Positions 1 to 50,133 of a stretch of DNA of 50,133 nucleotides are shown one piece after another (position 1 is the stretch's first letter; every line of letters begins with the position of its first letter). Source of the DNA: an uncultured Eubacteriales bacterium (GTDB lineage: Bacteria; Bacillota; Clostridia; Oscillospirales; Acutalibacteraceae); the NCBI GenBank assembly GCA_900314795.1, contig OMWP01000012.1, forward strand, positions 1 to 50,133, written 5' to 3'. Below the pieces are notes generated by a model. That model did no database searches and was not told the DNA's origin. It saw only the letters and a list, made by a program, of their open reading frames with translations. A program made the position numbers and the translations under genes.

Positions 1-230
1 GAAAGATGACATACGCCAGTATGCCTGCGTCCTCCGCCTTGCTCTGCGAAATTTCTCGCTAACAAATTTGTTAAAGCGTTTAATGGATACTTAGTATAAA
101 GACATGAAAAACGGGTTTTTCGGGAATGATCCGGCGTAACCGATTCCGGGATTTTTTCACAAGAGAATAATGAGGATGGATTTTGGTCATATTCACCAGA
201 ATTTATGCGCTATTCGAAGAATAAATCGAT
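1..230. other. Gene-free window edge with inverted repeats
   Basis: I see no supportable gene here. There is a small hairpin CATAC-GCCA-GTATG at 10-23, a palindrome AACAAATTTGTT at 61-72, and a perfect hairpin GAAAAAC-GG-GTTTTTC at 106-121. The rest is AT-rich and runs up to the promoter at 231. carA, the missing partner of carB, is not encoded here. Confidence 0.6.
123..157 (+). terminator. Possible terminator of an upstream gene
   Basis: GGAAT (123-127) can pair with ATTCC (143-147), with CGG/CCG pairing further inside the stem. GGGA and then six T residues (152-157) follow. The stem is imperfect. It would end transcription entering from the left and insulate the promoter at 231. Confidence 0.4.
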
Positions 231-259
231 TTGACAGACCCACCCTCGTATGGTAAAAT
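231..259 (+). promoter_or_regulatory. SigmaA-type promoter of the pyr-gua-pur cluster
   Basis: Consensus -35 TTGACA (231-236), a 17-bp spacer, and -10 TAAAAT (254-259) preceded by TGg at 251-253 (extended -10). Transcription should begin near 266. No other promoter this good was seen before purL, so it may drive much of the downstream cluster. Confidence 0.85.
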
Positions 260-265
260 ACAGAC

Positions 266-380
266 AACAAATCTTTAAGGCGATACTGTGATATCGACAA
301 GATCTGATAATTTTTGATACGGGTCAAAGCACCCGGGATTTTGCGTACGATGCCTCGCCTTGTGTGGGGCTTTTTGATTA
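266..380 (+). promoter_or_regulatory. pyr leader with attenuator-like terminator and rival pairing
   Basis: The leader carries an intrinsic-terminator-like hairpin, GCCTC (352-356) with GGGGC (366-370), followed by five T. AAGGCGA at 277-283, close to the 5' end of the RNA, is perfectly complementary to TCGCCTT at 355-361. That would break the terminator stem. The same 5' strand can instead form a local hairpin CGATA (281-285)/TATCG (292-296). A further hairpin CGGGT/ACCCG lies at 320-335. This is a plausible two-state attenuator. The ligand is unknown; pyrimidine control through PyrR is possible, but no pyrR gene lies in the window. Confidence 0.55.
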
Positions 381-445
381 GTATTCGGGGGATCGGATTC
401 CCAAGATCGACGATTCCGACCGATAAACGAAAGGAGCGTTCCTAT

Positions 446-1660
446 ATGAGTGGTATGAAAGTATATGCTTGTAAGAGAATCGAAAAAACTGACTTTTTGC
501 CCTCGGTCGACAGCGCGCTTTTCTGCCCTGAGGACTTTTCGCAGTGCTCCGATAATATTGTTGCCTTTCCCGGCTTTTGTGATGTGCATGTGCATTTTCG
601 CGAGCCGGGATTTTCTTATAAAGAAAAAATCGCCACCGGATCGGCGGCCGCGGCACGCGGCGGATACACCACTGTGTGTACGATGCCGAACCTGAACCCC
701 GTGCCCGACAGCGTTGAGCATCTGCGTGAGCAGCTCGCCATCATCGAGCGTGACGCAGTGATCGATGTTCTGCCCTACGGTGCGATCACTGTGGGCGAGA
801 GGGGAGAGCAGCTCGCCGACCTCGAGGGGATGGCAAAGGATGTTGTCGCCTTCTCCGATGACGGCAGAGGCGTACAGGAGGAAGATATGATGCGTGAGGC
901 GATGCAACGAGCGAAGGCGCTTGGCAAGCTGATCGTCGCGCACTGTGAGGACAACAGCCTGCTGCACGGCGGCTACATCCATGACGGCATGTACGCCAAG
1001 GCGCACGGTCACCGCGGGATCTGTTCCGAGAGTGAGTGGGGACCGATCAAGCGTGATATCGAGCTGTGCCGAGAGACCGGCTGTGGCTATCATGTGTGCC
1101 ATATCTCGACCAAGGAGAGCGTTGAGCTGATCCGCAGGGCAAAGGCGGAGGGTGTGGACATCACCTGCGAGACCGCACCGCATTACCTTGTGATGGATGA
1201 CAGCGATCTGATAGAGGACGGCCGCTTTAAGATGAATCCGCCTCTCAGAGATAAGACCGATCGCGAGGCGCTTCTCACAGGAATCAAAGACGGCACGATC
1301 GACATGATCTCTACCGATCACGCGCCGCACAGCGCAGAGGAAAAGGCAAGAGGACTGGAGAGATCCGCCTTCGGTATCGTCGGTATTGAGACCGCGTTTC
1401 CGGTGCTGTATACAAAGCTCGTCAAGACCGGATTCATCACGATGGATAGGTTGATGGAGCTGTTAGTGTTCAATGCGCGCGAGCGTTTTCATATTCCGAT
1501 TAAGAAAAATGATTACACGATTTGGGATCTGGACAGAGAGTTCACCGTTGACCCCGCCGACTTTTTGTCGATGGGTAAGGCGACGCCCTTTGAGGGTTGG
1601 AAGCTCAACGGCGTGTGCCTGATGACCGTCAAGGACGGCGTGAAAGTTTACAGCATATAA
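446..1660 (+). CDS. pyrC: Dihydroorotase, class I
   Basis: Cyclises carbamoyl-aspartate to dihydroorotate, step 3 of UMP synthesis, in the cytoplasm. The 404-residue length fits class I enzymes. The metal-site motifs are in order: DVHVHFREPG with His48 and His50, FSDDG with Asp139 region, HCED with His166, ETAPHY with His246, and STDHAPH with Asp291. The start at 446 is chosen because AAAGGAGCG sits just upstream. An in-frame ATG at 314 lies inside the attenuator leader and has no ribosome binding site. First gene of the pyr run; a 99-bp gap holding a palindromic repeat separates it from carB. Confidence 0.95.
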   Translation: MSGMKVYACKRIEKTDFLPSVDSALFCPEDFSQCSDNIVAFPGFCDVHVHFREPGFSYKEKIATGSAAAARGGYTTVCTMPNLNPVPDSVEHLREQLAIIERDAVIDVLPYGAITVGERGEQLADLEGMAKDVVAFSDDGRGVQEEDMMREAMQRAKALGKLIVAHCEDNSLLHGGYIHDGMYAKAHGHRGICSESEWGPIKRDIELCRETGCGYHVCHISTKESVELIRRAKAEGVDITCETAPHYLVMDDSDLIEDGRFKMNPPLRDKTDREALLTGIKDGTIDMISTDHAPHSAEEKARGLERSAFGIVGIETAFPVLYTKLVKTGFITMDRLMELLVFNARERFHIPIKKNDYTIWDLDREFTVDPADFLSMGKATPFEGWKLNGVCLMTVKDGVKVYSI

Positions 1661-1663
1661 ATC

Positions 1664-1711
1664 GTAGGGACGGTCAATGACCGTCCGCGGACGAGCAATG
1701 CTCGTCCCTAC
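1664..1711 (+). repeat. GTAGGG-family palindromic repeat, two-hairpin copy
   Basis: Begins GTAGGGA and ends TCCCTAC, with two internal stem-loops (GACGGTCAATGACCGTC, then GACGAGCAATGCTCGTC). It belongs to the family also found at 17585, 26374, 36621, 40467, 40572 and 45105. It sits between pyrC and carB. Confidence 0.8.
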
Positions 1712-1759
1712 AAATTTGTCTGATAGATTGATATAGATGAATATTTGGAGGTATGAAAA

Positions 1760-4700
1760 ATGGCAAAAAGAACAGATGTGAAAAAAGTACTCATCATCGG
1801 CTCGGGCCCGATCGTCATCGGTCAGGCTGCCGAGTTCGACTACGCCGGCACCCAGGCGTGTCTGGCGCTGAAAGAAGAGGGATATGAGGTCATCCTGTGT
1901 AACTCTAACCCCGCGACCATCATGACTGACACCCAGATCGCGGACAAGGTGTATATGGAACCGCTCACCCTCGAGTATATTGCGAAGATCCTCAGATATG
2001 AGCGTCCCGACGCGATCGTCCCCGGTATCGGCGGACAGACGGGTCTGAACCTTGCGATGCAGCTCGAGCGCAAGGGCATCCTCAAGGAATGCGGTGTACA
2101 GCTGCTCGGTACCTCCTCCGAGAGTATCGAGCGCGCCGAGGACAGAGAGCTGTTCAAGGAGATGTGCGAAAGTATCGGCGAGCCGGTCATCCCCTCGCAG
2201 ATCACCTATAATCTTGATGAAGCAAAGAAAGCTGCCGCGGAAGTGGGCTATCCTGTTGTCCTGCGCCCCGCGTTCACTCTGGGCGGTACCGGCGGCGGTT
2301 TTGCCGACAATGAAGAAGAGCTGATCGAGATCGGCACCAACGCGTTCAAGCTCAGCCCCGTGCATCAGGTGCTGATCGAAAAGTCCGTCAAGGGCTATAA
2401 GGAGATCGAGTTCGAGGTCATGCGTGACTCCAACGACACCGCAATCACCATCTGCGGTATGGAGAACGTCGACCCCGTCGGCGTGCATACCGGCGACAGT
2501 ATCGTTGTCGCACCGATCCTTTCGCTGAATGACAAAGACCTCAAAATGCTGAACGACGCCGCGATCAAGATCATCCGTGAGCTGAAGATCGAGGGCGGCT
2601 GTAACGTCCAGTTCGCGCTGAATCCGACTTCCAGCGAATATTACCTGATCGAGGTCAACCCCAGAGTATCGCGTTCGTCCGCGCTCGCTTCCAAGGCGTC
2701 GGGTTATCCGATCGCCCGCGTTACCGCGAAGATAGCGATGGGCATGGCGCTTGAAGAGATCCCCGTAGCGGGCGGCACAGCGGCGATCGAGCCGAGCCTC
2801 GACTATATCGTCGCAAAGTTCCCGCGTTTTCCGTTCGATAAATTCGCTGACGCGCCCAACACTCTCGGTACCCAGATGAAGGCGACCGGTGAGGTCATGG
2901 GCATCGGCTCCACACTCGAGGAGTGCTGTCTGAAATCCGTCCGCTCTCTGGAGACAGGCGTGTGCCACTTCCACCTCGCGAAGTTCGATGACTTTACCGA
3001 TGACGAGCTGTTCGCGTATATCGCGGAGTTCAAGGATGATAACATCTACGCAGTATTCGAACTGCTCCGCCGCGGCGCTTCGATCGAAAAGCTCCATGAG
3101 GTCACTATGATCACTGAGCTGTTCCTCGAGTCCTTCCAAAAGATCGTTGATATGGAGAGCACCTTAAAGGCGAACAAGGGTGATATCGAGACCCTCAAGG
3201 CCGCCAAGATCATGGGCTTCTCCGATGAATATATTGCCTCGCTTTGGGGGACTCCCGAGGTCGAGATCTATCAAACCAGAAAAGAAAACGGCATTACCCC
3301 GATCTTTAAGATGGTCGATACCCTGCATACCGGCAAATATATCGCGTATCTCTACTCGTCCTACACGGGTGAGAACGCGTCCAGATTGAGCGACAAAAAG
3401 AAGATCATCGTGCTCGGCGCGGGCCCGATCCGTATCGGTCAGGGCGTAGAGTTTGACTATTCCACCGTCCATGCGGTACAGACGATCCGTCGCGCAGGCT
3501 ATGAAGCGATCATCATCAATAACAACCCCGAGACCGTTTCCACCGACTACACCACCGCCGATAAGCTCTATTTTGAGCCCCTCACTCCCGAGGACGTCAT
3601 GGCGATCATTGACTTTGAACAGCCGGAGGGCGTGATCGCTTCCTTAGGCGGTCAGACGGCGATCAACCTCGCTCAGCCGCTGATGGACAGAGGCGTGAAG
3701 ATCATCGGTACAGACTGTGCCGCGATCGAGAGAGCGGAGAATCGCGATTCCTTCAACGCAATCATCAAGGAGCTCGGTATCCCGCAGCCCGCGGGTCAGG
3801 CGGTCACTTCTATCGAAGAGGGCGTCAAAGCTGCCGCCGCAATCGGCTATCCCGTTCTTGTCCGTCCGTCCTTCGTCCTCGGCGGTCGCGCCATGCAGAT
3901 CGTTTCTAAGGAAGAAGATTTACGCCACTATCTGAAAACTGCTGTTGAAATAGATGAAGATAAGCCCGTACTTGTCGATAAATACATCATGGGTAAAGAG
4001 GTCGAGGTCGACGCGATCTGCGACGGCGTAGATGTATTCGTGCCCGGTATCATGGAGCTGGTCGAGCGTACCGGCGTTCATTCCGGCGACTCCATCTCCG
4101 TCTATCCGTCCTTCTCCATCTCCGACAAGGTCAAGGGCATTATCCTCCAGTACGCGAAGAAGCTCGGCAAAGCAATCGGCATCATCGGTCTGTATAACAT
4201 CCAATTCATCGTGGATGAAAACGACGATGTCTATATTATCGAAGTCAACCCGAGATCCTCGAGAACCGTTCCGTTCCTCTCTAAATCTACAGGTTATTCG
4301 CTTGCGGATATCGCGACCGAGGTCATCCTCGGCAAGTCCTTAAAAGAGCAGGGCATCTTCCAGCTTTATCCCGAGGAGAAGAAGCGCTACTATGTCAAAG
4401 TCCCGGTATTCTCCTTCCAGAAGATCAAGGGTCTGGACGCTTACCTTTCCCCCGAGATGAAGAGTACAGGTGAAGCGATCGGCTATGATAAAAAGCTGTC
4501 CAGAGCCATGTACAAGGCGCTTGTCGCGGCAGGCACTAAGGTGCAGAACTACGGCACCGTCATCGTGACCCTCGCCGACGAGGATAAAGAAGAGGCTGTT
4601 CCGCTGATCCGCCGCTTCTACGACCTCGGCTTCAACATCGAGGCGACTGACCTGACTGCCAAGGTTATGAGAAAGAACGGCATCAAGACCCGTAAGTTGG

Positions 4701-4933
4701 GCAAGATCAGTGAAGGCAGCACCGAGATCCTCGACGCGATCCGCGCAGGCTATGTCAGCTATGTCATCAACACCCGCGCCATCATGTCGGGCGTGCATTA
4801 TGAGGACGGCACCGCGATCCGCCAGACAGCTGTCGAAAACGGCGTGACCATCTTTACCTCCCTCGATACCGTCCGCGTCCTGCTCGACGTTCTCGAGGAG
4901 ACCACGCTGACGATCTCGACCATCGACGCATAA
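1760..4933 (+). CDS. carB: Carbamoyl-phosphate synthase large subunit
   Basis: Makes carbamoyl phosphate from bicarbonate, ammonia and two ATP, supplying pyrimidine and arginine synthesis. At 1057 residues it is full length, with two homologous ATP-grasp halves. Each starts with a GSGPI/GAGPI nucleotide-binding segment (near residues 14 and 552) followed by a FDY motif. The C-terminal MGS-like allosteric region (from about 930) is present and in related enzymes binds UMP or other effectors. Start ATG follows GGAGG. The glutaminase subunit CarA is not fused and is not found in the window, so it must be encoded elsewhere. Confidence 0.97.
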   Translation: MAKRTDVKKVLIIGSGPIVIGQAAEFDYAGTQACLALKEEGYEVILCNSNPATIMTDTQIADKVYMEPLTLEYIAKILRYERPDAIVPGIGGQTGLNLAMQLERKGILKECGVQLLGTSSESIERAEDRELFKEMCESIGEPVIPSQITYNLDEAKKAAAEVGYPVVLRPAFTLGGTGGGFADNEEELIEIGTNAFKLSPVHQVLIEKSVKGYKEIEFEVMRDSNDTAITICGMENVDPVGVHTGDSIVVAPILSLNDKDLKMLNDAAIKIIRELKIEGGCNVQFALNPTSSEYYLIEVNPRVSRSSALASKASGYPIARVTAKIAMGMALEEIPVAGGTAAIEPSLDYIVAKFPRFPFDKFADAPNTLGTQMKATGEVMGIGSTLEECCLKSVRSLETGVCHFHLAKFDDFTDDELFAYIAEFKDDNIYAVFELLRRGASIEKLHEVTMITELFLESFQKIVDMESTLKANKGDIETLKAAKIMGFSDEYIASLWGTPEVEIYQTRKENGITPIFKMVDTLHTGKYIAYLYSSYTGENASRLSDKKKIIVLGAGPIRIGQGVEFDYSTVHAVQTIRRAGYEAIIINNNPETVSTDYTTADKLYFEPLTPEDVMAIIDFEQPEGVIASLGGQTAINLAQPLMDRGVKIIGTDCAAIERAENRDSFNAIIKELGIPQPAGQAVTSIEEGVKAAAAIGYPVLVRPSFVLGGRAMQIVSKEEDLRHYLKTAVEIDEDKPVLVDKYIMGKEVEVDAICDGVDVFVPGIMELVERTGVHSGDSISVYPSFSISDKVKGIILQYAKKLGKAIGIIGLYNIQFIVDENDDVYIIEVNPRSSRTVPFLSKSTGYSLADIATEVILGKSLKEQGIFQLYPEEKKRYYVKVPVFSFQKIKGLDAYLSPEMKSTGEAIGYDKKLSRAMYKALVAAGTKVQNYGTVIVTLADEDKEEAVPLIRRFYDLGFNIEATDLTAKVMRKNGIKTRKLGKISEGSTEILDAIRAGYVSYVINTRAIMSGVHYEDGTAIRQTAVENGVTIFTSLDTVRVLLDVLEETTLTISTIDA

Positions 4934-4947
4934 ATTTTTAACGGAAC

Positions 4948-5144
4948 TCATCCTCCGCCCCCTCTGATGAGGGGGTTGGGGGAGAGATAACGAAGCGTAA
5001 TAGTTGAGCGATTTGAATGATTCAATTGTGCGTTGTATCGTTATGACACACGACATGGAGTCAGACGTTATGGTTCTGTTATTATGTTGCGTTATCTCTC
5101 CCTCAGTCACCTTAACGGTGACAGCTCCCTCGTCAGAGGGAGCC
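4948..5144. repeat. Inverted-repeat (MITE-like) element between carB and pyrK
   Basis: The ends are complementary: a CCCCTCTGATGAGGGGG segment followed by GGGGGAGAGATAACG on the left, and CGTTATCTCTCCCTC followed by the CAGTCACC..GGTGAC and CCTCGTCAGAGGGAGCC segments on the right. It shares the TCACC/GGTGAC and GGGAGC blocks with the elements at 7529, 15298, 18987 and 36916. No open reading frame of its own. Confidence 0.75.
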
Positions 5145-5184
5145 GAATAAACGCACTGCTCCTGTTGAGAGGAAGGTGAAATTG

Positions 5185-5919
5185 ATGCAAGATACCATTT
5201 TTACCATCATTGAAAACAAAAAAATTGCGAAGGATGTTTACAAAATGCGCCTTCGCGGCGATACCTCGGCAATCAAAAATGCCGGGGAATTCGTCAATAT
5301 ACAGCTCGACGGCTTTTATCTGCGACGCCCGATCTCCGTCTGTGATGTGGAGGGCGATGTACTCACCCTGATTTATAAGGTCGTGGGCAAGGGTACGCAG
5401 GTGATGAGCGAAATGCCCGCGGGCACTGAGCTGCGGCTTTTGACAGGACTGGGCAACGGTTATGATCTCAGCCTGTCGGGGGACCATCCGCTGCTGGTCG
5501 GCGGAGGCGTCGGCGTCCCGCCGATGTACCTGCTCGCCAAGCGTTTACTGGCGCAGGGGAAGAAGGTCAGCGTCGTGCTGGGCTTCAACACCGCGGACGA
5601 GGTCTTTTATGAGGACGCGTTCAAGGCACTCGGCTGTGAGGTACAGGTCACGACCGTCGACGGCTCCTACGGCGTGAAGGGCTTTGTCACCGACGCGCTG
5701 CCCGAGCAGTATACCTATTTCTACACCTGCGGCCCGATGCCGATGTTCAAGGCTTTGAACAAGGCGGTCAAAACCTCGGGTCAGTTCAGCTTTGAGGAGC
5801 GTATGGGATGCGGCTTCGGCGCCTGCATGGGTTGCTCCTGCAAGACGCTCACCGGCAACAAGCGCATCTGCAAGGATGGCCCGGTGTTGAAAAAGGAGGA
5901 GATCATATGGACAGACTGA
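5185..5919 (+). CDS. pyrK: Dihydroorotate dehydrogenase B electron-transfer subunit
   Basis: Flavin/iron-sulfur subunit that passes electrons from PyrD to NAD. The 244-residue protein has an FAD-binding RRPISV motif near residue 43, an NAD-binding GGGVGVPPMYLL segment near residue 108, and a C-terminal [2Fe-2S] cluster site, MGCGFGACMGCSC followed by a fourth Cys in RICKDG. ATG 5185 is preferred because GGAAGG lies 8 nt upstream; GTG 5176 overlaps that site and TTG 5182 is too close. It overlaps pyrD by 13 bp, which suggests translational coupling of the heterotetramer subunits. Confidence 0.93.
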   Translation: MQDTIFTIIENKKIAKDVYKMRLRGDTSAIKNAGEFVNIQLDGFYLRRPISVCDVEGDVLTLIYKVVGKGTQVMSEMPAGTELRLLTGLGNGYDLSLSGDHPLLVGGGVGVPPMYLLAKRLLAQGKKVSVVLGFNTADEVFYEDAFKALGCEVQVTTVDGSYGVKGFVTDALPEQYTYFYTCGPMPMFKALNKAVKTSGQFSFEERMGCGFGACMGCSCKTLTGNKRICKDGPVLKKEEIIWTD

Positions 5920-6824
5920 GCGTCAACCTCTGCGGTATCGAGCTCGACAACCCCGTGATTCCCGCCTCGGGCACCTTCGGATACGGCTACGAGTTCGCTG
6001 AGATCTACGATATCAACTGCCTGGGGACGTTCTCGTTCAAGGGAACGACAAAGGATCCCCGCTTCGGTAATCCCACCCCGCGTATCGCAGAATGTACCGC
6101 GGGCATGATCAACGCCGTCGGACTGCAAAATCCCGGTGTGGACAAGGTTATCGCGGAGGAATTGCCCAAGCTGAAAGCGTGTTTTCATAAACCCGTGATG
6201 GCGAATGTCAGCGGCTTTTCGGTCGAGGATTACGCCTACACCTGTGAGCGGCTGGACAAAGAGGAGCAGGTCGGATGGCTGGAGGTCAATGTCAGCTGTC
6301 CGAACGTCCACGGCGGCGGTATGAGCTTCGGCACCAATCCCGAGGCAGCCGCCGAGGTAACAAGGGCAGTCAAAAAGGTGACGAAAAAGCCCGTCATCAT
6401 CAAGCTTAGCCCGAACGTCACCGACATCGTCAGCATCGCCAAGGCGTGTGAAGAAGCCGGCGCGGATGGGATCAGCCTGATCAACACCCTGCTCGGCATG
6501 CGGATCGACCTGCGGACAAAACGACCGATCATCAAAAATACGATGGGCGGCTTCTCGGGTCCCGCGATCTTCCCCGTGGCACTGAGGATGGTGTATCAGG
6601 TCGCTCACGCGGTGAATATCCCCGTCGTCGGCATGGGCGGCGTAAGTACCGCGGAGGACGTCATCGAAATGATGCTCGCGGGCGCGACAGCGGTCGAGGT
6701 CGGCGCACAGAATTTAGTCAACCCCACGGCGTGTAAGGAGATCATCGAGGATCTTCCCGCCGTGATGGACAAATATCATATCAACAGTTTGAATGAAATC
6801 ATAGGAGGCGTTAAGAATGGGTAA
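5907..6824 (+). CDS. pyrD: Dihydroorotate dehydrogenase, type 1B catalytic subunit
   Basis: FMN-dependent oxidation of dihydroorotate to orotate, working with PyrK on NAD. The 305-residue TIM-barrel protein has NPVIPASGTFGYG at the N-terminus, NVSCPNVHGG with the active-site Cys typical of the class 1 enzymes, KLSPNV, and a C-terminal phosphate site GGVSTAEDVIEMMLAGA. The start ATG follows AAGGAGGAG. An earlier in-frame ATG at 5808 lies deep inside pyrK and is rejected. Overlaps pyrK upstream and pyrF (8 bp) downstream. Confidence 0.95.
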   Translation: MDRLSVNLCGIELDNPVIPASGTFGYGYEFAEIYDINCLGTFSFKGTTKDPRFGNPTPRIAECTAGMINAVGLQNPGVDKVIAEELPKLKACFHKPVMANVSGFSVEDYAYTCERLDKEEQVGWLEVNVSCPNVHGGGMSFGTNPEAAAEVTRAVKKVTKKPVIIKLSPNVTDIVSIAKACEEAGADGISLINTLLGMRIDLRTKRPIIKNTMGGFSGPAIFPVALRMVYQVAHAVNIPVVGMGGVSTAEDVIEMMLAGATAVEVGAQNLVNPTACKEIIEDLPAVMDKYHINSLNEIIGGVKNG

Positions 6825-7521
6825 GGACGTAATCGTAGCCTGCGATTTTTCCAGTGCGGAAGCTACCTTCAACTTCCTCGACAAGTTCGAGAACGAGGCG
6901 CGTAAGCCGTTCGTCAAGATCGGCATGGAGCTGTATTATGCCGAGGGACCGTCCATCGTGCGCGAGATCAAGCGCAGAGGGCACAAAATCTTCCTCGACT
7001 TAAAGCTCCACGACATCCCCAACACCGTGATGAAAGCGATGCGGGTATTAAGCGAGCTGGATGTGGACATCACCAATCTGCATGCCGCCGGTACCAAGGC
7101 GATGATGCAGGCGGCGTTGGAGGGGCTGACCCGTCCCGACGGCAGTCGTCCCCTGCTGATCGCGGTGACCCAGCTGACCTCCACCGACCAGCAGGCGATG
7201 GAAAATGACCTGCTGATCAAAGAACCGATCGATCAGGTGGTCATGCACTACGCAAAGAACGCGATGGAAAGCGGTCTTGACGGCGTGGTATGCTCTCCGC
7301 TTGAGGCGGGCAAGGTGCATGAGACCTGCGGCCATAGCTTCTTGACCGTCACCCCGGGCGTACGTTTTGCGGACGGCGATATCGGCGACCAGAAGCGCGT
7401 GATGACTCCCAAGGCGGCAAAGGAGATCGGCTCCGACTATATCGTCGTCGGCAGACCGATCACCGCGGCAAAGGATCCCGTCGCGGCATACAGAAGATGT
7501 GTGGATGAATTTGTTGGCTAA
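6817..7521 (+). CDS. pyrF: Orotidine 5'-phosphate decarboxylase
   Basis: Last step to UMP. The 234-residue protein is the short bacterial class I type. It carries the catalytic Lys-Asp network in DLKLHDIPNT (near residue 48), then TVTPGVRF and YIVVGRPI phosphate-binding segments at the C-terminus. ATAGGAGGCG lies upstream of the ATG. It overlaps the end of pyrD by 8 bp. A 288-bp gap with an inverted-repeat element separates it from pyrE. Confidence 0.96.
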   Translation: MGKDVIVACDFSSAEATFNFLDKFENEARKPFVKIGMELYYAEGPSIVREIKRRGHKIFLDLKLHDIPNTVMKAMRVLSELDVDITNLHAAGTKAMMQAALEGLTRPDGSRPLLIAVTQLTSTDQQAMENDLLIKEPIDQVVMHYAKNAMESGLDGVVCSPLEAGKVHETCGHSFLTVTPGVRFADGDIGDQKRVMTPKAAKEIGSDYIVVGRPITAAKDPVAAYRRCVDEFVG

Positions 7522-7528
7522 CGTGAAA

Positions 7529-7788
7529 GGCTCCCTTTTCTAAGGCACCCCCGTTGGGGGAATGTCCGAAGGGCAAGGGGAGATTCCCCTGTTAGGGGAA
7601 ATGTCCGCAACGCGGACAAAAGGGTCGGCTGTCTTCGCAGAAGAAGCCGCTTCCGGCGAGGAGGCTGTCACCGCAGGTGACTGAGGGTTGATGCCTGCAC
7701 ACAAAAGTTTTTATGAAAACGACATCTCACATGGAAACCCTCCGACCTCGCCTTACGGCGAGCCCACCTCCCTTGGGAAAGGGAGGCT
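7529..7788. repeat. Inverted-repeat (MITE-like) element between pyrF and pyrE
   Basis: Starts GGCTCCCTTT and ends AAAGGGAGGCT, so the termini are complementary. Internal blocks include CCCCCGTTGGGGG, a GTCCGCAACGCGGAC hairpin, GTCACCGCAGGTGAC with CTGAGGG, and CTCGCCTTACGGCGAG. It fills nearly the whole 288-bp gap and leaves the pyrE ribosome binding site intact. No gene seen inside. Confidence 0.8.
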
Positions 7789-7809
7789 CAGAAAGGAGTA
7801 AAATAATCA

Positions 7810-8454
7810 ATGGAACTGAATACTAAAATCGCAAAGGATTTATTGAAGATAAAGGCGGTGTTCTTCCGCCCTGAGGAGCCGTTCACCTGGGCGAGCGGCA
7901 TCAAAAGCCCGGTCTACTGTGACAACCGACTGACGCTCAGCGACCCTGAGGTCAGAACGGATGTGGAAGAGGGCTTAGCTGAGCTTATTAAGAATCATTA
8001 CCCCGAGGTCGAGGTGCTGATGGGTACCTCCACTGCGGGTATCGCTCACGCGGCGATCACCGCTCACCTGATGGGACTGCCGATGGGCTATGTCCGCTCC
8101 GGTCATAAGGATCACGGCAGACAGAACCAGATCGAGGGCAGACTCGAAAAGGGTCAGAAGGTCGTTGTCGTAGAGGATCTGATCTCTACCGGCGGCTCCG
8201 TGCTCGAGGTCGTCGATGTGCTCCGTGAGGCAGGCGCCGAGGTGCTGGGCATCGTGTCCATCTTCACCTACGGCATGCAGAAAGGGCTTGACCGTCTGGC
8301 TGCCGCTGACGTCAAGAACATCTCGCTGACCAACTTCGATGTGATCGCCAAGGTCGCCGCTGAGGATGGCTACATCAAGCCTGAGGACGTTGAAAGACTC
8401 ATCAAATTCCGCAACAATCCCTCTGACGAGAGTTGGATCGGAGGACAGGCATGA
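7810..8454 (+). CDS. pyrE: Orotate phosphoribosyltransferase
   Basis: Joins orotate and PRPP to give OMP. 214 residues, usual size. The PRPP-binding motif [13 protein letters not shown] lies near residue 118, and [15 protein letters not shown] is the flexible catalytic loop with conserved Lys/His residues. AAAGGAG precedes the ATG by about 10 nt. The stop overlaps the pyrB start as ATGA, a sign of coupled translation. It sits before the PyrB/PyrI pair rather than after pyrF directly, because of the repeat element. Confidence 0.95.
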
Positions 8455-9374
8455 GATCTGTTCTCGATATAGTCGATCTGTCTGTCGAAGAGCTGCAGGA
8501 GCTCATGCAGACAGCCTGCGACATCATCGACCACCCCGAAAAATATCAGGAGATCTGCAAGCACAAGAAGCTCGCGACCCTGTTTTTTGAACCCTCCACC
8601 CGTACGCGCCTGAGCTTTGAGGCGGCGATGTACGAGCTGGGCGGCAACGTGATCTCGGTATCCTCCGCGAACAACAGCTCCGCGGCAAAGGGCGAGTCCG
8701 TCGCCGATACTGCCAAAACCGTGTCTTGCTATGCGGATATCATCGCGATGCGCCACCCCAAGGAGGGCGCGGCGATGGTAGCGTCGAGAGCGGCGACTAT
8801 CCCCGTCATCAACGCCGGCGACGGCGGTCATAATCACCCGACCCAGACGCTCGCCGATCTCTTGACGATCTATCGTGAAAAAGGCAAGATGGACAATTTG
8901 ACCATCGGTCTGTGCGGTGATCTGAAATTCGGCAGAACCGTCCATTCGCTGATCAACGCAATGTCGCGTTATGAGGGCGTACGGTTTGTTCTTGTTTCTC
9001 CTGAGGAATTAAAAGTGCCGAGCTACGTGAAAAAGGACGTCCTCCAGCGCAAACGAATCCCGTATTTGCAGACGACGAGCCTCGAGGATGTTATGCCGCA
9101 GCTCGACATCCTGTATATGACGCGCGTACAGCGTGAGCGCTTCTTTAACGAGGAAGATTATCTGCGCCTCAAGGACAGCTACATCCTCACGCCGCAGAAG
9201 CTCATGACCGCAAAAGAGGATCTGTGCATCATGCATCCGCTGCCCCGCGTCAATGAGATCAGCGTCGCGATCGACGACGATCCCCGCGCTTGCTACTTCA
9301 AGCAGGTCGCGAACGGCAAATATATGCGCATGGCGCTGATATTGAAATTACTCAAGGAGGCGGGCACGATATGA
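8451..9374 (+). CDS. pyrB: Aspartate carbamoyltransferase catalytic chain
   Basis: Condenses carbamoyl phosphate and aspartate, the committed pyrimidine step. 307 residues with the carbamoyl-phosphate motif [15 protein letters not shown] near residue 47, [19 protein letters not shown], and the C-terminal [14 protein letters not shown] upstream of ATG 8451; the longer frame from 8433 would lack that site. It overlaps both neighbours by 4 bp (ATGA). With PyrI downstream it should form the regulated dodecameric enzyme. Confidence 0.96.
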
Positions 9375-9796
9375 ACATCGATTCCATCCGTGACGGCGTC
9401 GTTATCGACCACATCACCGCAGGCCGCGGGATGCGGCTGTATGAGCTGCTGCACCTCGATGATCTGGACTGCTCCGTCGCGATCATCAAGAACGTCACCT
9501 CCAAGAAGATGGCGAAGAAGGATATCATCAAGATCGATTCCAAAACCCATATCAATATGGATGTGATCGGCTTCGTTGATCCGCAGGCGACCGTCAACAT
9601 CATCCGCGACGGCGAGCTGGTGCGCAAGCGCTGTATCGATATGCCGCAGGAGCTGACCAACGTCATCCGATGCATGAATCCGCGTTGTATCACTACGACG
9701 GAACAGGAGCTCGACCATGTGTTCCGCTTGACGGACAAAGAGAATAAGATCTACCGCTGTATTTACTGCGAAACCAAAGCTGAAAGGAAGTATTAA
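9371..9796 (+). CDS. pyrI: Aspartate carbamoyltransferase regulatory chain
   Basis: 141-residue nucleotide-binding, zinc-containing regulatory chain. The zinc site is CMNPRC (C-x4-C) followed by CIYC (C-x2-C) near the C-terminus, as in the enterobacterial protein. The N-terminal nucleotide-binding domain carries the [15 protein letters not shown] region. Start ATG 9371 overlaps the pyrB stop and follows AAGGAGG; the longer frame from 9290 is inside pyrB. Its presence implies feedback by nucleotides on PyrB. guaB starts only 2 bp after its stop. Confidence 0.94.
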
Positions 9797-9798
9797 AG

Positions 9799-11304
9799 AT
9801 GGCCACTTTTATCAATGAACCTGCCCATACTTTTAATGAATATCTGCTCATCCCGGGTTACTCCTCTTCGGAGTGCGTGCCCGCGAACGTCACCCTGAGA
9901 ACCCCACTTGTGAAGTACAAGAAGGGTGAAGAGAGCGCAATCACCATGAACATCCCGCTCGTATCCGCAATCATGCAGGCGGTATCCGGCGACAAACTCG
10001 CTGTAGCCCTTGCGACACAGGGCGGCGTGAGCTTCATCTACGGCTCCCAGAGCGTGGAGGACGAGGCGGCGATGGTCAGAAGAGCCAAGAGCTATAAGGC
10101 GGGCTTTGTCCAGAGTGACAGCAATATCCGTCCCGACGCAACCTTGGCGGACGTGATCGAGCTGACCGAGCGCACCGGCCACAGCACTCTCGCTGTCACC
10201 GAGGGCGGCAAGCCCGACGGAAAGCTCCTCGGCGTTGTCACCAGCCGTGACTATCGCATCAGCCGTATGGATAAATCTGAGAAGGTCGAGACCTTCATGA
10301 CCCCCTTCGATAAGCTGATCTACGCTTATGAGGGCGCGACGCTGTCCGAGTGCAACGACATTATCTGGGATCACAAGCTCAATTCTCTGCCCGTTATCTC
10401 CAAGGACGGCAAAATGAGATATTTCGTGTTCCGCAAGGACTATGACAGCCATAAGGCGAACCCCAATGAGCTGCTCGACGAGCACAAGCGCTATGTTGTC
10501 GGAGCGGGTATCAACACCCGCGACTACGCCGAGCGTGTTCCCGCGCTGATCGAGGCGGGCGCCGATGTTCTCTGTATCGATTCCTCCGAGGGCTTCTCGG
10601 AGTGGCAGAAGCTGACCATCGACTGGATCCGTGAGAACTACGGCGACAGCGTCAAGGTAGGCGCGGGCAACGTCGTTGACGCGGAGGGCTTCCGCTATCT
10701 CGCCGACTGCGGCGCCGACTTCATCAAGGTCGGTATCGGCGGCGGTTCGATCTGTATCACCCGCGAGACCAAGGGTATCGGACGCGGTCAGGCGACTGCG
10801 CTGATCGAGGTCTGTGCCGAGAGAGATAAGTATTTTGAAGAAACCGGCGTGTACATCCCCGTCTGCTCCGACGGCGGTATCGTATACGATCACCATATCA
10901 CACTGGCGCTGGCGATGGGCGCCGACTTCATCATGCTGGGCAGATACTTTGCTCGCTTTGACGAGAGCCCGTCCAACAAGGTCAGCATCAACGGTACCTA
11001 TTATAAGGAGTACTGGGGTGAGGGGTCTCAGCGCGCGAGAAACTGGCAGCGCTATGACCTCGGCGGCGACAAGAAGCTCAGCTTTGAAGAGGGCGTCGAT
11101 TCGCTCGTACCGTACGCAGGTCCGTTGAAGGACAATGTCGCGCTGTCACTTTCTAAGGTCAAGTCGACCATGTGCAACTGCGGCGCGCTGACCATCCGCG
11201 AATTACAGGAAAAGGCGAAGCTCACGCTCGTATCCGCAACCTCGATCGTCGAGGGCGGCGCGCACGACGTCATCCAGAAGGATAAGAGCTCCGCGATGAA
11301 ATAA
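9799..11304 (+). CDS. guaB: IMP dehydrogenase, Tritrichomonas-like type
   Basis: Oxidises IMP to XMP with NAD, the committed step to GTP. The 501-residue protein has a TIM barrel interrupted by a CBS pair (about 105-225). The catalytic loop [10 protein letters not shown] places Cys319, and the mobile flap NWQRYDLGG places Arg418-Tyr419. These are the same numbers as the Tritrichomonas foetus enzyme, whose sequence (from memory) it resembles over its whole length, including the N-terminal [14 protein letters not shown] and GINTRD segments. It is very unlike the common bacterial GuaB in these stretches. It sits 2 bp after pyrI, with GAAAGGAAG as ribosome binding site, so guanine-branch synthesis is coupled to the pyrimidine transcript. 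Confidence 0.95.
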
Positions 11305-11310
11305 ATATTT

Positions 11311-11415
11311 AGTGGTCAGTGGTCAGTGATCAGCGGTTAGTTGCTGCAATGTTAAAAACGGGTATGGGCTTGCCCGCCCTTAACTGTTCACTCAAAACCG
11401 CTCACTGTTCACTGA
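11311..11415. repeat. Heptad-type inverted-repeat element (variant A)
   Basis: Left arm is a run of degenerate 7-mers (AGTGGTCAGTGGTCAGTGATCAG), right arm the near complement (TGTTCACTCAAAACCGCTCACTGTTCACTGA). A GGGCTTGCCCGCCC hairpin sits between. It fills the guaB-purE gap. The same arm motif occurs at 37245-37319 between rpmJ and rpsM. Confidence 0.75.
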
Positions 11416-11445
11416 TGGCAAAGCCATCTTAATTTGGAGGTAATT

Positions 11446-11934
11446 ATGAAAAAAGTCGGGATCATCATGGGCTCCGACAGCGATCTGCCGATCGTCAAAA
11501 AGGCGACCGACATGCTGTCGACCCTCGACATTCCTTTTGAAGTACACGTTTATTCCGCTCACAGAACACCCGTAGAGGCTTCTGAATTTGCGAAAAATGC
11601 GCGCGCGCACGGCTTTGGCGTACTGATCGCCGCGGCGGGTATGGCGGCACACTTAGCGGGCGCGATCGCCGCAAATACCACCCTGCCTGTCATCGGCATC
11701 CCCTGCAAAGGCGGCATGATGGACGGTCTGGACGCCCTGCTCTCTACCGTACAGATGCCTACCGGTATCCCGGTAGCGACTGTCGCGCTGAACGGCGCGG
11801 CAAACGCGGCGCTTCTGGCGGCACAGATCATCGCCGTAGAAGATAAAGAGCTCGCCGCAAAGCTGGACGCAAAGCGTAAAGCAGACGCGGCAGTGGTTCT
11901 GGAGAAGGATAGAGGAATCTTAGATAGATTATAA
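11446..11934 (+). CDS. purE: 5-(carboxyamino)imidazole ribonucleotide mutase, class I-like
   Basis: 162 residues. N-terminal MGSDSDLP phosphate-binding motif and SAHRTP are the PurE signatures. The length fits class I (N5-CAIR mutase, which needs PurK), but no purK lies in the window, so whether it accepts N5-CAIR or carboxylates AIR directly cannot be settled here. GGAGG at 11436-11440 selects ATG 11446; the frame is open from 11434. Flanked on both sides by heptad-type repeat elements. Confidence 0.93.
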   Translation: MKKVGIIMGSDSDLPIVKKATDMLSTLDIPFEVHVYSAHRTPVEASEFAKNARAHGFGVLIAAAGMAAHLAGAIAANTTLPVIGIPCKGGMMDGLDALLSTVQMPTGIPVATVALNGAANAALLAAQIIAVEDKELAAKLDAKRKADAAVVLEKDRGILDRL

Positions 11935-11935
11935 G

Positions 11936-12065
11936 AAAGATAACAGATAATAGATAACAGGTAACAGTGAATGGCGGGCGCTGCCTGCACCCGATTTATC
12001 AATTTTAAAATCCGTAAGGATTTCCCTTCACTATTCTCTGTTCTCTTTTCTCTGTTCTCTGAATC
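11936..12065. repeat. Heptad-type inverted-repeat element (variant B)
   Basis: Left arm GATAACAGATAATAGATAACAG, then GTAACAGTGAA; right arm TTCACTATTCTCTGTTCTC and TCTCTGTTCTCTGAATC. The arms are imperfect complements built from repeated 7-8-mers. The middle (ATGGCGGGCGCTGCC...) has no gene. It ends just before the ribosome binding site of the purF homologue. Confidence 0.7.
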
Positions 12066-12078
12066 AGGGAGGTATATC

Positions 12079-13503
12079 ATGGGTGGCTTTTTCGGCATTA
12101 CGTCAACCGAAGACTGCATGATGGATGTATTCTTCGGCGTTGACTACCATTCCCATCTCGGCACACGGCGCGGCGGTCTTGCCGCTTACGATCCCGGGAT
12201 CGGCTTACAGCGCAAGATCCATAATATAGAGAACGCACCGTTCCGGACAAAATTTCAACATATTTTTGATGAGATGCAGGGCACCTCGGCGATCGGCTGT
12301 ATTTCCGACACTGATCCCCAGCCGATGCTGATCCGCTCGCATCTTGGCACCTACGCGATTTGTAACGTCGGTATCATCAACAATGCGGAGGAGCTGATCG
12401 ACAAGCACCTCAAGCATTCCTACGGACATTTTGACGCGATGACCGGCGGCAGGGTGAATTCCACCGAGCTGCTCGCAGCACTGATCGATACGCAATCGAG
12501 CTTTGCCGAGGGTATCAAGTTCGCCCAGAGCATCATCGACGGCACGCAGAATATCCTGATCCTCTTGGAGGACGGCTCACTGATCGCTGCGCGTGACAAG
12601 GTCGGTCGACTGCCTGTCTGTATCGGCAGGAGCGAGTTCGGCTATGCGGTGTCCTTTGAGAGCTACGCGTACCAGAAGCTCGGCTATGAGGACGACAGGG
12701 AGTTGGGCCCCGGCGAGATCGTCCTGCTCACGCCGACCTATCTCAAACAACTCGCAAAGCCCGGCAAGAAAAAGCGGATCTGCTCCTTTTTATGGAGCTA
12801 CTACGGTTATCCGACCTCGACCTATGAGGGTGTGAACGTCGAGTTGATGCGCTACCGCAACGGCGCGATCATGGCGCACCACGATCAGGATAATCTCGGC
12901 GACATCAACGTCGATTATGTCGGCGGTGTGCCGGATTCGGGCACACCCCACGCGATCGGTTATGCCAATGAGAGCGGTAAACCCTTCGCGCGCGCGTTCA
13001 TCAAATACACACCGACATGGTCGCGCTCCTTTATGCCGACCAATCAGACCGACCGCAACAAGATCGCGAAAATGAAGCAGATCCCTGTCTATGATCTGAT
13101 CACCGATAAAGATCTGCTCTTTGTGGATGATTCCATCGTGCGCGGCACTCAGCTCAGAGAAACGGTCGAGTTCCTGTATGAGAACGGCGCCAAGAGCGTG
13201 CACATGCGCTCGGCATGTCCGCCGATCATGTACGGCTGTAAGTACCTCAATTTTTCGCGCAATACATCCGACATGGATTTAATTGCAAGGCGTGTCATCC
13301 TCGAGCTCGAGGGGGAAGAGGGCTTCAATCATATCAAGGAGTATGCCGACGGTTCCACGACCCGCGGCAAAAACCTGAGAAAAACCATTTGCGAAAAGCT
13401 GAAATTCGATTCGCTGGATTTTCAGTCCCTCGACGGCATCGTAGAGGCGATCGGGCTCCCTAAATGCGAGCTGTGCACCTACTGCTGGGACGGCGAAGAA
13501 TAG
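12079..13503 (+). CDS. PurF-family amidophosphoribosyltransferase lacking the nucleophile Cys
   Basis: 474-residue homologue of glutamine PRPP amidotransferase, the first purine step. The N-terminus reads MGGFFGI where active PurF begins MCGIFG, so the Cys1 glutaminase nucleophile is replaced by Gly and HRGQESAG is replaced by TRRGGLAAY. The phosphoribosyltransferase half keeps the PRPP loop VDDSIVRGT at 349-357. Cysteines at RICSF, ACPPIMYGC and Cys463/466/469 near the C-terminus match positions where Bacillus PurF binds a [4Fe-4S] cluster. It may use free ammonia, take ammonia from a partner, or be regulatory. AGGGAGG precedes ATG 12079; the open frame from 11971 only reads through repeat DNA. 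Confidence 0.85.
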   Translation: MGGFFGITSTEDCMMDVFFGVDYHSHLGTRRGGLAAYDPGIGLQRKIHNIENAPFRTKFQHIFDEMQGTSAIGCISDTDPQPMLIRSHLGTYAICNVGIINNAEELIDKHLKHSYGHFDAMTGGRVNSTELLAALIDTQSSFAEGIKFAQSIIDGTQNILILLEDGSLIAARDKVGRLPVCIGRSEFGYAVSFESYAYQKLGYEDDRELGPGEIVLLTPTYLKQLAKPGKKKRICSFLWSYYGYPTSTYEGVNVELMRYRNGAIMAHHDQDNLGDINVDYVGGVPDSGTPHAIGYANESGKPFARAFIKYTPTWSRSFMPTNQTDRNKIAKMKQIPVYDLITDKDLLFVDDSIVRGTQLRETVEFLYENGAKSVHMRSACPPIMYGCKYLNFSRNTSDMDLIARRVILELEGEEGFNHIKEYADGSTTRGKNLRKTICEKLKFDSLDFQSLDGIVEAIGLPKCELCTYCWDGEE

Positions 13504-13668
13504 GCACTTGTGCCGTTGTTCCGCCTTTTGAAATGCTTGTCATGATTTTGGACAGCATCAACGGCGGGTCATAGGTTTGTCTTTGCCATGAATTGAAAGC
13601 ATCTAAGGCGAATCACAAATTTCTTTGTACTATTTCAAATGCTCTCTTTGAGCAGAAAGGTAATCAAT
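13504..13668. other. purF-like to purM gap with inverted-repeat remnants
   Basis: 165 bp. A perfect small hairpin GGCAC-TT-GTGCC (13503-13514) overlaps the purF-like stop. CGCCTT (13522-13527) is complementary to AAGGCG (13605-13610), with AAATGCT-like words near both. No promoter or gene recognised; GAAAGG lies just before purM. Confidence 0.5.
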
Positions 13669-14718
13669 ATGAATACAAATTCCAAATCCGACGCTTACGC
13701 CGCGGCGGGCGTCGATATCACCGCAGGTTACAAGGCGGTCGAGCTGATGAAGCAGCATGTCGCGCGTACCGCGACCGCAGGGGTTTGCTCCGATGTGGGC
13801 GGCTTCGGCGGATTGTTTGAGCTTGATCTGACCGGTATCAGCAAGCCGGTTCTGGTCAGCGGCACCGACGGCGTCGGCACAAAGCTCAAGCTCGCATTCC
13901 TGATGGACAAGCACGATACCGTGGGTATCGACTGCGTGGCGATGTGCGTCAACGATATCGTTTGCGTGGGCGCAAAGCCGCTGTTGTTCCTCGACTATAT
14001 CGCCTGCGGCAAGAATGTTCCCGAACGTATCGCGGACATCGTCAAGGGCGTTGCCGACGGCTGTGTGCAGTCAGGCGCGGCGCTGATCGGCGGCGAGACT
14101 GCCGAGATGCCCGGCTTCTATCCCGAGGACGAATATGACCTCGCCGGCTACAGCACCGGTGTGGTCGATAAAGATAAGATCATCGATAACAAGAAGATGG
14201 CGGTCGGCGATATCGTTATCGCGCTGCCGTCCTCCGGCGTCCATTCTAACGGCTTCTCTCTTGTCCGCAAGGTGTTTGATGTAGAGAACGCCGATATCAA
14301 AACGCCTGTCGAGGCTCTCGGAGGCAAGAGTGTGGGCGAGACCCTGCTCACCCCGACCAGGATCTATGTCAAGCCCGTGCTGGCACTGCTCGACAAGGTG
14401 CAGGTCAAGGGTATCTCTCACATCACCGGCGGCGGTTTTTATGAGAACATCCCGCGCTCCATCCCCGACGGACTATGCGCGAAGATACAGAAGGACGCTG
14501 TCCGCATCCTGCCGATCTTTCAACTCATTCAGGAAAAGGGCGGTATCTCGGAGCACGACATGTTCAACACCTTTAACATGGGCGTCGGCATGAGCATTGT
14601 TGTCCCTGCCGCTCAGGCGGATGAGGCGCTCTCGATCCTCAAAGCTAAGGGCGAGGACGCATATATCATCGGCGAGATCGTCAAGGCGCAGGGCGAGGAG
14701 AAGATCGAGTTATGCTAA
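13669..14718 (+). CDS. purM: Phosphoribosylformylglycinamidine cyclo-ligase (AIR synthetase)
   Basis: Closes the imidazole ring of FGAM using ATP. 349 residues, usual size. [15 protein letters not shown] at the N-terminus, the [10 protein letters not shown] segment near 77, [11 protein letters not shown] near 150, and [13 protein letters not shown] near 260 are PurM/PurL-superfamily signatures. ATG 13669 lies 8 nt after GAAAGG; the longer frame from 13639 has no ribosome binding site. It overlaps purN by 7 bp. Confidence 0.95.
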
Positions 14719-15338
14719 AGGCAAAAATTGCTGTTTTGGTATCCGGCGGCGGCACCAATCTGCAGGCGCTGATCGACGCGCAGAACAGCGGCATTATCCA
14801 CAGCGGCGAGATTACGTTGGTGATCTCTAACAATCAAAACGCCTATGCGCTGACCCGTGCTCAAAATGCAGGGATCAAAGCGTTATATATTTCTAAGAAA
14901 GAATTAAAATCGCAAGAGGCGTTTGAGGCCGCCATGATCGACGCGCTTGAAGAAAACGGGATCGATCTGATCGTTCTCGCGGGATTTATGTCGATCCTAT
15001 CGGAGCGGTTCACCTCGCGCTATGACCACCGTATCCTCAACATCCATCCGTCGCTGATCCCGTCCTTTTGCGGACAGGGCTTCTACGGCTTGAAGGTCCA
15101 TGAGGCGGCGCTTGAAAAGGGCGTCAAGGTGACCGGCGCGACCGTCCACTTTGTCAACGAGATCCCTGACGGCGGCGAGATCATCGCCCAAAAGGCGGTC
15201 GAGGTGGAAGACGGTGACACGCCCGAGATCTTACAAAGACGCGTCATGGAGCAGGCGGAGTGGATCATCCTGCCACAATCAGTTGAGAAGGTATCAAGGC
15301 TCCTTTTGGTAAAAGGAGCTGTCACCGAAGGTGACTGA
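14712..15338 (+). CDS. purN: Phosphoribosylglycinamide formyltransferase with repeat-derived C-terminus
   Basis: Formyl-tetrahydrofolate-dependent GAR transformylase. 208 residues. N-terminal [13 protein letters not shown] binds the phosphate of [13 protein letters not shown] (catalytic Asn and His) and [12 protein letters not shown] (catalytic Asp) are intact. Residues 196-208 and the stop codon are read from an inverted-repeat element (GGCTCC..GGTAA..GGAGCTGTCACC) that begins at 15298, so the native tail has been replaced. Activity is probably unaffected because catalytic residues are far upstream. Overlaps purM. Confidence 0.93.
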
Positions 15339-15380
15339 AGAATTGTATGAATGTCGCCGCAGGCGACCACCAATTAATAC
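15298..15380. repeat. GGCTCC-type repeat fused to the purN 3' end
   Basis: Contains GGCTCCTTTTGGTAAAAGGAGC, then GTCACCGAAGGTGAC, then CTGAAGAATTGTAT and a GTCGCCGCAGGCGAC hairpin. It matches the left part of the element at 36916. It overlaps the purN coding end and stops before the purO ribosome binding site. Confidence 0.75.
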
Positions 15381-15398
15381 AAAGGGGAGAAATTTGGA

Positions 15399-16118
15399 AT
15401 GAATATTTACAAAATCAACGACATCGCTGAGCTGCTCGACGGTAATACTTATCCGGGCAGAGGCATCATCATCGGCAAGACTGCCGACGGAAAAAGAGCT
15501 GTTGCTGCCTACTTCATCATGGGCAGAAGCGCCAATTCCAGAAACCGTATCTTCACCGAGCGTGACGGCGCGGTATACACCGAGCCCTTTGACGCTTCTA
15601 AGGTCGAGGATCCCTCGCTGATCATCTATGCGGCGATCCGCGAGTACGAAAATAACCTGATCGTCACCAACGGCGACCAGACCGACACCATCTATGAAGG
15701 TCTTGAAAAGGGTCTGAGCTTCAACAAAGCGCTCGAGAGCCGTGAGTTCGAGCCTGACGCGCCGAATCTCACGCCTCGTATCAGCGGCATGCTCACCTTC
15801 GAGGACGGCGACTTCACCTATCAGATGTCCATTTTGAAGTCCATCGATCCCGAGGGCAGCGACTGTGCCCGCTACGGCTTTACCTATCCTTCCAAGGCGG
15901 GCTTAGGTCACTTTATCCACACCTATGTCTGCGACGGCAACCCGATCCCGACCTTCCAGGGTGAGCCCGAGAGAGTCGCGATCGACGACGATATCGATGC
16001 TTTCACCGACAAGCTGTGGAACGCGCTGGACGAGAATAACAAGATTTCGCTGTATGTCAGAACTATCGACCTCGAGACAGGCGAAGAAGAGAACCGTCTG
16101 GTCAATAAAAACAAGTAA
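15399..16118 (+). CDS. purO: IMP cyclohydrolase, archaeal PurO-like
   Basis: Cyclises FAICAR to IMP. The 239-residue protein resembles the IMP_cyclohyd family (archaeal PurO), not the cyclohydrolase half of bacterial PurH. It shows YPGRGIIIGKTADGKRAVAAY near residue 16, then YFIMGRSANSRNR, and a C-terminal GLGHFIHTYVCDG segment. AAAGGGGAG precedes ATG 15399. It is next to a free-standing AICAR transformylase, the expected partner for the preceding step, which supports the assignment. Confidence 0.88.
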   Translation: MNIYKINDIAELLDGNTYPGRGIIIGKTADGKRAVAAYFIMGRSANSRNRIFTERDGAVYTEPFDASKVEDPSLIIYAAIREYENNLIVTNGDQTDTIYEGLEKGLSFNKALESREFEPDAPNLTPRISGMLTFEDGDFTYQMSILKSIDPEGSDCARYGFTYPSKAGLGHFIHTYVCDGNPIPTFQGEPERVAIDDDIDAFTDKLWNALDENNKISLYVRTIDLETGEEENRLVNKNK

Positions 16119-16121
16119 TAA

Positions 16122-16355
16122 GCCTTCCCCTTGAGGGGAAGGCAGGCAATTTGCCGGACACTTGCGTCAAAGCAAATTGGTCGGATGAGGTGGAAGCCTA
16201 TCCGATATATGAATACATGGGATGAAGTAGAAATGTTTCCACCTCATCCGTCACCGCCAATAGATTGTCGGCGACACCTTTTCCTCGCCGGAGACGGCTC
16301 CCCCCTTGTCCGCTTTGCGGACATTCCCCCAACGGGGGTACCTCGAGGGGAAGGC
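16122..16355. repeat. Inverted-repeat (MITE-like) element between purO and AICAR transformylase
   Basis: Left end GCCTTCCCCTTGAGGGGAAGGC, right end CCTCGAGGGGAAGGC. Internal blocks GTCGGATGAGGTGGAA and TTTCCACCTCATCCG are complementary, and the GTCCGCTTTGCGGAC and CCCCCAACGGGGG hairpins recur from the element at 7529. It covers nearly all of the 270-bp gap. Confidence 0.8.
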
Positions 16356-16388
16356 ATTTGTCGCCCTACAAAAAAGGAGATAATCACA

Positions 16389-17573
16389 ATGAAAGAATTT
16401 GAGTTAAAATACGGTTGCAACCCCAACCAGAAACCCGCAAAGATCTTTATGCACGACGGCTCCGATCTTCCGATCGAGATTCTGTGCGGCAGACCCGGCT
16501 ACATCAACTTCCTCGACGCGTTCAATTCATGGCAGCTCGTCAAGGAGCTCAAAGAGGCGCTCGGACTGCCTGCCGTCACCTCGTTCAAGCATGTCAGCCC
16601 CACCTCGGCGGCTGTCGGCGTACCGCTTTCCGATAAGCTCAAGAAGGCTTGCTTCGTCGACGACATCGAGGGTCTGGATGATTCTCCGCTCGCCTGCGCT
16701 TACGCGCGTGCACGCGGTACCGACCGTATGTGCTCCTTCGGCGACTGGGTCGCGCTGAGTGACGTCTGCGATGTTACCACCGCGAAGATGATCCAGCGTG
16801 AGGTAAGTGACGGCATCATCGCCCCCGGCTATGAGCCCGAGGCGCTCGAGATCCTCAAATCCAAGAGAAAAGGCAACTACAATATCGTACAGATCGACCC
16901 GAACTATGTGCCTGATCCCGTTGAGCATAAGCAGGTCTACGGCATCACCTTTGAGCAGGGTCGCAATAACTTTGAGATCAACCGCGCACTGCTCGAAAAT
17001 ATCGTGACAAAGAACAAGGAACTGCCCGAGAGCGCGGTGCGTGATCTGATCATCTCCCTGATCACCCTCAAATATACCCAGTCTAACTCCGTTTGCTACG
17101 CGGTAGACGGTCAGGCGATCGGCGTCGGCGCGGGTCAGCAGAGCCGTATCCACTGCACCCGTCTGGCGGGCTCTAAGGCGGACACCTGGTTCCTCAGACA
17201 GAGTGACAAGGTGCTGAACCTCCCGTTCCGCGAGGATATCCGCCGTCCCGACCGCGACAACGTCATCGACGGTTATATCAACCGCAACGAAGAGGATGTT
17301 ACCGCTGACGGCAACTGGCAGAAGTATTTCACCGAGCAGCCCGCTCCCTTCACCGATGAGGAGCAGAGAGCGTACCTCGACACCATCGACAACGTCGCGC
17401 TCGGTTCGGACGCGTTCTTCCCGTTCTCCGACAATATCGAGAGAGCGTATAAGAGCGGCGTCAAATATATCGCGGAGCCCGGCGGCTCCATCCGTGATGA
17501 CGCTGTCATCGACTGCTGCGACAAGTACGGCATGGCGATGGCGTTCACCGGCATGAGATTGTTCCACCACTAA
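16389..17573 (+). CDS. purH: Stand-alone AICAR transformylase (human ATIC-like)
   Basis: Formylates AICAR to FAICAR. 394 residues covering only the transformylase part of PurH; the N-terminal MGS-like cyclohydrolase domain is absent and supplied by the upstream PurO. The catalytic Lys-His lies in SFKHVSPTSAAVG (near residue 60), and QSNSVCYA plus GAGQQSRIHCTRLAG are present. These stretches read like the eukaryotic ATIC enzyme rather than typical bacterial PurH (KHANPCG). ATG 16389 follows AAAGGAG. The frame is open back to 16131, but that part is repeat DNA. Confidence 0.92.
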   Translation: MKEFELKYGCNPNQKPAKIFMHDGSDLPIEILCGRPGYINFLDAFNSWQLVKELKEALGLPAVTSFKHVSPTSAAVGVPLSDKLKKACFVDDIEGLDDSPLACAYARARGTDRMCSFGDWVALSDVCDVTTAKMIQREVSDGIIAPGYEPEALEILKSKRKGNYNIVQIDPNYVPDPVEHKQVYGITFEQGRNNFEINRALLENIVTKNKELPESAVRDLIISLITLKYTQSNSVCYAVDGQAIGVGAGQQSRIHCTRLAGSKADTWFLRQSDKVLNLPFREDIRRPDRDNVIDGYINRNEEDVTADGNWQKYFTEQPAPFTDEEQRAYLDTIDNVALGSDAFFPFSDNIERAYKSGVKYIAEPGGSIRDDAVIDCCDKYGMAMAFTGMRLFHH

Positions 17574-17584
17574 TCGGTGACACT

Positions 17585-17699
17585 GTAGGGACGAGCATTG
17601 CTCGTCCGCTGCGTTTTTGATAGAAGAAGGTCAATGAGGAGCTATTATCGCTCCGCGAATGTTCCGTGCGGAACACGGACGACCGATGGTCGTCCCTAC
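17585..17699 (+). repeat. GTAGGG-family element, long copy with terminal inverted repeats
   Basis: Starts GTAGGGACGAGCATTGCTCGTCC and ends GGACGACCGATGGTCGTCCCTAC, so each end is a hairpin and the outer ends complement each other. The middle includes GTTCCGTGCGGAAC. It fills the gap before purD up to its ribosome binding site. Confidence 0.8.
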
Positions 17700-17712
17700 G
17701 AGGAGGATATAA

Positions 17713-18978
17713 ATGAAAATACTTGTCGTTGGCGGCGGCGGACGCGAGCACGCCATCATCAAAAAGTTAAAAGAGAATCAGGCGATCGATGTGATCTACG
17801 CCCTGCCGGGTAACGGCGGTATCGCCGCTGACGCAGAGTGCGTGGGTATCGGCGCGACGGATATCGACAATATCGTCAAGTTTGCCGTGGAGAACAGCAT
17901 CGACTACGCGGTCGTCGCTCCCGACGATCCGTTGGTGCTGGGCTGTGTCGACGCGCTCGAAGAGAAGGGGATCCCCTGCTTCGGTCCGCGCAGTGAAGCC
18001 GCGATCATCGAGGGCAGCAAGGTCTTTTCGAAGAACCTGATGAAGAAATACGGCATCCCCACCGCGGCGTATGAGGTGTTTGACGACGCTGACAAGGCGC
18101 TTGCCTACATCAAAACTGCGCCCATCCCCACCGTCATAAAGGCGGATGGTCTGGCGCTGGGCAAGGGCGTTATCATCGCGATGACCCGTGAGGAAGCCGA
18201 ACAGGCGATCATCTCGATCATGAAGGACAAGAAGTTCGGCAAGAGCGGCAACAGCATCGTTGTCGAAGAATACCTCGAAGGCCCCGAGGTCAGCGTATTG
18301 AGCTTTACCGACGGCAAGGTCGTTGTGCCGATGATCTCGTCGATGGATCACAAGCGTGCCGGCGATAATGACACGGGTCTGAACACCGGCGGCATGGGCA
18401 CGGTTGCACCGAATCCGTATTATACCGAGGCAGTCGCTCAGGAGTGCATGGAGAAGATCTTTTTGCCGACGATCCAGGCGATGAACGCCGAGGGCAGAAC
18501 CTTCAAGGGCTGCCTGTACTTCGGCTTGATGATCACAAAGGACGGTCCCAAGGTGATCGAATACAACTGCCGTTTCGGCGATCCCGAGACGCAGGTCGTT
18601 TTGCCGCTGCTGAGATCCGACCTGTTCACCATCATGAAAGCCACCACCGACGGTACGCTTGCCGATACTCCCGTTGAGTTTGAAGATAAAAGCGCCGCCT
18701 GCGTTATCATGGCGAGTGAGGGCTACCCCGTATCCTATGAAAAGGGCTACGAGATCACTATTCCGGACACTATCGCGCCCTGTGTGTTTGTCGCGGGCGC
18801 AAAAGAGGAGAACGGAAAGCTCCTGACCTCGGGCGGACGCGTCTTAGGCGTGACCGCGATCGCTGATACCTTACAGGAGGCGATCGACAGCTCCTACAAA
18901 ATGGTGGAGCAGATCCGTTTTGACAACGCTTTTTACCGCCATGATATCGGTCAAAGAGCACTGAAAGCAAAAGAATAA
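17713..18978 (+). CDS. purD: Phosphoribosylamine-glycine ligase (GAR synthetase)
   Basis: Second purine step, ATP-dependent joining of phosphoribosylamine and glycine. 421 residues, standard ATP-grasp architecture: N-terminal VVGGGGREHAI, central KADGLALGKGV near residue 142, LNTGGMGTVAPNPYY near 224, and a metal-binding EYNCRFGDPETQ near 279. GAGGAGG upstream. It uses the product of PurF, whose only homologue here lacks its glutaminase nucleophile. Confidence 0.96.
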   Translation: MKILVVGGGGREHAIIKKLKENQAIDVIYALPGNGGIAADAECVGIGATDIDNIVKFAVENSIDYAVVAPDDPLVLGCVDALEEKGIPCFGPRSEAAIIEGSKVFSKNLMKKYGIPTAAYEVFDDADKALAYIKTAPIPTVIKADGLALGKGVIIAMTREEAEQAIISIMKDKKFGKSGNSIVVEEYLEGPEVSVLSFTDGKVVVPMISSMDHKRAGDNDTGLNTGGMGTVAPNPYYTEAVAQECMEKIFLPTIQAMNAEGRTFKGCLYFGLMITKDGPKVIEYNCRFGDPETQVVLPLLRSDLFTIMKATTDGTLADTPVEFEDKSAACVIMASEGYPVSYEKGYEITIPDTIAPCVFVAGAKEENGKLLTSGGRVLGVTAIADTLQEAIDSSYKMVEQIRFDNAFYRHDIGQRALKAKE

Positions 18979-18986
18979 GAATAAGA

Positions 18987-19184
18987 GCCTTCCCCTCGGG
19001 GGGAAGGTGTCACCAAAGGTGACGGATGAGGGGATCACCTATCCTTTCATCAATGATTCAAAGAGTGTTGTACATCACCGTTTGTAAGGGAATGATTCTG
19101 TGCAACCGAATTCGGGGAGAGATTGGAAAAGTCTGCCCCTCATCAGTCAGACAATGTCTGACAGCTTCCCCCCGAGGGGAAGCC
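18987..19184. repeat. Inverted-repeat (MITE-like) element between purD and purL
   Basis: Left end GCCTTCCCCTCGGGGGGAAGG, right end CTTCCCCCCGAGGGGAAGCC. Internal GTCACCAAAGGTGACGGATGAGGGG and CCCCTCATCAGTCAGAC complement each other, so the whole element can fold on itself. It shares termini with the element at 16122. Confidence 0.8.
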
Positions 19185-19208
19185 TATTTGATTCCTACGG
19201 AGGATGAA

Positions 19209-22200
19209 ATGGTATATAGAATTTTTGTAGAAAAACGAGAGGGCTTGCAGAATGAGGCAAAAGCCCTGCTTACAGAGATCAACGATCTTTTGTCGATCAA
19301 ATCCCTGACCAACGTGCGCGTCATCAACCGCTACGACGCGGAGAATATCACCGAGGAGCTGTTCGATTACGCTGTCGGCGCCGTGTTCTCTGAGCCGCAG
19401 CTCGATATCGCGACCGATAAGTTAAAGATAGAAGAAGACGCAACAGTTTTTGCCGTGGAATTTCTGCCCGGCCAGTTTGACCAGCGCGCGGATTCTGCCG
19501 CTCAGTGTATCCAGATCATCTCACAGGGCGACCGTCCGACGATCCGTTCGGCAAAGGTCTATGTCCTGTACGGCGAGCTGACCGACGCTGAGATCGCTGC
19601 CATCAAGAAATATGTCATCAACCCCGTTGAGGCGCGCGAGGCGGCACTAGAGAAGCCCGCGACCTTGGCGGTTCAATATGAGATCCCGACGACTGTCAAG
19701 ACGCTTGACGGCTTCAATCAGCTCGACAGAGAGGGGCTTGCGCAGTTCGTAGCGGACTACGGACTCGCAATGGATATCGACGATATCGCCTTCTGTCAGC
19801 AGTATTTTCAGTCGGAGCACCGTGACCCGACCATCACCGAGATCCGCATGATCGACACCTACTGGTCGGATCACTGCCGTCACACCACCTTCCTGACCAC
19901 AATCGATTCCGTGAAGTTTGAGGATGACCTGTTACAGGCGGCGTACAACGACTATATCAAGGTAAGAGAGGATCTCGGCAGGACAAAGCCGATCTGCCTG
20001 ATGGAGCTCGCGACCATCGCCGTCCGTCAGCTTAAGAAGGACGGCAAGCTCCAAAAGCTCGACGAGAGTGAGGAGATCAACGCCTGCACCGTGAAGATGG
20101 AGGTCGAGGTCGACGGCAAAAGTGAGCCGTGGCTCCTGCTGTTCAAGAACGAGACCCATAACCATCCCACTGAGATTGAGCCTTTCGGCGGTGCGGCGAC
20201 CTGTATCGGCGGCGCGATCCGCGATCCGCTCTCGGGACGTGCCTATGTCTACGGCGCAATGCGTGTGACCGGTGCGGCCGATCCGACCGTTCCTGTATCC
20301 GAGACCATCGAGGGTAAGCTTCCGCAGCGCAAGATCGTTACCACCGCCGCACAGGGCTACAGCTCCTACGGCAACCAGATCGGTCTGGCAACCGGCATTG
20401 TGGACGAGATCTATCACCCCGGCTATGCCGCAAAGCGTATGGAGATCGGCGCGGTCATCGCCGCCGCTCCTGCGGAGAATGTCCGCCGAGAGGTTCCCGC
20501 TCCCGGTGATGTGGTCATCCTGCTGGGCGGTGCGACAGGTCGCGACGGTATCGGCGGCGCGACGGGCTCCTCCAAGGCGCACAACGCGCACTCGGTCGAG
20601 ACCTGCGGCGCAGAGGTGCAAAAGGGTAACGCGCCCGAGGAAAGAAAGCTGCAACGATTATTCCGCAATAGGGAAGCGACCCGCATGATCAAGCGCTGTA
20701 ACGACTTCGGCGCGGGCGGTGTTTCCGTTGCGATCGGCGAACTGGCTGACGGTCTTGATATTGACCTCAACGCCGTTCCCAAGAAATATGAGGGTCTGGA
20801 CGGCACGGAGCTGGCGATCTCCGAATCACAGGAGCGCATGGCAGTCGTCGTCGAGCCTGAGAACGTAGAGGCGTTTTTGGCACTCGCGAAAGAGGAGAAT
20901 TTGAATGCCTGCCCGGTAGCGGTGGTCAAAGAAGAACCGCGCCTCACCATGACATGGAACGGCAACAAGATCGTCGATATTTCCCGCGAATTCCTCAACA
21001 GTAACGGCGCGGAGAAGCATATCGATATCACGCCTGCCGCTCCGAAGAACTATGACAAAGCGATCAGCGGGTCGTTCACCGAGAACATGAACGCGCTCGC
21101 CGCTGATTTGAATATCTGCTCTAAGCGCGGACTTTCTGAGCGCTTTGACTCTACCATCGGCGCGGGTACGGTGCTGATGCCCTTCGGCGGTAAGAATCAG
21201 CTCACCCCGATCCAGGCGATGGTGCAGAAGGTCAGTGTTGAGAAGAAGCACACCGACACCGTCTCCCTGATGGCGTGGGGCTACAACCCCCTCATCACCG
21301 AGAAAAGCCCCTATCACGGCGCGTATCTGGCGGTCGTGGAATCCGTTTCCAAGCTGATCGCGACCGGCGCGTCCTTTGAGGATGTTTATCTGACCTTCCA
21401 GGAGTATTTTGAGAAACCCGGCACGGACGGCAAGCGTTGGGGCAAGCCGCTTGCGGCACTGCTCGGCGCGTTCAAGGCGCAGATGAACCTCGGCATCGGC
21501 TCCATCGGCGGCAAGGACAGCATGTCCGGCAGCTTTGAGGATCTCGATGTTCCGCCGACACTGGTTTCCTTCGCCGTTACCACCGACAAGGTGAAGAACA
21601 TCATCTCTCCCGAGTTCAAGGCGGCAGGTCATAAGGTGGTTCTGCTCGCTCCTACATACGATGAAAACGGTCTGCCCGAGACCGACAGCCTGATCGCGCT
21701 GTACAATAAGGTTACCGACTTGATGCGCGCGGGCAAGATCTGTGCCGCGTATACGCCGACCATCGGCGGTATTGCCGAGGCGGTGATGAAATCCGCGTTC
21801 GGTAACGGCTTTGGTTTCCGCTTTAACGAGGAGATCGCACTTGACAAGCTGTTTGGCTACTGCTACGGCGCGTTTATGCTTGAAGTGACAGAGGATATCG
21901 ACAACGCAGTGCTGATCGGTACGATCACCGACGACGGCAAGTTCACCTACGGCACCGAGTCCGTCGCTGAGAATGACATATTAAAGGTATATGAGGATAA
22001 GCTCGAGGGCGTGTATTCCTGCAACATTGCGGATACAAAGGCTCCGGTCGAGACTTTCTCCTATGATGCAAAGGCTGACATGACCGTGGGTCAGAGAATA
22101 ACAGCACACGCGTGTGCAGCTAAACCCAAGGTGCTGATCCCCGCGTTCCCGGGTACGAACTGCGAGTATGATTCCGCCAAGGCAATGGCTGACGCGGGCG

Positions 22201-22919
22201 CGGACGCAAAGATCATCGTCATCAACAACCTGAGCGCGGCAGGCATCCAAGAGAGCGTAGAACAATTCGCGCGCGAGCTGAAAACCGCCCAGATGGTCTT
22301 TATCCCCGGCGGCTTTTCCGGCGGCGACGAGCCTGATGGTTCGGCAAAGTTCATCACCGCCTTTTTCCGCAACGCGGCAGTCAAAGAGGGCGTGACCGAT
22401 CTGCTCGACAACCGCGGCGGCTTGATGTGCGGTATCTGTAACGGCTTCCAGGCGCTGATCAAGCTCGGTCTGGTACCCTACGGCAAGATCATCGATACGG
22501 ATGAGAACTGCCCGACCCTGACCTTCAATACCATCTCACGCCACCAGAGCAAGATCGTGCGCACCCGCGTGGCGTCGAATATGAGCCCGTGGCTGAGCCT
22601 GACCAATGTCGGCGACGTGTACAATGTGCCGATCTCGCACGGCGAGGGACGCTTCTACTGTTCAGAGGAATTGGTAAGAGAATTAGCCGCACGCGGCCAG
22701 ATCGCGACCCAGTACGTCGATCTGAACGGTAACGCGACCACCGATGTTCACTTCAATCCGAACAACTCCGTCTATGCAATCGAGGGTATCACCTCGCCCG
22801 ACGGCAGGGTTTTCGGTAAGATGGGACACTCCGAGCGCTGGAACAGCGGACTGTATCAGAACGTGCCCGGTAATTATGACATCAAGATGTTTGAGTCGGC
22901 GGTCAAATACTTTAAATAA
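19209..22919 (+). CDS. purL: Phosphoribosylformylglycinamidine synthase, large single-chain type
   Basis: Converts FGAR to FGAM with glutamine and ATP. At 1236 residues it is the large fused form, so separate PurS and PurQ are not needed and none are present. N-terminal PurS-like domain, then TYWSDHCRHTTF (near 220), two synthetase halves with FKNETHNHPTEIEPFGG (about 305) and GGKDSMSG (about 770), and a C-terminal class I glutaminase with GICNGFQ (Cys1077) and ISHGEGRF. ATG 19209 follows CGGAGGA. The frame is open back to 19026 through repeat DNA. Last gene of the nucleotide cluster. Confidence 0.95.
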   Translation: MVYRIFVEKREGLQNEAKALLTEINDLLSIKSLTNVRVINRYDAENITEELFDYAVGAVFSEPQLDIATDKLKIEEDATVFAVEFLPGQFDQRADSAAQCIQIISQGDRPTIRSAKVYVLYGELTDAEIAAIKKYVINPVEAREAALEKPATLAVQYEIPTTVKTLDGFNQLDREGLAQFVADYGLAMDIDDIAFCQQYFQSEHRDPTITEIRMIDTYWSDHCRHTTFLTTIDSVKFEDDLLQAAYNDYIKVREDLGRTKPICLMELATIAVRQLKKDGKLQKLDESEEINACTVKMEVEVDGKSEPWLLLFKNETHNHPTEIEPFGGAATCIGGAIRDPLSGRAYVYGAMRVTGAADPTVPVSETIEGKLPQRKIVTTAAQGYSSYGNQIGLATGIVDEIYHPGYAAKRMEIGAVIAAAPAENVRREVPAPGDVVILLGGATGRDGIGGATGSSKAHNAHSVETCGAEVQKGNAPEERKLQRLFRNREATRMIKRCNDFGAGGVSVAIGELADGLDIDLNAVPKKYEGLDGTELAISESQERMAVVVEPENVEAFLALAKEENLNACPVAVVKEEPRLTMTWNGNKIVDISREFLNSNGAEKHIDITPAAPKNYDKAISGSFTENMNALAADLNICSKRGLSERFDSTIGAGTVLMPFGGKNQLTPIQAMVQKVSVEKKHTDTVSLMAWGYNPLITEKSPYHGAYLAVVESVSKLIATGASFEDVYLTFQEYFEKPGTDGKRWGKPLAALLGAFKAQMNLGIGSIGGKDSMSGSFEDLDVPPTLVSFAVTTDKVKNIISPEFKAAGHKVVLLAPTYDENGLPETDSLIALYNKVTDLMRAGKICAAYTPTIGGIAEAVMKSAFGNGFGFRFNEEIALDKLFGYCYGAFMLEVTEDIDNAVLIGTITDDGKFTYGTESVAENDILKVYEDKLEGVYSCNIADTKAPVETFSYDAKADMTVGQRITAHACAAKPKVLIPAFPGTNCEYDSAKAMADAGADAKIIVINNLSAAGIQESVEQFARELKTAQMVFIPGGFSGGDEPDGSAKFITAFFRNAAVKEGVTDLLDNRGGLMCGICNGFQALIKLGLVPYGKIIDTDENCPTLTFNTISRHQSKIVRTRVASNMSPWLSLTNVGDVYNVPISHGEGRFYCSEELVRELAARGQIATQYVDLNGNATTDVHFNPNNSVYAIEGITSPDGRVFGKMGHSERWNSGLYQNVPGNYDIKMFESAVKYFK

Positions 22920-22962
22920 TCTCAATGGGAAGAGCTTACTTCTCCGTTGATTCCAACGAAAA

Positions 22963-22991
22963 CAGCCCCCTGACGTATTGTCAAGGGGCTG
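22963..22991. terminator. Terminator between purL and the convergent lipoprotein gene
   Basis: CAGCCCCCTGAC (22963-22974) pairs with GTCAAGGGGCTG (22980-22991), one mismatch. Read on the - strand it is followed by TTTTC, so it best ends the lipoprotein gene. On the + strand the T-tract is poor but the strong stem may also stop purL transcripts. Confidence 0.8.
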
Positions 22992-23008
22992 TGGTAATCT
23001 TTACCGGA

Positions 23009-23788
23009 TCATTCTGCTGTTGTTGGCTGCTTTACCTTTTCGCGATAAGAGGAAAGGTTGATGCTTCTGACAGTCGCGGAGTTCTTCTCAGCGTTATAGA
23101 GCAGTTCAATGTCAAGCGTAGAGGTGGTCAGCAGATCGTCCTGCGTGGAGGCGTTAAAATAATTCAGCGTGATCGTGTTGCCGCTTTCGTTCGCTGCTGC
23201 GGTGACATTGGATTTTGGTGTACCGAAGGCTTTGATCACTTCCTCGAGGGTCGATCCGCCTTTGATACCGCCATAGTTGAAGCCCAGATTGCTCTCATCT
23301 GAGAAGACGTTGACCTGAAATACCGGCAGATCTTGTATATCCTGTTCCTGATTGGTTGCGTTTTGAACGGAGATATTACAGGATTTGTCGCCTTTTTTCA
23401 TGATAATTCCCTGAACGGTATTGGGCTTGACAGTTTCAACGTCGGCATCACATTCAAAGCCGAGATCCTTGAGATCGCTGGAGGTCGTATCTGCAAGGGT
23501 GATCTTTTTGCCGTCGATCTCGATCTCCAAAGAGAACTCATCGTTCGCTTCTTTTCCGCTGTAGGTCCAGTATCGATACACGCCGTTTGCGTCATCCTGA
23601 ACGCTCGAGCTCATTTCGCCGGTATCGATCACGGATTCTACATAGGTCGATGCGGCTTTGATGCTCTCGTGTGCGGCAGCGGAGTCCTGCGTTGCCTGAT
23701 CTTGTGTCTCCTGTGTTTTTGACGATCCGCAGGCGCATAAGCCAAGCGCCAATGCAGCGAGTAATACGGTAATGATCAGTTTTCTCAT
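23009..23788 (-). CDS. Secreted lipoprotein of unknown function
   Basis: 259 residues. N-terminal MRKLIITVLLAALALGLCACG is a lipoprotein signal with Cys20 (lipobox LCAC) as the likely lipidation site, then a Gln/Thr/Ala-rich spacer and a globular beta-rich domain. GGIKGGSTLEEVIKAFGTP near 190 resembles the turn in SmpA/OmlA-like repeats, but I do not recognise the family. ATG 23788 is preferred because AGGAG lies 9 nt upstream; an ATG at 23797 abuts it. Only gene on the - strand in the window, wedged between the pur and S10 operons. Confidence 0.8.
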   Translation of the reverse strand: MRKLIITVLLAALALGLCACGSSKTQETQDQATQDSAAAHESIKAASTYVESVIDTGEMSSSVQDDANGVYRYWTYSGKEANDEFSLEIEIDGKKITLADTTSSDLKDLGFECDADVETVKPNTVQGIIMKKGDKSCNISVQNATNQEQDIQDLPVFQVNVFSDESNLGFNYGGIKGGSTLEEVIKAFGTPKSNVTAAANESGNTITLNYFNASTQDDLLTTSTLDIELLYNAEKNSATVRSINLSSYREKVKQPTTAE

Positions 23789-23849
23789 AAGTACCATCTC
23801 CTAAATCATGTTGATCATATCGTCTTATAATTCAGATAAAAACGTCTAT

Positions 23850-23878
23850 ATTATATGGTTTTATTCCGTTGCCGTCAA
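23850..23878 (-). promoter_or_regulatory. SigmaA-type promoter of the lipoprotein gene
   Basis: On the - strand: -35 TTGACG (23878-23873), 17-bp spacer, -10 TATAAT (23855-23850), about 60 bp before the start codon. It diverges from the S10 promoter about 180 bp away. Confidence 0.8.
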
Positions 23879-24054
23879 GTGATTTGAGGAAAAACGATTT
23901 TGAATTTTTTGTAACGGGGCACAATGATTCGGGCAGGTGTTTTTCTTGTGTATATCAGGATACAAAACACAACATATAGAACTGTTGTGCATGTTGCATA
24001 AAAACGCCTCAAAAAGTTCGTCGCATTTCTCAAATGTAAATTATCTGTAATTTC
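23879..24054. other. Divergent intergenic region
   Basis: Between the two divergent promoters. AT-rich and no gene. CACAAC (23968-23973) and GTTGTG (23984-23989) form an inverted repeat with a 10-bp spacer that could be a regulator site; this is speculative. Confidence 0.4.
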
Positions 24055-24083
24055 TTGCATTTTCGGGGCTGATATACTATAAT
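24055..24083 (+). promoter_or_regulatory. SigmaA-type promoter of the S10 ribosomal operon
   Basis: -35 TTGCAT (24055-24060), 17-bp spacer, -10 TATAAT (24078-24083). Transcription would begin near 24090, leaving a leader of about 270 nt before rpsJ. Confidence 0.85.
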
Positions 24084-24089
24084 AAACCC

Positions 24090-24363
24090 TGCGTGACTGC
24101 ACAAGATATGCGATGAAGCGGGAGGTTGCAACGCAAAAGCGTTGGTTTTTCCGTGGAGTATGTCCGATTTTAAACCGGGCGAAAGAATAGTTTGAGCTTT
24201 TGATGACATTGGGGTTGCTATGTCATTACTGCGCCACTGTGCTTCCGGTTGCCGAAACTCGGCTATCGGCTTTTTTAACGGATGGGGTAGGAACACCCGG
24301 ACGGGTGTTTGGAAAGTGAGAACGAAATGTCGCGCCCAACCAATATGATTAGGAGGCGAAGAT
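24090..24363 (+). promoter_or_regulatory. S10 operon leader with terminator-like hairpins
   Basis: Three stem-loops are visible. CAACGC-AAAA-GCGTTG (24129-24144) is followed by GTTTTT. GCCGA (24251-24255) with TCGGC (24266-24270) is followed by six T (24271-24276); GCCGA can also pair with the nearer TCGGC at 24259-24263. AACACCC-GGAC-GGGTGTT lies at 24292-24309. The first two look like intrinsic terminators, so the operon may be controlled by attenuation. Known Gram-negative S10 control uses L4, but nothing here identifies the ligand. Confidence 0.55.
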
Positions 24364-24675
24364 ATGGCAGTCAAGGAAAAAATCAGAATCAGATTAAAGG
24401 GCTATGATCACCAGTTGGTTGATCAGTCCGCAGAGAGAATCGTAGCTACCGCTAAGCGTACCGGCGCGAGAGTATCGGGTCCTGTCCCGCTCCCCACCGA
24501 GAAGCAGGTCGTTACCATTCTGCGCGCTGTTCATAAGTATAAGGACAGCCGCGAGCAGTTCGAGATGCGCACCCACAAGCGTTTGATCGACATTTTAAGA
24601 CCGTCCAATAAGACAGTCGAAGCTCTTATGAGCTTAGAGCTCCCTGCCGGCGTTGAGATTGAAATCAAATTATAA
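24364..24675 (+). CDS. rpsJ: 30S ribosomal protein S10
   Basis: 103 residues, full length. [20 protein letters not shown] at the N-terminus and the [15 protein letters not shown] segment are S10 hallmarks. S10 binds 16S rRNA in the head of the small subunit and also works with NusB in antitermination. First gene of the S10 operon, with AGGAGG upstream and a long structured leader. A GTCGGCA-AA-TGCCGAC hairpin (24738-24753) lies in the 105-bp gap to rplC. Confidence 0.97.
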
Positions 24676-24780
24676 TCGGTATTTAACCCAACCTATTATA
24701 TAAAGATTATCTCAACCTACCACGCAGACAGGGTCATGTCGGCAAATGCCGACCAATAACCTAAAAGGAGGATATACAGA

Positions 24781-25413
24781 ATGCAGAAAGCATTAATCGG
24801 CAAGAAGATCGGTATGACACAGATCTTCGACGAAAAGGGAAAAGTTGTTCCCGTAACCGTAGTCGAGGCGGGTCCCTGTGTTGTTTCACAGGTCAAGACC
24901 GTTGAGACCGACGGCTACACAGCCATCCAGATGGGCTACGGCGATGTAAAGCCGAAGCACGTCACCAAGCCCCTGCAGGGTCACTTCAAGAAGGCTGATG
25001 TAGCTCCCAAGAGAGTTCTTAAGGAATTCAGATTTGATGACTGCTCCGCTTATGAGCTGGGTCAGGTCATCAAGGCAGATGTGTTTGAAACAGGTGACAA
25101 GGTTGACGTCACGGGCAAGAGCAAGGGTAAAGGTTATGCCGGCGTAATCAAGCGTTGGAACTTCGCTCGACTCAAGGAATCTCACGGTACCGGCCCGAAC
25201 GCTCGTCACGGCGGCTCCATGGGCGCTTGCTCCTCTCCCTCCAGAGTTTGGAAGGGCAAGAAGATGGCAGGCCACCTCGGCGCCGAGAAGGTCACCGTTC
25301 AGAATCTCGCCGTTGTCAAGATCGACGCTGAGGATAACCTCATCGCCATCAAGGGCGCCATCCCGGGCGCAAACGGCGGCTACGTTGTCATTAAAGACAG
25401 CGTAAAGGCTTAA
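24781..25413 (+). CDS. rplC: 50S ribosomal protein L3
   Basis: 210 residues. N-terminal [17 protein letters not shown] and the central [15 protein letters not shown] plus [20 protein letters not shown] loop, which reaches toward the peptidyl-transferase centre, identify it. It is one of the earliest assembly proteins on 23S rRNA. AAAAGGAGG precedes ATG 24781; rplD follows after 16 bp. Confidence 0.97.
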
Positions 25414-25429
25414 GGAAGGAGGAAATCAC

Positions 25430-26053
25430 ATGCCTAACGTACAGGTTGTTGATATGCAGGGCAAGAACGTAGGTTCCGTAGACCTTGCAGAATCGATTTT
25501 CGGCATCGAGCCGAACGCGGCTGTTATGCACCAGATGGTAGTCAGCTACCTCGCTAATCAGCGTCAGGGTACACAGTCCGCACTCACCAGAAGCGAAGTT
25601 TCCGGCGGCGGCAGAAAGCCCTGGAGACAGAAGGGTACCGGTCGTGCTCGTCAGGGTTCGACTCGCGCTCCCCAGTGGTACCACGGCGGCGTCGTATTTG
25701 CTCCTAAGCCCAGAGATTATCGTTTCTCTGTGAACAAGAAGGTAAAGAGACTCGCTATGAAGTCCGCTTTATCGAGCAAGGCTCAGGCTGAAGAGATCAT
25801 CGTCATCGACAAGATTGCTTTTGATGAGATCAAGACCGCCAAGGCTGCCGAGATGCTCAAGGCCGTTGGCTCTGAGAGAAAGGCGCTCATCGTTCTGCCC
25901 GAGGTAGACGACAAGGCGATCAAGTCCGCGCGTAACATCCCCGGCGTCAAGACCGCTCAGGTGAACGAGATGAATGTTTATGACATTCTCAATGCCGATA
26001 AGCTGATCATCGCGAAGGACGCGCTCACAAAGATCGAGGAGGTATACGCATGA
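25430..26053 (+). CDS. rplD: 50S ribosomal protein L4
   Basis: 207 residues. The extended loop GGRKPWRQKGTGRARQGSTR (near 62-82) lines the peptide exit tunnel, where macrolide-resistance changes occur in other species. L4 is the autogenous regulator of the S10 operon in Gram-negatives; whether it acts on the leader here is unknown. GAAGGAGG upstream. The stop overlaps the rplW start as ATGA. Confidence 0.97.
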   Translation: MPNVQVVDMQGKNVGSVDLAESIFGIEPNAAVMHQMVVSYLANQRQGTQSALTRSEVSGGGRKPWRQKGTGRARQGSTRAPQWYHGGVVFAPKPRDYRFSVNKKVKRLAMKSALSSKAQAEEIIVIDKIAFDEIKTAKAAEMLKAVGSERKALIVLPEVDDKAIKSARNIPGVKTAQVNEMNVYDILNADKLIIAKDALTKIEEVYA

Positions 26054-26343
26054 TTGCTCAAGATATCATCATCCGCCCCATCATCACTGAGAAGTCGATG
26101 CAGGACATCACCAAGAAGAAATATGTTTTCGAGGTAGCAAAGAAAGCTACTAAGATAGACGTCGCAAGAGCTGTAGAGGAGCTCTTCAAGGGCGCTAAGG
26201 TACAGAAGGTCAACACCGTTCATGTGCGCGGCCGTATGAAGAGACAGGGTCGTTTCGAAGGCTACACAAGAAGCTGGAAGAAAGCCTATGTACAGCTGAC
26301 TGCCGACAGCAAACCGATCGAGTTTTTTGAAGGCATGATGTAA
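26050..26343 (+). CDS. rplW: 50S ribosomal protein L23
   Basis: 97 residues. IIIRPIITEKSM at the N-terminus and KYVFEVAKKATKIDVARAVEELF are typical. L23 sits at the tunnel exit and docks signal recognition particle and trigger factor. Translation is probably coupled to rplD through the 4-bp overlap. It is followed by a 167-bp gap carrying a GTAGGG-type repeat, an interruption of an otherwise tight operon. Confidence 0.96.
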   Translation: MIAQDIIIRPIITEKSMQDITKKKYVFEVAKKATKIDVARAVEELFKGAKVQKVNTVHVRGRMKRQGRFEGYTRSWKKAYVQLTADSKPIEFFEGMM

Positions 26344-26373
26344 GCCTGTGTTCGCGGGCGAACAGTACAAATT

Positions 26374-26402
26374 GTAGGGGAGGGGCTTGCTCCTCCCGCT
26401 CA
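26374..26402 (+). repeat. GTAGGG-family palindromic repeat inside the S10 operon
   Basis: GTAGGGGAGGGGCTTGCTCC followed by TCCCGCTCAG. GGGAGGGGC pairs with GCTCCTCCC (one G-U) over a TT loop. Nearly identical to the copies at 40572 and 45105. It lies between rplW and rplB. Confidence 0.85.
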
Positions 26403-26510
26403 GAAGTGTTCCGCGAAAAACAGAAAATCATCTTAACATTAACGACACAGGCAAGAATGTATGGGATGCGCCATCATCCCGCAAAGCCATCATGAGGAGA
26501 GTGAAATAAC

Positions 26511-27344
26511 ATGGCTATTAAGGTTTATAAGCCGACAACGAACGCAAGACGTAATATGTCGGTTACGGATTACTCCGGACTTTCCAAGGTCGCTCCCGAA
26601 AAGAGCTTGCTCGAGCCTCTTAAGAAGAACTCTGGCCGTAACAGCTACGGTCGCATCACAGTTCGTCACAGAGGCGGCGGCAACAGGAGAAAATACCGTA
26701 TTATTGATTTCAAGAGACAGAAATTTGACGTAGAAGGTATCGTTAAGACCATCGAGTACGATCCCAACCGCTCCGCGTTCATCGCGCTGGTCGAGTATGA
26801 GGACGGCGAAAAGGCGTACATCACTGCGCCTCAGGGTCTGAAGGTAGGCTACAAGGTTGTAGCCGGCGAGACCGCGGATATCAAGCCCGGTAACGCCCTT
26901 CCGCTCAAGAACATCCCCACCGGTACCTTTGTGCATAACGTAGAGCTTTATCCCGGCCGCGGCGCTCAGCTCGCCAGAGCCGCCGGTAACATGGCTCAGC
27001 TCATGGCGAAGGAAAACGGCTACGCACTTCTTAGACTGCCCTCCGGCGAATTAAGAAACGTACCCGAGACCTGCATGGCCACCATCGGCCAGGTCGGCAA
27101 CATCGACCATGAGAATGTCAAGATCGGTAAGGCGGGTCGTAAGAGAAACATGGGTATCCGCCCGACCGTCCGCGGTTCTGTTATGAACCCGAATGACCAC
27201 CCGCACGGTGGTGGTGAGGGTAAATCCCCCGTTGGTCGTCCCGGCCCTGTTACCCCGTGGGGTAAGCCGGCGCTCGGTTATAAGACCAGAAAGTCCAACA
27301 AGGCGTCCGATAAGCTCATCGTAAGACGCAGAAACAGCAAGTAA
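26511..27344 (+). CDS. rplB: 50S ribosomal protein L2
   Basis: 277 residues. [19 protein letters not shown] near the N-terminus and the C-terminal [18 protein letters not shown], with the conserved His essential for peptidyl-transferase centre assembly, are intact. GAGGAGAGTG precedes the ATG. First gene after the repeat-bearing gap; rpsS follows after 24 bp. Confidence 0.97.
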
Positions 27345-27368
27345 GGCAGAAAGGAAGGAACTTGATTT

Positions 27369-27641
27369 ATGAGTAGAAGTACGAAAAAAGGACCTTTTGT
27401 TCAGCCGGTGCTGCTCAAAAGAGTTCAGGAAATGAACGAAAAGGGCGAGAAGAGAATTCTGAAGACTTGGTCCAGAAGCTCGACAATCTTCCCTGAATTT
27501 GTAGGTCACACATTTGCTGTTCATGACGGCAGAAAGCATGTTCCGGTATATGTCACCGAGGATATGGTAGGTCACAAGCTGGGCGAATTCGCTCCGACCC
27601 GTACCTTCCGCGGTCACGCCGGTTCCAAGACAAGTAAGTAA
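27369..27641 (+). CDS. rpsS: 30S ribosomal protein S19
   Basis: 90 residues. [11 protein letters not shown] at the start and the [20 protein letters not shown] and [14 protein letters not shown] segments are diagnostic. Binds 16S rRNA in the head near the A-site finger and forms a complex with S13. AAGGAAGG is the ribosome binding site. Usual position between L2 and L22. Confidence 0.97.
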
Positions 27642-27661
27642 GGCAAAGGAGAGTACAGAGA

Positions 27662-27997
27662 ATGGAAAGTAAGGCATATTTAAATTATGTCCGTATCTCA
27701 CCTCGCAAGGTTTCCGTTGTACTGAACCTCATCAGAGGTAAGGACGCAAAGCTCGCGAAGGCTATTCTTGAGCAGACTCCCAAGGCCGCTTGCGAGCCGC
27801 TCTTAAAGCTGCTCAAGTCCGCCGTAGCAAATGCTGAGAATAACCACGATATGGATGTGGCAAGTCTTTATGTAGCCGAGTGCTATGTAAACCAGGGCCC
27901 CACACTCAAGCGTATCCGTCCCCGTGCACAGGGCAGAGCCTTCCGTATTGATAAGAAGACCTCGCACATCACCCTGGTGCTCAAGGAAAGAGAATAA
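27662..27997 (+). CDS. rplV: 50S ribosomal protein L22
   Basis: 111 residues. [18 protein letters not shown] near residue 10 and the C-terminal [18 protein letters not shown] hairpin, which reaches into the exit tunnel, are present. AAAGGAG upstream of the ATG. It is 12 bp before rpsC with GGAGGT between, the normal order. Confidence 0.97.
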
Positions 27998-28009
27998 GGA
28001 GGTAGAGTT

Positions 28010-28750
28010 ATGGGCCAGAAAGTTAATCCGCACGGTTTACGTGTAGGTATCATCAAAGATTGGGATTCCCGTTGGTTTGCTGATAAGAAGCACTTCGGCG
28101 ATACACTGGTTGAGGACTATCACCTCCGCCGTGATCTGAAGAAGCAGCTCGCAGCAGCAGGTGTTCCCAAGATCGAAATCGAGAGAGACGGCAAGAAGAT
28201 CCGTATTCACATCCACTGCGCGAAGCCCGGTATGATCATCGGTAAGGGCGGCTCGGAGATCGAGAAGCTCCGCGCTCAGTGTGAGAAGAAGCTCGGCAAA
28301 CCCGTCGCTATCAATATCATCGAAGTCAAGAACCCCGACCTCAACGCACAGCTCGTCGCAGAGAGCATCGCTTCCCAGCTCGAGAGAAGAATTTCCTTCC
28401 GTCGTGCGATGAAGCAGTCCATCGGCAGAGCAATGCGTCTGGGCGCTAAGGGTATCAAGACACAGTGCTCCGGTCGTCTGGGCGGCGCTGAGATCGCACG
28501 AAGTGAGCAGTACCATGAGGGTACTATCCCGCTGCAGACCCTGCGTGCCGACATCGACTACGGTTTTGCCGAGGCGAACACCACCTACGGTAAGATCGGC
28601 GTCAAGGTTTGGCTGTATCGCGGTGAGGTCCTCAGAGACAATGCCGGCAGCCAGCAGCGCAGAGAAAGACGCGAGAGACGCGGGGACAGACGCGACAACC
28701 GCGGCGACAGAAGACCCCGCAGAGATAATAGGGAAGGGGGCAGAAAATAA
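28010..28750 (+). CDS. rpsC: 30S ribosomal protein S3
   Basis: 246 residues. N-terminal [13 protein letters not shown], a KH domain with [15 protein letters not shown] (near 72), and the C-terminal domain with [12 protein letters not shown] are present. Residues from about 215 to the end form an Arg-rich, low-complexity tail of [12 protein letters not shown] repeats. Tails of this kind vary among Clostridia and probably contact mRNA or rRNA (inference). The stop codon overlaps the rplP start by one base. Confidence 0.96.
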
Positions 28751-29166
28751 TGCTGATGCCTAAGCGTGTGAAGTACAGAAGAGTTCACAGAGGCAGAATG
28801 ACAGGCCGCGCCTACAGAGGTAACAAGGTCACCTACGGTGAGTACGGTCTCCAGGCATTAGAGCCTGCATGGATTACTTCCAACCAGATCGAGGCAGCCC
28901 GTGTCGCTATGACCCGTTACTGCAAGAGATTCGGTAAAGTTTGGATCAAGATTTTCCCCGATAAGCCGGTTACAGCGAAGCCCGCTGAGACCCGAATGGG
29001 TTCCGGTAAGGGTTCACCCGAGTATTGGGTAGCTGTCGTCAAGCCCGACAGAGTAATGTTCGAGATCGCCGGTGTTCCGGAGGAGACAGCAAGAGAGGCG
29101 ATGCGCTTAGCGGCTGCCAAGCTGCCGATCAAGTGCAAGTTCATTAAGAAGGAAGAGGAGGTTTAA
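28750..29166 (+). CDS. rplP: 50S ribosomal protein L16
   Basis: 138 residues. [17 protein letters not shown] is the standard N-terminus and supports ATG 28750 rather than the second ATG at 28756. [22 protein letters not shown] lies in the middle. L16 helps place the A-site tRNA near the peptidyl-transferase centre. TAATG overlap with rpsC indicates coupled translation. Confidence 0.96.
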
Positions 29167-29168
29167 GC

Positions 29169-29366
29169 ATGACTGCTAAGGAATTAAGAGATTTAACCCC
29201 GAGCGAGCTTGAGCTTAAACTGAAGGAGCTCAAGGAGGAGCTCTTCAATCTTCGCTTCCAGCTTGCTATCAACCAGCTCGAGAACCCGATGCGTATTACT
29301 GCGGTCAAGAGAGATATCGCGCGCGTTTCTACCGTTATGCGTGAGCTCGCTGACCGGGAAGCATAA
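29169..29366 (+). CDS. rpmC: 50S ribosomal protein L29
   Basis: 65 residues, helical. [20 protein letters not shown] and [15 protein letters not shown] are L29 signatures. It lies near the tunnel exit beside L23. Only 2 bp follow the rplP stop, with GAGGAGG inside the rplP end as ribosome binding site. Confidence 0.95.
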
Positions 29367-29377
29367 GGAGGTAAACC

Positions 29378-29635
29378 ATGAGCGATAGAAATATGAGAAA
29401 GACTCTCATCGGTCGCGTTGCTTCCGATAAGATGGATAAGACCATCGTCGTAGCGATCGAGGACAGCGTAAAGCACAAGCTTTACAACAAGGTTATCAAG
29501 CGCACCATCCGCGTCAAGGCTCACGATGAAAAGAATGAGGCTCATGCAGGTGACCGCGTTAAGATCATGGAGACTCGTCCCCTGTCTAAGGACAAGAGAT
29601 GGAGACTCGTTGAGATCGTCGAAAAAGCGAAATAA
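29378..29635 (+). CDS. rpsQ: 30S ribosomal protein S17
   Basis: 85 residues, OB fold. [20 protein letters not shown] at the start and [20 protein letters not shown] at the end are typical. A primary 16S rRNA binder in the body. AAGGAGG precedes ATG 29378. Confidence 0.96.
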
Positions 29636-29657
29636 GTTCTTGAGAGGAGATTAACAC

Positions 29658-30026
29658 ATGATTCAACAGCAAACTTATCTCAAGGTCGCCGACAACACCG
29701 GTGCAAAAGAACTTATGTGCATTCGTGTACTCGGCGGTACCAGGAGAAGATATGCCAACATCGGCGACGTTATCGTTGCTTCTGTTAAGAAGGCTGCGCC
29801 CGGCGGCGTAGTAAAGAAGGGTGATGTCGTTCGCGCGGTAGTCGTTCGTTCCGCTAAGGGCGTTCGCCGCGAGGACGGTACCTACATCCGCTTTGACGAG
29901 AATGCAGCCGTTATCATCAAGGAAGATAAGAACCCGCGCGGTACTCGTATCTTCGGACCGGTAGCAAGAGAGCTTCGTGACAAGGATTACATGAAGATCC
30001 TCTCCCTCGCTCCGGAAGTACTTTAA
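29658..30026 (+). CDS. rplN: 50S ribosomal protein L14
   Basis: 122 residues, the family's standard length. [20 protein letters not shown] and the [18 protein letters not shown] plus [13 protein letters not shown] segments identify it. Forms part of the subunit interface with L19. GAGAGGAG upstream. Confidence 0.97.
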
Positions 30027-30040
30027 TGGAGGTGTCATAA

Positions 30041-30358
30041 ATGAATAAAGTTCATGTTAAAACCGGTGACACCGTAGTAGTTTTGAGCGGTAAAGACAAG
30101 GGCAAGAAGGGCAAGGTGCTCGCGGTATCTCCCAAAGAGGGTAAGGTTATCGTAGAGAAGATCAATATCGTCTCTAAGCACATCAAGCCCCGCCGTATGG
30201 GCGAGCCCGGCGGCATCATCAAGGCTGAGGGCGCTATGTACGCATCCAAGGTCCAGATCGTTTGCCCCCGCTGCAAGAAGCCGACCCGCGTAGGCCACAA
30301 GCTCTACGAGGACGGCACCAAGAGCCGTATCTGCGTTAAGTGCGGCGAAGCACTGTAA
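30041..30358 (+). CDS. rplX: 50S ribosomal protein L24
   Basis: 105 residues with a KOW motif near the N-terminus ([20 protein letters not shown]). A late CPRC...CVKC pair (residues 77-80 and about 99-102) could bind zinc, a feature of some but not all L24 proteins. An assembly initiator of the large subunit. GGAGGTG precedes the ATG. Confidence 0.96.
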
Positions 30359-30372
30359 GGAGGACTGAAGAA

Positions 30373-30912
30373 ATGGCAAGACTGAAAAAGTTTTATGCTG
30401 AGGAAGTTGCACCTGCTCTGATGAAGAAGTTCTCTTACAAGAGTGTGATGCAGATCCCGAAGCTCGACAAGATCGTAGTAAACGTAGGCGCAGGCGAGGT
30501 CAAGGACAACGCGAAGGCGATGGACGCCATCCTCTCCGATCTGGCTCAGATCACGGGTCAGAAGGCGCATATCTGCAAGGCGAGAAAGTCCGTTGCGAAC
30601 TTCAAGCTGCGTGAAGGTATGCCCATCGGCGCCAAGGTCACCCTCAGAGGCGAGCGTATGTATGAGTTTCTCGACAGACTCTTCAACATCGCGCTGCCCA
30701 GAGTTCGTGACTTCCGCGGTATCAACCCCAACTCCTTTGACGGCAGAGGCAACTATGCCCTGGGTCTGAAGGAACAGCTGATCTTCCCGGAGATCGACTA
30801 CGATAAGATCGACAAGGTTCGCGGTATGGATATCGTTTTCGTTACCACCGCGCAGAATGATGAAGAAGCACGCGAGCTGCTCTCTCTGATGGGCGCTCCG
30901 TTCGAGAAGTAA
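30373..30912 (+). CDS. rplE: 50S ribosomal protein L5
   Basis: 179 residues. Starts [20 protein letters not shown], with [12 protein letters not shown], and the [13 protein letters not shown]-like and [20 protein letters not shown] segments. Binds 5S rRNA and contacts P-site tRNA. ATG 30373 follows AAGGAGGACTG. An in-frame start at 30340 lies inside rplX and is rejected. Confidence 0.96.
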
Positions 30913-30924
30913 GGAGGGATTGTT

Positions 30925-31110
30925 GTGGCAAAGACTGCTATGAAAAATAAGCAGAAGAGAAAACAGAAGTTCTCTACTCGCGAATATTCACGTTGTAAGA
31001 TATGCGGTAGACCACACGCCTACCTTCGTAAGTTTGGCGTATGCCGTATTTGTTTCCGTGAGCTCGCTTACAAGGGCGAGATCCCGGGCGTAAAGAAAGC
31101 AAGCTGGTAA
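30925..31110 (+). CDS. rpsZ: 30S ribosomal protein S14, zinc type
   Basis: 61 residues, the short C+ form with [10 protein letters not shown] and CRICFREL giving two CxxC zinc ligands. Begins with GTG after AAGGAGGG. Short zinc S14 is typical of Firmicutes; a zinc-free paralogue, if any, is not in the window. Confidence 0.96.
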
Positions 31111-31128
31111 GCAGGGAGGATTTAAGTT

Positions 31129-31527
31129 ATGCAAATTACTGATACTATCGCTGATTTACTGACACGAATCCGTAATGCTAATTCAGCGAAGCACGACACT
31201 GTTCAGATCCCCGCGTCCAACATGAAGAAGGCTATCTGCCAGATCCTGGTTGACGAGGGTTATATCAAGAGTTTCTCCGTTGAGGAGGACGGCAAGCAGG
31301 GCGTCATCACCGTGACCCTGAAGTATCTGGAGGGCAAACAGCCTGTCATCCAGGGTCTCAGACGTGTATCTAAGCCCGGCCTGCGTATTTACAGCAGCGT
31401 TGAGGATATGCCCAAGGTCATGAAGGGCCTGGGTATCGCCGTTATCTCGACCTCTAAGGGCGTGATGACCGATCGTGAAGCAAGAAAGCAGAACGTCGGC
31501 GGCGAGGTACTCGCGTTCATTTGGTAA
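31129..31527 (+). CDS. rpsH: 30S ribosomal protein S8
   Basis: 132 residues. [20 protein letters not shown] at the start and the C-terminal [19 protein letters not shown] are standard. Binds the central domain of 16S rRNA; in E. coli it represses the spc operon. GGGAGG upstream of ATG 31129. Confidence 0.97.
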
Positions 31528-31542
31528 GAAGGAGGTGCGATC

Positions 31543-32082
31543 ATGTCTCGAATTGGAAGAAAACCTATAAATATTCCCGCCGGTGTCGAAGCAAAATTCG
31601 AAAACGGTGTTATCACAGTCAAGGGTCCCAAGGGTACTTTGACCCAGAAGATCCATCCTAACATGGCTGTAGAAATCAATGGGGCAGTCATCGAGGTAAA
31701 GCGTCCGGACGATGAGAAGCTCAACCGCTCTCTGCACGGCCTTACCCGTACCATTATCCACAACATGATCATCGGTGTTACCGAGGGCTACAAGAAGGAG
31801 CTCGAGGTCAACGGCGTCGGCTACCGTGTTCAGAAGCAGGGCAAGAAGCTCGTCATGAACATCGGCTACAGCCACCAGGTCATCATGGAGGATACCGAGG
31901 ACATCACTATCGAGGTTCCCGGCCCCAACAACATCATCATCCACGGCATTGATAAGCAAAAGGTAGGTCAGTTTGCTGCCGAGGTTAGAGAGAAACGTCC
32001 GCCGGAGCCTTATAAGGGTAAGGGCATCAAGTATGCCGGTGAGTATATCCGCCGTAAGGAAGGCAAGGCCGGTAAGGCTTAA
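31543..32082 (+). CDS. rplF: 50S ribosomal protein L6
   Basis: 179 residues in two repeated domains. MSRIGRKPINIPAGVE opens the protein and KGKGIKYAGEYIRRKEGK closes it, the common L6 ending. Lies at the base of the L7/L12 stalk near elongation-factor sites. AAGGAGGTGCGATC is a near-perfect ribosome binding site. Confidence 0.97.
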   Translation: MSRIGRKPINIPAGVEAKFENGVITVKGPKGTLTQKIHPNMAVEINGAVIEVKRPDDEKLNRSLHGLTRTIIHNMIIGVTEGYKKELEVNGVGYRVQKQGKKLVMNIGYSHQVIMEDTEDITIEVPGPNNIIIHGIDKQKVGQFAAEVREKRPPEPYKGKGIKYAGEYIRRKEGKAGKA

Positions 32083-32103
32083 TCAAAGGAGTGAAATAAA
32101 CAA

Positions 32104-32460
32104 ATGGTAAGTAGACCTGATTCGAAAGCTGCTCGTGTCAAAAGACATAAAAGAGTACGCGGTAAGTTAAGCGGCACAGCCGAGTGTCCCCGCCTTTGTG
32201 TGTTCCGCTCCACCAACAACATCTATGCTCAGATCATCGATGACGTAAAGGGCGTTACCCTGTGCAGCGCTTCTTCTCTCGATAAGACCATAGAGGGCGG
32301 CGGCAACAAAGAGGCAGCCAAGGCTGTCGGCAAGCTCATCGCCGAGCGCGCAAAAGACAAGAACATCACCGATGTCGTTTTTGACAGAGGCGGTAACATT
32401 TATCACGGCCGTGTACAAGCGTTGGCCGAAGGCGCCCGTGAGGGCGGCCTCAATTTCTAA
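32104..32460 (+). CDS. rplR: 50S ribosomal protein L18
   Basis: 118 residues. [20 protein letters not shown]-like N-terminal region followed by the C-terminal [20 protein letters not shown]. Binds 5S rRNA with L5. AAAGGAGTG upstream. The start ATG agrees with usual family length. Confidence 0.96.
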
Positions 32461-32478
32461 GGATTGGAGGAAACAACT

Positions 32479-32979
32479 TTGGCTAATATTATTGACGCAT
32501 CAACACTGGAGCTGACCGAACGCGTTGTCGCGATCAACCGTGTCAGTAAGACCGTAAAGGGCGGCCGTGTCATGAAATTCGCGGCGCTGGTCGTCGTCGG
32601 CGACGGCAACGGCATCGTAGGCTTCGGTATCGGCAAGGCCGGTGAAGTTCCGGACGCGATCCGCAAGGGAATCGAGGACGCTAAAAAGCACCTGATGACC
32701 GTATCCCTCAAGGGCACGACCATCCCTCATGAGATCATTGGCGCTTATGGCGCGGGCAGAGTTCTGATGAAGCCTGCCGCACCCGGTACCGGTGTTATCG
32801 CGGGCGGTCCCGTCCGTGCCGTTGTCGAGGCAGTCGGCATCAAGGACATCCGTACAAAGGCTCTCCGCTCCAACAACCCCTGTAACGTCGTTAGGGCGAC
32901 TCTGCAGGGTCTGGGCGCTCTGCGTACCGCAGAAGAGGTTGCCCGTGTACGCGGCAAGTCCGTAAAAGAGATTCTGTAA
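32479..32979 (+). CDS. rpsE: 30S ribosomal protein S5
   Basis: 166 residues from TTG 32479. GGAGG at 32466-32470 lies 8 nt before this TTG; an earlier TTG at 32464 overlaps the ribosome binding site itself, so it cannot be the start. [17 protein letters not shown] and the [19 protein letters not shown] segments are S5 signatures. Works in decoding accuracy and helicase activity at the mRNA entry. Confidence 0.95.
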
Positions 32980-32991
32980 GGAGGCGGCAAG

Positions 32992-33162
32992 ATGAAAGTT
33001 AAATTGGTTAAGAGCCTGATCGGCTCCAAGAAGGATCAGATTGCTACCGCTTATTCTCTGGGTCTGAAGAAGATCGGTGACGTCACCGAGCAGCCCGACA
33101 ACGCGGCTACCAGAGGTAAGGTACAGAAGATCGTACACCTCGTAGCAGTGGAAGAAGACTAA
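32992..33162 (+). CDS. rpmD: 50S ribosomal protein L30
   Basis: 56 residues, MKVKLVKSLIGSKKDQIATA at the start, then SLGLKKIGDV and the C-terminal KIVHLVAVEED. The short two-helix, three-strand L30 is present in its usual position between S5 and L15. AAGGAGGCGG precedes the ATG, and GGAGGTGCGAT for rplO follows the stop. Confidence 0.95.
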   Translation: MKVKLVKSLIGSKKDQIATAYSLGLKKIGDVTEQPDNAATRGKVQKIVHLVAVEED

Positions 33163-33175
33163 GGAGGTGCGATAG

Positions 33176-33616
33176 ATGAAACTTTATGAATTATCCCCCG
33201 CAGAGGGTTCCAAAAGACAGGCAAAGAGAATCGGCAGAGGTCACGGCTCCGGCTGGGGCAAGACCTCCGGCAAGGGCCACAAGGGTCAGAAGGCGAGATC
33301 CGGAAGCGGAATGCGCTTGGGCTTTGAAGGCGGTCAGATGCCGCTGCAGAGACGTCTCCCTAAGCGTGGCTTCAACAACATCTTCAGAAAGAATGTTGTT
33401 GCTATCAATGTCGGCACCCTCAACAAGTTTGAGGACGGCGCTGTTGTAGATATCGCTGCGCTTACCGAGAAGGGTATTGTCAAGAATTCCTTTGACGGCG
33501 TAAAGATTCTTTCCAACGGCACAATCACTAAAAAGCTCACAGTCAAAGCGAACGCGTTCTCTAAGGGCGCTGTGGCTAAGATCGAGGCTGCCGGCGGAAA
33601 GACTGAGGTGATCTAA
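33176..33616 (+). CDS. rplO: 50S ribosomal protein L15
   Basis: 146 residues. Gly/Arg/Lys-rich N-terminus with [20 protein letters not shown] and [17 protein letters not shown], then a globular C-terminal domain. A late assembly protein of the large subunit. The secY start directly abuts its stop codon. Confidence 0.97.
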
Positions 33617-34978
33617 TTGTTACAAACAATTAAGAATGCCTGGTCCATCCCGGATCTGCGCAAAAAAATTCTCTTTACACTTTTAATCATTGTTATTTTC
33701 AGAATCGGTTCCGTTATTCCGGTTCCGTTCCTGAACATGGACGCGCTTGCTCATGTAATGAACAACGCCCAGGGCGCAGGCGTAGACGACACACTGGTCG
33801 GCTATCTGAACACCCTCTCCGGCGGCGCGTTCTCTAACGCGACCATCTTCGCGATGGGTATCACTCCCTACATCAACAGCTCCATTATCATGCAGCTGCT
33901 GTGTGTAGCGATCCCGCCCCTCGAGCGCCTCTCCAAGGAAGGTGAAGAGGGCAGAAAGAAGATCGCCGCTATCACCAGATACGTTACTGTCGGCTTAGGT
34001 CTGATTCAGGGTACCGCGTATTACTTCTTCCTGAAGAATACCTACGATACTCAGGCTCCCGCGAGCGGAGACTGGACCCCCACCAACCTGCCGTTGGCAA
34101 AGTATACATCGGGCTTCTCGATGTGGTTTGCCGCGATCGTCATCATCCTCGCATTCACCGCAGGTACTGCGCTGATCATGTGGCTGGGTGAGCAGATCAA
34201 CAAGAACGGTATCGGTAACGGTATCTCTATCCTGCTGTTCGCGGGTATCGTCGCAAGACTGCCTTACACCGTCAACCTTCTGGGCGAGTACTGGAAGCTC
34301 GGCGCGCAGGGCAGCACCCAGTTCTATGTACTGGTTCCTCTGTTTGTTGTACTGTTCCTTGCTGTTATCTGGTTCATCACCTTTATGCAGGACGCAGAGA
34401 GACGTATCCCGATCCAGTATGCGAAGCGTGTTGTAGGCCGTAAGATGTACGGCGGTCAGTCCACCCACCTGCCGATCAAGGTAACGCTGGGCGGCGTTAT
34501 GCCGATCATCTTCGCGTCCTCCATCCTTTCGATCCCCAGCACCATCCAGATGTTTGTTCAGCCCAAGGAGGGCTTCTGGAAGAGCTTCCTCGACGCTTTC
34601 TCCACCCGCGGCTGGCTGTATGCAGTGCTGTACTTCGTTCTGATTCTGGCGTTCGCGTATTTCTACACCACGATCCAGTACAACCCGATCGAGATGGCGA
34701 ATAACCTCAAGCAGAACAACGGTACCATCCCCGGTATCCGTCCCGGCAGACCGACTGCCGACTTTATCGCTAAGATACTCTCAAGAATCACCCTCATCGG
34801 CGCGCTGTTCCTCTCCGTGATCGCGCTGCTGCCGATCCTGTACTCCGACATTACACAGATGTACGGCCTGTCTATGGGCGGTACCTCCGTCATCATTATC
34901 GTCGGCGTCGCTCTGGATACCGCAAAGCAGCTCGAGAGCCAGATGATGATGCGCCACTACAAGGGCTTCCTTGATTAA
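33617..34978 (+). CDS. secY: Protein translocase channel subunit SecY
   Basis: 453-residue integral membrane protein with about ten hydrophobic segments; forms the Sec channel for secreted and membrane proteins, including the lipoproteins and the surface protein in this window. FRIGSVIPVPFLN near 27, the GITPYINSSIIMQLL plug region and QNNGTIPGIRPGRPT near 370 are SecY signatures. Starts with TTG right after the rplO stop; GAGGTGATC at 33605-33613 serves as ribosome binding site. Confidence 0.96.
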   Translation: MLQTIKNAWSIPDLRKKILFTLLIIVIFRIGSVIPVPFLNMDALAHVMNNAQGAGVDDTLVGYLNTLSGGAFSNATIFAMGITPYINSSIIMQLLCVAIPPLERLSKEGEEGRKKIAAITRYVTVGLGLIQGTAYYFFLKNTYDTQAPASGDWTPTNLPLAKYTSGFSMWFAAIVIILAFTAGTALIMWLGEQINKNGIGNGISILLFAGIVARLPYTVNLLGEYWKLGAQGSTQFYVLVPLFVVLFLAVIWFITFMQDAERRIPIQYAKRVVGRKMYGGQSTHLPIKVTLGGVMPIIFASSILSIPSTIQMFVQPKEGFWKSFLDAFSTRGWLYAVLYFVLILAFAYFYTTIQYNPIEMANNLKQNNGTIPGIRPGRPTADFIAKILSRITLIGALFLSVIALLPILYSDITQMYGLSMGGTSVIIIVGVALDTAKQLESQMMMRHYKGFLD

Positions 34979-34999
34979 TCATCAAAAGGAGAATATCTT

Positions 35000-35632
35000 A
35001 TGAAACTTATCCTTTTAGGCGCTCCCGGTGCCGGCAAAGGCACCCAGGCAGCTGTTATCAGCGAGCGCTATCATATTCCCCAGATCAGCACGGGTAATAT
35101 CATCCGTGCCGCGCTGAAAAGCGGTACAGAGATGGGCTTGAAGGCGAAGTCCTTCATCGACGCGGGTCAGCTCGTTCCCGATGAGGTCGTGATCGGCATC
35201 ATCAGAGAGCGTCTCGCCGAGGATGACTGCAAAGACGGCTTCATCCTCGACGGCTTCCCCCGTACCATCCCTCAGGCCGAGGCTCTGGACGAAATGGACA
35301 TCGAGATCGACAAGGTGATCGACATTGAGGTCGCTGACGACGTGATCGTAAACCGTTTGTCCGGACGCCGCGTGTGCGAGAAATGCGGCAGACCCTATCA
35401 TACCGAGAGCTTAAAGCCCAAGGTAGAGGGTGTGTGCGATGATTGCGCAGGCGCCCTTATTCAGCGCAAGGACGACCATCCTGACACAGTCAAGTCCCGC
35501 CTTGACATCTATCACAAAGAGACCGAGCCTCTCAAGGATTACTATGAGAAGCAGGGGAAACTCTATGTGGTAGAGGGCGCGAACTCTGTCGAAGAGACCA
35601 CAAGATTAACATTTGAGGCACTCGAGGCATAA
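35000..35632 (+). CDS. adk: Adenylate kinase, zinc-LID type
   Basis: Interconverts AMP, ADP and ATP. 210 residues. P-loop GAPGAGKGTQA at residue 7, DGFPRTIPQAE near 84, and a LID domain with Cys pairs CEKCGRPYH and CDDC that bind zinc in Gram-positive enzymes. AAAAGGAG precedes ATG 35000. Usual place between secY and map. Confidence 0.97.
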   Translation: MKLILLGAPGAGKGTQAAVISERYHIPQISTGNIIRAALKSGTEMGLKAKSFIDAGQLVPDEVVIGIIRERLAEDDCKDGFILDGFPRTIPQAEALDEMDIEIDKVIDIEVADDVIVNRLSGRRVCEKCGRPYHTESLKPKVEGVCDDCAGALIQRKDDHPDTVKSRLDIYHKETEPLKDYYEKQGKLYVVEGANSVEETTRLTFEALEA

Positions 35633-35634
35633 GC

Positions 35635-36387
35635 ATGATTGTTGTCAAGACCGCACGTGAAATTCAGAAAATGCAGGACGCGTGCACACTGTCCGCGCGG
35701 GCGTTGAAGCTCGCCGGGGAGATGGTCGAACCGGGTGTGTCGACGTTAGAGATCGACACAGCAGTCCGCAAGTTTATCGAGGGTGAGGGAGGAATTCCCT
35801 CCACCCTCGGTTACGAGGGCTATCCGGCTTCTACCTGTATCTCCATTAACAGTGTGGTAGTCCATGGCATACCGAGCAAAAAGACGATCCTGCGTCAGGG
35901 CGATATCGTTTCCATCGATATCATGGCGGGAATGCACGGGTATCACGGCGACAACGCCTATACCTATCCCTGCGGTGATATCTCAAAGGAAGCGCAGGCG
36001 CTCCTCGACGCAACCAAGGAAAGTCTTTATGAGGGGATCAAAGCGGCGCAGGCAGGTAATCGCATCGGCGATATCGGCAGCGCTGTGCAGCGGTATGTCG
36101 AACCTCGTGGTTACGGGGTGGTACGGAATTTTACCGGCCACGGCGTAGGCACGAAACTGCATGAAGACCCCAGTGTACCGAACTATGGTACACCCGGACG
36201 AGGCCCTCGCCTCATTCCGGGCATGACGATCGCAATCGAACCGATGATAACGGCGGGTGATCACAAAACGAGGATCCTGTCCGACGGCTGGACAGCCGTG
36301 ACACAGGACGGCTCCCTCGCGGCGCACTTTGAACACACCGTGTGCATCACACCCGACGGTCCGCGCATCATGACCTTGCTCAAGTGA
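35635..36387 (+). CDS. map: Type I methionine aminopeptidase
   Basis: Removes N-terminal Met from new proteins. 250 residues. Metal ligands are visible in SIDIMAGMHGYHGDNAYTY (two Asp), FTGHGVGTKLHEDP (His), IAIEPMI (Glu) and the late EHTVCIT (Glu). It starts 2 bp after the adk stop without a clear GGAGG; AGGCACTCGAGGCA lies upstream, so translation is probably coupled to adk. Confidence 0.96.
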   Translation: MIVVKTAREIQKMQDACTLSARALKLAGEMVEPGVSTLEIDTAVRKFIEGEGGIPSTLGYEGYPASTCISINSVVVHGIPSKKTILRQGDIVSIDIMAGMHGYHGDNAYTYPCGDISKEAQALLDATKESLYEGIKAAQAGNRIGDIGSAVQRYVEPRGYGVVRNFTGHGVGTKLHEDPSVPNYGTPGRGPRLIPGMTIAIEPMITAGDHKTRILSDGWTAVTQDGSLAAHFEHTVCITPDGPRIMTLLK

Positions 36388-36394
36388 GGTCGGT

Positions 36395-36685
36395 ATGGAT
36401 ATCACAAAGGGCAGTGTTGTCATCGCTAAGGCAGGTCGCGACAAGGGCAAGGCTTTTGCGGTGATCGAGGTTCTGGGCGGCAGAGAGGTACTCATCGCCG
36501 ACGGCAGGCGCCGTCCGATCGAGCGCCCCAAGCGCAAGAACGTCATCCATCTGCAAGCAACCCGCACGACTGTCGATTGCATTACAACAAACCGACAATT
36601 ACGAAATGTTCTTCAAAATTGTAGGGTGGGGGCTTGCTCCCACCGCGGCGCCGAAGGCGTTGAAAACCGTATACAGGAGGCTTAA
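36395..36685 (+). CDS. KOW-domain RNA-binding protein with repeat-derived C-terminus
   Basis: 96 residues. MDITKGSVVIAKAGRDKGKA is a KOW motif of the L14e-like family found between map and infA in many Clostridia; it probably binds rRNA, but its role is not known. GRRRPIERPKRKNVIHLQ and TNRQLRNVL complete the conserved part. From residue 76 the reading frame runs into a GTAGGG-type palindromic repeat (36621-36650), so residues 76-86 and perhaps all of the tail are not native. Stop is 3 bp before infA. AGGTCGG upstream is a weak ribosome binding site overlapping the map end. Confidence 0.8.
   Translation: MDITKGSVVIAKAGRDKGKAFAVIEVLGGREVLIADGRRRPIERPKRKNVIHLQATRTTVDCITTNRQLRNVLQNCRVGACSHRGAEGVENRIQEA
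36621..36650 (+). repeat. GTAGGG-family repeat inside the KOW gene
   Basis: GTAGGGTGGGGGCTTGCTCC followed by CACCGCGGCG. GTGGGGGC pairs with GCTCCCAC (one G-U). Same plan as the copies at 26374 and 40572 but with changed bases that keep the stem paired. Lies within the open reading frame. Confidence 0.8.
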
Positions 36686-36688
36686 GTC

Positions 36689-36907
36689 ATGTCAAAACAG
36701 GATGTTATCGAGATAGAGGGTATCGTCACCGAGGCTCTGCCGAACGCGCAGTTCACCGTAGAGCTTCCCAACGGCCACAAGATTCTGGCTGTTATCTCAG
36801 GTAAGCTGAGAATGAACTTCATCCGCATCCTCCCGGGCGATAAGGTGACCGTAGAGATGTCGCCTTATGACCTGACCCGCGGCAGGATCACTTGGCGTAC
36901 AAAATAA
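36689..36907 (+). CDS. infA: Translation initiation factor IF-1
   Basis: 72 residues, exactly the usual size, OB fold. [20 protein letters not shown] and [13 protein letters not shown] are standard. Occupies the ribosomal A site at initiation. CAGGAGG upstream. It is followed by a 165-bp inverted-repeat element before rpmJ. Confidence 0.97.
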
Positions 36908-36915
36908 ACGCCGCA

Positions 36916-37078
36916 GGCTCCCTTTGGTAAAGGGAGCTGTCACCGCAAGGTGACTGAGGGATTGTACAAAAGGAGCGAAGCGACCAACCTAATTATTCAG
37001 TATCTCGCTTACGCTTGGTCATTTATGCAATCCCTCCACCGCTAATCGCGGTCCCCCTCCCTTTACCAAAGGGAGGCT
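36916..37078. repeat. Inverted-repeat (MITE-like) element between infA and rpmJ
   Basis: The clearest copy of the family. Left end GGCTCCCTTTGGTAAAGGGAGC, then GTCACCGCAAGGTGACTGAGGGATTGTA. The right end reads back as GCAATCCCTCCACC, then CCCTCCCTTTACCAAAGGGAGGCT. The termini can pair over more than 40 bases. No coding capacity. Confidence 0.88.
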
Positions 37079-37114
37079 AAACATCATCTTACTAAGAAGG
37101 AAAGGAATGATATT

Positions 37115-37228
37115 ATGAAAGTCAGACCTTCAGTAAAGAAAATGTGTGAAAAGTGCAAGGTTATCAAGCGCCACGGTAAGGTTATGGTAATCTGCGACAA
37201 CCCCAAGCATAAGCAGCGTCAGGGCTAA
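37115..37228 (+). CDS. rpmJ: 50S ribosomal protein L36
   Basis: 37 residues: [20 protein letters not shown] then [17 protein letters not shown]. Cys11, Cys14, Cys27 and His32 form the zinc site of the usual C+ form. Preceded by AAGGAAAGGA. Flanked on both sides by repeat elements, unlike the tight spacing normal here. Confidence 0.96.
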
Positions 37229-37244
37229 GGCTCGCTGCGCTCGC

Positions 37245-37319
37245 AGTGAACAGTTATCAGTGATCAGTGAACAGTTGAACTGACTTCTGACCACTGACCA
37301 CTAACCACTGACCACTCAG
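37245..37319. repeat. Heptad-type inverted-repeat element (variant A)
   Basis: Left arm AGTGAACAGTTATCAGTGAT then CAGTGAACAG; right arm CTGACCACTGACCACTAACC then ACTGACCACTCAG, a degenerate complement built from 7-base steps. Same arm motif as 11311-11415. A small CGCTGCGCTCGCAG hairpin adjoins the left side. Confidence 0.75.
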
Positions 37320-37373
37320 AACAGACTTTTCATACAAAAGAATTAATTATTATTTCAAATGGAGGTGCACTAA

Positions 37374-37742
37374 ATGGCTCGTATAGCAGGTGTTGACTTG
37401 CCCCGTGACAAGCGAGTTGAAATCGGACTCACTTATATCTACGGTATCGGTCGTAAAACCGCTACAGACATTATTGCTGCAACAGGCGTCAATCCGGACA
37501 CTCGTGTTCGCGATCTGACCGAAGAAGACGTATCAAAACTCAGAGAATATATCGACCATAATTGCCGCGTTGAAGGTGATCTCCGCCGTGATATCGCTTT
37601 CGACATCAAGAGACTTATCGAAATCGGCAGCTATCGCGGTGTTCGCCACAGAAAGGGTCTGCCCGTAAGAGGTCAGCGTTCCAAGACAAACGCTCGTACC
37701 CGCAAAGGCCCGCGCAAGACGATGGCTAACAAGAAGAAGTAA
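37374..37742 (+). CDS. rpsM: 30S ribosomal protein S13
   Basis: 122 residues. [20 protein letters not shown] at the start and [19 protein letters not shown] near the C-terminus are diagnostic. Forms intersubunit bridges with the head. GGAGGTG precedes ATG 37374. Its gap to rpmJ carries a repeat, and rpsK follows after 13 bp. Confidence 0.97.
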
Positions 37743-37755
37743 GGAGGGCAATTAA

Positions 37756-38157
37756 ATGGCAGTTAAAACAGGTAAGAAGGCTCCGATTCGCCGCCGCCGT
37801 GAGAGAAAGAATATCGAAAAGGGCTCGGCGCATATCCAGTCTACCTTTAACAACACAATCGTAACTATATCCGACACACAGGGCAACGCGGTCTCCTGGG
37901 CAAGCGCAGGCGAGCTCGGTTTCCGCGGCTCCAGAAAGTCTACTCCCTTTGCTGCGCAGAGCGCTGCCGAGACAGCCGCTAAGGTCGCGATGGAGCATGG
38001 CATGAAGAGCGTCGAGGTCTTTGTCAAGGGACCCGGTCAGGGTCGTGAGGCGGCTATCCGCGCTTTGCAGACCGCAGGTCTTGAGGTCACCATGATCAAA
38101 GACGTTACCCCCATTCCGCACAACGGATGCCGTCCTCCCAAGAGAAGACGTGTATAA
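37756..38157 (+). CDS. rpsK: 30S ribosomal protein S11
   Basis: 133 residues. [20 protein letters not shown] and [17 protein letters not shown], the near-universal S11 ending, are present. Part of the platform near the E site. AAGGAGGG upstream. Confidence 0.97.
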
Positions 38158-38179
38158 AAGAAGAAGGAGGATATAGAAT

Positions 38180-38776
38180 ATGGCTAAGAATCAACAGCCT
38201 ATCGCAAAGCGCTGCAGAGCGCTGGGCATTTCGCCCGCTGTTATGGGTTACTCCAAGAAGACTTCCAACCGTAACCCCGGCGGCAAGATGAGAAGAAAAC
38301 AGAGTGAATACGGTATCCAGCTGACCGAGAAGCAGAAGGTCAAGTTCATCTACGGCGTTCTGGAAAAGCAGTTCCGTATGTATTATGAAAAGGCTGAGAA
38401 GATGGAAGGCAAGACCGGTGAGAACCTGCTCTCTCTCGTAGAGCGCAGACTCGACAATGTTGTCTATCGTCTGGGTCTCTGCTCCACTCGTCGTGAGGGC
38501 AGACAGCTGGTCAACCACGCTCACTTCACCGTTAACGGCAAGAAGTGCAACATTCCCTCTTACATCGTAAAGGAAGGCGACGTTATCGCTGTATCGGATG
38601 GCTCCAAGGACACCAACCGCTTCAAGGCGATCGCCGAGGCTGACGGTACCACTCTGATCCCGAAGTGGCTCGAGAAGACCGATAAGCTCAGCGGCAAGGT
38701 CATCGCTCTTCCCGCGCGCGACGACATCGACTATCCCGTTGAGGAACATCTCATCGTCGAGTTGTACTCCAAGTAA
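38180..38776 (+). CDS. rpsD: 30S ribosomal protein S4
   Basis: 198 residues. RLDNVVYRLGLCSTRREGRQ and the S4 RNA-binding region VNHAHFTVNGKKCNIPSYIV are typical. No N-terminal zinc Cys cluster, so it is the C- form. A primary 16S binder and, in several bacteria, an autogenous regulator. AAGGAGG upstream. A 170-bp gap with small hairpins (for example GTCGG-GTTTTT-CCGAC near 38788) leads to rpoA. Confidence 0.96.
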   Translation: MAKNQQPIAKRCRALGISPAVMGYSKKTSNRNPGGKMRRKQSEYGIQLTEKQKVKFIYGVLEKQFRMYYEKAEKMEGKTGENLLSLVERRLDNVVYRLGLCSTRREGRQLVNHAHFTVNGKKCNIPSYIVKEGDVIAVSDGSKDTNRFKAIAEADGTTLIPKWLEKTDKLSGKVIALPARDDIDYPVEEHLIVELYSK

Positions 38777-38946
38777 TTTATACGCCGGTCGGGTTTTTCC
38801 GACATCGCGTCTGTGGGTTCCGATTGGTATGGGGTTGCCTTTGCTTTCATTTTGAAGGAGCATAGGCGTAACACACGATTGATCCCGCGGGCAACGCGGC
38901 AGGTTTTCCTGTCAGCGCAGCTAAAAATTTAAGGAGGAATTCGCTA

Positions 38947-39900
38947 ATGATAGAGATAGAAAAGCCCAGAATTGATACAGAAGAATTATCTTCGGACGGT
39001 AAGTACGGCAGATTTGTGGTTGAACCCTTAGAGCGAGGCTTCGGCAACACGCTGGGCAACTCTCTTCGCCGCGTACTGCTCTCGTCCCTTGAGGGCGTAG
39101 CCGTCACATCGATCAAGATAGACGGAGTTCTTCACGAGTTCTCTACCATCCCCGGTGTCAAGGAAGACGTCACCGAGATCGTTCTGAACATGAAGAGCTT
39201 GGTAGCTAAACTCCATTCTAACGGTCCCAAGATCGTTGAGATCTCGGCGGAGGGTCCCTGCGAGGTCACTGCCGAGAGCATCAAGTGCGACAGCGAGGTT
39301 GAGATCCTCAACCCCGAGCTGCACATCGCGTCCCTTGCCGACGGCGCGGTTCTGAACATGGAGATCACGCTGGATAAGGGCAGAGGCTATGTCCCCGCCG
39401 AGAAGAACAAGCTGATCTCGGGCAACGAGATCATCGGCGTGCTCCCCATCGACTCTATCTACACCCCTGTCCTCAAGGTGAACTACACGGTGGACAACAC
39501 CCGTGTCGGTCAGATCACTGACTATGACAAGCTCACCCTGAGCGTTTGGACAAACGGCGTTATCAACGCGCAGGAGGCTGTATCGCTGGCGGCTAAGGTC
39601 CTTACCGAACACCTCAATCTCTTTGTCAACCTCTCCGACAGAGGCTACAACACTGAGATCATGGTGGAAAAGGACGATAAGGGCAAGGAGAAGGTGCTCG
39701 AGATGACTATCGAAGAGCTCGACCTCTCCGTTCGTTCGTTCAACTGCTTGAAGAGAGCCGGTATCAACACCGTAGAAGACCTCATCTCTAAGTCCGAGGA
39801 GGACATGATGAAGGTACGCAACCTCGGCAGAAAGTCGCTCGAGGAAGTTGTCTTCAAGCTCGATACGTTGGGCTTCAGCCTGCGTAAAGAGGATGAATAA
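38947..39900 (+). CDS. rpoA: RNA polymerase alpha subunit
   Basis: 317 residues. N-terminal dimerisation domain with [20 protein letters not shown] (near 23) and VEVDAI-like assembly regions; C-terminal domain with [20 protein letters not shown] and [10 protein letters not shown] for UP-element and activator contact. AAGGAGG upstream. A nested hairpin GAGA..GGCGC-AC-GCGCC..TCTC (about 39918-39943) lies in the gap to rplQ. Confidence 0.97.
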
Positions 39901-39999
39901 TCAATACTTTTCATGGTGAGAAACGGCGCACGCGCCACATCTCAACCGATAACTTTATAGAATATCTGTAAAGAAATGACCCGAAAGGAGTGAATTAAA

Positions 40000-40341
40000 A
40001 TGCCGGGTACCAGAAAACTGGGCAGAGCTACCGACGCTCGTCTCGCGATGCTGAGAGCTCTCGTCACCTTCCTGCTCGAAAACGGTAAGATCGAGACTAC
40101 CCTCTCCCGCGCGAAGGAAACCGCTTCCATGGCGGAGAAGATGATCACGATCGCGAAGAAGGACACACTCGCGAACAAAAGACAGGTCATGGCGTTCGTC
40201 ACCAAGGAGGACGTCGCGACCAAGCTGTTCAAGGAGATCGCGCCCAAGTATGCGGATCGTAACGGCGGTTACACCCGCATCACCAAGATCGGCCCCCGTC
40301 GCGGCGACGCTGCCGAGATGGCGATCATCGAGCTGGTTTAA
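40000..40341 (+). CDS. rplQ: 50S ribosomal protein L17
   Basis: 113 residues. [20 protein letters not shown] and the C-terminal [20 protein letters not shown] are L17 signatures. Lies near the tunnel exit. GAAAGGAGTG precedes the ATG. Last gene of the cluster, with a strong terminator 16 bp downstream. Confidence 0.97.
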
Positions 40342-40357
40342 GTTCATATGAGATTAT

Positions 40358-40388
40358 GCCTCACCTTCGGGTGAGGCTTTTCTTTTTT
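40358..40388 (+). terminator. Intrinsic terminator of the S10-spc-alpha cluster
   Basis: GCCTCACC-TTCG-GGTGAGGC: a perfect 8-bp stem with a UUCG tetraloop, followed by TTTTC and eight T. Confidence 0.95.
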
Positions 40389-40466
40389 TTATTTGGAATG
40401 AGGCGTTATGAGTGAGGCGTTAAGAGATACGAAACAAAGATTTGCTTTGCGTTTGGGTGACATTTT

Positions 40467-40496
40467 GTAGGGTGCGGCGCTCGTCGACGCACCGCA
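40467..40496 (+). repeat. GTAGGG-family palindromic repeat
   Basis: GTAGGGTGCGGCGCTCGTCG then ACGCACCGCA. GTGCG pairs with CGCAC and GGCGC-like inner bases are shifted, so the stem differs in sequence from the other copies but keeps pairing. Confidence 0.75.
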
Positions 40497-40571
40497 TGGA
40501 AAGAACGTCGTGTTCTTATCTGAGGCTTTCGATCAATGAAACGCCCTTCACCCTAAGCAGGATCGTTTCAT

Positions 40572-40601
40572 GTAGGGGAGGGGCTTGCTCCTCCCGCGCA
40601 G
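40572..40601 (+). repeat. GTAGGG-family palindromic repeat
   Basis: GTAGGGGAGGGGCTTGCTCC then TCCCGCGCAG, nearly identical to the copies at 26374 and 45105. It may be the right half of a longer element beginning at 40467. Confidence 0.82.
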
Positions 40602-40667
40602 TACATTGCAGCGATCAAAGAAAAAAGTGGGTTGCCACCAAAAAAGACTTTATTTTCTGTCGAGATA

Positions 40668-40676
40668 TGGTATAAT
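40668..40676 (+). promoter_or_regulatory. Extended -10 promoter of the accessory cluster
   Basis: TGG-TATAAT at 40668-40676. The -35 region 17 bp upstream (CTTTAT) is poor, so recognition would rely on the extended -10. About 70 bp before the cyclase-family start. Confidence 0.6.
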
Positions 40677-40746
40677 ACATTATATAATGGAGTAATATGT
40701 AGTGTTTTGGAGAGTATTCCGACTCCAAAGCAAAAGGAGGAACAGC

Positions 40747-41337
40747 ATGCTGATCTATGATATTACACGCGAGGTGTTTGAGGCGCCGGTCTATCCGGGC
40801 GATCCCAAGCCCACCAAGCGCTTTCTAAAGTCGATCGGGGACGATTCGACTTATAACCTGTCCGCCGTGGAGCTGTGCACCCATACCGGCACCCACATCG
40901 ACGCGCCGCTTCATTTTGATGAAGAGGGCGCGGATATCGGCTCGATGAAGCCCTCGTGCTTTTACGGTAAATGTACGGTCGTCACCATCGACGGCATTCT
41001 CACGGGTGAGGACATGGAGCGGCTGCTGCCGCATTGCAACAAGCGACTGATCTTCCACGGCTCGGGTAAAGCCTTTCTCAGCGTTTCGGCGGCACGCGTG
41101 ATCGCCGACAGCAAGCTGAGATTGGTAGGCACCGACGCGATGTCCATCGCACCGCCGTTTGACGAAATGATGCCGCACCTCGAGCTGGCGCGAGCCGGGA
41201 TCGCGGTGCTGGAGGGACTGTTTCTCGAGGGCGTCGAGGACGGTGAATATACCCTGTCCGCCCTGCCGCTGAAGATGAAGGGGCTGGAGGCATCCCCCTG
41301 CCGCGCCGTGTTGATGCGTGAACCGAAGGGATATTGA
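40747..41337 (+). CDS. Cyclase-family metal hydrolase (kynurenine formamidase-like fold)
   Basis: 196 residues. The cyclase-family metal motif HTGTHIDAPLHF is present, with His46, His50 and Asp52 as ligands, and a later GTDAMSI segment. Members include arylformamidases and isatin hydrolases, all metal-dependent amide or lactam hydrolases. No kynurenine genes are nearby, so the substrate is unknown. AAAGGAGG precedes ATG 40747; the frame from 40702 lacks a site. A heptad-type repeat element follows. Confidence 0.85.
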   Translation: MLIYDITREVFEAPVYPGDPKPTKRFLKSIGDDSTYNLSAVELCTHTGTHIDAPLHFDEEGADIGSMKPSCFYGKCTVVTIDGILTGEDMERLLPHCNKRLIFHGSGKAFLSVSAARVIADSKLRLVGTDAMSIAPPFDEMMPHLELARAGIAVLEGLFLEGVEDGEYTLSALPLKMKGLEASPCRAVLMREPKGY

Positions 41338-41340
41338 TTA

Positions 41341-41630
41341 ATGAGGAGTGAGGAGTTAGGAGTTAGGAGTTATCATAGATTGAAACATCGATATGCTCCG
41401 CATTTTAAAGAAATCTAATGGAAATGATCGGGACGTCATCATTGTCGCCCCTTACAGTTTACGTTTTCGATCACTATATCAATCAGGTGTGGGCGAGCAG
41501 TGGCGCTTAGCCAATCACAGGCTTTGCCTGTTCCCCTTGCGCTGTTGCATGAGAGCTGTAAACCAAATCGAAGATTTGGACAGCTCCTCAAGCCCGCCAT
41601 TAACTCCTCACTCCTCACTCCTAACTCCCA
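41341..41630. repeat. Heptad-type inverted-repeat element (variant C)
   Basis: Left arm ATGAGGAGTGAGGAGTTAGG then AGTTAGGAGTTA; right arm TAACTCCTCACTCCTCACTC then CTAACTCCC, a near-perfect complement. The 230-bp core has a CAGGCTTTGCCTG hairpin, and GAGAGCTGT..ACAGCTCCTC and CCAAATCGAAGATTTGG pairings. No gene is supported. It fills the gap after the cyclase-family gene. Confidence 0.82.
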
Positions 41631-41650
41631 TCTAAATGTACGAGGTAATT

Positions 41651-43753
41651 ATGAAGAAACTAATCTCTGTTTTACTTGTGATAGTGCTGATAGTAAGCCT
41701 ATCCGCCTGCCTGTCCGGCTGTGATAAGGCGAAGGTCGCTGTCAGCTCTGTGCTCTCGATCGACGAGAGCTTCAAGGGCACCCGCACCGTGACCGCGGTC
41801 TATCCTGTGTCTGCCGATATCGACGCAGTGAAGGACAAGATCATCGAGGATGATCCTACCGCCGAGATCCCCGGCGCATCGTTTTCTTATAGCGGCGTTA
41901 AGGAGGACGGCTACTACTTTGAGCTAAAGCTGAGCTTTACCGATAAAGCCGAGTACGAGAAGATCGTCGGTTCCCTGATCGGTCGCGGTACCACGGTGTT
42001 CCTCTCGCGAAAAAACACCAAGCTCACACAGGGCACGCGCATGGCGGAGGATTTTGACGTCAGCGAGCTGATCGCGTGGATGGTCAGCGATACTGCCGCC
42101 GCCGAGCAGACCAAGAATCTCACCTTCGATTACGGCACCAACACCGTGCAGATCGGCTCCGACAGCTATGAAACAAAGTCCACTGTTGCTATCAACGATT
42201 GCACCGGCAGTGCGATCAACACTATCTCGATCAAGACGATGAACCATAAATCCGGCAGCTATGATCGCACCTTTGCGTTCAACCTGCCCTACGCCACCTA
42301 TACCAAAGATAAGGATGCGATTGAGGCATATTTCCTGTCGAATACCCTGTCCGACGCGAAGTACGCGGGCTGGTCGGCGGAAGGCTCCGATATGATCTAC
42401 ACCGTCATTTATGAGGACATGACTGTTGCCGAGATGGCGGATGTCACCGCGAAGATGCTGGATACCGACAGCGTTTCGATCTCCTACGGCGATATCGACA
42501 ACGCCTCCACGCCTCTGTCTGAGGGTCTGACCTATGAGGAGAATCTGGATTCCTTTTCCTTTATCGGCGAGGGTGACAGCTTCCCGACGATCCGCTATTC
42601 CTACTCACTCCCGCTGAACACCACCTACGGTGAAGGCTCGCTCTTTGAAGACGGCAGATGGGTCAGCGCGGGCGCATGGGAGAACGATCTGTACACCGCT
42701 GAGCTCAAAAACGGCACGGCACAACTTAGGATCCCCGACGGCATCCAGTACCAAATCAGCGGGATCGATTTTTCCGTTGCCAGTCTGGGTGAGTCGCGAT
42801 TTCGCAGGACGACCGAATTCTTATATGACACCGATAACAGCGCTGCGGCTGATTACGCGCTGAGCTATTTTAAGTCAAAGGGCGTGCAGAATGCCGCAGT
42901 GAATACAAGAGATAAGCTCATCGTTTGCAGCGTCAGCTTTGAGGGCACCACCGATGAGATCACCTCGCAGCTGGTGAAGGTCTTTGGCAGCGGCAACTTC
43001 ATGGCATATGAGCAGAAGAAGGGTGCGTTTGATCTGAGCATCAAGACCGTGCTGACCGACTACGTCAACCTCGGCTATATGCTCAACAGCGAGAACGCCG
43101 AGCGTCCGATGCATTATTCCGTCAGCTCCGAGGGCGGCGAAAATATCGTATCGCTCTCTGTCGACGGGAGTGAGACGGCGTTTACCGAGAGCAACAGGGG
43201 TACGATGGAGATCAAGGGCGGCTGCGCGACAGTGCGCTATCGCGGCAACATCCCTGTGACTATGAGCATCATCATCTATATCACCGCGGGTCTGGTGCTG
43301 CTGATCCTGACCGCTTTCATCGCGATCAAGCTGATCAAGCCCAAGAAAAAGCGCGTGCCCGATCCGCTGAACAACCCCGAAGCGGTCTATGCGGACGCAG
43401 ACTTGTCTGAGGATGAACCCTCAGATGACACACAGGAAGAATCAGAAGAAAAAGACGCGCGCGTCCCGCTGGCGCAGACTACGACGTTCAGCATCCTCGA
43501 GTTGAATACCCTCGTCCGCAACAAGAAGTATGTTGACGAGATCAACAAGGATGTCGAGCAGCGCTTGCATGAGCAGAGCCTCAAGGATCAGAAGCACGAT
43601 ATCCGTGCCCGTGAATTAGAGGAAATGAGCCGTAAGGTCTACGGCGAGGACAGCGAGGCGGAGAATGATGCTCATGCAGAACCGTCTGAATCCGCTCCCG
43701 AACAGCCCGAGACGCCCGAAAACCATTCCCAAAAGGAGAACGACAATGATTAA
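41651..43753 (+). CDS. Lipoprotein with second membrane anchor and acidic cytoplasmic tail, unknown function
   Basis: 700 residues. The signal segment carries two consecutive lipoboxes, LSAC (Cys20) and LSGC (Cys24). A beta-rich extracellular region of about 510 residues follows. One transmembrane helix lies near 536-562 (MSIIIYITAGLVLLILTAF), then KPKKKR, then a tail of about 138 residues rich in Asp/Glu with a charged helical stretch (about 620-660). A lipid anchor plus a membrane-spanning C-terminus is an unusual topology. I do not recognise the family. GAGGTAATT precedes ATG 41651. It overlaps the HAD gene by 8 bp. Confidence 0.75.
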   Translation: MKKLISVLLVIVLIVSLSACLSGCDKAKVAVSSVLSIDESFKGTRTVTAVYPVSADIDAVKDKIIEDDPTAEIPGASFSYSGVKEDGYYFELKLSFTDKAEYEKIVGSLIGRGTTVFLSRKNTKLTQGTRMAEDFDVSELIAWMVSDTAAAEQTKNLTFDYGTNTVQIGSDSYETKSTVAINDCTGSAINTISIKTMNHKSGSYDRTFAFNLPYATYTKDKDAIEAYFLSNTLSDAKYAGWSAEGSDMIYTVIYEDMTVAEMADVTAKMLDTDSVSISYGDIDNASTPLSEGLTYEENLDSFSFIGEGDSFPTIRYSYSLPLNTTYGEGSLFEDGRWVSAGAWENDLYTAELKNGTAQLRIPDGIQYQISGIDFSVASLGESRFRRTTEFLYDTDNSAAADYALSYFKSKGVQNAAVNTRDKLIVCSVSFEGTTDEITSQLVKVFGSGNFMAYEQKKGAFDLSIKTVLTDYVNLGYMLNSENAERPMHYSVSSEGGENIVSLSVDGSETAFTESNRGTMEIKGGCATVRYRGNIPVTMSIIIYITAGLVLLILTAFIAIKLIKPKKKRVPDPLNNPEAVYADADLSEDEPSDDTQEESEEKDARVPLAQTTTFSILELNTLVRNKKYVDEINKDVEQRLHEQSLKDQKHDIRARELEEMSRKVYGEDSEAENDAHAEPSESAPEQPETPENHSQKENDND

Positions 43754-44405
43754 GCTGGTCGTATTCGATCTGGACGGCACCCTTGCCGATACACTCAAAG
43801 ACCTCGGTACGGCGATGAACGTCGCGCTGCATGGGGAAGACCTGCCCGGCTACTCGATGGAAGAATACCGCCACCTCGTCGGCAACGGTATCGACCGTCT
43901 GGTGCGTGACACCATGGCGGACGCCTACACCCCCGAGGGTGCAATTAGGGTCAAGGCGGCGTTTCAGGCATACTACGCCGACCATTGCAGGGACTTTACC
44001 GTCGCCTATGACGGCGTCGAAGCATTACTCAACAGATTGACTGCGGATGGAATCGCCACAGCCGTGATCTCCAATAAACCGAATCAATTTGTGCCCGAGA
44101 TCCTCTCGGCACTGTATCCGCACCACAGCTTTTTGGGTGCATGGGGTCAGCGGGATGAATTCCCCCGCAAGCCCTCGCCCGAGTCGCTGGAGGCGCTGAT
44201 CGCGCAAAACGGTTATCAAAAGAGCGACACGCTCTATGTCGGTGACAGCAACGTGGATGTGATGTTCGCGCATAACGCAGGGGTCAGGGTCTGCGGCGTG
44301 AGCTGGGGCTTTCGCGGCGCGGCTGAACTCAGAGAAGCCGGTGCGGATTATATTGTTAATTCCGCAGTGGAATTATATGAAATAGTGAAGGGGAAGGCTT
44401 TATGA
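43746..44405 (+). CDS. HAD-superfamily phosphatase, phosphoglycolate phosphatase-like
   Basis: 219 residues. Motif I DLDGTLADT (Asp8 nucleophile, Asp10), motif II SNKP, motif III Lys in FPRKPSPE, motif IV VGDSNVDVMFA. The cap is the helical C1 type of Gph enzymes. Substrate could be phosphoglycolate or another small phosphate ester. AAAGGAG precedes ATG 43746, inside the end of the lipoprotein gene, so the two are translated together. Confidence 0.88.
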   Translation: MIKLVVFDLDGTLADTLKDLGTAMNVALHGEDLPGYSMEEYRHLVGNGIDRLVRDTMADAYTPEGAIRVKAAFQAYYADHCRDFTVAYDGVEALLNRLTADGIATAVISNKPNQFVPEILSALYPHHSFLGAWGQRDEFPRKPSPESLEALIAQNGYQKSDTLYVGDSNVDVMFAHNAGVRVCGVSWGFRGAAELREAGADYIVNSAVELYEIVKGKAL

Positions 44406-44440
44406 TTAACTGCTGACAACCGTTCACCGAAAGGAACCCT

Positions 44441-45070
44441 ATGAACAAACGCAATTATCAAAAAGAAATGGATGCGCTGATCGAGCGCAATGCCCGCGAG
44501 GGGGTTCGCCCGACGCTGCTGCTCCACGTTTGCTGTGCCGTATGCGCCAGCTATGTGCTCGAATACCTCTACCGCCATTTTGATATCACGATCGCCTACT
44601 ACAATCCGAACATCACCGAAGAGAGCGAGTATCAATACCGCTACAGTGAGCTCAGGCGCTATGTCGAGGAGGCAGGGCTGAGCGACTACATCCGCTTTGT
44701 CGAGGTCGCATATCGTCCCGAGGATTTTTTGCAAGCGGTCAAGGGCAGAGAGAATGACCGCGAGGGCGGCGCACGCTGTGCGATCTGCTTTGACCAGCGC
44801 CTGCGCTATACCGCTGAGCTGTGCAAACAGGGCGGCTACGATTATTTCGCGACTACCCTCACCATCAGCCCGCTCAAGAACGCAGAGCTGCTCAACCAAA
44901 TCGGTGAGAAGCTCGCACAGGAGTACGGCGTCAATTATCTGTGCTCCGATTTCAAGAAGAAGGAGGGCTATAAGCGCTCCATCGAGCTGAGTAAACAGTA
45001 TGATCTTTACCGCCAGAACTACTGCGGCTGTATCTTCTCGCGAGAAAAAGCACCGGCAAACGTGCCGTGA
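44441..45070 (+). CDS. queH: Epoxyqueuosine reductase QueH
   Basis: Last step of queuosine synthesis in bacteria lacking QueG. 209 residues. LLLHVCCAVCASYV places Cys31, Cys32 and Cys35; ARCAICF and QNYCGCIFS supply the further Cys residues of the QueH/DUF208 family, which binds iron-sulfur and a metal centre. GAAAGGAAC upstream. No other queuosine genes are in the window. A GTAGGG repeat follows. Confidence 0.93.
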   Translation: MNKRNYQKEMDALIERNAREGVRPTLLLHVCCAVCASYVLEYLYRHFDITIAYYNPNITEESEYQYRYSELRRYVEEAGLSDYIRFVEVAYRPEDFLQAVKGRENDREGGARCAICFDQRLRYTAELCKQGGYDYFATTLTISPLKNAELLNQIGEKLAQEYGVNYLCSDFKKKEGYKRSIELSKQYDLYRQNYCGCIFSREKAPANVP

Positions 45071-45104
45071 TAAAGAGCGCCATCCGAATTAAAATAAGTA
45101 TCAT

Positions 45105-45129
45105 GTAGGGGAGGGGCTTGCTCCTCCCG
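45105..45129 (+). repeat. GTAGGG-family palindromic repeat
   Basis: GTAGGGGAGGGGCTTGCTCC then TCCCG. Matches 26374 and 40572. Between queH and the exchanger gene. Confidence 0.85.
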
Positions 45130-45189
45130 AATATAAAGAGAACCTTTGGCATAGAAATATGTTAGAGGTTTTTTGTTGGTGGTGATATT

Positions 45190-46143
45190 ATTCCATCTAT
45201 CCTGATCTTTCTGCTGTTCGCCCTCGGGCTGGTCTGCATCATCCGCGGGGGAGACCGCTTTGTCGACGCGGCGGTGTGGATGGCGTCGGCGTCGCGGATA
45301 CCGCCGTTCATCATCGGCGCGACGGTCGTCTCGCTCGCGACCACCCTGCCCGAAATCATCGTGTCGCTTATCGCGGCATGGCAGGGGCAGACCGATATGG
45401 CGACAGGTAACGCTGTCGGCTCCGTTACGGCAAACACCGCGCTGATCCTGTCATTCTCGGTGCTCCTGCGCCCCGAGCCGATCGACCGCACCCGTTTGAT
45501 GCCGAAGGCATTATTGCAGATCGCCGCCGCATTGACCCTGTGGTTGTCGGGCATCTCGGGCTGGCTGACTCCCTTCGGATGCGTGGGCATGCTCATCCTG
45601 TTTGGACTCTTTGTATATGAGAACCTGCGCAGCGCTAAGTCGGAACGCCGCAGTGATATCACGTCATCTGTCACCGTCAACCGCAATACGCTGCTCCGCA
45701 ACATCCTGATTTTTGTGATCGGGGCAGGGGAGATCATCATTGGCTCACGGCTGTTGGTGGATAACGGCACCATCATCGCCCGCGATATCCTGCATATCGA
45801 CGAGCGCATCGTATCGCTGACCATGGTGGCGATCGGTACCTCGCTGCCCGAGCTGGTCACCGCGATCAGCGCTGTCGTTAAGAGAAGCGGCTCTCTCGCG
45901 GTCGGCAATATCCTCGGCGCGAACATCATCGATCTGCTGTTGATCCTGCCGCTGTGCGCCCTGACGCAGGGTGGGATCCTGCCGTTGAGTCGCAGCACCC
46001 TGTGGATCGATATCCCGTTCTGCCTGTTGATCACCGTCATCATGCTGGCGCCCGCCTTGATCAAAAGACGCTTTTATCGGTGGCAGGGCGCGGTATCGCT
46101 GTTGCTGTATCTGCTGTATACGATCCTACTCTTTGCATTTTGA
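45190..46143 (+). CDS. CaCA-family Na+/Ca2+ exchanger, start codon abnormal
   Basis: About 317 residues with some ten hydrophobic segments. The two inverted alpha repeats are complete: GATVVSLATTLPEIIVSLIA then GNAVGSVTANT, and GTSLPELVTAISAV then GNILGANIIDLL. Resembles YrbG-type calcium/sodium antiporters. The conserved N-terminus (ILIFLLFALGLVCIIRGGDRF) has no ATG, GTG or TTG in frame before it; the frame is closed by TAG at 45163. ATT at 45190 lies 7 nt after GGTGG (45178-45182), so an ATT start is possible. ATG 45159 is out of frame and reaches TGA at 45183. GTG 45274 would delete the first helix. Confidence 0.8.
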   Translation: MPSILIFLLFALGLVCIIRGGDRFVDAAVWMASASRIPPFIIGATVVSLATTLPEIIVSLIAAWQGQTDMATGNAVGSVTANTALILSFSVLLRPEPIDRTRLMPKALLQIAAALTLWLSGISGWLTPFGCVGMLILFGLFVYENLRSAKSERRSDITSSVTVNRNTLLRNILIFVIGAGEIIIGSRLLVDNGTIIARDILHIDERIVSLTMVAIGTSLPELVTAISAVVKRSGSLAVGNILGANIIDLLLILPLCALTQGGILPLSRSTLWIDIPFCLLITVIMLAPALIKRRFYRWQGAVSLLLYLLYTILLFAF

Positions 46144-46166
46144 TGGCATAAAAATCCCGATTTCTA

Positions 46167-46195
46167 TTGTAATTCGTTTTTATTTCGTTTATAAT
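46167..46195 (+). promoter_or_regulatory. SigmaA-type promoter of the acyltransferase-like gene
   Basis: -35 TTGTAA (46167-46172), 17-bp spacer, -10 TATAAT (46190-46195). The transcript would begin near 46202 with a CGGCGC (46202-46207)/GCGCCG (46218-46223) hairpin at its very 5' end, which may protect the mRNA. Confidence 0.8.
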
Positions 46196-46247
46196 GGAAA
46201 ACGGCGCGGTTATACGTGCGCCGATTCTACAGAGTGAGGAAAGAACA

Positions 46248-47090
46248 ATGGGCAGACCTGACGGAAAAAAACTAAAGAACCTCGGCGTCGAGTATTTGGT
46301 AGGCGCACACGTGATGGCGGAGCGCTCCGACGCGATGAACATGATCACCATCGATCTTCCCGAAGCGCCGATGAAGGAATACCTGAATCGTAAACGCAAG
46401 GAGGGCAAGCACTATTCGCATCTTTCGCTGATCTTGGCGGCAATGGTACGCGCCTTTGCGGAATATCCCCAGCTCAACCGCTTTGTTGTCAATAAACGAA
46501 TCTATGCCCGCAACGAGATCGCTGTCGGCATGGTCGTCTTGAAGGGCGGCAAGATCGACGGCGTCGGAACAACCAGCAAGATGAAGTTCCCGCCCGATGC
46601 CACCATCGACACGATCAACGACATCATCACGGAATATATCGAGAAGAATCGCCAAGAGGACGACACAAACGCGACCGATAAGCTTGCCGACTTTCTGTGC
46701 TCCGTGCCGGGTCTGTTGCGCGTAGCGGCTAATTTCATCAAATGGCTGGATAAGCATAACTGGTGCCCCAAGGCGATCATCGAGGCTTCTCCCTTCCATT
46801 GCTCCATCATCCTCACCGATCTGGCGAGCATCAAGACCAACTCCATCCATCACCATATCTACAACTTCGGCACCACCTCCATCAGCCTGGCGATGGGCAA
46901 TCTGCGTGAGGTACCCGTGCGCAGAAAGGGGGAGGTCACCTTTGAGAGATGTCTGCCGCTCGGCATTGTAACGGATGACCGTATCGCCTCGGGCAACATC
47001 CTCGGCCTGGCGTTCCGAAAATTCCAGAAATATTTGCTGCACCCCGAGGTGCTGGAGAACCCTCCCGAAACCATCAACTCCGAGATTTGA
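46248..47090 (+). CDS. E2/CAT-fold acyltransferase-like protein without catalytic His
   Basis: 280 residues resembling the catalytic domain of 2-oxoacid dehydrogenase E2 proteins; no lipoyl or peripheral-subunit domain. THL-type helix region HYSHLSLILAAMVRAFAEYP matches the fold. The E2 motif DHRVVDG is replaced by DDRIASG (243-249): Asp244 at the His position and Ser248 at the Asp position. It is thus unlikely to be a normal acyltransferase. AGTGAGGAAAG selects ATG 46248; an ATG at 46194 overlaps the -10 box. Followed by a strong terminator. Confidence 0.75.
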   Translation: MGRPDGKKLKNLGVEYLVGAHVMAERSDAMNMITIDLPEAPMKEYLNRKRKEGKHYSHLSLILAAMVRAFAEYPQLNRFVVNKRIYARNEIAVGMVVLKGGKIDGVGTTSKMKFPPDATIDTINDIITEYIEKNRQEDDTNATDKLADFLCSVPGLLRVAANFIKWLDKHNWCPKAIIEASPFHCSIILTDLASIKTNSIHHHIYNFGTTSISLAMGNLREVPVRRKGEVTFERCLPLGIVTDDRIASGNILGLAFRKFQKYLLHPEVLENPPETINSEI

Positions 47091-47102
47091 CCATTTCATT
47101 TT

Positions 47103-47126
47103 AAGACCGCGCTTAGCGGTCTTTTT
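47103..47126 (+). terminator. Intrinsic terminator after the acyltransferase-like gene
   Basis: AAGACCGC (47103-47110), loop GCTTA, GCGGTCTT (47116-47123), then a T-run to 47126. Perfect 8-bp stem. Confidence 0.92.
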
Positions 47127-47459
47127 GTTTGTTTGGACGGAAAAGCACCTATTTTAAATAATTGATTTCGTTACATCTGTAAATGATCGCCAATAAAGGG
47201 CTGACATGGTAAAAGTTACAAAATGTAACTTTTGTGCAGTTTGAGACAGTCATATAAAGGCCTGCCTCGACAAATCCGCATTGGCAAGCGGTTTTCGATT
47301 ATCCATAAATCATCTGATGTCGATATAAAATTCTAACCTGACAACAAAAAAACTATGCATTTACACCTAATTCTTTGAAAAGAACTAAATTATTACAAAA
47401 GAATTACAGAAAAGTTAAAATAAAGTTACAAAGCAATCAAAAAGGTTACATTATTGTTG
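47127..47459. promoter_or_regulatory. AT-rich upstream region with TTACA/TGTAA palindromes
   Basis: No gene seen in this stretch. Two palindromes are built on the same half-site: TTACA-TC-TGTAA (47171-47182) and AAAAGTTACA-AAA-TGTAACTTTT (47211-47233). More single TTACA copies follow (near 47393, 47404, 47425 and 47446). This looks like a multi-site operator region for the surface protein gene, although the longer palindrome could also act as a terminator. Confidence 0.45.
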
Positions 47460-47489
47460 TTGGCAATAACTCTGCACTTGAATTATAAT
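47460..47489 (+). promoter_or_regulatory. SigmaA-type promoter of the surface protein gene
   Basis: -35 TTGGCA (47460-47465), 18-bp spacer, -10 TATAAT (47484-47489). It leaves a leader of about 55 nt before the start codon. Confidence 0.75.
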
Positions 47490-47550
47490 GTAATTGCTTA
47501 GAATTGGCGAAAACTATATCTTTAGCAAATTTTTTTAGGAGGAAAAACGA

Positions 47551-50133
47551 ATGCTTAAGACTAGGAAACTAATCAGTTTGCTGCTTGTTGTAGCGATGAT
47601 GCTATCGATGTTTTCCGTAGCAATCGTGTCAGCAAGCGCAGCTGATGGTGACGAAGCCATCATTCTGTATGATGGCAAAGAGTTCAAAGCTCATGAAGGC
47701 GATACCATTCGGTATAAAGCCTACATGGACGTCAGAACTATTCCGACAGCCACTGATGGCTATGTTAATGCCGTTGATGCAGTGACTTACTTTAAACAAC
47801 CGAATGAAGAAGTGAATTTATCGATTGTTGGTAAGCCTAACTGCAAAGGCGTACTTACAAGAGCCGTGGTTGGCACGGATGAACCGGGTGCAATCTATTA
47901 CACCGATCAAGATGAAGATGACGAAGGAGGCTTCTTATTTGATGATAAAAGCGCTCCTTTGATCGATGTGACCTTCAAGATTGACCATGCCGGCTCTGAA
48001 CCGATTACGATTACTAACAAAATCTTAACTCTTACCAATCTTATTGATGGTATACCCGTAAAGTATATCCAGGTTGGTAATATCCTTGATGACGGTCAGC
48101 CCGGTCCTACATACAGAAGCACCCTTGAACTGGTTGATTGTTCCCATCCGGACGAGCCTACGGTTGCTCCCACTGAGGCTCCGACCGAGGCACCTGTCCC
48201 GACTGAGGCTCCGACCGTAGCTCCGACCACCGCAAGCGAGAAGGCGATCGTCCATATCAGCGGTCTGGACGGCGAGGTTGAGACCAAGGAGTTCAATGTT
48301 GATGATGACTTCTATGTATACACCACACTGAATGCTTCTCAGGTCAACGATGGTAAAATCGGTTCGCTCAACGCAAGACAGCTTTATACCAATTCCGTAG
48401 TAAAGCTGCTCGATGAGTATACTGTGAATGACGGTATTCTCGATCTCGAGAATGTATTCCCGATCACCAAGTACGCTACCATGGCGAGCGGCCATCATAC
48501 CGATCTGGCTGATGATGACGAATATCATGATCCGACTCGCGGCGCGATCTTCTACAATGCATCTATCGCGTCTTACAGAGGCTTCCCTTTCAACGATAAT
48601 GATGATATCCTGATCAAGTCTCACTATAAGATCACCGATCCCGGCGAAGCATACATCACTAATGAAGTGGTAACGCTGGCATGCTCTGATCAGGATCTGA
48701 CCAGAATCATCGACAGATTTGTCGTTGTTAACCCGAACTTCAGACTCCACTCTTCCTTCTATTGGCCTGAGTCTTCTAAGCCGACCGAGGGTGAGACTGA
48801 AGCTCCGACAGAAGCTCCCGAACCCACCGAGGCTCCGACCGAGGCACCTGTCCCGACTGAGGCTCCGACTGAGGCTCCCGAGCCCACTGAGGCTCCGACA
48901 GAGGCTCCTGTACCCACAGAAGCTCCCACCGAGCCCGCTCCTCAGACTGCTACCATTACCATCTATGGCTTCGATGGTCAGTCCGATACTAAGGAATTCA
49001 AACTCGGTGACAAATTCACCGTATATACCACTCTGAGCGCAGCGGATAAGAATGGTCATAAGTCCTTCGCTTCCGTTAACGCTAAACAGACATTCTCTTC
49101 CGATATCCTGGCACTGACCACTCCGATGGATGAAGATAATGTCTTTACCGATAACGCTTCTGTTTTCCCGATCATGGGTAACAGCGCTATGGGTAGAATG
49201 TCCGGAGACGGCTTGATCCAGTACAACGGTTCTACACCGGCTATCAACAATGGCTTTAAGTTCGACTCCGATAACGACCAGTTGATCGTTACTACTTACA
49301 AAGTTACCGCCGGTGGCGTAGGTGAAATCAGAAATGCTCTGGTTACCCTGGCGTCCGACGATGAGGATCTGACCAAAGTTGTCAGCCACGGTGAGGTTAC
49401 CGACGGTTCCACCGTTGCGGGTGTTGCTACCTTCAAAGAGCCCCCTGCAGATCCGACCGAAGCTCCGACCGAGGCTGAGACTGAAGCTGAGACCGAGGCT
49501 CCGACAGAAGCTCCCGAGCCCACTGAGGCTCCGACTGAGGCTCCCGAGCCCACCGAGGCTCCCGTACCCACAGAGGCTCCCACCGAGCCCGCTCCTGAGG
49601 ATACCTACATCGTAGCAGGTAACACTACCGATATCTTCGGTACTTCCTGGAACGGCAACGATGCAAACAACACCATGACCAAGGGCGCTGACGGTATCTA
49701 CACCAAGCAGTATACCGTAGACGCAGCGATGAAGGATGTACAGCTTAAGGCTGTCAAGAACGGTGCAACCTGGATCGGCGACGAGACAGGCAACAACGTC
49801 ACCTTCAACCTGACCGGCCCCGGCACCTTCACCGTATATAGTGACGGTACCAAGACATGGGTAGACGGCGACATCGTTTCCTATGAATCCGGTCTGGATG
49901 TACAGTCTGTCACCGCAGTAGGTAACGGTTCCGCAGACGGCGACAACTGGCTGAACAATGAGTTCTGGAACGAGAAGGCCGCTTCTAACCATATGACCGA
50001 GGTTAAGGACGGTATCTACGAGGCTGAGTACACGCTCGGCGAGTATGACCCCTCCGACGTAGAGTTCAAGTTTGCAGTCAACGACGCATGGACCCACAAC
50101 TTCGGTCTTGGCGACAACGGCACCTTCGAGAAC
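47551..50133 (+). CDS. Large secreted modular protein with PTEAP linkers, 5' part
   Basis: 861 codons, open to the window end; the C-terminus is outside. Secretion signal MLKTRKLISLLLVVAMMLSM with cleavage likely after SASA (about residue 30). Module A spans about 31-195. Linker 203-229 leads to module B (230-409), linker 411-466 to module C (467-629), and linker 631-684 to two further modules. B and C are homologous (both open with a G[LF]DG..[ED]TKEF and VYTTL pattern) and resemble cohesin/beta-sandwich domains. The modules from 686 (VAGNTTDIFG, WNGNDANNTM, GIYTKQY) and about 785 look like X25-type starch-binding modules of amylases. Probable wall or extracellular carbohydrate-binding or scaffold protein. 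TTAGGAGG upstream. Confidence 0.8.
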   Translation, partial: MLKTRKLISLLLVVAMMLSMFSVAIVSASAADGDEAIILYDGKEFKAHEGDTIRYKAYMDVRTIPTATDGYVNAVDAVTYFKQPNEEVNLSIVGKPNCKGVLTRAVVGTDEPGAIYYTDQDEDDEGGFLFDDKSAPLIDVTFKIDHAGSEPITITNKILTLTNLIDGIPVKYIQVGNILDDGQPGPTYRSTLELVDCSHPDEPTVAPTEAPTEAPVPTEAPTVAPTTASEKAIVHISGLDGEVETKEFNVDDDFYVYTTLNASQVNDGKIGSLNARQLYTNSVVKLLDEYTVNDGILDLENVFPITKYATMASGHHTDLADDDEYHDPTRGAIFYNASIASYRGFPFNDNDDILIKSHYKITDPGEAYITNEVVTLACSDQDLTRIIDRFVVVNPNFRLHSSFYWPESSKPTEGETEAPTEAPEPTEAPTEAPVPTEAPTEAPEPTEAPTEAPVPTEAPTEPAPQTATITIYGFDGQSDTKEFKLGDKFTVYTTLSAADKNGHKSFASVNAKQTFSSDILALTTPMDEDNVFTDNASVFPIMGNSAMGRMSGDGLIQYNGSTPAINNGFKFDSDNDQLIVTTYKVTAGGVGEIRNALVTLASDDEDLTKVVSHGEVTDGSTVAGVATFKEPPADPTEAPTEAETEAETEAPTEAPEPTEAPTEAPEPTEAPVPTEAPTEPAPEDTYIVAGNTTDIFGTSWNGNDANNTMTKGADGIYTKQYTVDAAMKDVQLKAVKNGATWIGDETGNNVTFNLTGPGTFTVYSDGTKTWVDGDIVSYESGLDVQSVTAVGNGSADGDNWLNNEFWNEKAASNHMTEVKDGIYEAEYTLGEYDPSDVEFKFAVNDAWTHNFGLGDNGTFEN
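48781..48948 (+). repeat. PTEAP-encoding tandem repeat (linker 2)
   Basis: Imperfect repeats of a CCGACCGAGGCTCC-type unit coding for PTEAPTEAPEP/VP, about 56 residues. A shorter related tract is at 48157-48230. Near-identical DNA units make length change by slippage or recombination possible. Confidence 0.85.
49446..49602 (+). repeat. PTEAP-encoding tandem repeat (linker 3)
   Basis: Same unit as the tract at 48781, including an ETEAETEA variant near its start. Separates module C from the starch-binding-like modules. Shares long stretches of near identity with linker 2. Confidence 0.85.

What the first reader, a model, noticed from the sequence alone, without database searches (positions are those of the whole stretch)
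9799..11304. Tritrichomonas-type IMP dehydrogenase in a bacterial pyr-pur cluster
Seen: catalytic Cys falls at residue 319 and the flap Arg-Tyr at 418-419, exactly the numbers used for the Tritrichomonas foetus enzyme, with matching N-terminus, [15 protein letters not shown] and near-equal length. Known: the parasite enzyme is divergent and thought to be of bacterial origin. Inference: this clade of Clostridia may hold the donor lineage.
Basis: partly seen in the sequence, partly recalled or inferred. Interest (0 to 1): 0.75.

Follow-up and report, generated by a model that had tools for sequence, protein, structure and literature searches.

The report
Parasite-type IMP dehydrogenase native to Clostridia
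A gut bacterium's only IMP dehydrogenase, a key enzyme for making guanine nucleotides, is the same unusual form as the long-studied enzyme of the cattle parasite Tritrichomonas foetus, and relatives occur in many bacteria, so the parasite most likely took its gene from a bacterium, though not demonstrably from this lineage.

Summary
Observation confirmed. The 501-aa ORF at 9799-11304 (+) aligns to T. foetus IMPDH over 496 residues without a gap, 71.8% identical; 22 ordinary GuaB are 33-38% identical to it. It is the only PF00478 match found in its genome.

It belongs to a curated bacterial family, NF005493/PRK07107 (958 bits, cut-off 585), over cut-off in 48 of 398 genomes sampled from the phylum. 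In 38 of those 48 no ordinary GuaB reaches its cut-off. Relatives occur in Listeria, Parabacteroides and, more distantly, Actinomycetota.

T. foetus falls in this family, apart from GuaB (100/100). Within it, T. foetus sits between two bacterial subclades, outside the one holding the window (92/94; catalytic core 99/92). A sister relation to the wider window clade is not rejected (p 0.389), and identity does not decide: 74% at best elsewhere, 73.4% in the window's clade.

'Tritrichomonas-type' is shown and 'bacterial origin' is likely; 'this clade is the donor' is not supported. I found no explicit statement of the transfer in the papers searched.

The parts
9799..11304 (+). T. foetus-type IMP dehydrogenase (NF005493 / PRK07107), 501 aa; the only PF00478 match found in the genome
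   Evidence: 958 bits to NF005493 (cut-off 585), 348 bits to the ordinary-IMPDH model TIGR01302 (cut-off 481.5); single PF00478 place in the genome
10753..10761 (+). Cys319-Ile320-Thr321: catalytic Cys and Thr321 of the second water-activation path
   Evidence: gapless alignment to T. foetus; roles from PMC2525682 passages
11050..11055 (+). Arg418-Tyr419 flap dyad, within NWQRYDLGG
10099..10461 (+). Bateman (CBS) part, residues 101-221 by alignment; least conserved part (54% to T. foetus)
   Evidence: Pfam CBS match at residues 110-151; identity by region; borders chosen by me
8451..9374 (+). pyrB, aspartate carbamoyltransferase catalytic chain (context)
   Evidence: PF02729, PF00185
9371..9796 (+). 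pyrI, aspartate carbamoyltransferase regulatory chain; two bases lie between its stop and the IMPDH start
   Evidence: PF01948, PF02748; start read from the ORF
11446..11934 (+). purE, AIR carboxylase (context)
   Evidence: PF00731; start read from the ORF
12079..13503 (+). divergent PurF-like protein (160 bits to TIGR01134, cut-off 350)
15399..16118 (+). PurO-like IMP cyclohydrolase (PF07826 over cut-off), below both NCBIfam IMP cyclohydrolase cut-offs
16389..17573 (+). stand-alone AICAR formyltransferase, NF005492 / PRK07106 (696 bits, cut-off 415)

Best explanation
This is the working IMP dehydrogenase, the only one found, of a Clostridia bacterium. It belongs to a bacterial IMPDH family (NF005493/PRK07107) separate from ordinary GuaB, to which the T. 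foetus enzyme also belongs. It should catalyse IMP + NAD+ + H2O -> XMP + NADH as the T. foetus enzyme does: Cys319 attacks C2 of IMP, hydride goes to NAD+, the flap carrying Arg418-Tyr419 closes into the vacated NAD site, and Arg418 (or the Thr321-Glu431 relay) activates water to release XMP. It is probably co-transcribed with pyrimidine and purine biosynthesis genes. Evolutionary reading: the family is bacterial and common in Clostridia. The Tritrichomonas lineage acquired its IMPDH from a member of it by lateral transfer; the donor lies near the split of two bacterial subclades and is not identified, and the window's own clade is not favoured. Shown: family membership, residue identity, single copy, tree position apart from GuaB. 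Inferred: enzymatic activity, co-transcription, direction of transfer.
For: 71.8% identity to T. foetus without gaps, against 33-38% to 22 ordinary GuaB. NF005493 958 bits against TIGR01302 348 bits, below cut-off. Scores over the phylum are bimodal: the 48 genomes over cut-off have 832-998 bits (one of them a 652-bit fragment), the next best match is 364. Family including T. foetus split from GuaB at 100/100. E408 in 170 of 170 family members and M in 22 of 22 GuaB; Cys319, Thr321, Arg418, Tyr419 and Glu431 in 170 of 170. One PF00478 match in the genome, and two loci over the GMP synthase N-terminal cut-off to take XMP onward. 38 of 48 genomes with this type have no GuaB over the TIGR01302 cut-off, in 16 of 20 families. 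T. foetus lies between two all-bacterial subclades.
Against: No activity was tested. T. foetus as sister to all bacterial members is not rejected (p 0.101), so nesting among bacteria, and hence direction, rests on parsimony and breadth of distribution. The GuaB outgroup branch is very long (about 10 changes per column in all), so the root is unreliable, and T. foetus is itself a long branch (0.37-0.71). Without subclade A it has no supported neighbour. Only one eukaryotic sequence of the type was available; no eukaryotic genome collection could be searched.
Confidence: 0.84

Rival explanations
1. The window's own clade (gut Clostridia, many titled Ruminococcaceae or Oscillospiraceae) is the donor lineage of the T. 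foetus gene.
For: Identity is as high as anywhere to within a percent: 71.8% for the window, up to 73.4% for L020 and L054, against 74% at best elsewhere. Sister relation to the wider 17-row clade not rejected (p 0.389), nor to the 11-row clade in the first set (p 0.504, likelihood 0.30 higher). Many relatives come from animal guts by their titles.
Against: T. foetus is outside the clade in all four trees. The T. foetus + subclade A split has support 92/94 and 99/92 on the core. The 12-row clade is borderline rejected with wider sampling (likelihood 44.27 lower, p 0.049).
Confidence: 0.1
2. The transfer ran the other way, or the type is ancient: a eukaryotic (or pre-divergence) paralogue from which bacteria received it.
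For: T. foetus as sister to all bacterial members is not rejected (p 0.101).
Against: The type is in 169 distinct sampled genomes (48, 110 more, 11 more) and in records of three bacterial phyla, often as the only IMPDH. Human and fungal IMPDHs in the PDB list score at most 228 bits against the window protein, under most full-length bacterial GuaB there (60 of 80 rows seen; organisms recalled).
Confidence: 0.05
3. It is an ordinary GuaB and the shared residue numbers are a coincidence or convergence.
For: The catalytic residues Cys, Thr, Arg, Tyr, Glu are shared with GuaB.
Against: 33-38% against 72% identity, colinearity, family scores and the 100/100 split.
Confidence: 0.01

Closest known systems
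Tritrichomonas foetus IMP dehydrogenase (PDB 1ak5, 1mew and others)
   Same: colinear over 496 aa, 71.8% identity, catalytic, flap and K310/E431 residues
   Different: eukaryotic host; Bateman part only 54% identical; lies outside the window's subclade; position 411 S instead of Q
NCBIfam NF005493 (PRK07107) IMP dehydrogenase
   Same: full-length match, 958 bits against a cut-off of 585: the window protein is a plain member
   Different: nothing that sets it apart; the family model predates this work
Listeria Lmo0132 (PDB 8ebc; organism recalled) and L. monocytogenes WP_003721759
   Same: same family; the L. monocytogenes protein is 74.6% identical
   Different: stands among unrelated genes. 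That Listeria also has an ordinary GuaB is recalled; one search shows two places in one 2.9-Mb Listeria record and ordinary-type pieces in Listeria phage-labelled records
Ordinary bacterial GuaB (TIGR01302)
   Same: same superfamily, reaction and catalytic Cys, Thr, Arg, Tyr, Glu431
   Different: 33-38% identity, M instead of E at 408, Cys at 294-300 of the aligned segments, other loop motif; the window protein is under its cut-off (348 of 481.5 bits)
Cryptosporidium IMPDH, a documented bacterial transfer (PMC545779, passages read)
   Same: a parasite IMPDH of bacterial origin
   Different: stated there to come from epsilon-proteobacteria, so an independent event; that it is of the ordinary GuaB type is recalled

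Membership tests
NF005493 / PRK07107 IMP dehydrogenase (T. foetus type) | score over the curated cut-off, full length | tested here: met
   957.7 bits (cut-off 585), residues 1-499 on 1-499/502
NF005493 / PRK07107 IMP dehydrogenase (T. foetus type) | clade with T. foetus apart from GuaB | tested here: met
   100/100
NF005493 / PRK07107 IMP dehydrogenase (T. foetus type) | IMPDH catalytic residues Cys319, Thr321, Arg418, Tyr419, Glu431 | tested here: met
NF005493 / PRK07107 IMP dehydrogenase (T. foetus type) | IMP -> XMP activity | not testable with these tools
   inferred from identity to the assayed T. foetus enzyme
Ordinary GuaB (TIGR01302) | score over cut-off 481.5 | tested here: not met
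   347.8 bits
Donor clade of the T. foetus gene | T. foetus nests in or is supported sister to the window's clade | tested here: inconclusive
   not so in any of four trees; AU p 0.504, 0.389 and 0.0492 depending on set and clade
Lateral transfer from bacteria to Tritrichomonas | T. foetus nested inside bacterial sequences under a secure root | tested here: inconclusive
   between two bacterial subclades, but T. foetus outside all bacteria has p 0.101

The most novel reading that the evidence does not exclude
The T. foetus-type IMPDH is one part of an alternative late-purine gene set of Clostridia (divergent PurF, PurO-like IMP cyclohydrolase, stand-alone AICAR formyltransferase PRK07106, IMPDH PRK07107) that replaces the ordinary PurH/GuaB set, and the Tritrichomonas lineage took its IMPDH from a bacterium carrying such a set. 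The enzyme on which much of the IMPDH flap mechanism was worked out would then be a Clostridia-type enzyme living in a eukaryote. Supporting lead: PRK07106 is over cut-off in 26 of 48 genomes with this IMPDH and in 34 of 350 without, not corrected for relatedness. Against it: 22 of 48 lack PRK07106; G378, of the window's own family, has PRK07106 without this IMPDH; absence of PurH was not tested.
Probability: 0.3. Interest if true: 0.55.

Novelty: new member of a known kind. Interest (0 to 1): 0.42.

Why it matters
T. foetus IMPDH is a reference enzyme for IMPDH mechanism and inhibitor work (passages) and is discussed there as a parasite enzyme. These results put it in a bacterial family that is often the only IMPDH of Clostridia, which makes its transfer testable by adding other parabasalids. 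By inference, inhibitors aimed at it might also hit gut bacteria that carry the type. The family and its IMPDH label are already curated, so the gain is the evolutionary placement and the distribution, not a new enzyme.

Tried and rejected
Rejected: coincidence of residue numbers (gapless 71.8% identity); ordinary GuaB; the window clade as demonstrated donor. Listeria looked closest to T. foetus in the plasmid list (71.9%), but other Clostridia reach 74%. On checking this report I found that relatives in the window's clade reach 73.4%, so identity does not speak against that clade; for this I moved the donor rival from 0.08 to 0.10 and the main reading from 0.85 to 0.84. Led nowhere: viral-contig scan with the T. 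foetus protein, 1 candidate stretch, 0 relatives; Rfam scan, 1 match in the window, far from the gene. Papers: nine word searches did not surface a statement that the T. foetus gene is a lateral acquisition. I read passages only, in eight papers: PMC2525682, PMC4342496, PMC3469657, PMC12959148, PMC12428144, PMC545779, PMC10912719, PMC6336804; of the others I saw listings. PMC2525682 has a Bayesian tree in Fig. S4 (not held), built after BLAST searches with T. foetus IMPDH, and PMC12959148 has a phylogenetic analysis with T. foetus among its retrieved sequences, so the placement may be visible there. PMC365759, PMC2737513 and DOI 10.1021/bi900028u are not held. Two AU tests (T. foetus with the Listeria pair; T. 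foetus with L083 and L087) did not finish and were not repeated. Rows left out of trees: fragments L009, L012, L057, L129, L160, L173, L174, L175; near-duplicates; 16 of 22 GuaB from the 72-row tree; in the 69-row tree all GuaB, the Actinomycetota rows and L128 (long branches). Of the 113 genomes with a match, only the 30 best by score were fetched.

Full report
What is there. The window holds an uninterrupted 501-codon ORF at 9799-11304 (+), starting with ATG. It is the only place in the 2.53-Mb, 99.75% complete genome that matches PF00478 at E <= 0.001. Against the sequences of the PDB its best match is T. foetus IMPDH (1ak5/1mew, 830 bits, residues 1-496 on 1-496), then 8ebc, Lmo0132 (692 bits). 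The first other IMPDH (1vrd, Thermotoga as I recall) scores 280 bits and human IMPDH 1 about 226 bits. BLASTP against T. foetus gives 71.8% identity over 496 residues with no gap. Of 18 sites checked, 17 are identical; 411 differs. Identity is 82-85% in residues 222-435 and 54% in the Bateman part.

Family. NCBIfam assigns the protein to NF005493 (PRK07107, IMP dehydrogenase, 958 bits against a cut-off of 585). The ordinary IMPDH model TIGR01302 gives 348 bits, below its cut-off of 481.5. In 398 genomes drawn from the phylum, 48 have a match over the NF005493 cut-off: 47 at 832-998 bits, and one fragment at 652. The next best match is 364, so the two types are cleanly separate. None of the 14 control genomes is over the cut-off. 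In the window's class, 113 of 291 genomes have a match to T. foetus IMPDH at E <= 1e-140; in the order of G232, 15 of 21 do. Together this makes 169 distinct genomes. The 80 kept all bear titles of Clostridia, many from animal guts, 81-99% identical; the other 498 were not seen. In plasmid-labelled records the type occurs in Subdoligranulum, Monoglobus, Listeria and Parabacteroides (67-75% to the window protein) and, at 47-52%, in Streptomyces, Embleya and Mycolicibacterium (regions). The Parabacteroides copy lies among genes such as TonB-dependent receptor and RagB/SusD, so it looks native there.

Sole or second enzyme. Of the 48 phylum genomes with this type, 10 also have an ordinary IMPDH over the TIGR01302 cut-off and 38 do not. 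These 38 fall in 16 of the 20 families. Two caveats: G041 is only 75% complete and its hit is a fragment, and G064 has a second, shorter IMPDH/GMPR-like protein (398 aa frame, 197 bits, below cut-off). So this is a housekeeping IMPDH in many Clostridia rather than an accessory gene.

Residue signatures. In 170 distinct full-length family members (of 176 distinct, 183 loci, the window's own copy included), Cys319, Thr321, Lys310, Arg418, Tyr419 and Glu431 are invariant and position 408 is Glu. In 22 ordinary GuaB position 408 is Met. The Cys carries number 319 in 152 of 170, against 294-300 in the 22 GuaB, counted on the aligned segments (the true GuaB numbers are somewhat higher). GINTRD is in 146 of 170 and NWQRYDLGG in 116 of 170, both in 0 of 22 GuaB.

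Trees. With 72 rows including six GuaB, all T. foetus-type proteins with T. foetus form one group (100/100), and T. foetus does not join the window's 11-row clade (80/79 with another group). With 69 rows, wider sampling and no long-branch rows, T. foetus attaches between subclade A (15 rows, including Parabacteroides) and subclade B (53 rows, including the window): A is 100/99, A plus T. foetus 92/94. On the catalytic core alone A plus T. foetus is 99/92. With A removed, T. foetus has no supported neighbour. AU tests are mixed. T. foetus plus the 11-row window clade in the 72-row set: p 0.504, likelihood 0.30 higher than the free tree. T. foetus plus a 12-row window clade in the 69-row set: likelihood 44.27 lower, p 0.049, an odd pair of values that I take as borderline. 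T. foetus plus the 17-row wider clade: p 0.389. All bacterial members together without T. foetus: p 0.101. Two further tests did not finish. The best sampled bacterial identity to T. foetus is 74% (G538, G622, G232); among the window protein's close relatives L020 and L054 reach 73.4%, so identity does not decide. Conclusion: bacterial family yes, donor lineage unresolved, window's clade not favoured by the trees.

Neighbourhood. Upstream lie pyrK, pyrD, pyrF, pyrE, pyrB and pyrI, all on the + strand, with two bases between the pyrI stop and the IMPDH start. Downstream lie purE, a divergent PurF-like protein, purM, purN, a PurO-like IMP cyclohydrolase and a stand-alone AICAR formyltransferase (purM and purN named from the ORF sequence, not scanned). 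Among the 80 relatives, pyrB starts within 1.6 kb upstream in 44 of 74 with enough sequence, purE within 2.5 kb downstream in 24 of 62, both in 21 of 58, neither in 25 of 58. In six plasmid-record loci no such neighbour matched, though one of them (L154) has only 0.4 kb downstream. The cluster is thus a feature of part of the window's relatives; for the rest of the family it was not surveyed.

Mechanism. By identity with the assayed T. foetus enzyme: Cys319 forms the covalent intermediate, the Arg418-Tyr419 flap closes and activates water, with Thr321-Glu431 as a second path (passages of PMC2525682; the order of steps partly recalled). K310 and E431, named in PMC3469657 as the pair behind T. 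foetus mycophenolic acid resistance (passages), are conserved, but they are also in 22 of 22 GuaB, so they are not diagnostic. Activity here is inferred, not shown.

Known or new. The family is curated and has a solved bacterial member, so the protein is a new member of a known kind. Bacterial transfer of IMPDH to a parasite is documented for Cryptosporidium, from a different source (PMC545779, passages). I found no explicit statement for T. foetus in nine word searches, but key subscription papers are not held, and Fig. S4 of PMC2525682 may show it.

A lead. The stand-alone AICAR formyltransferase PRK07106 is over cut-off in 26 of 48 genomes with this IMPDH and in 34 of 350 without (Fisher p 6e-12, not corrected for relatedness). 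Against a tight set: 22 of 48 lack it, and G378, of the window's own family, has it without this IMPDH. An alternative late-purine gene set is possible but not shown.

Noticed in passing
window 15399-16118 and 16389-17573: IMP synthesis genes are split into a PurO-like IMP cyclohydrolase (PF07826; below the NCBIfam IMP cyclohydrolase cut-offs) and a stand-alone AICAR formyltransferase (NF005492) instead of the bifunctional PurH.
   Followed up: partly
window 12079-13503: PurF-like protein that is far below the purF equivalog cut-off (160 of 350 bits) beside purE; possibly a divergent amidophosphoribosyltransferase or something else.
   Followed up: no
G000:C57:3738-4301 and G000:C13:6389-6952 (L206, L207): Two loci in the same genome score over the GMP synthase N-terminal cut-off (232 and 196 bits).
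   Followed up: no
window 24105-24182: S10-Clostridia ribosomal protein leader (RF03136, 49.9 bits), the only Rfam match over threshold in the window.
   Followed up: no
L156-L159 (Mycolicibacterium, Streptomyces, Embleya replicons): Divergent T. foetus-type IMPDHs on actinobacterial plasmid records, one (Streptomyces sp. NBC_00582) near asnB and an adenylation-domain protein; could be a self-resistance or second IMPDH copy.
   Followed up: no
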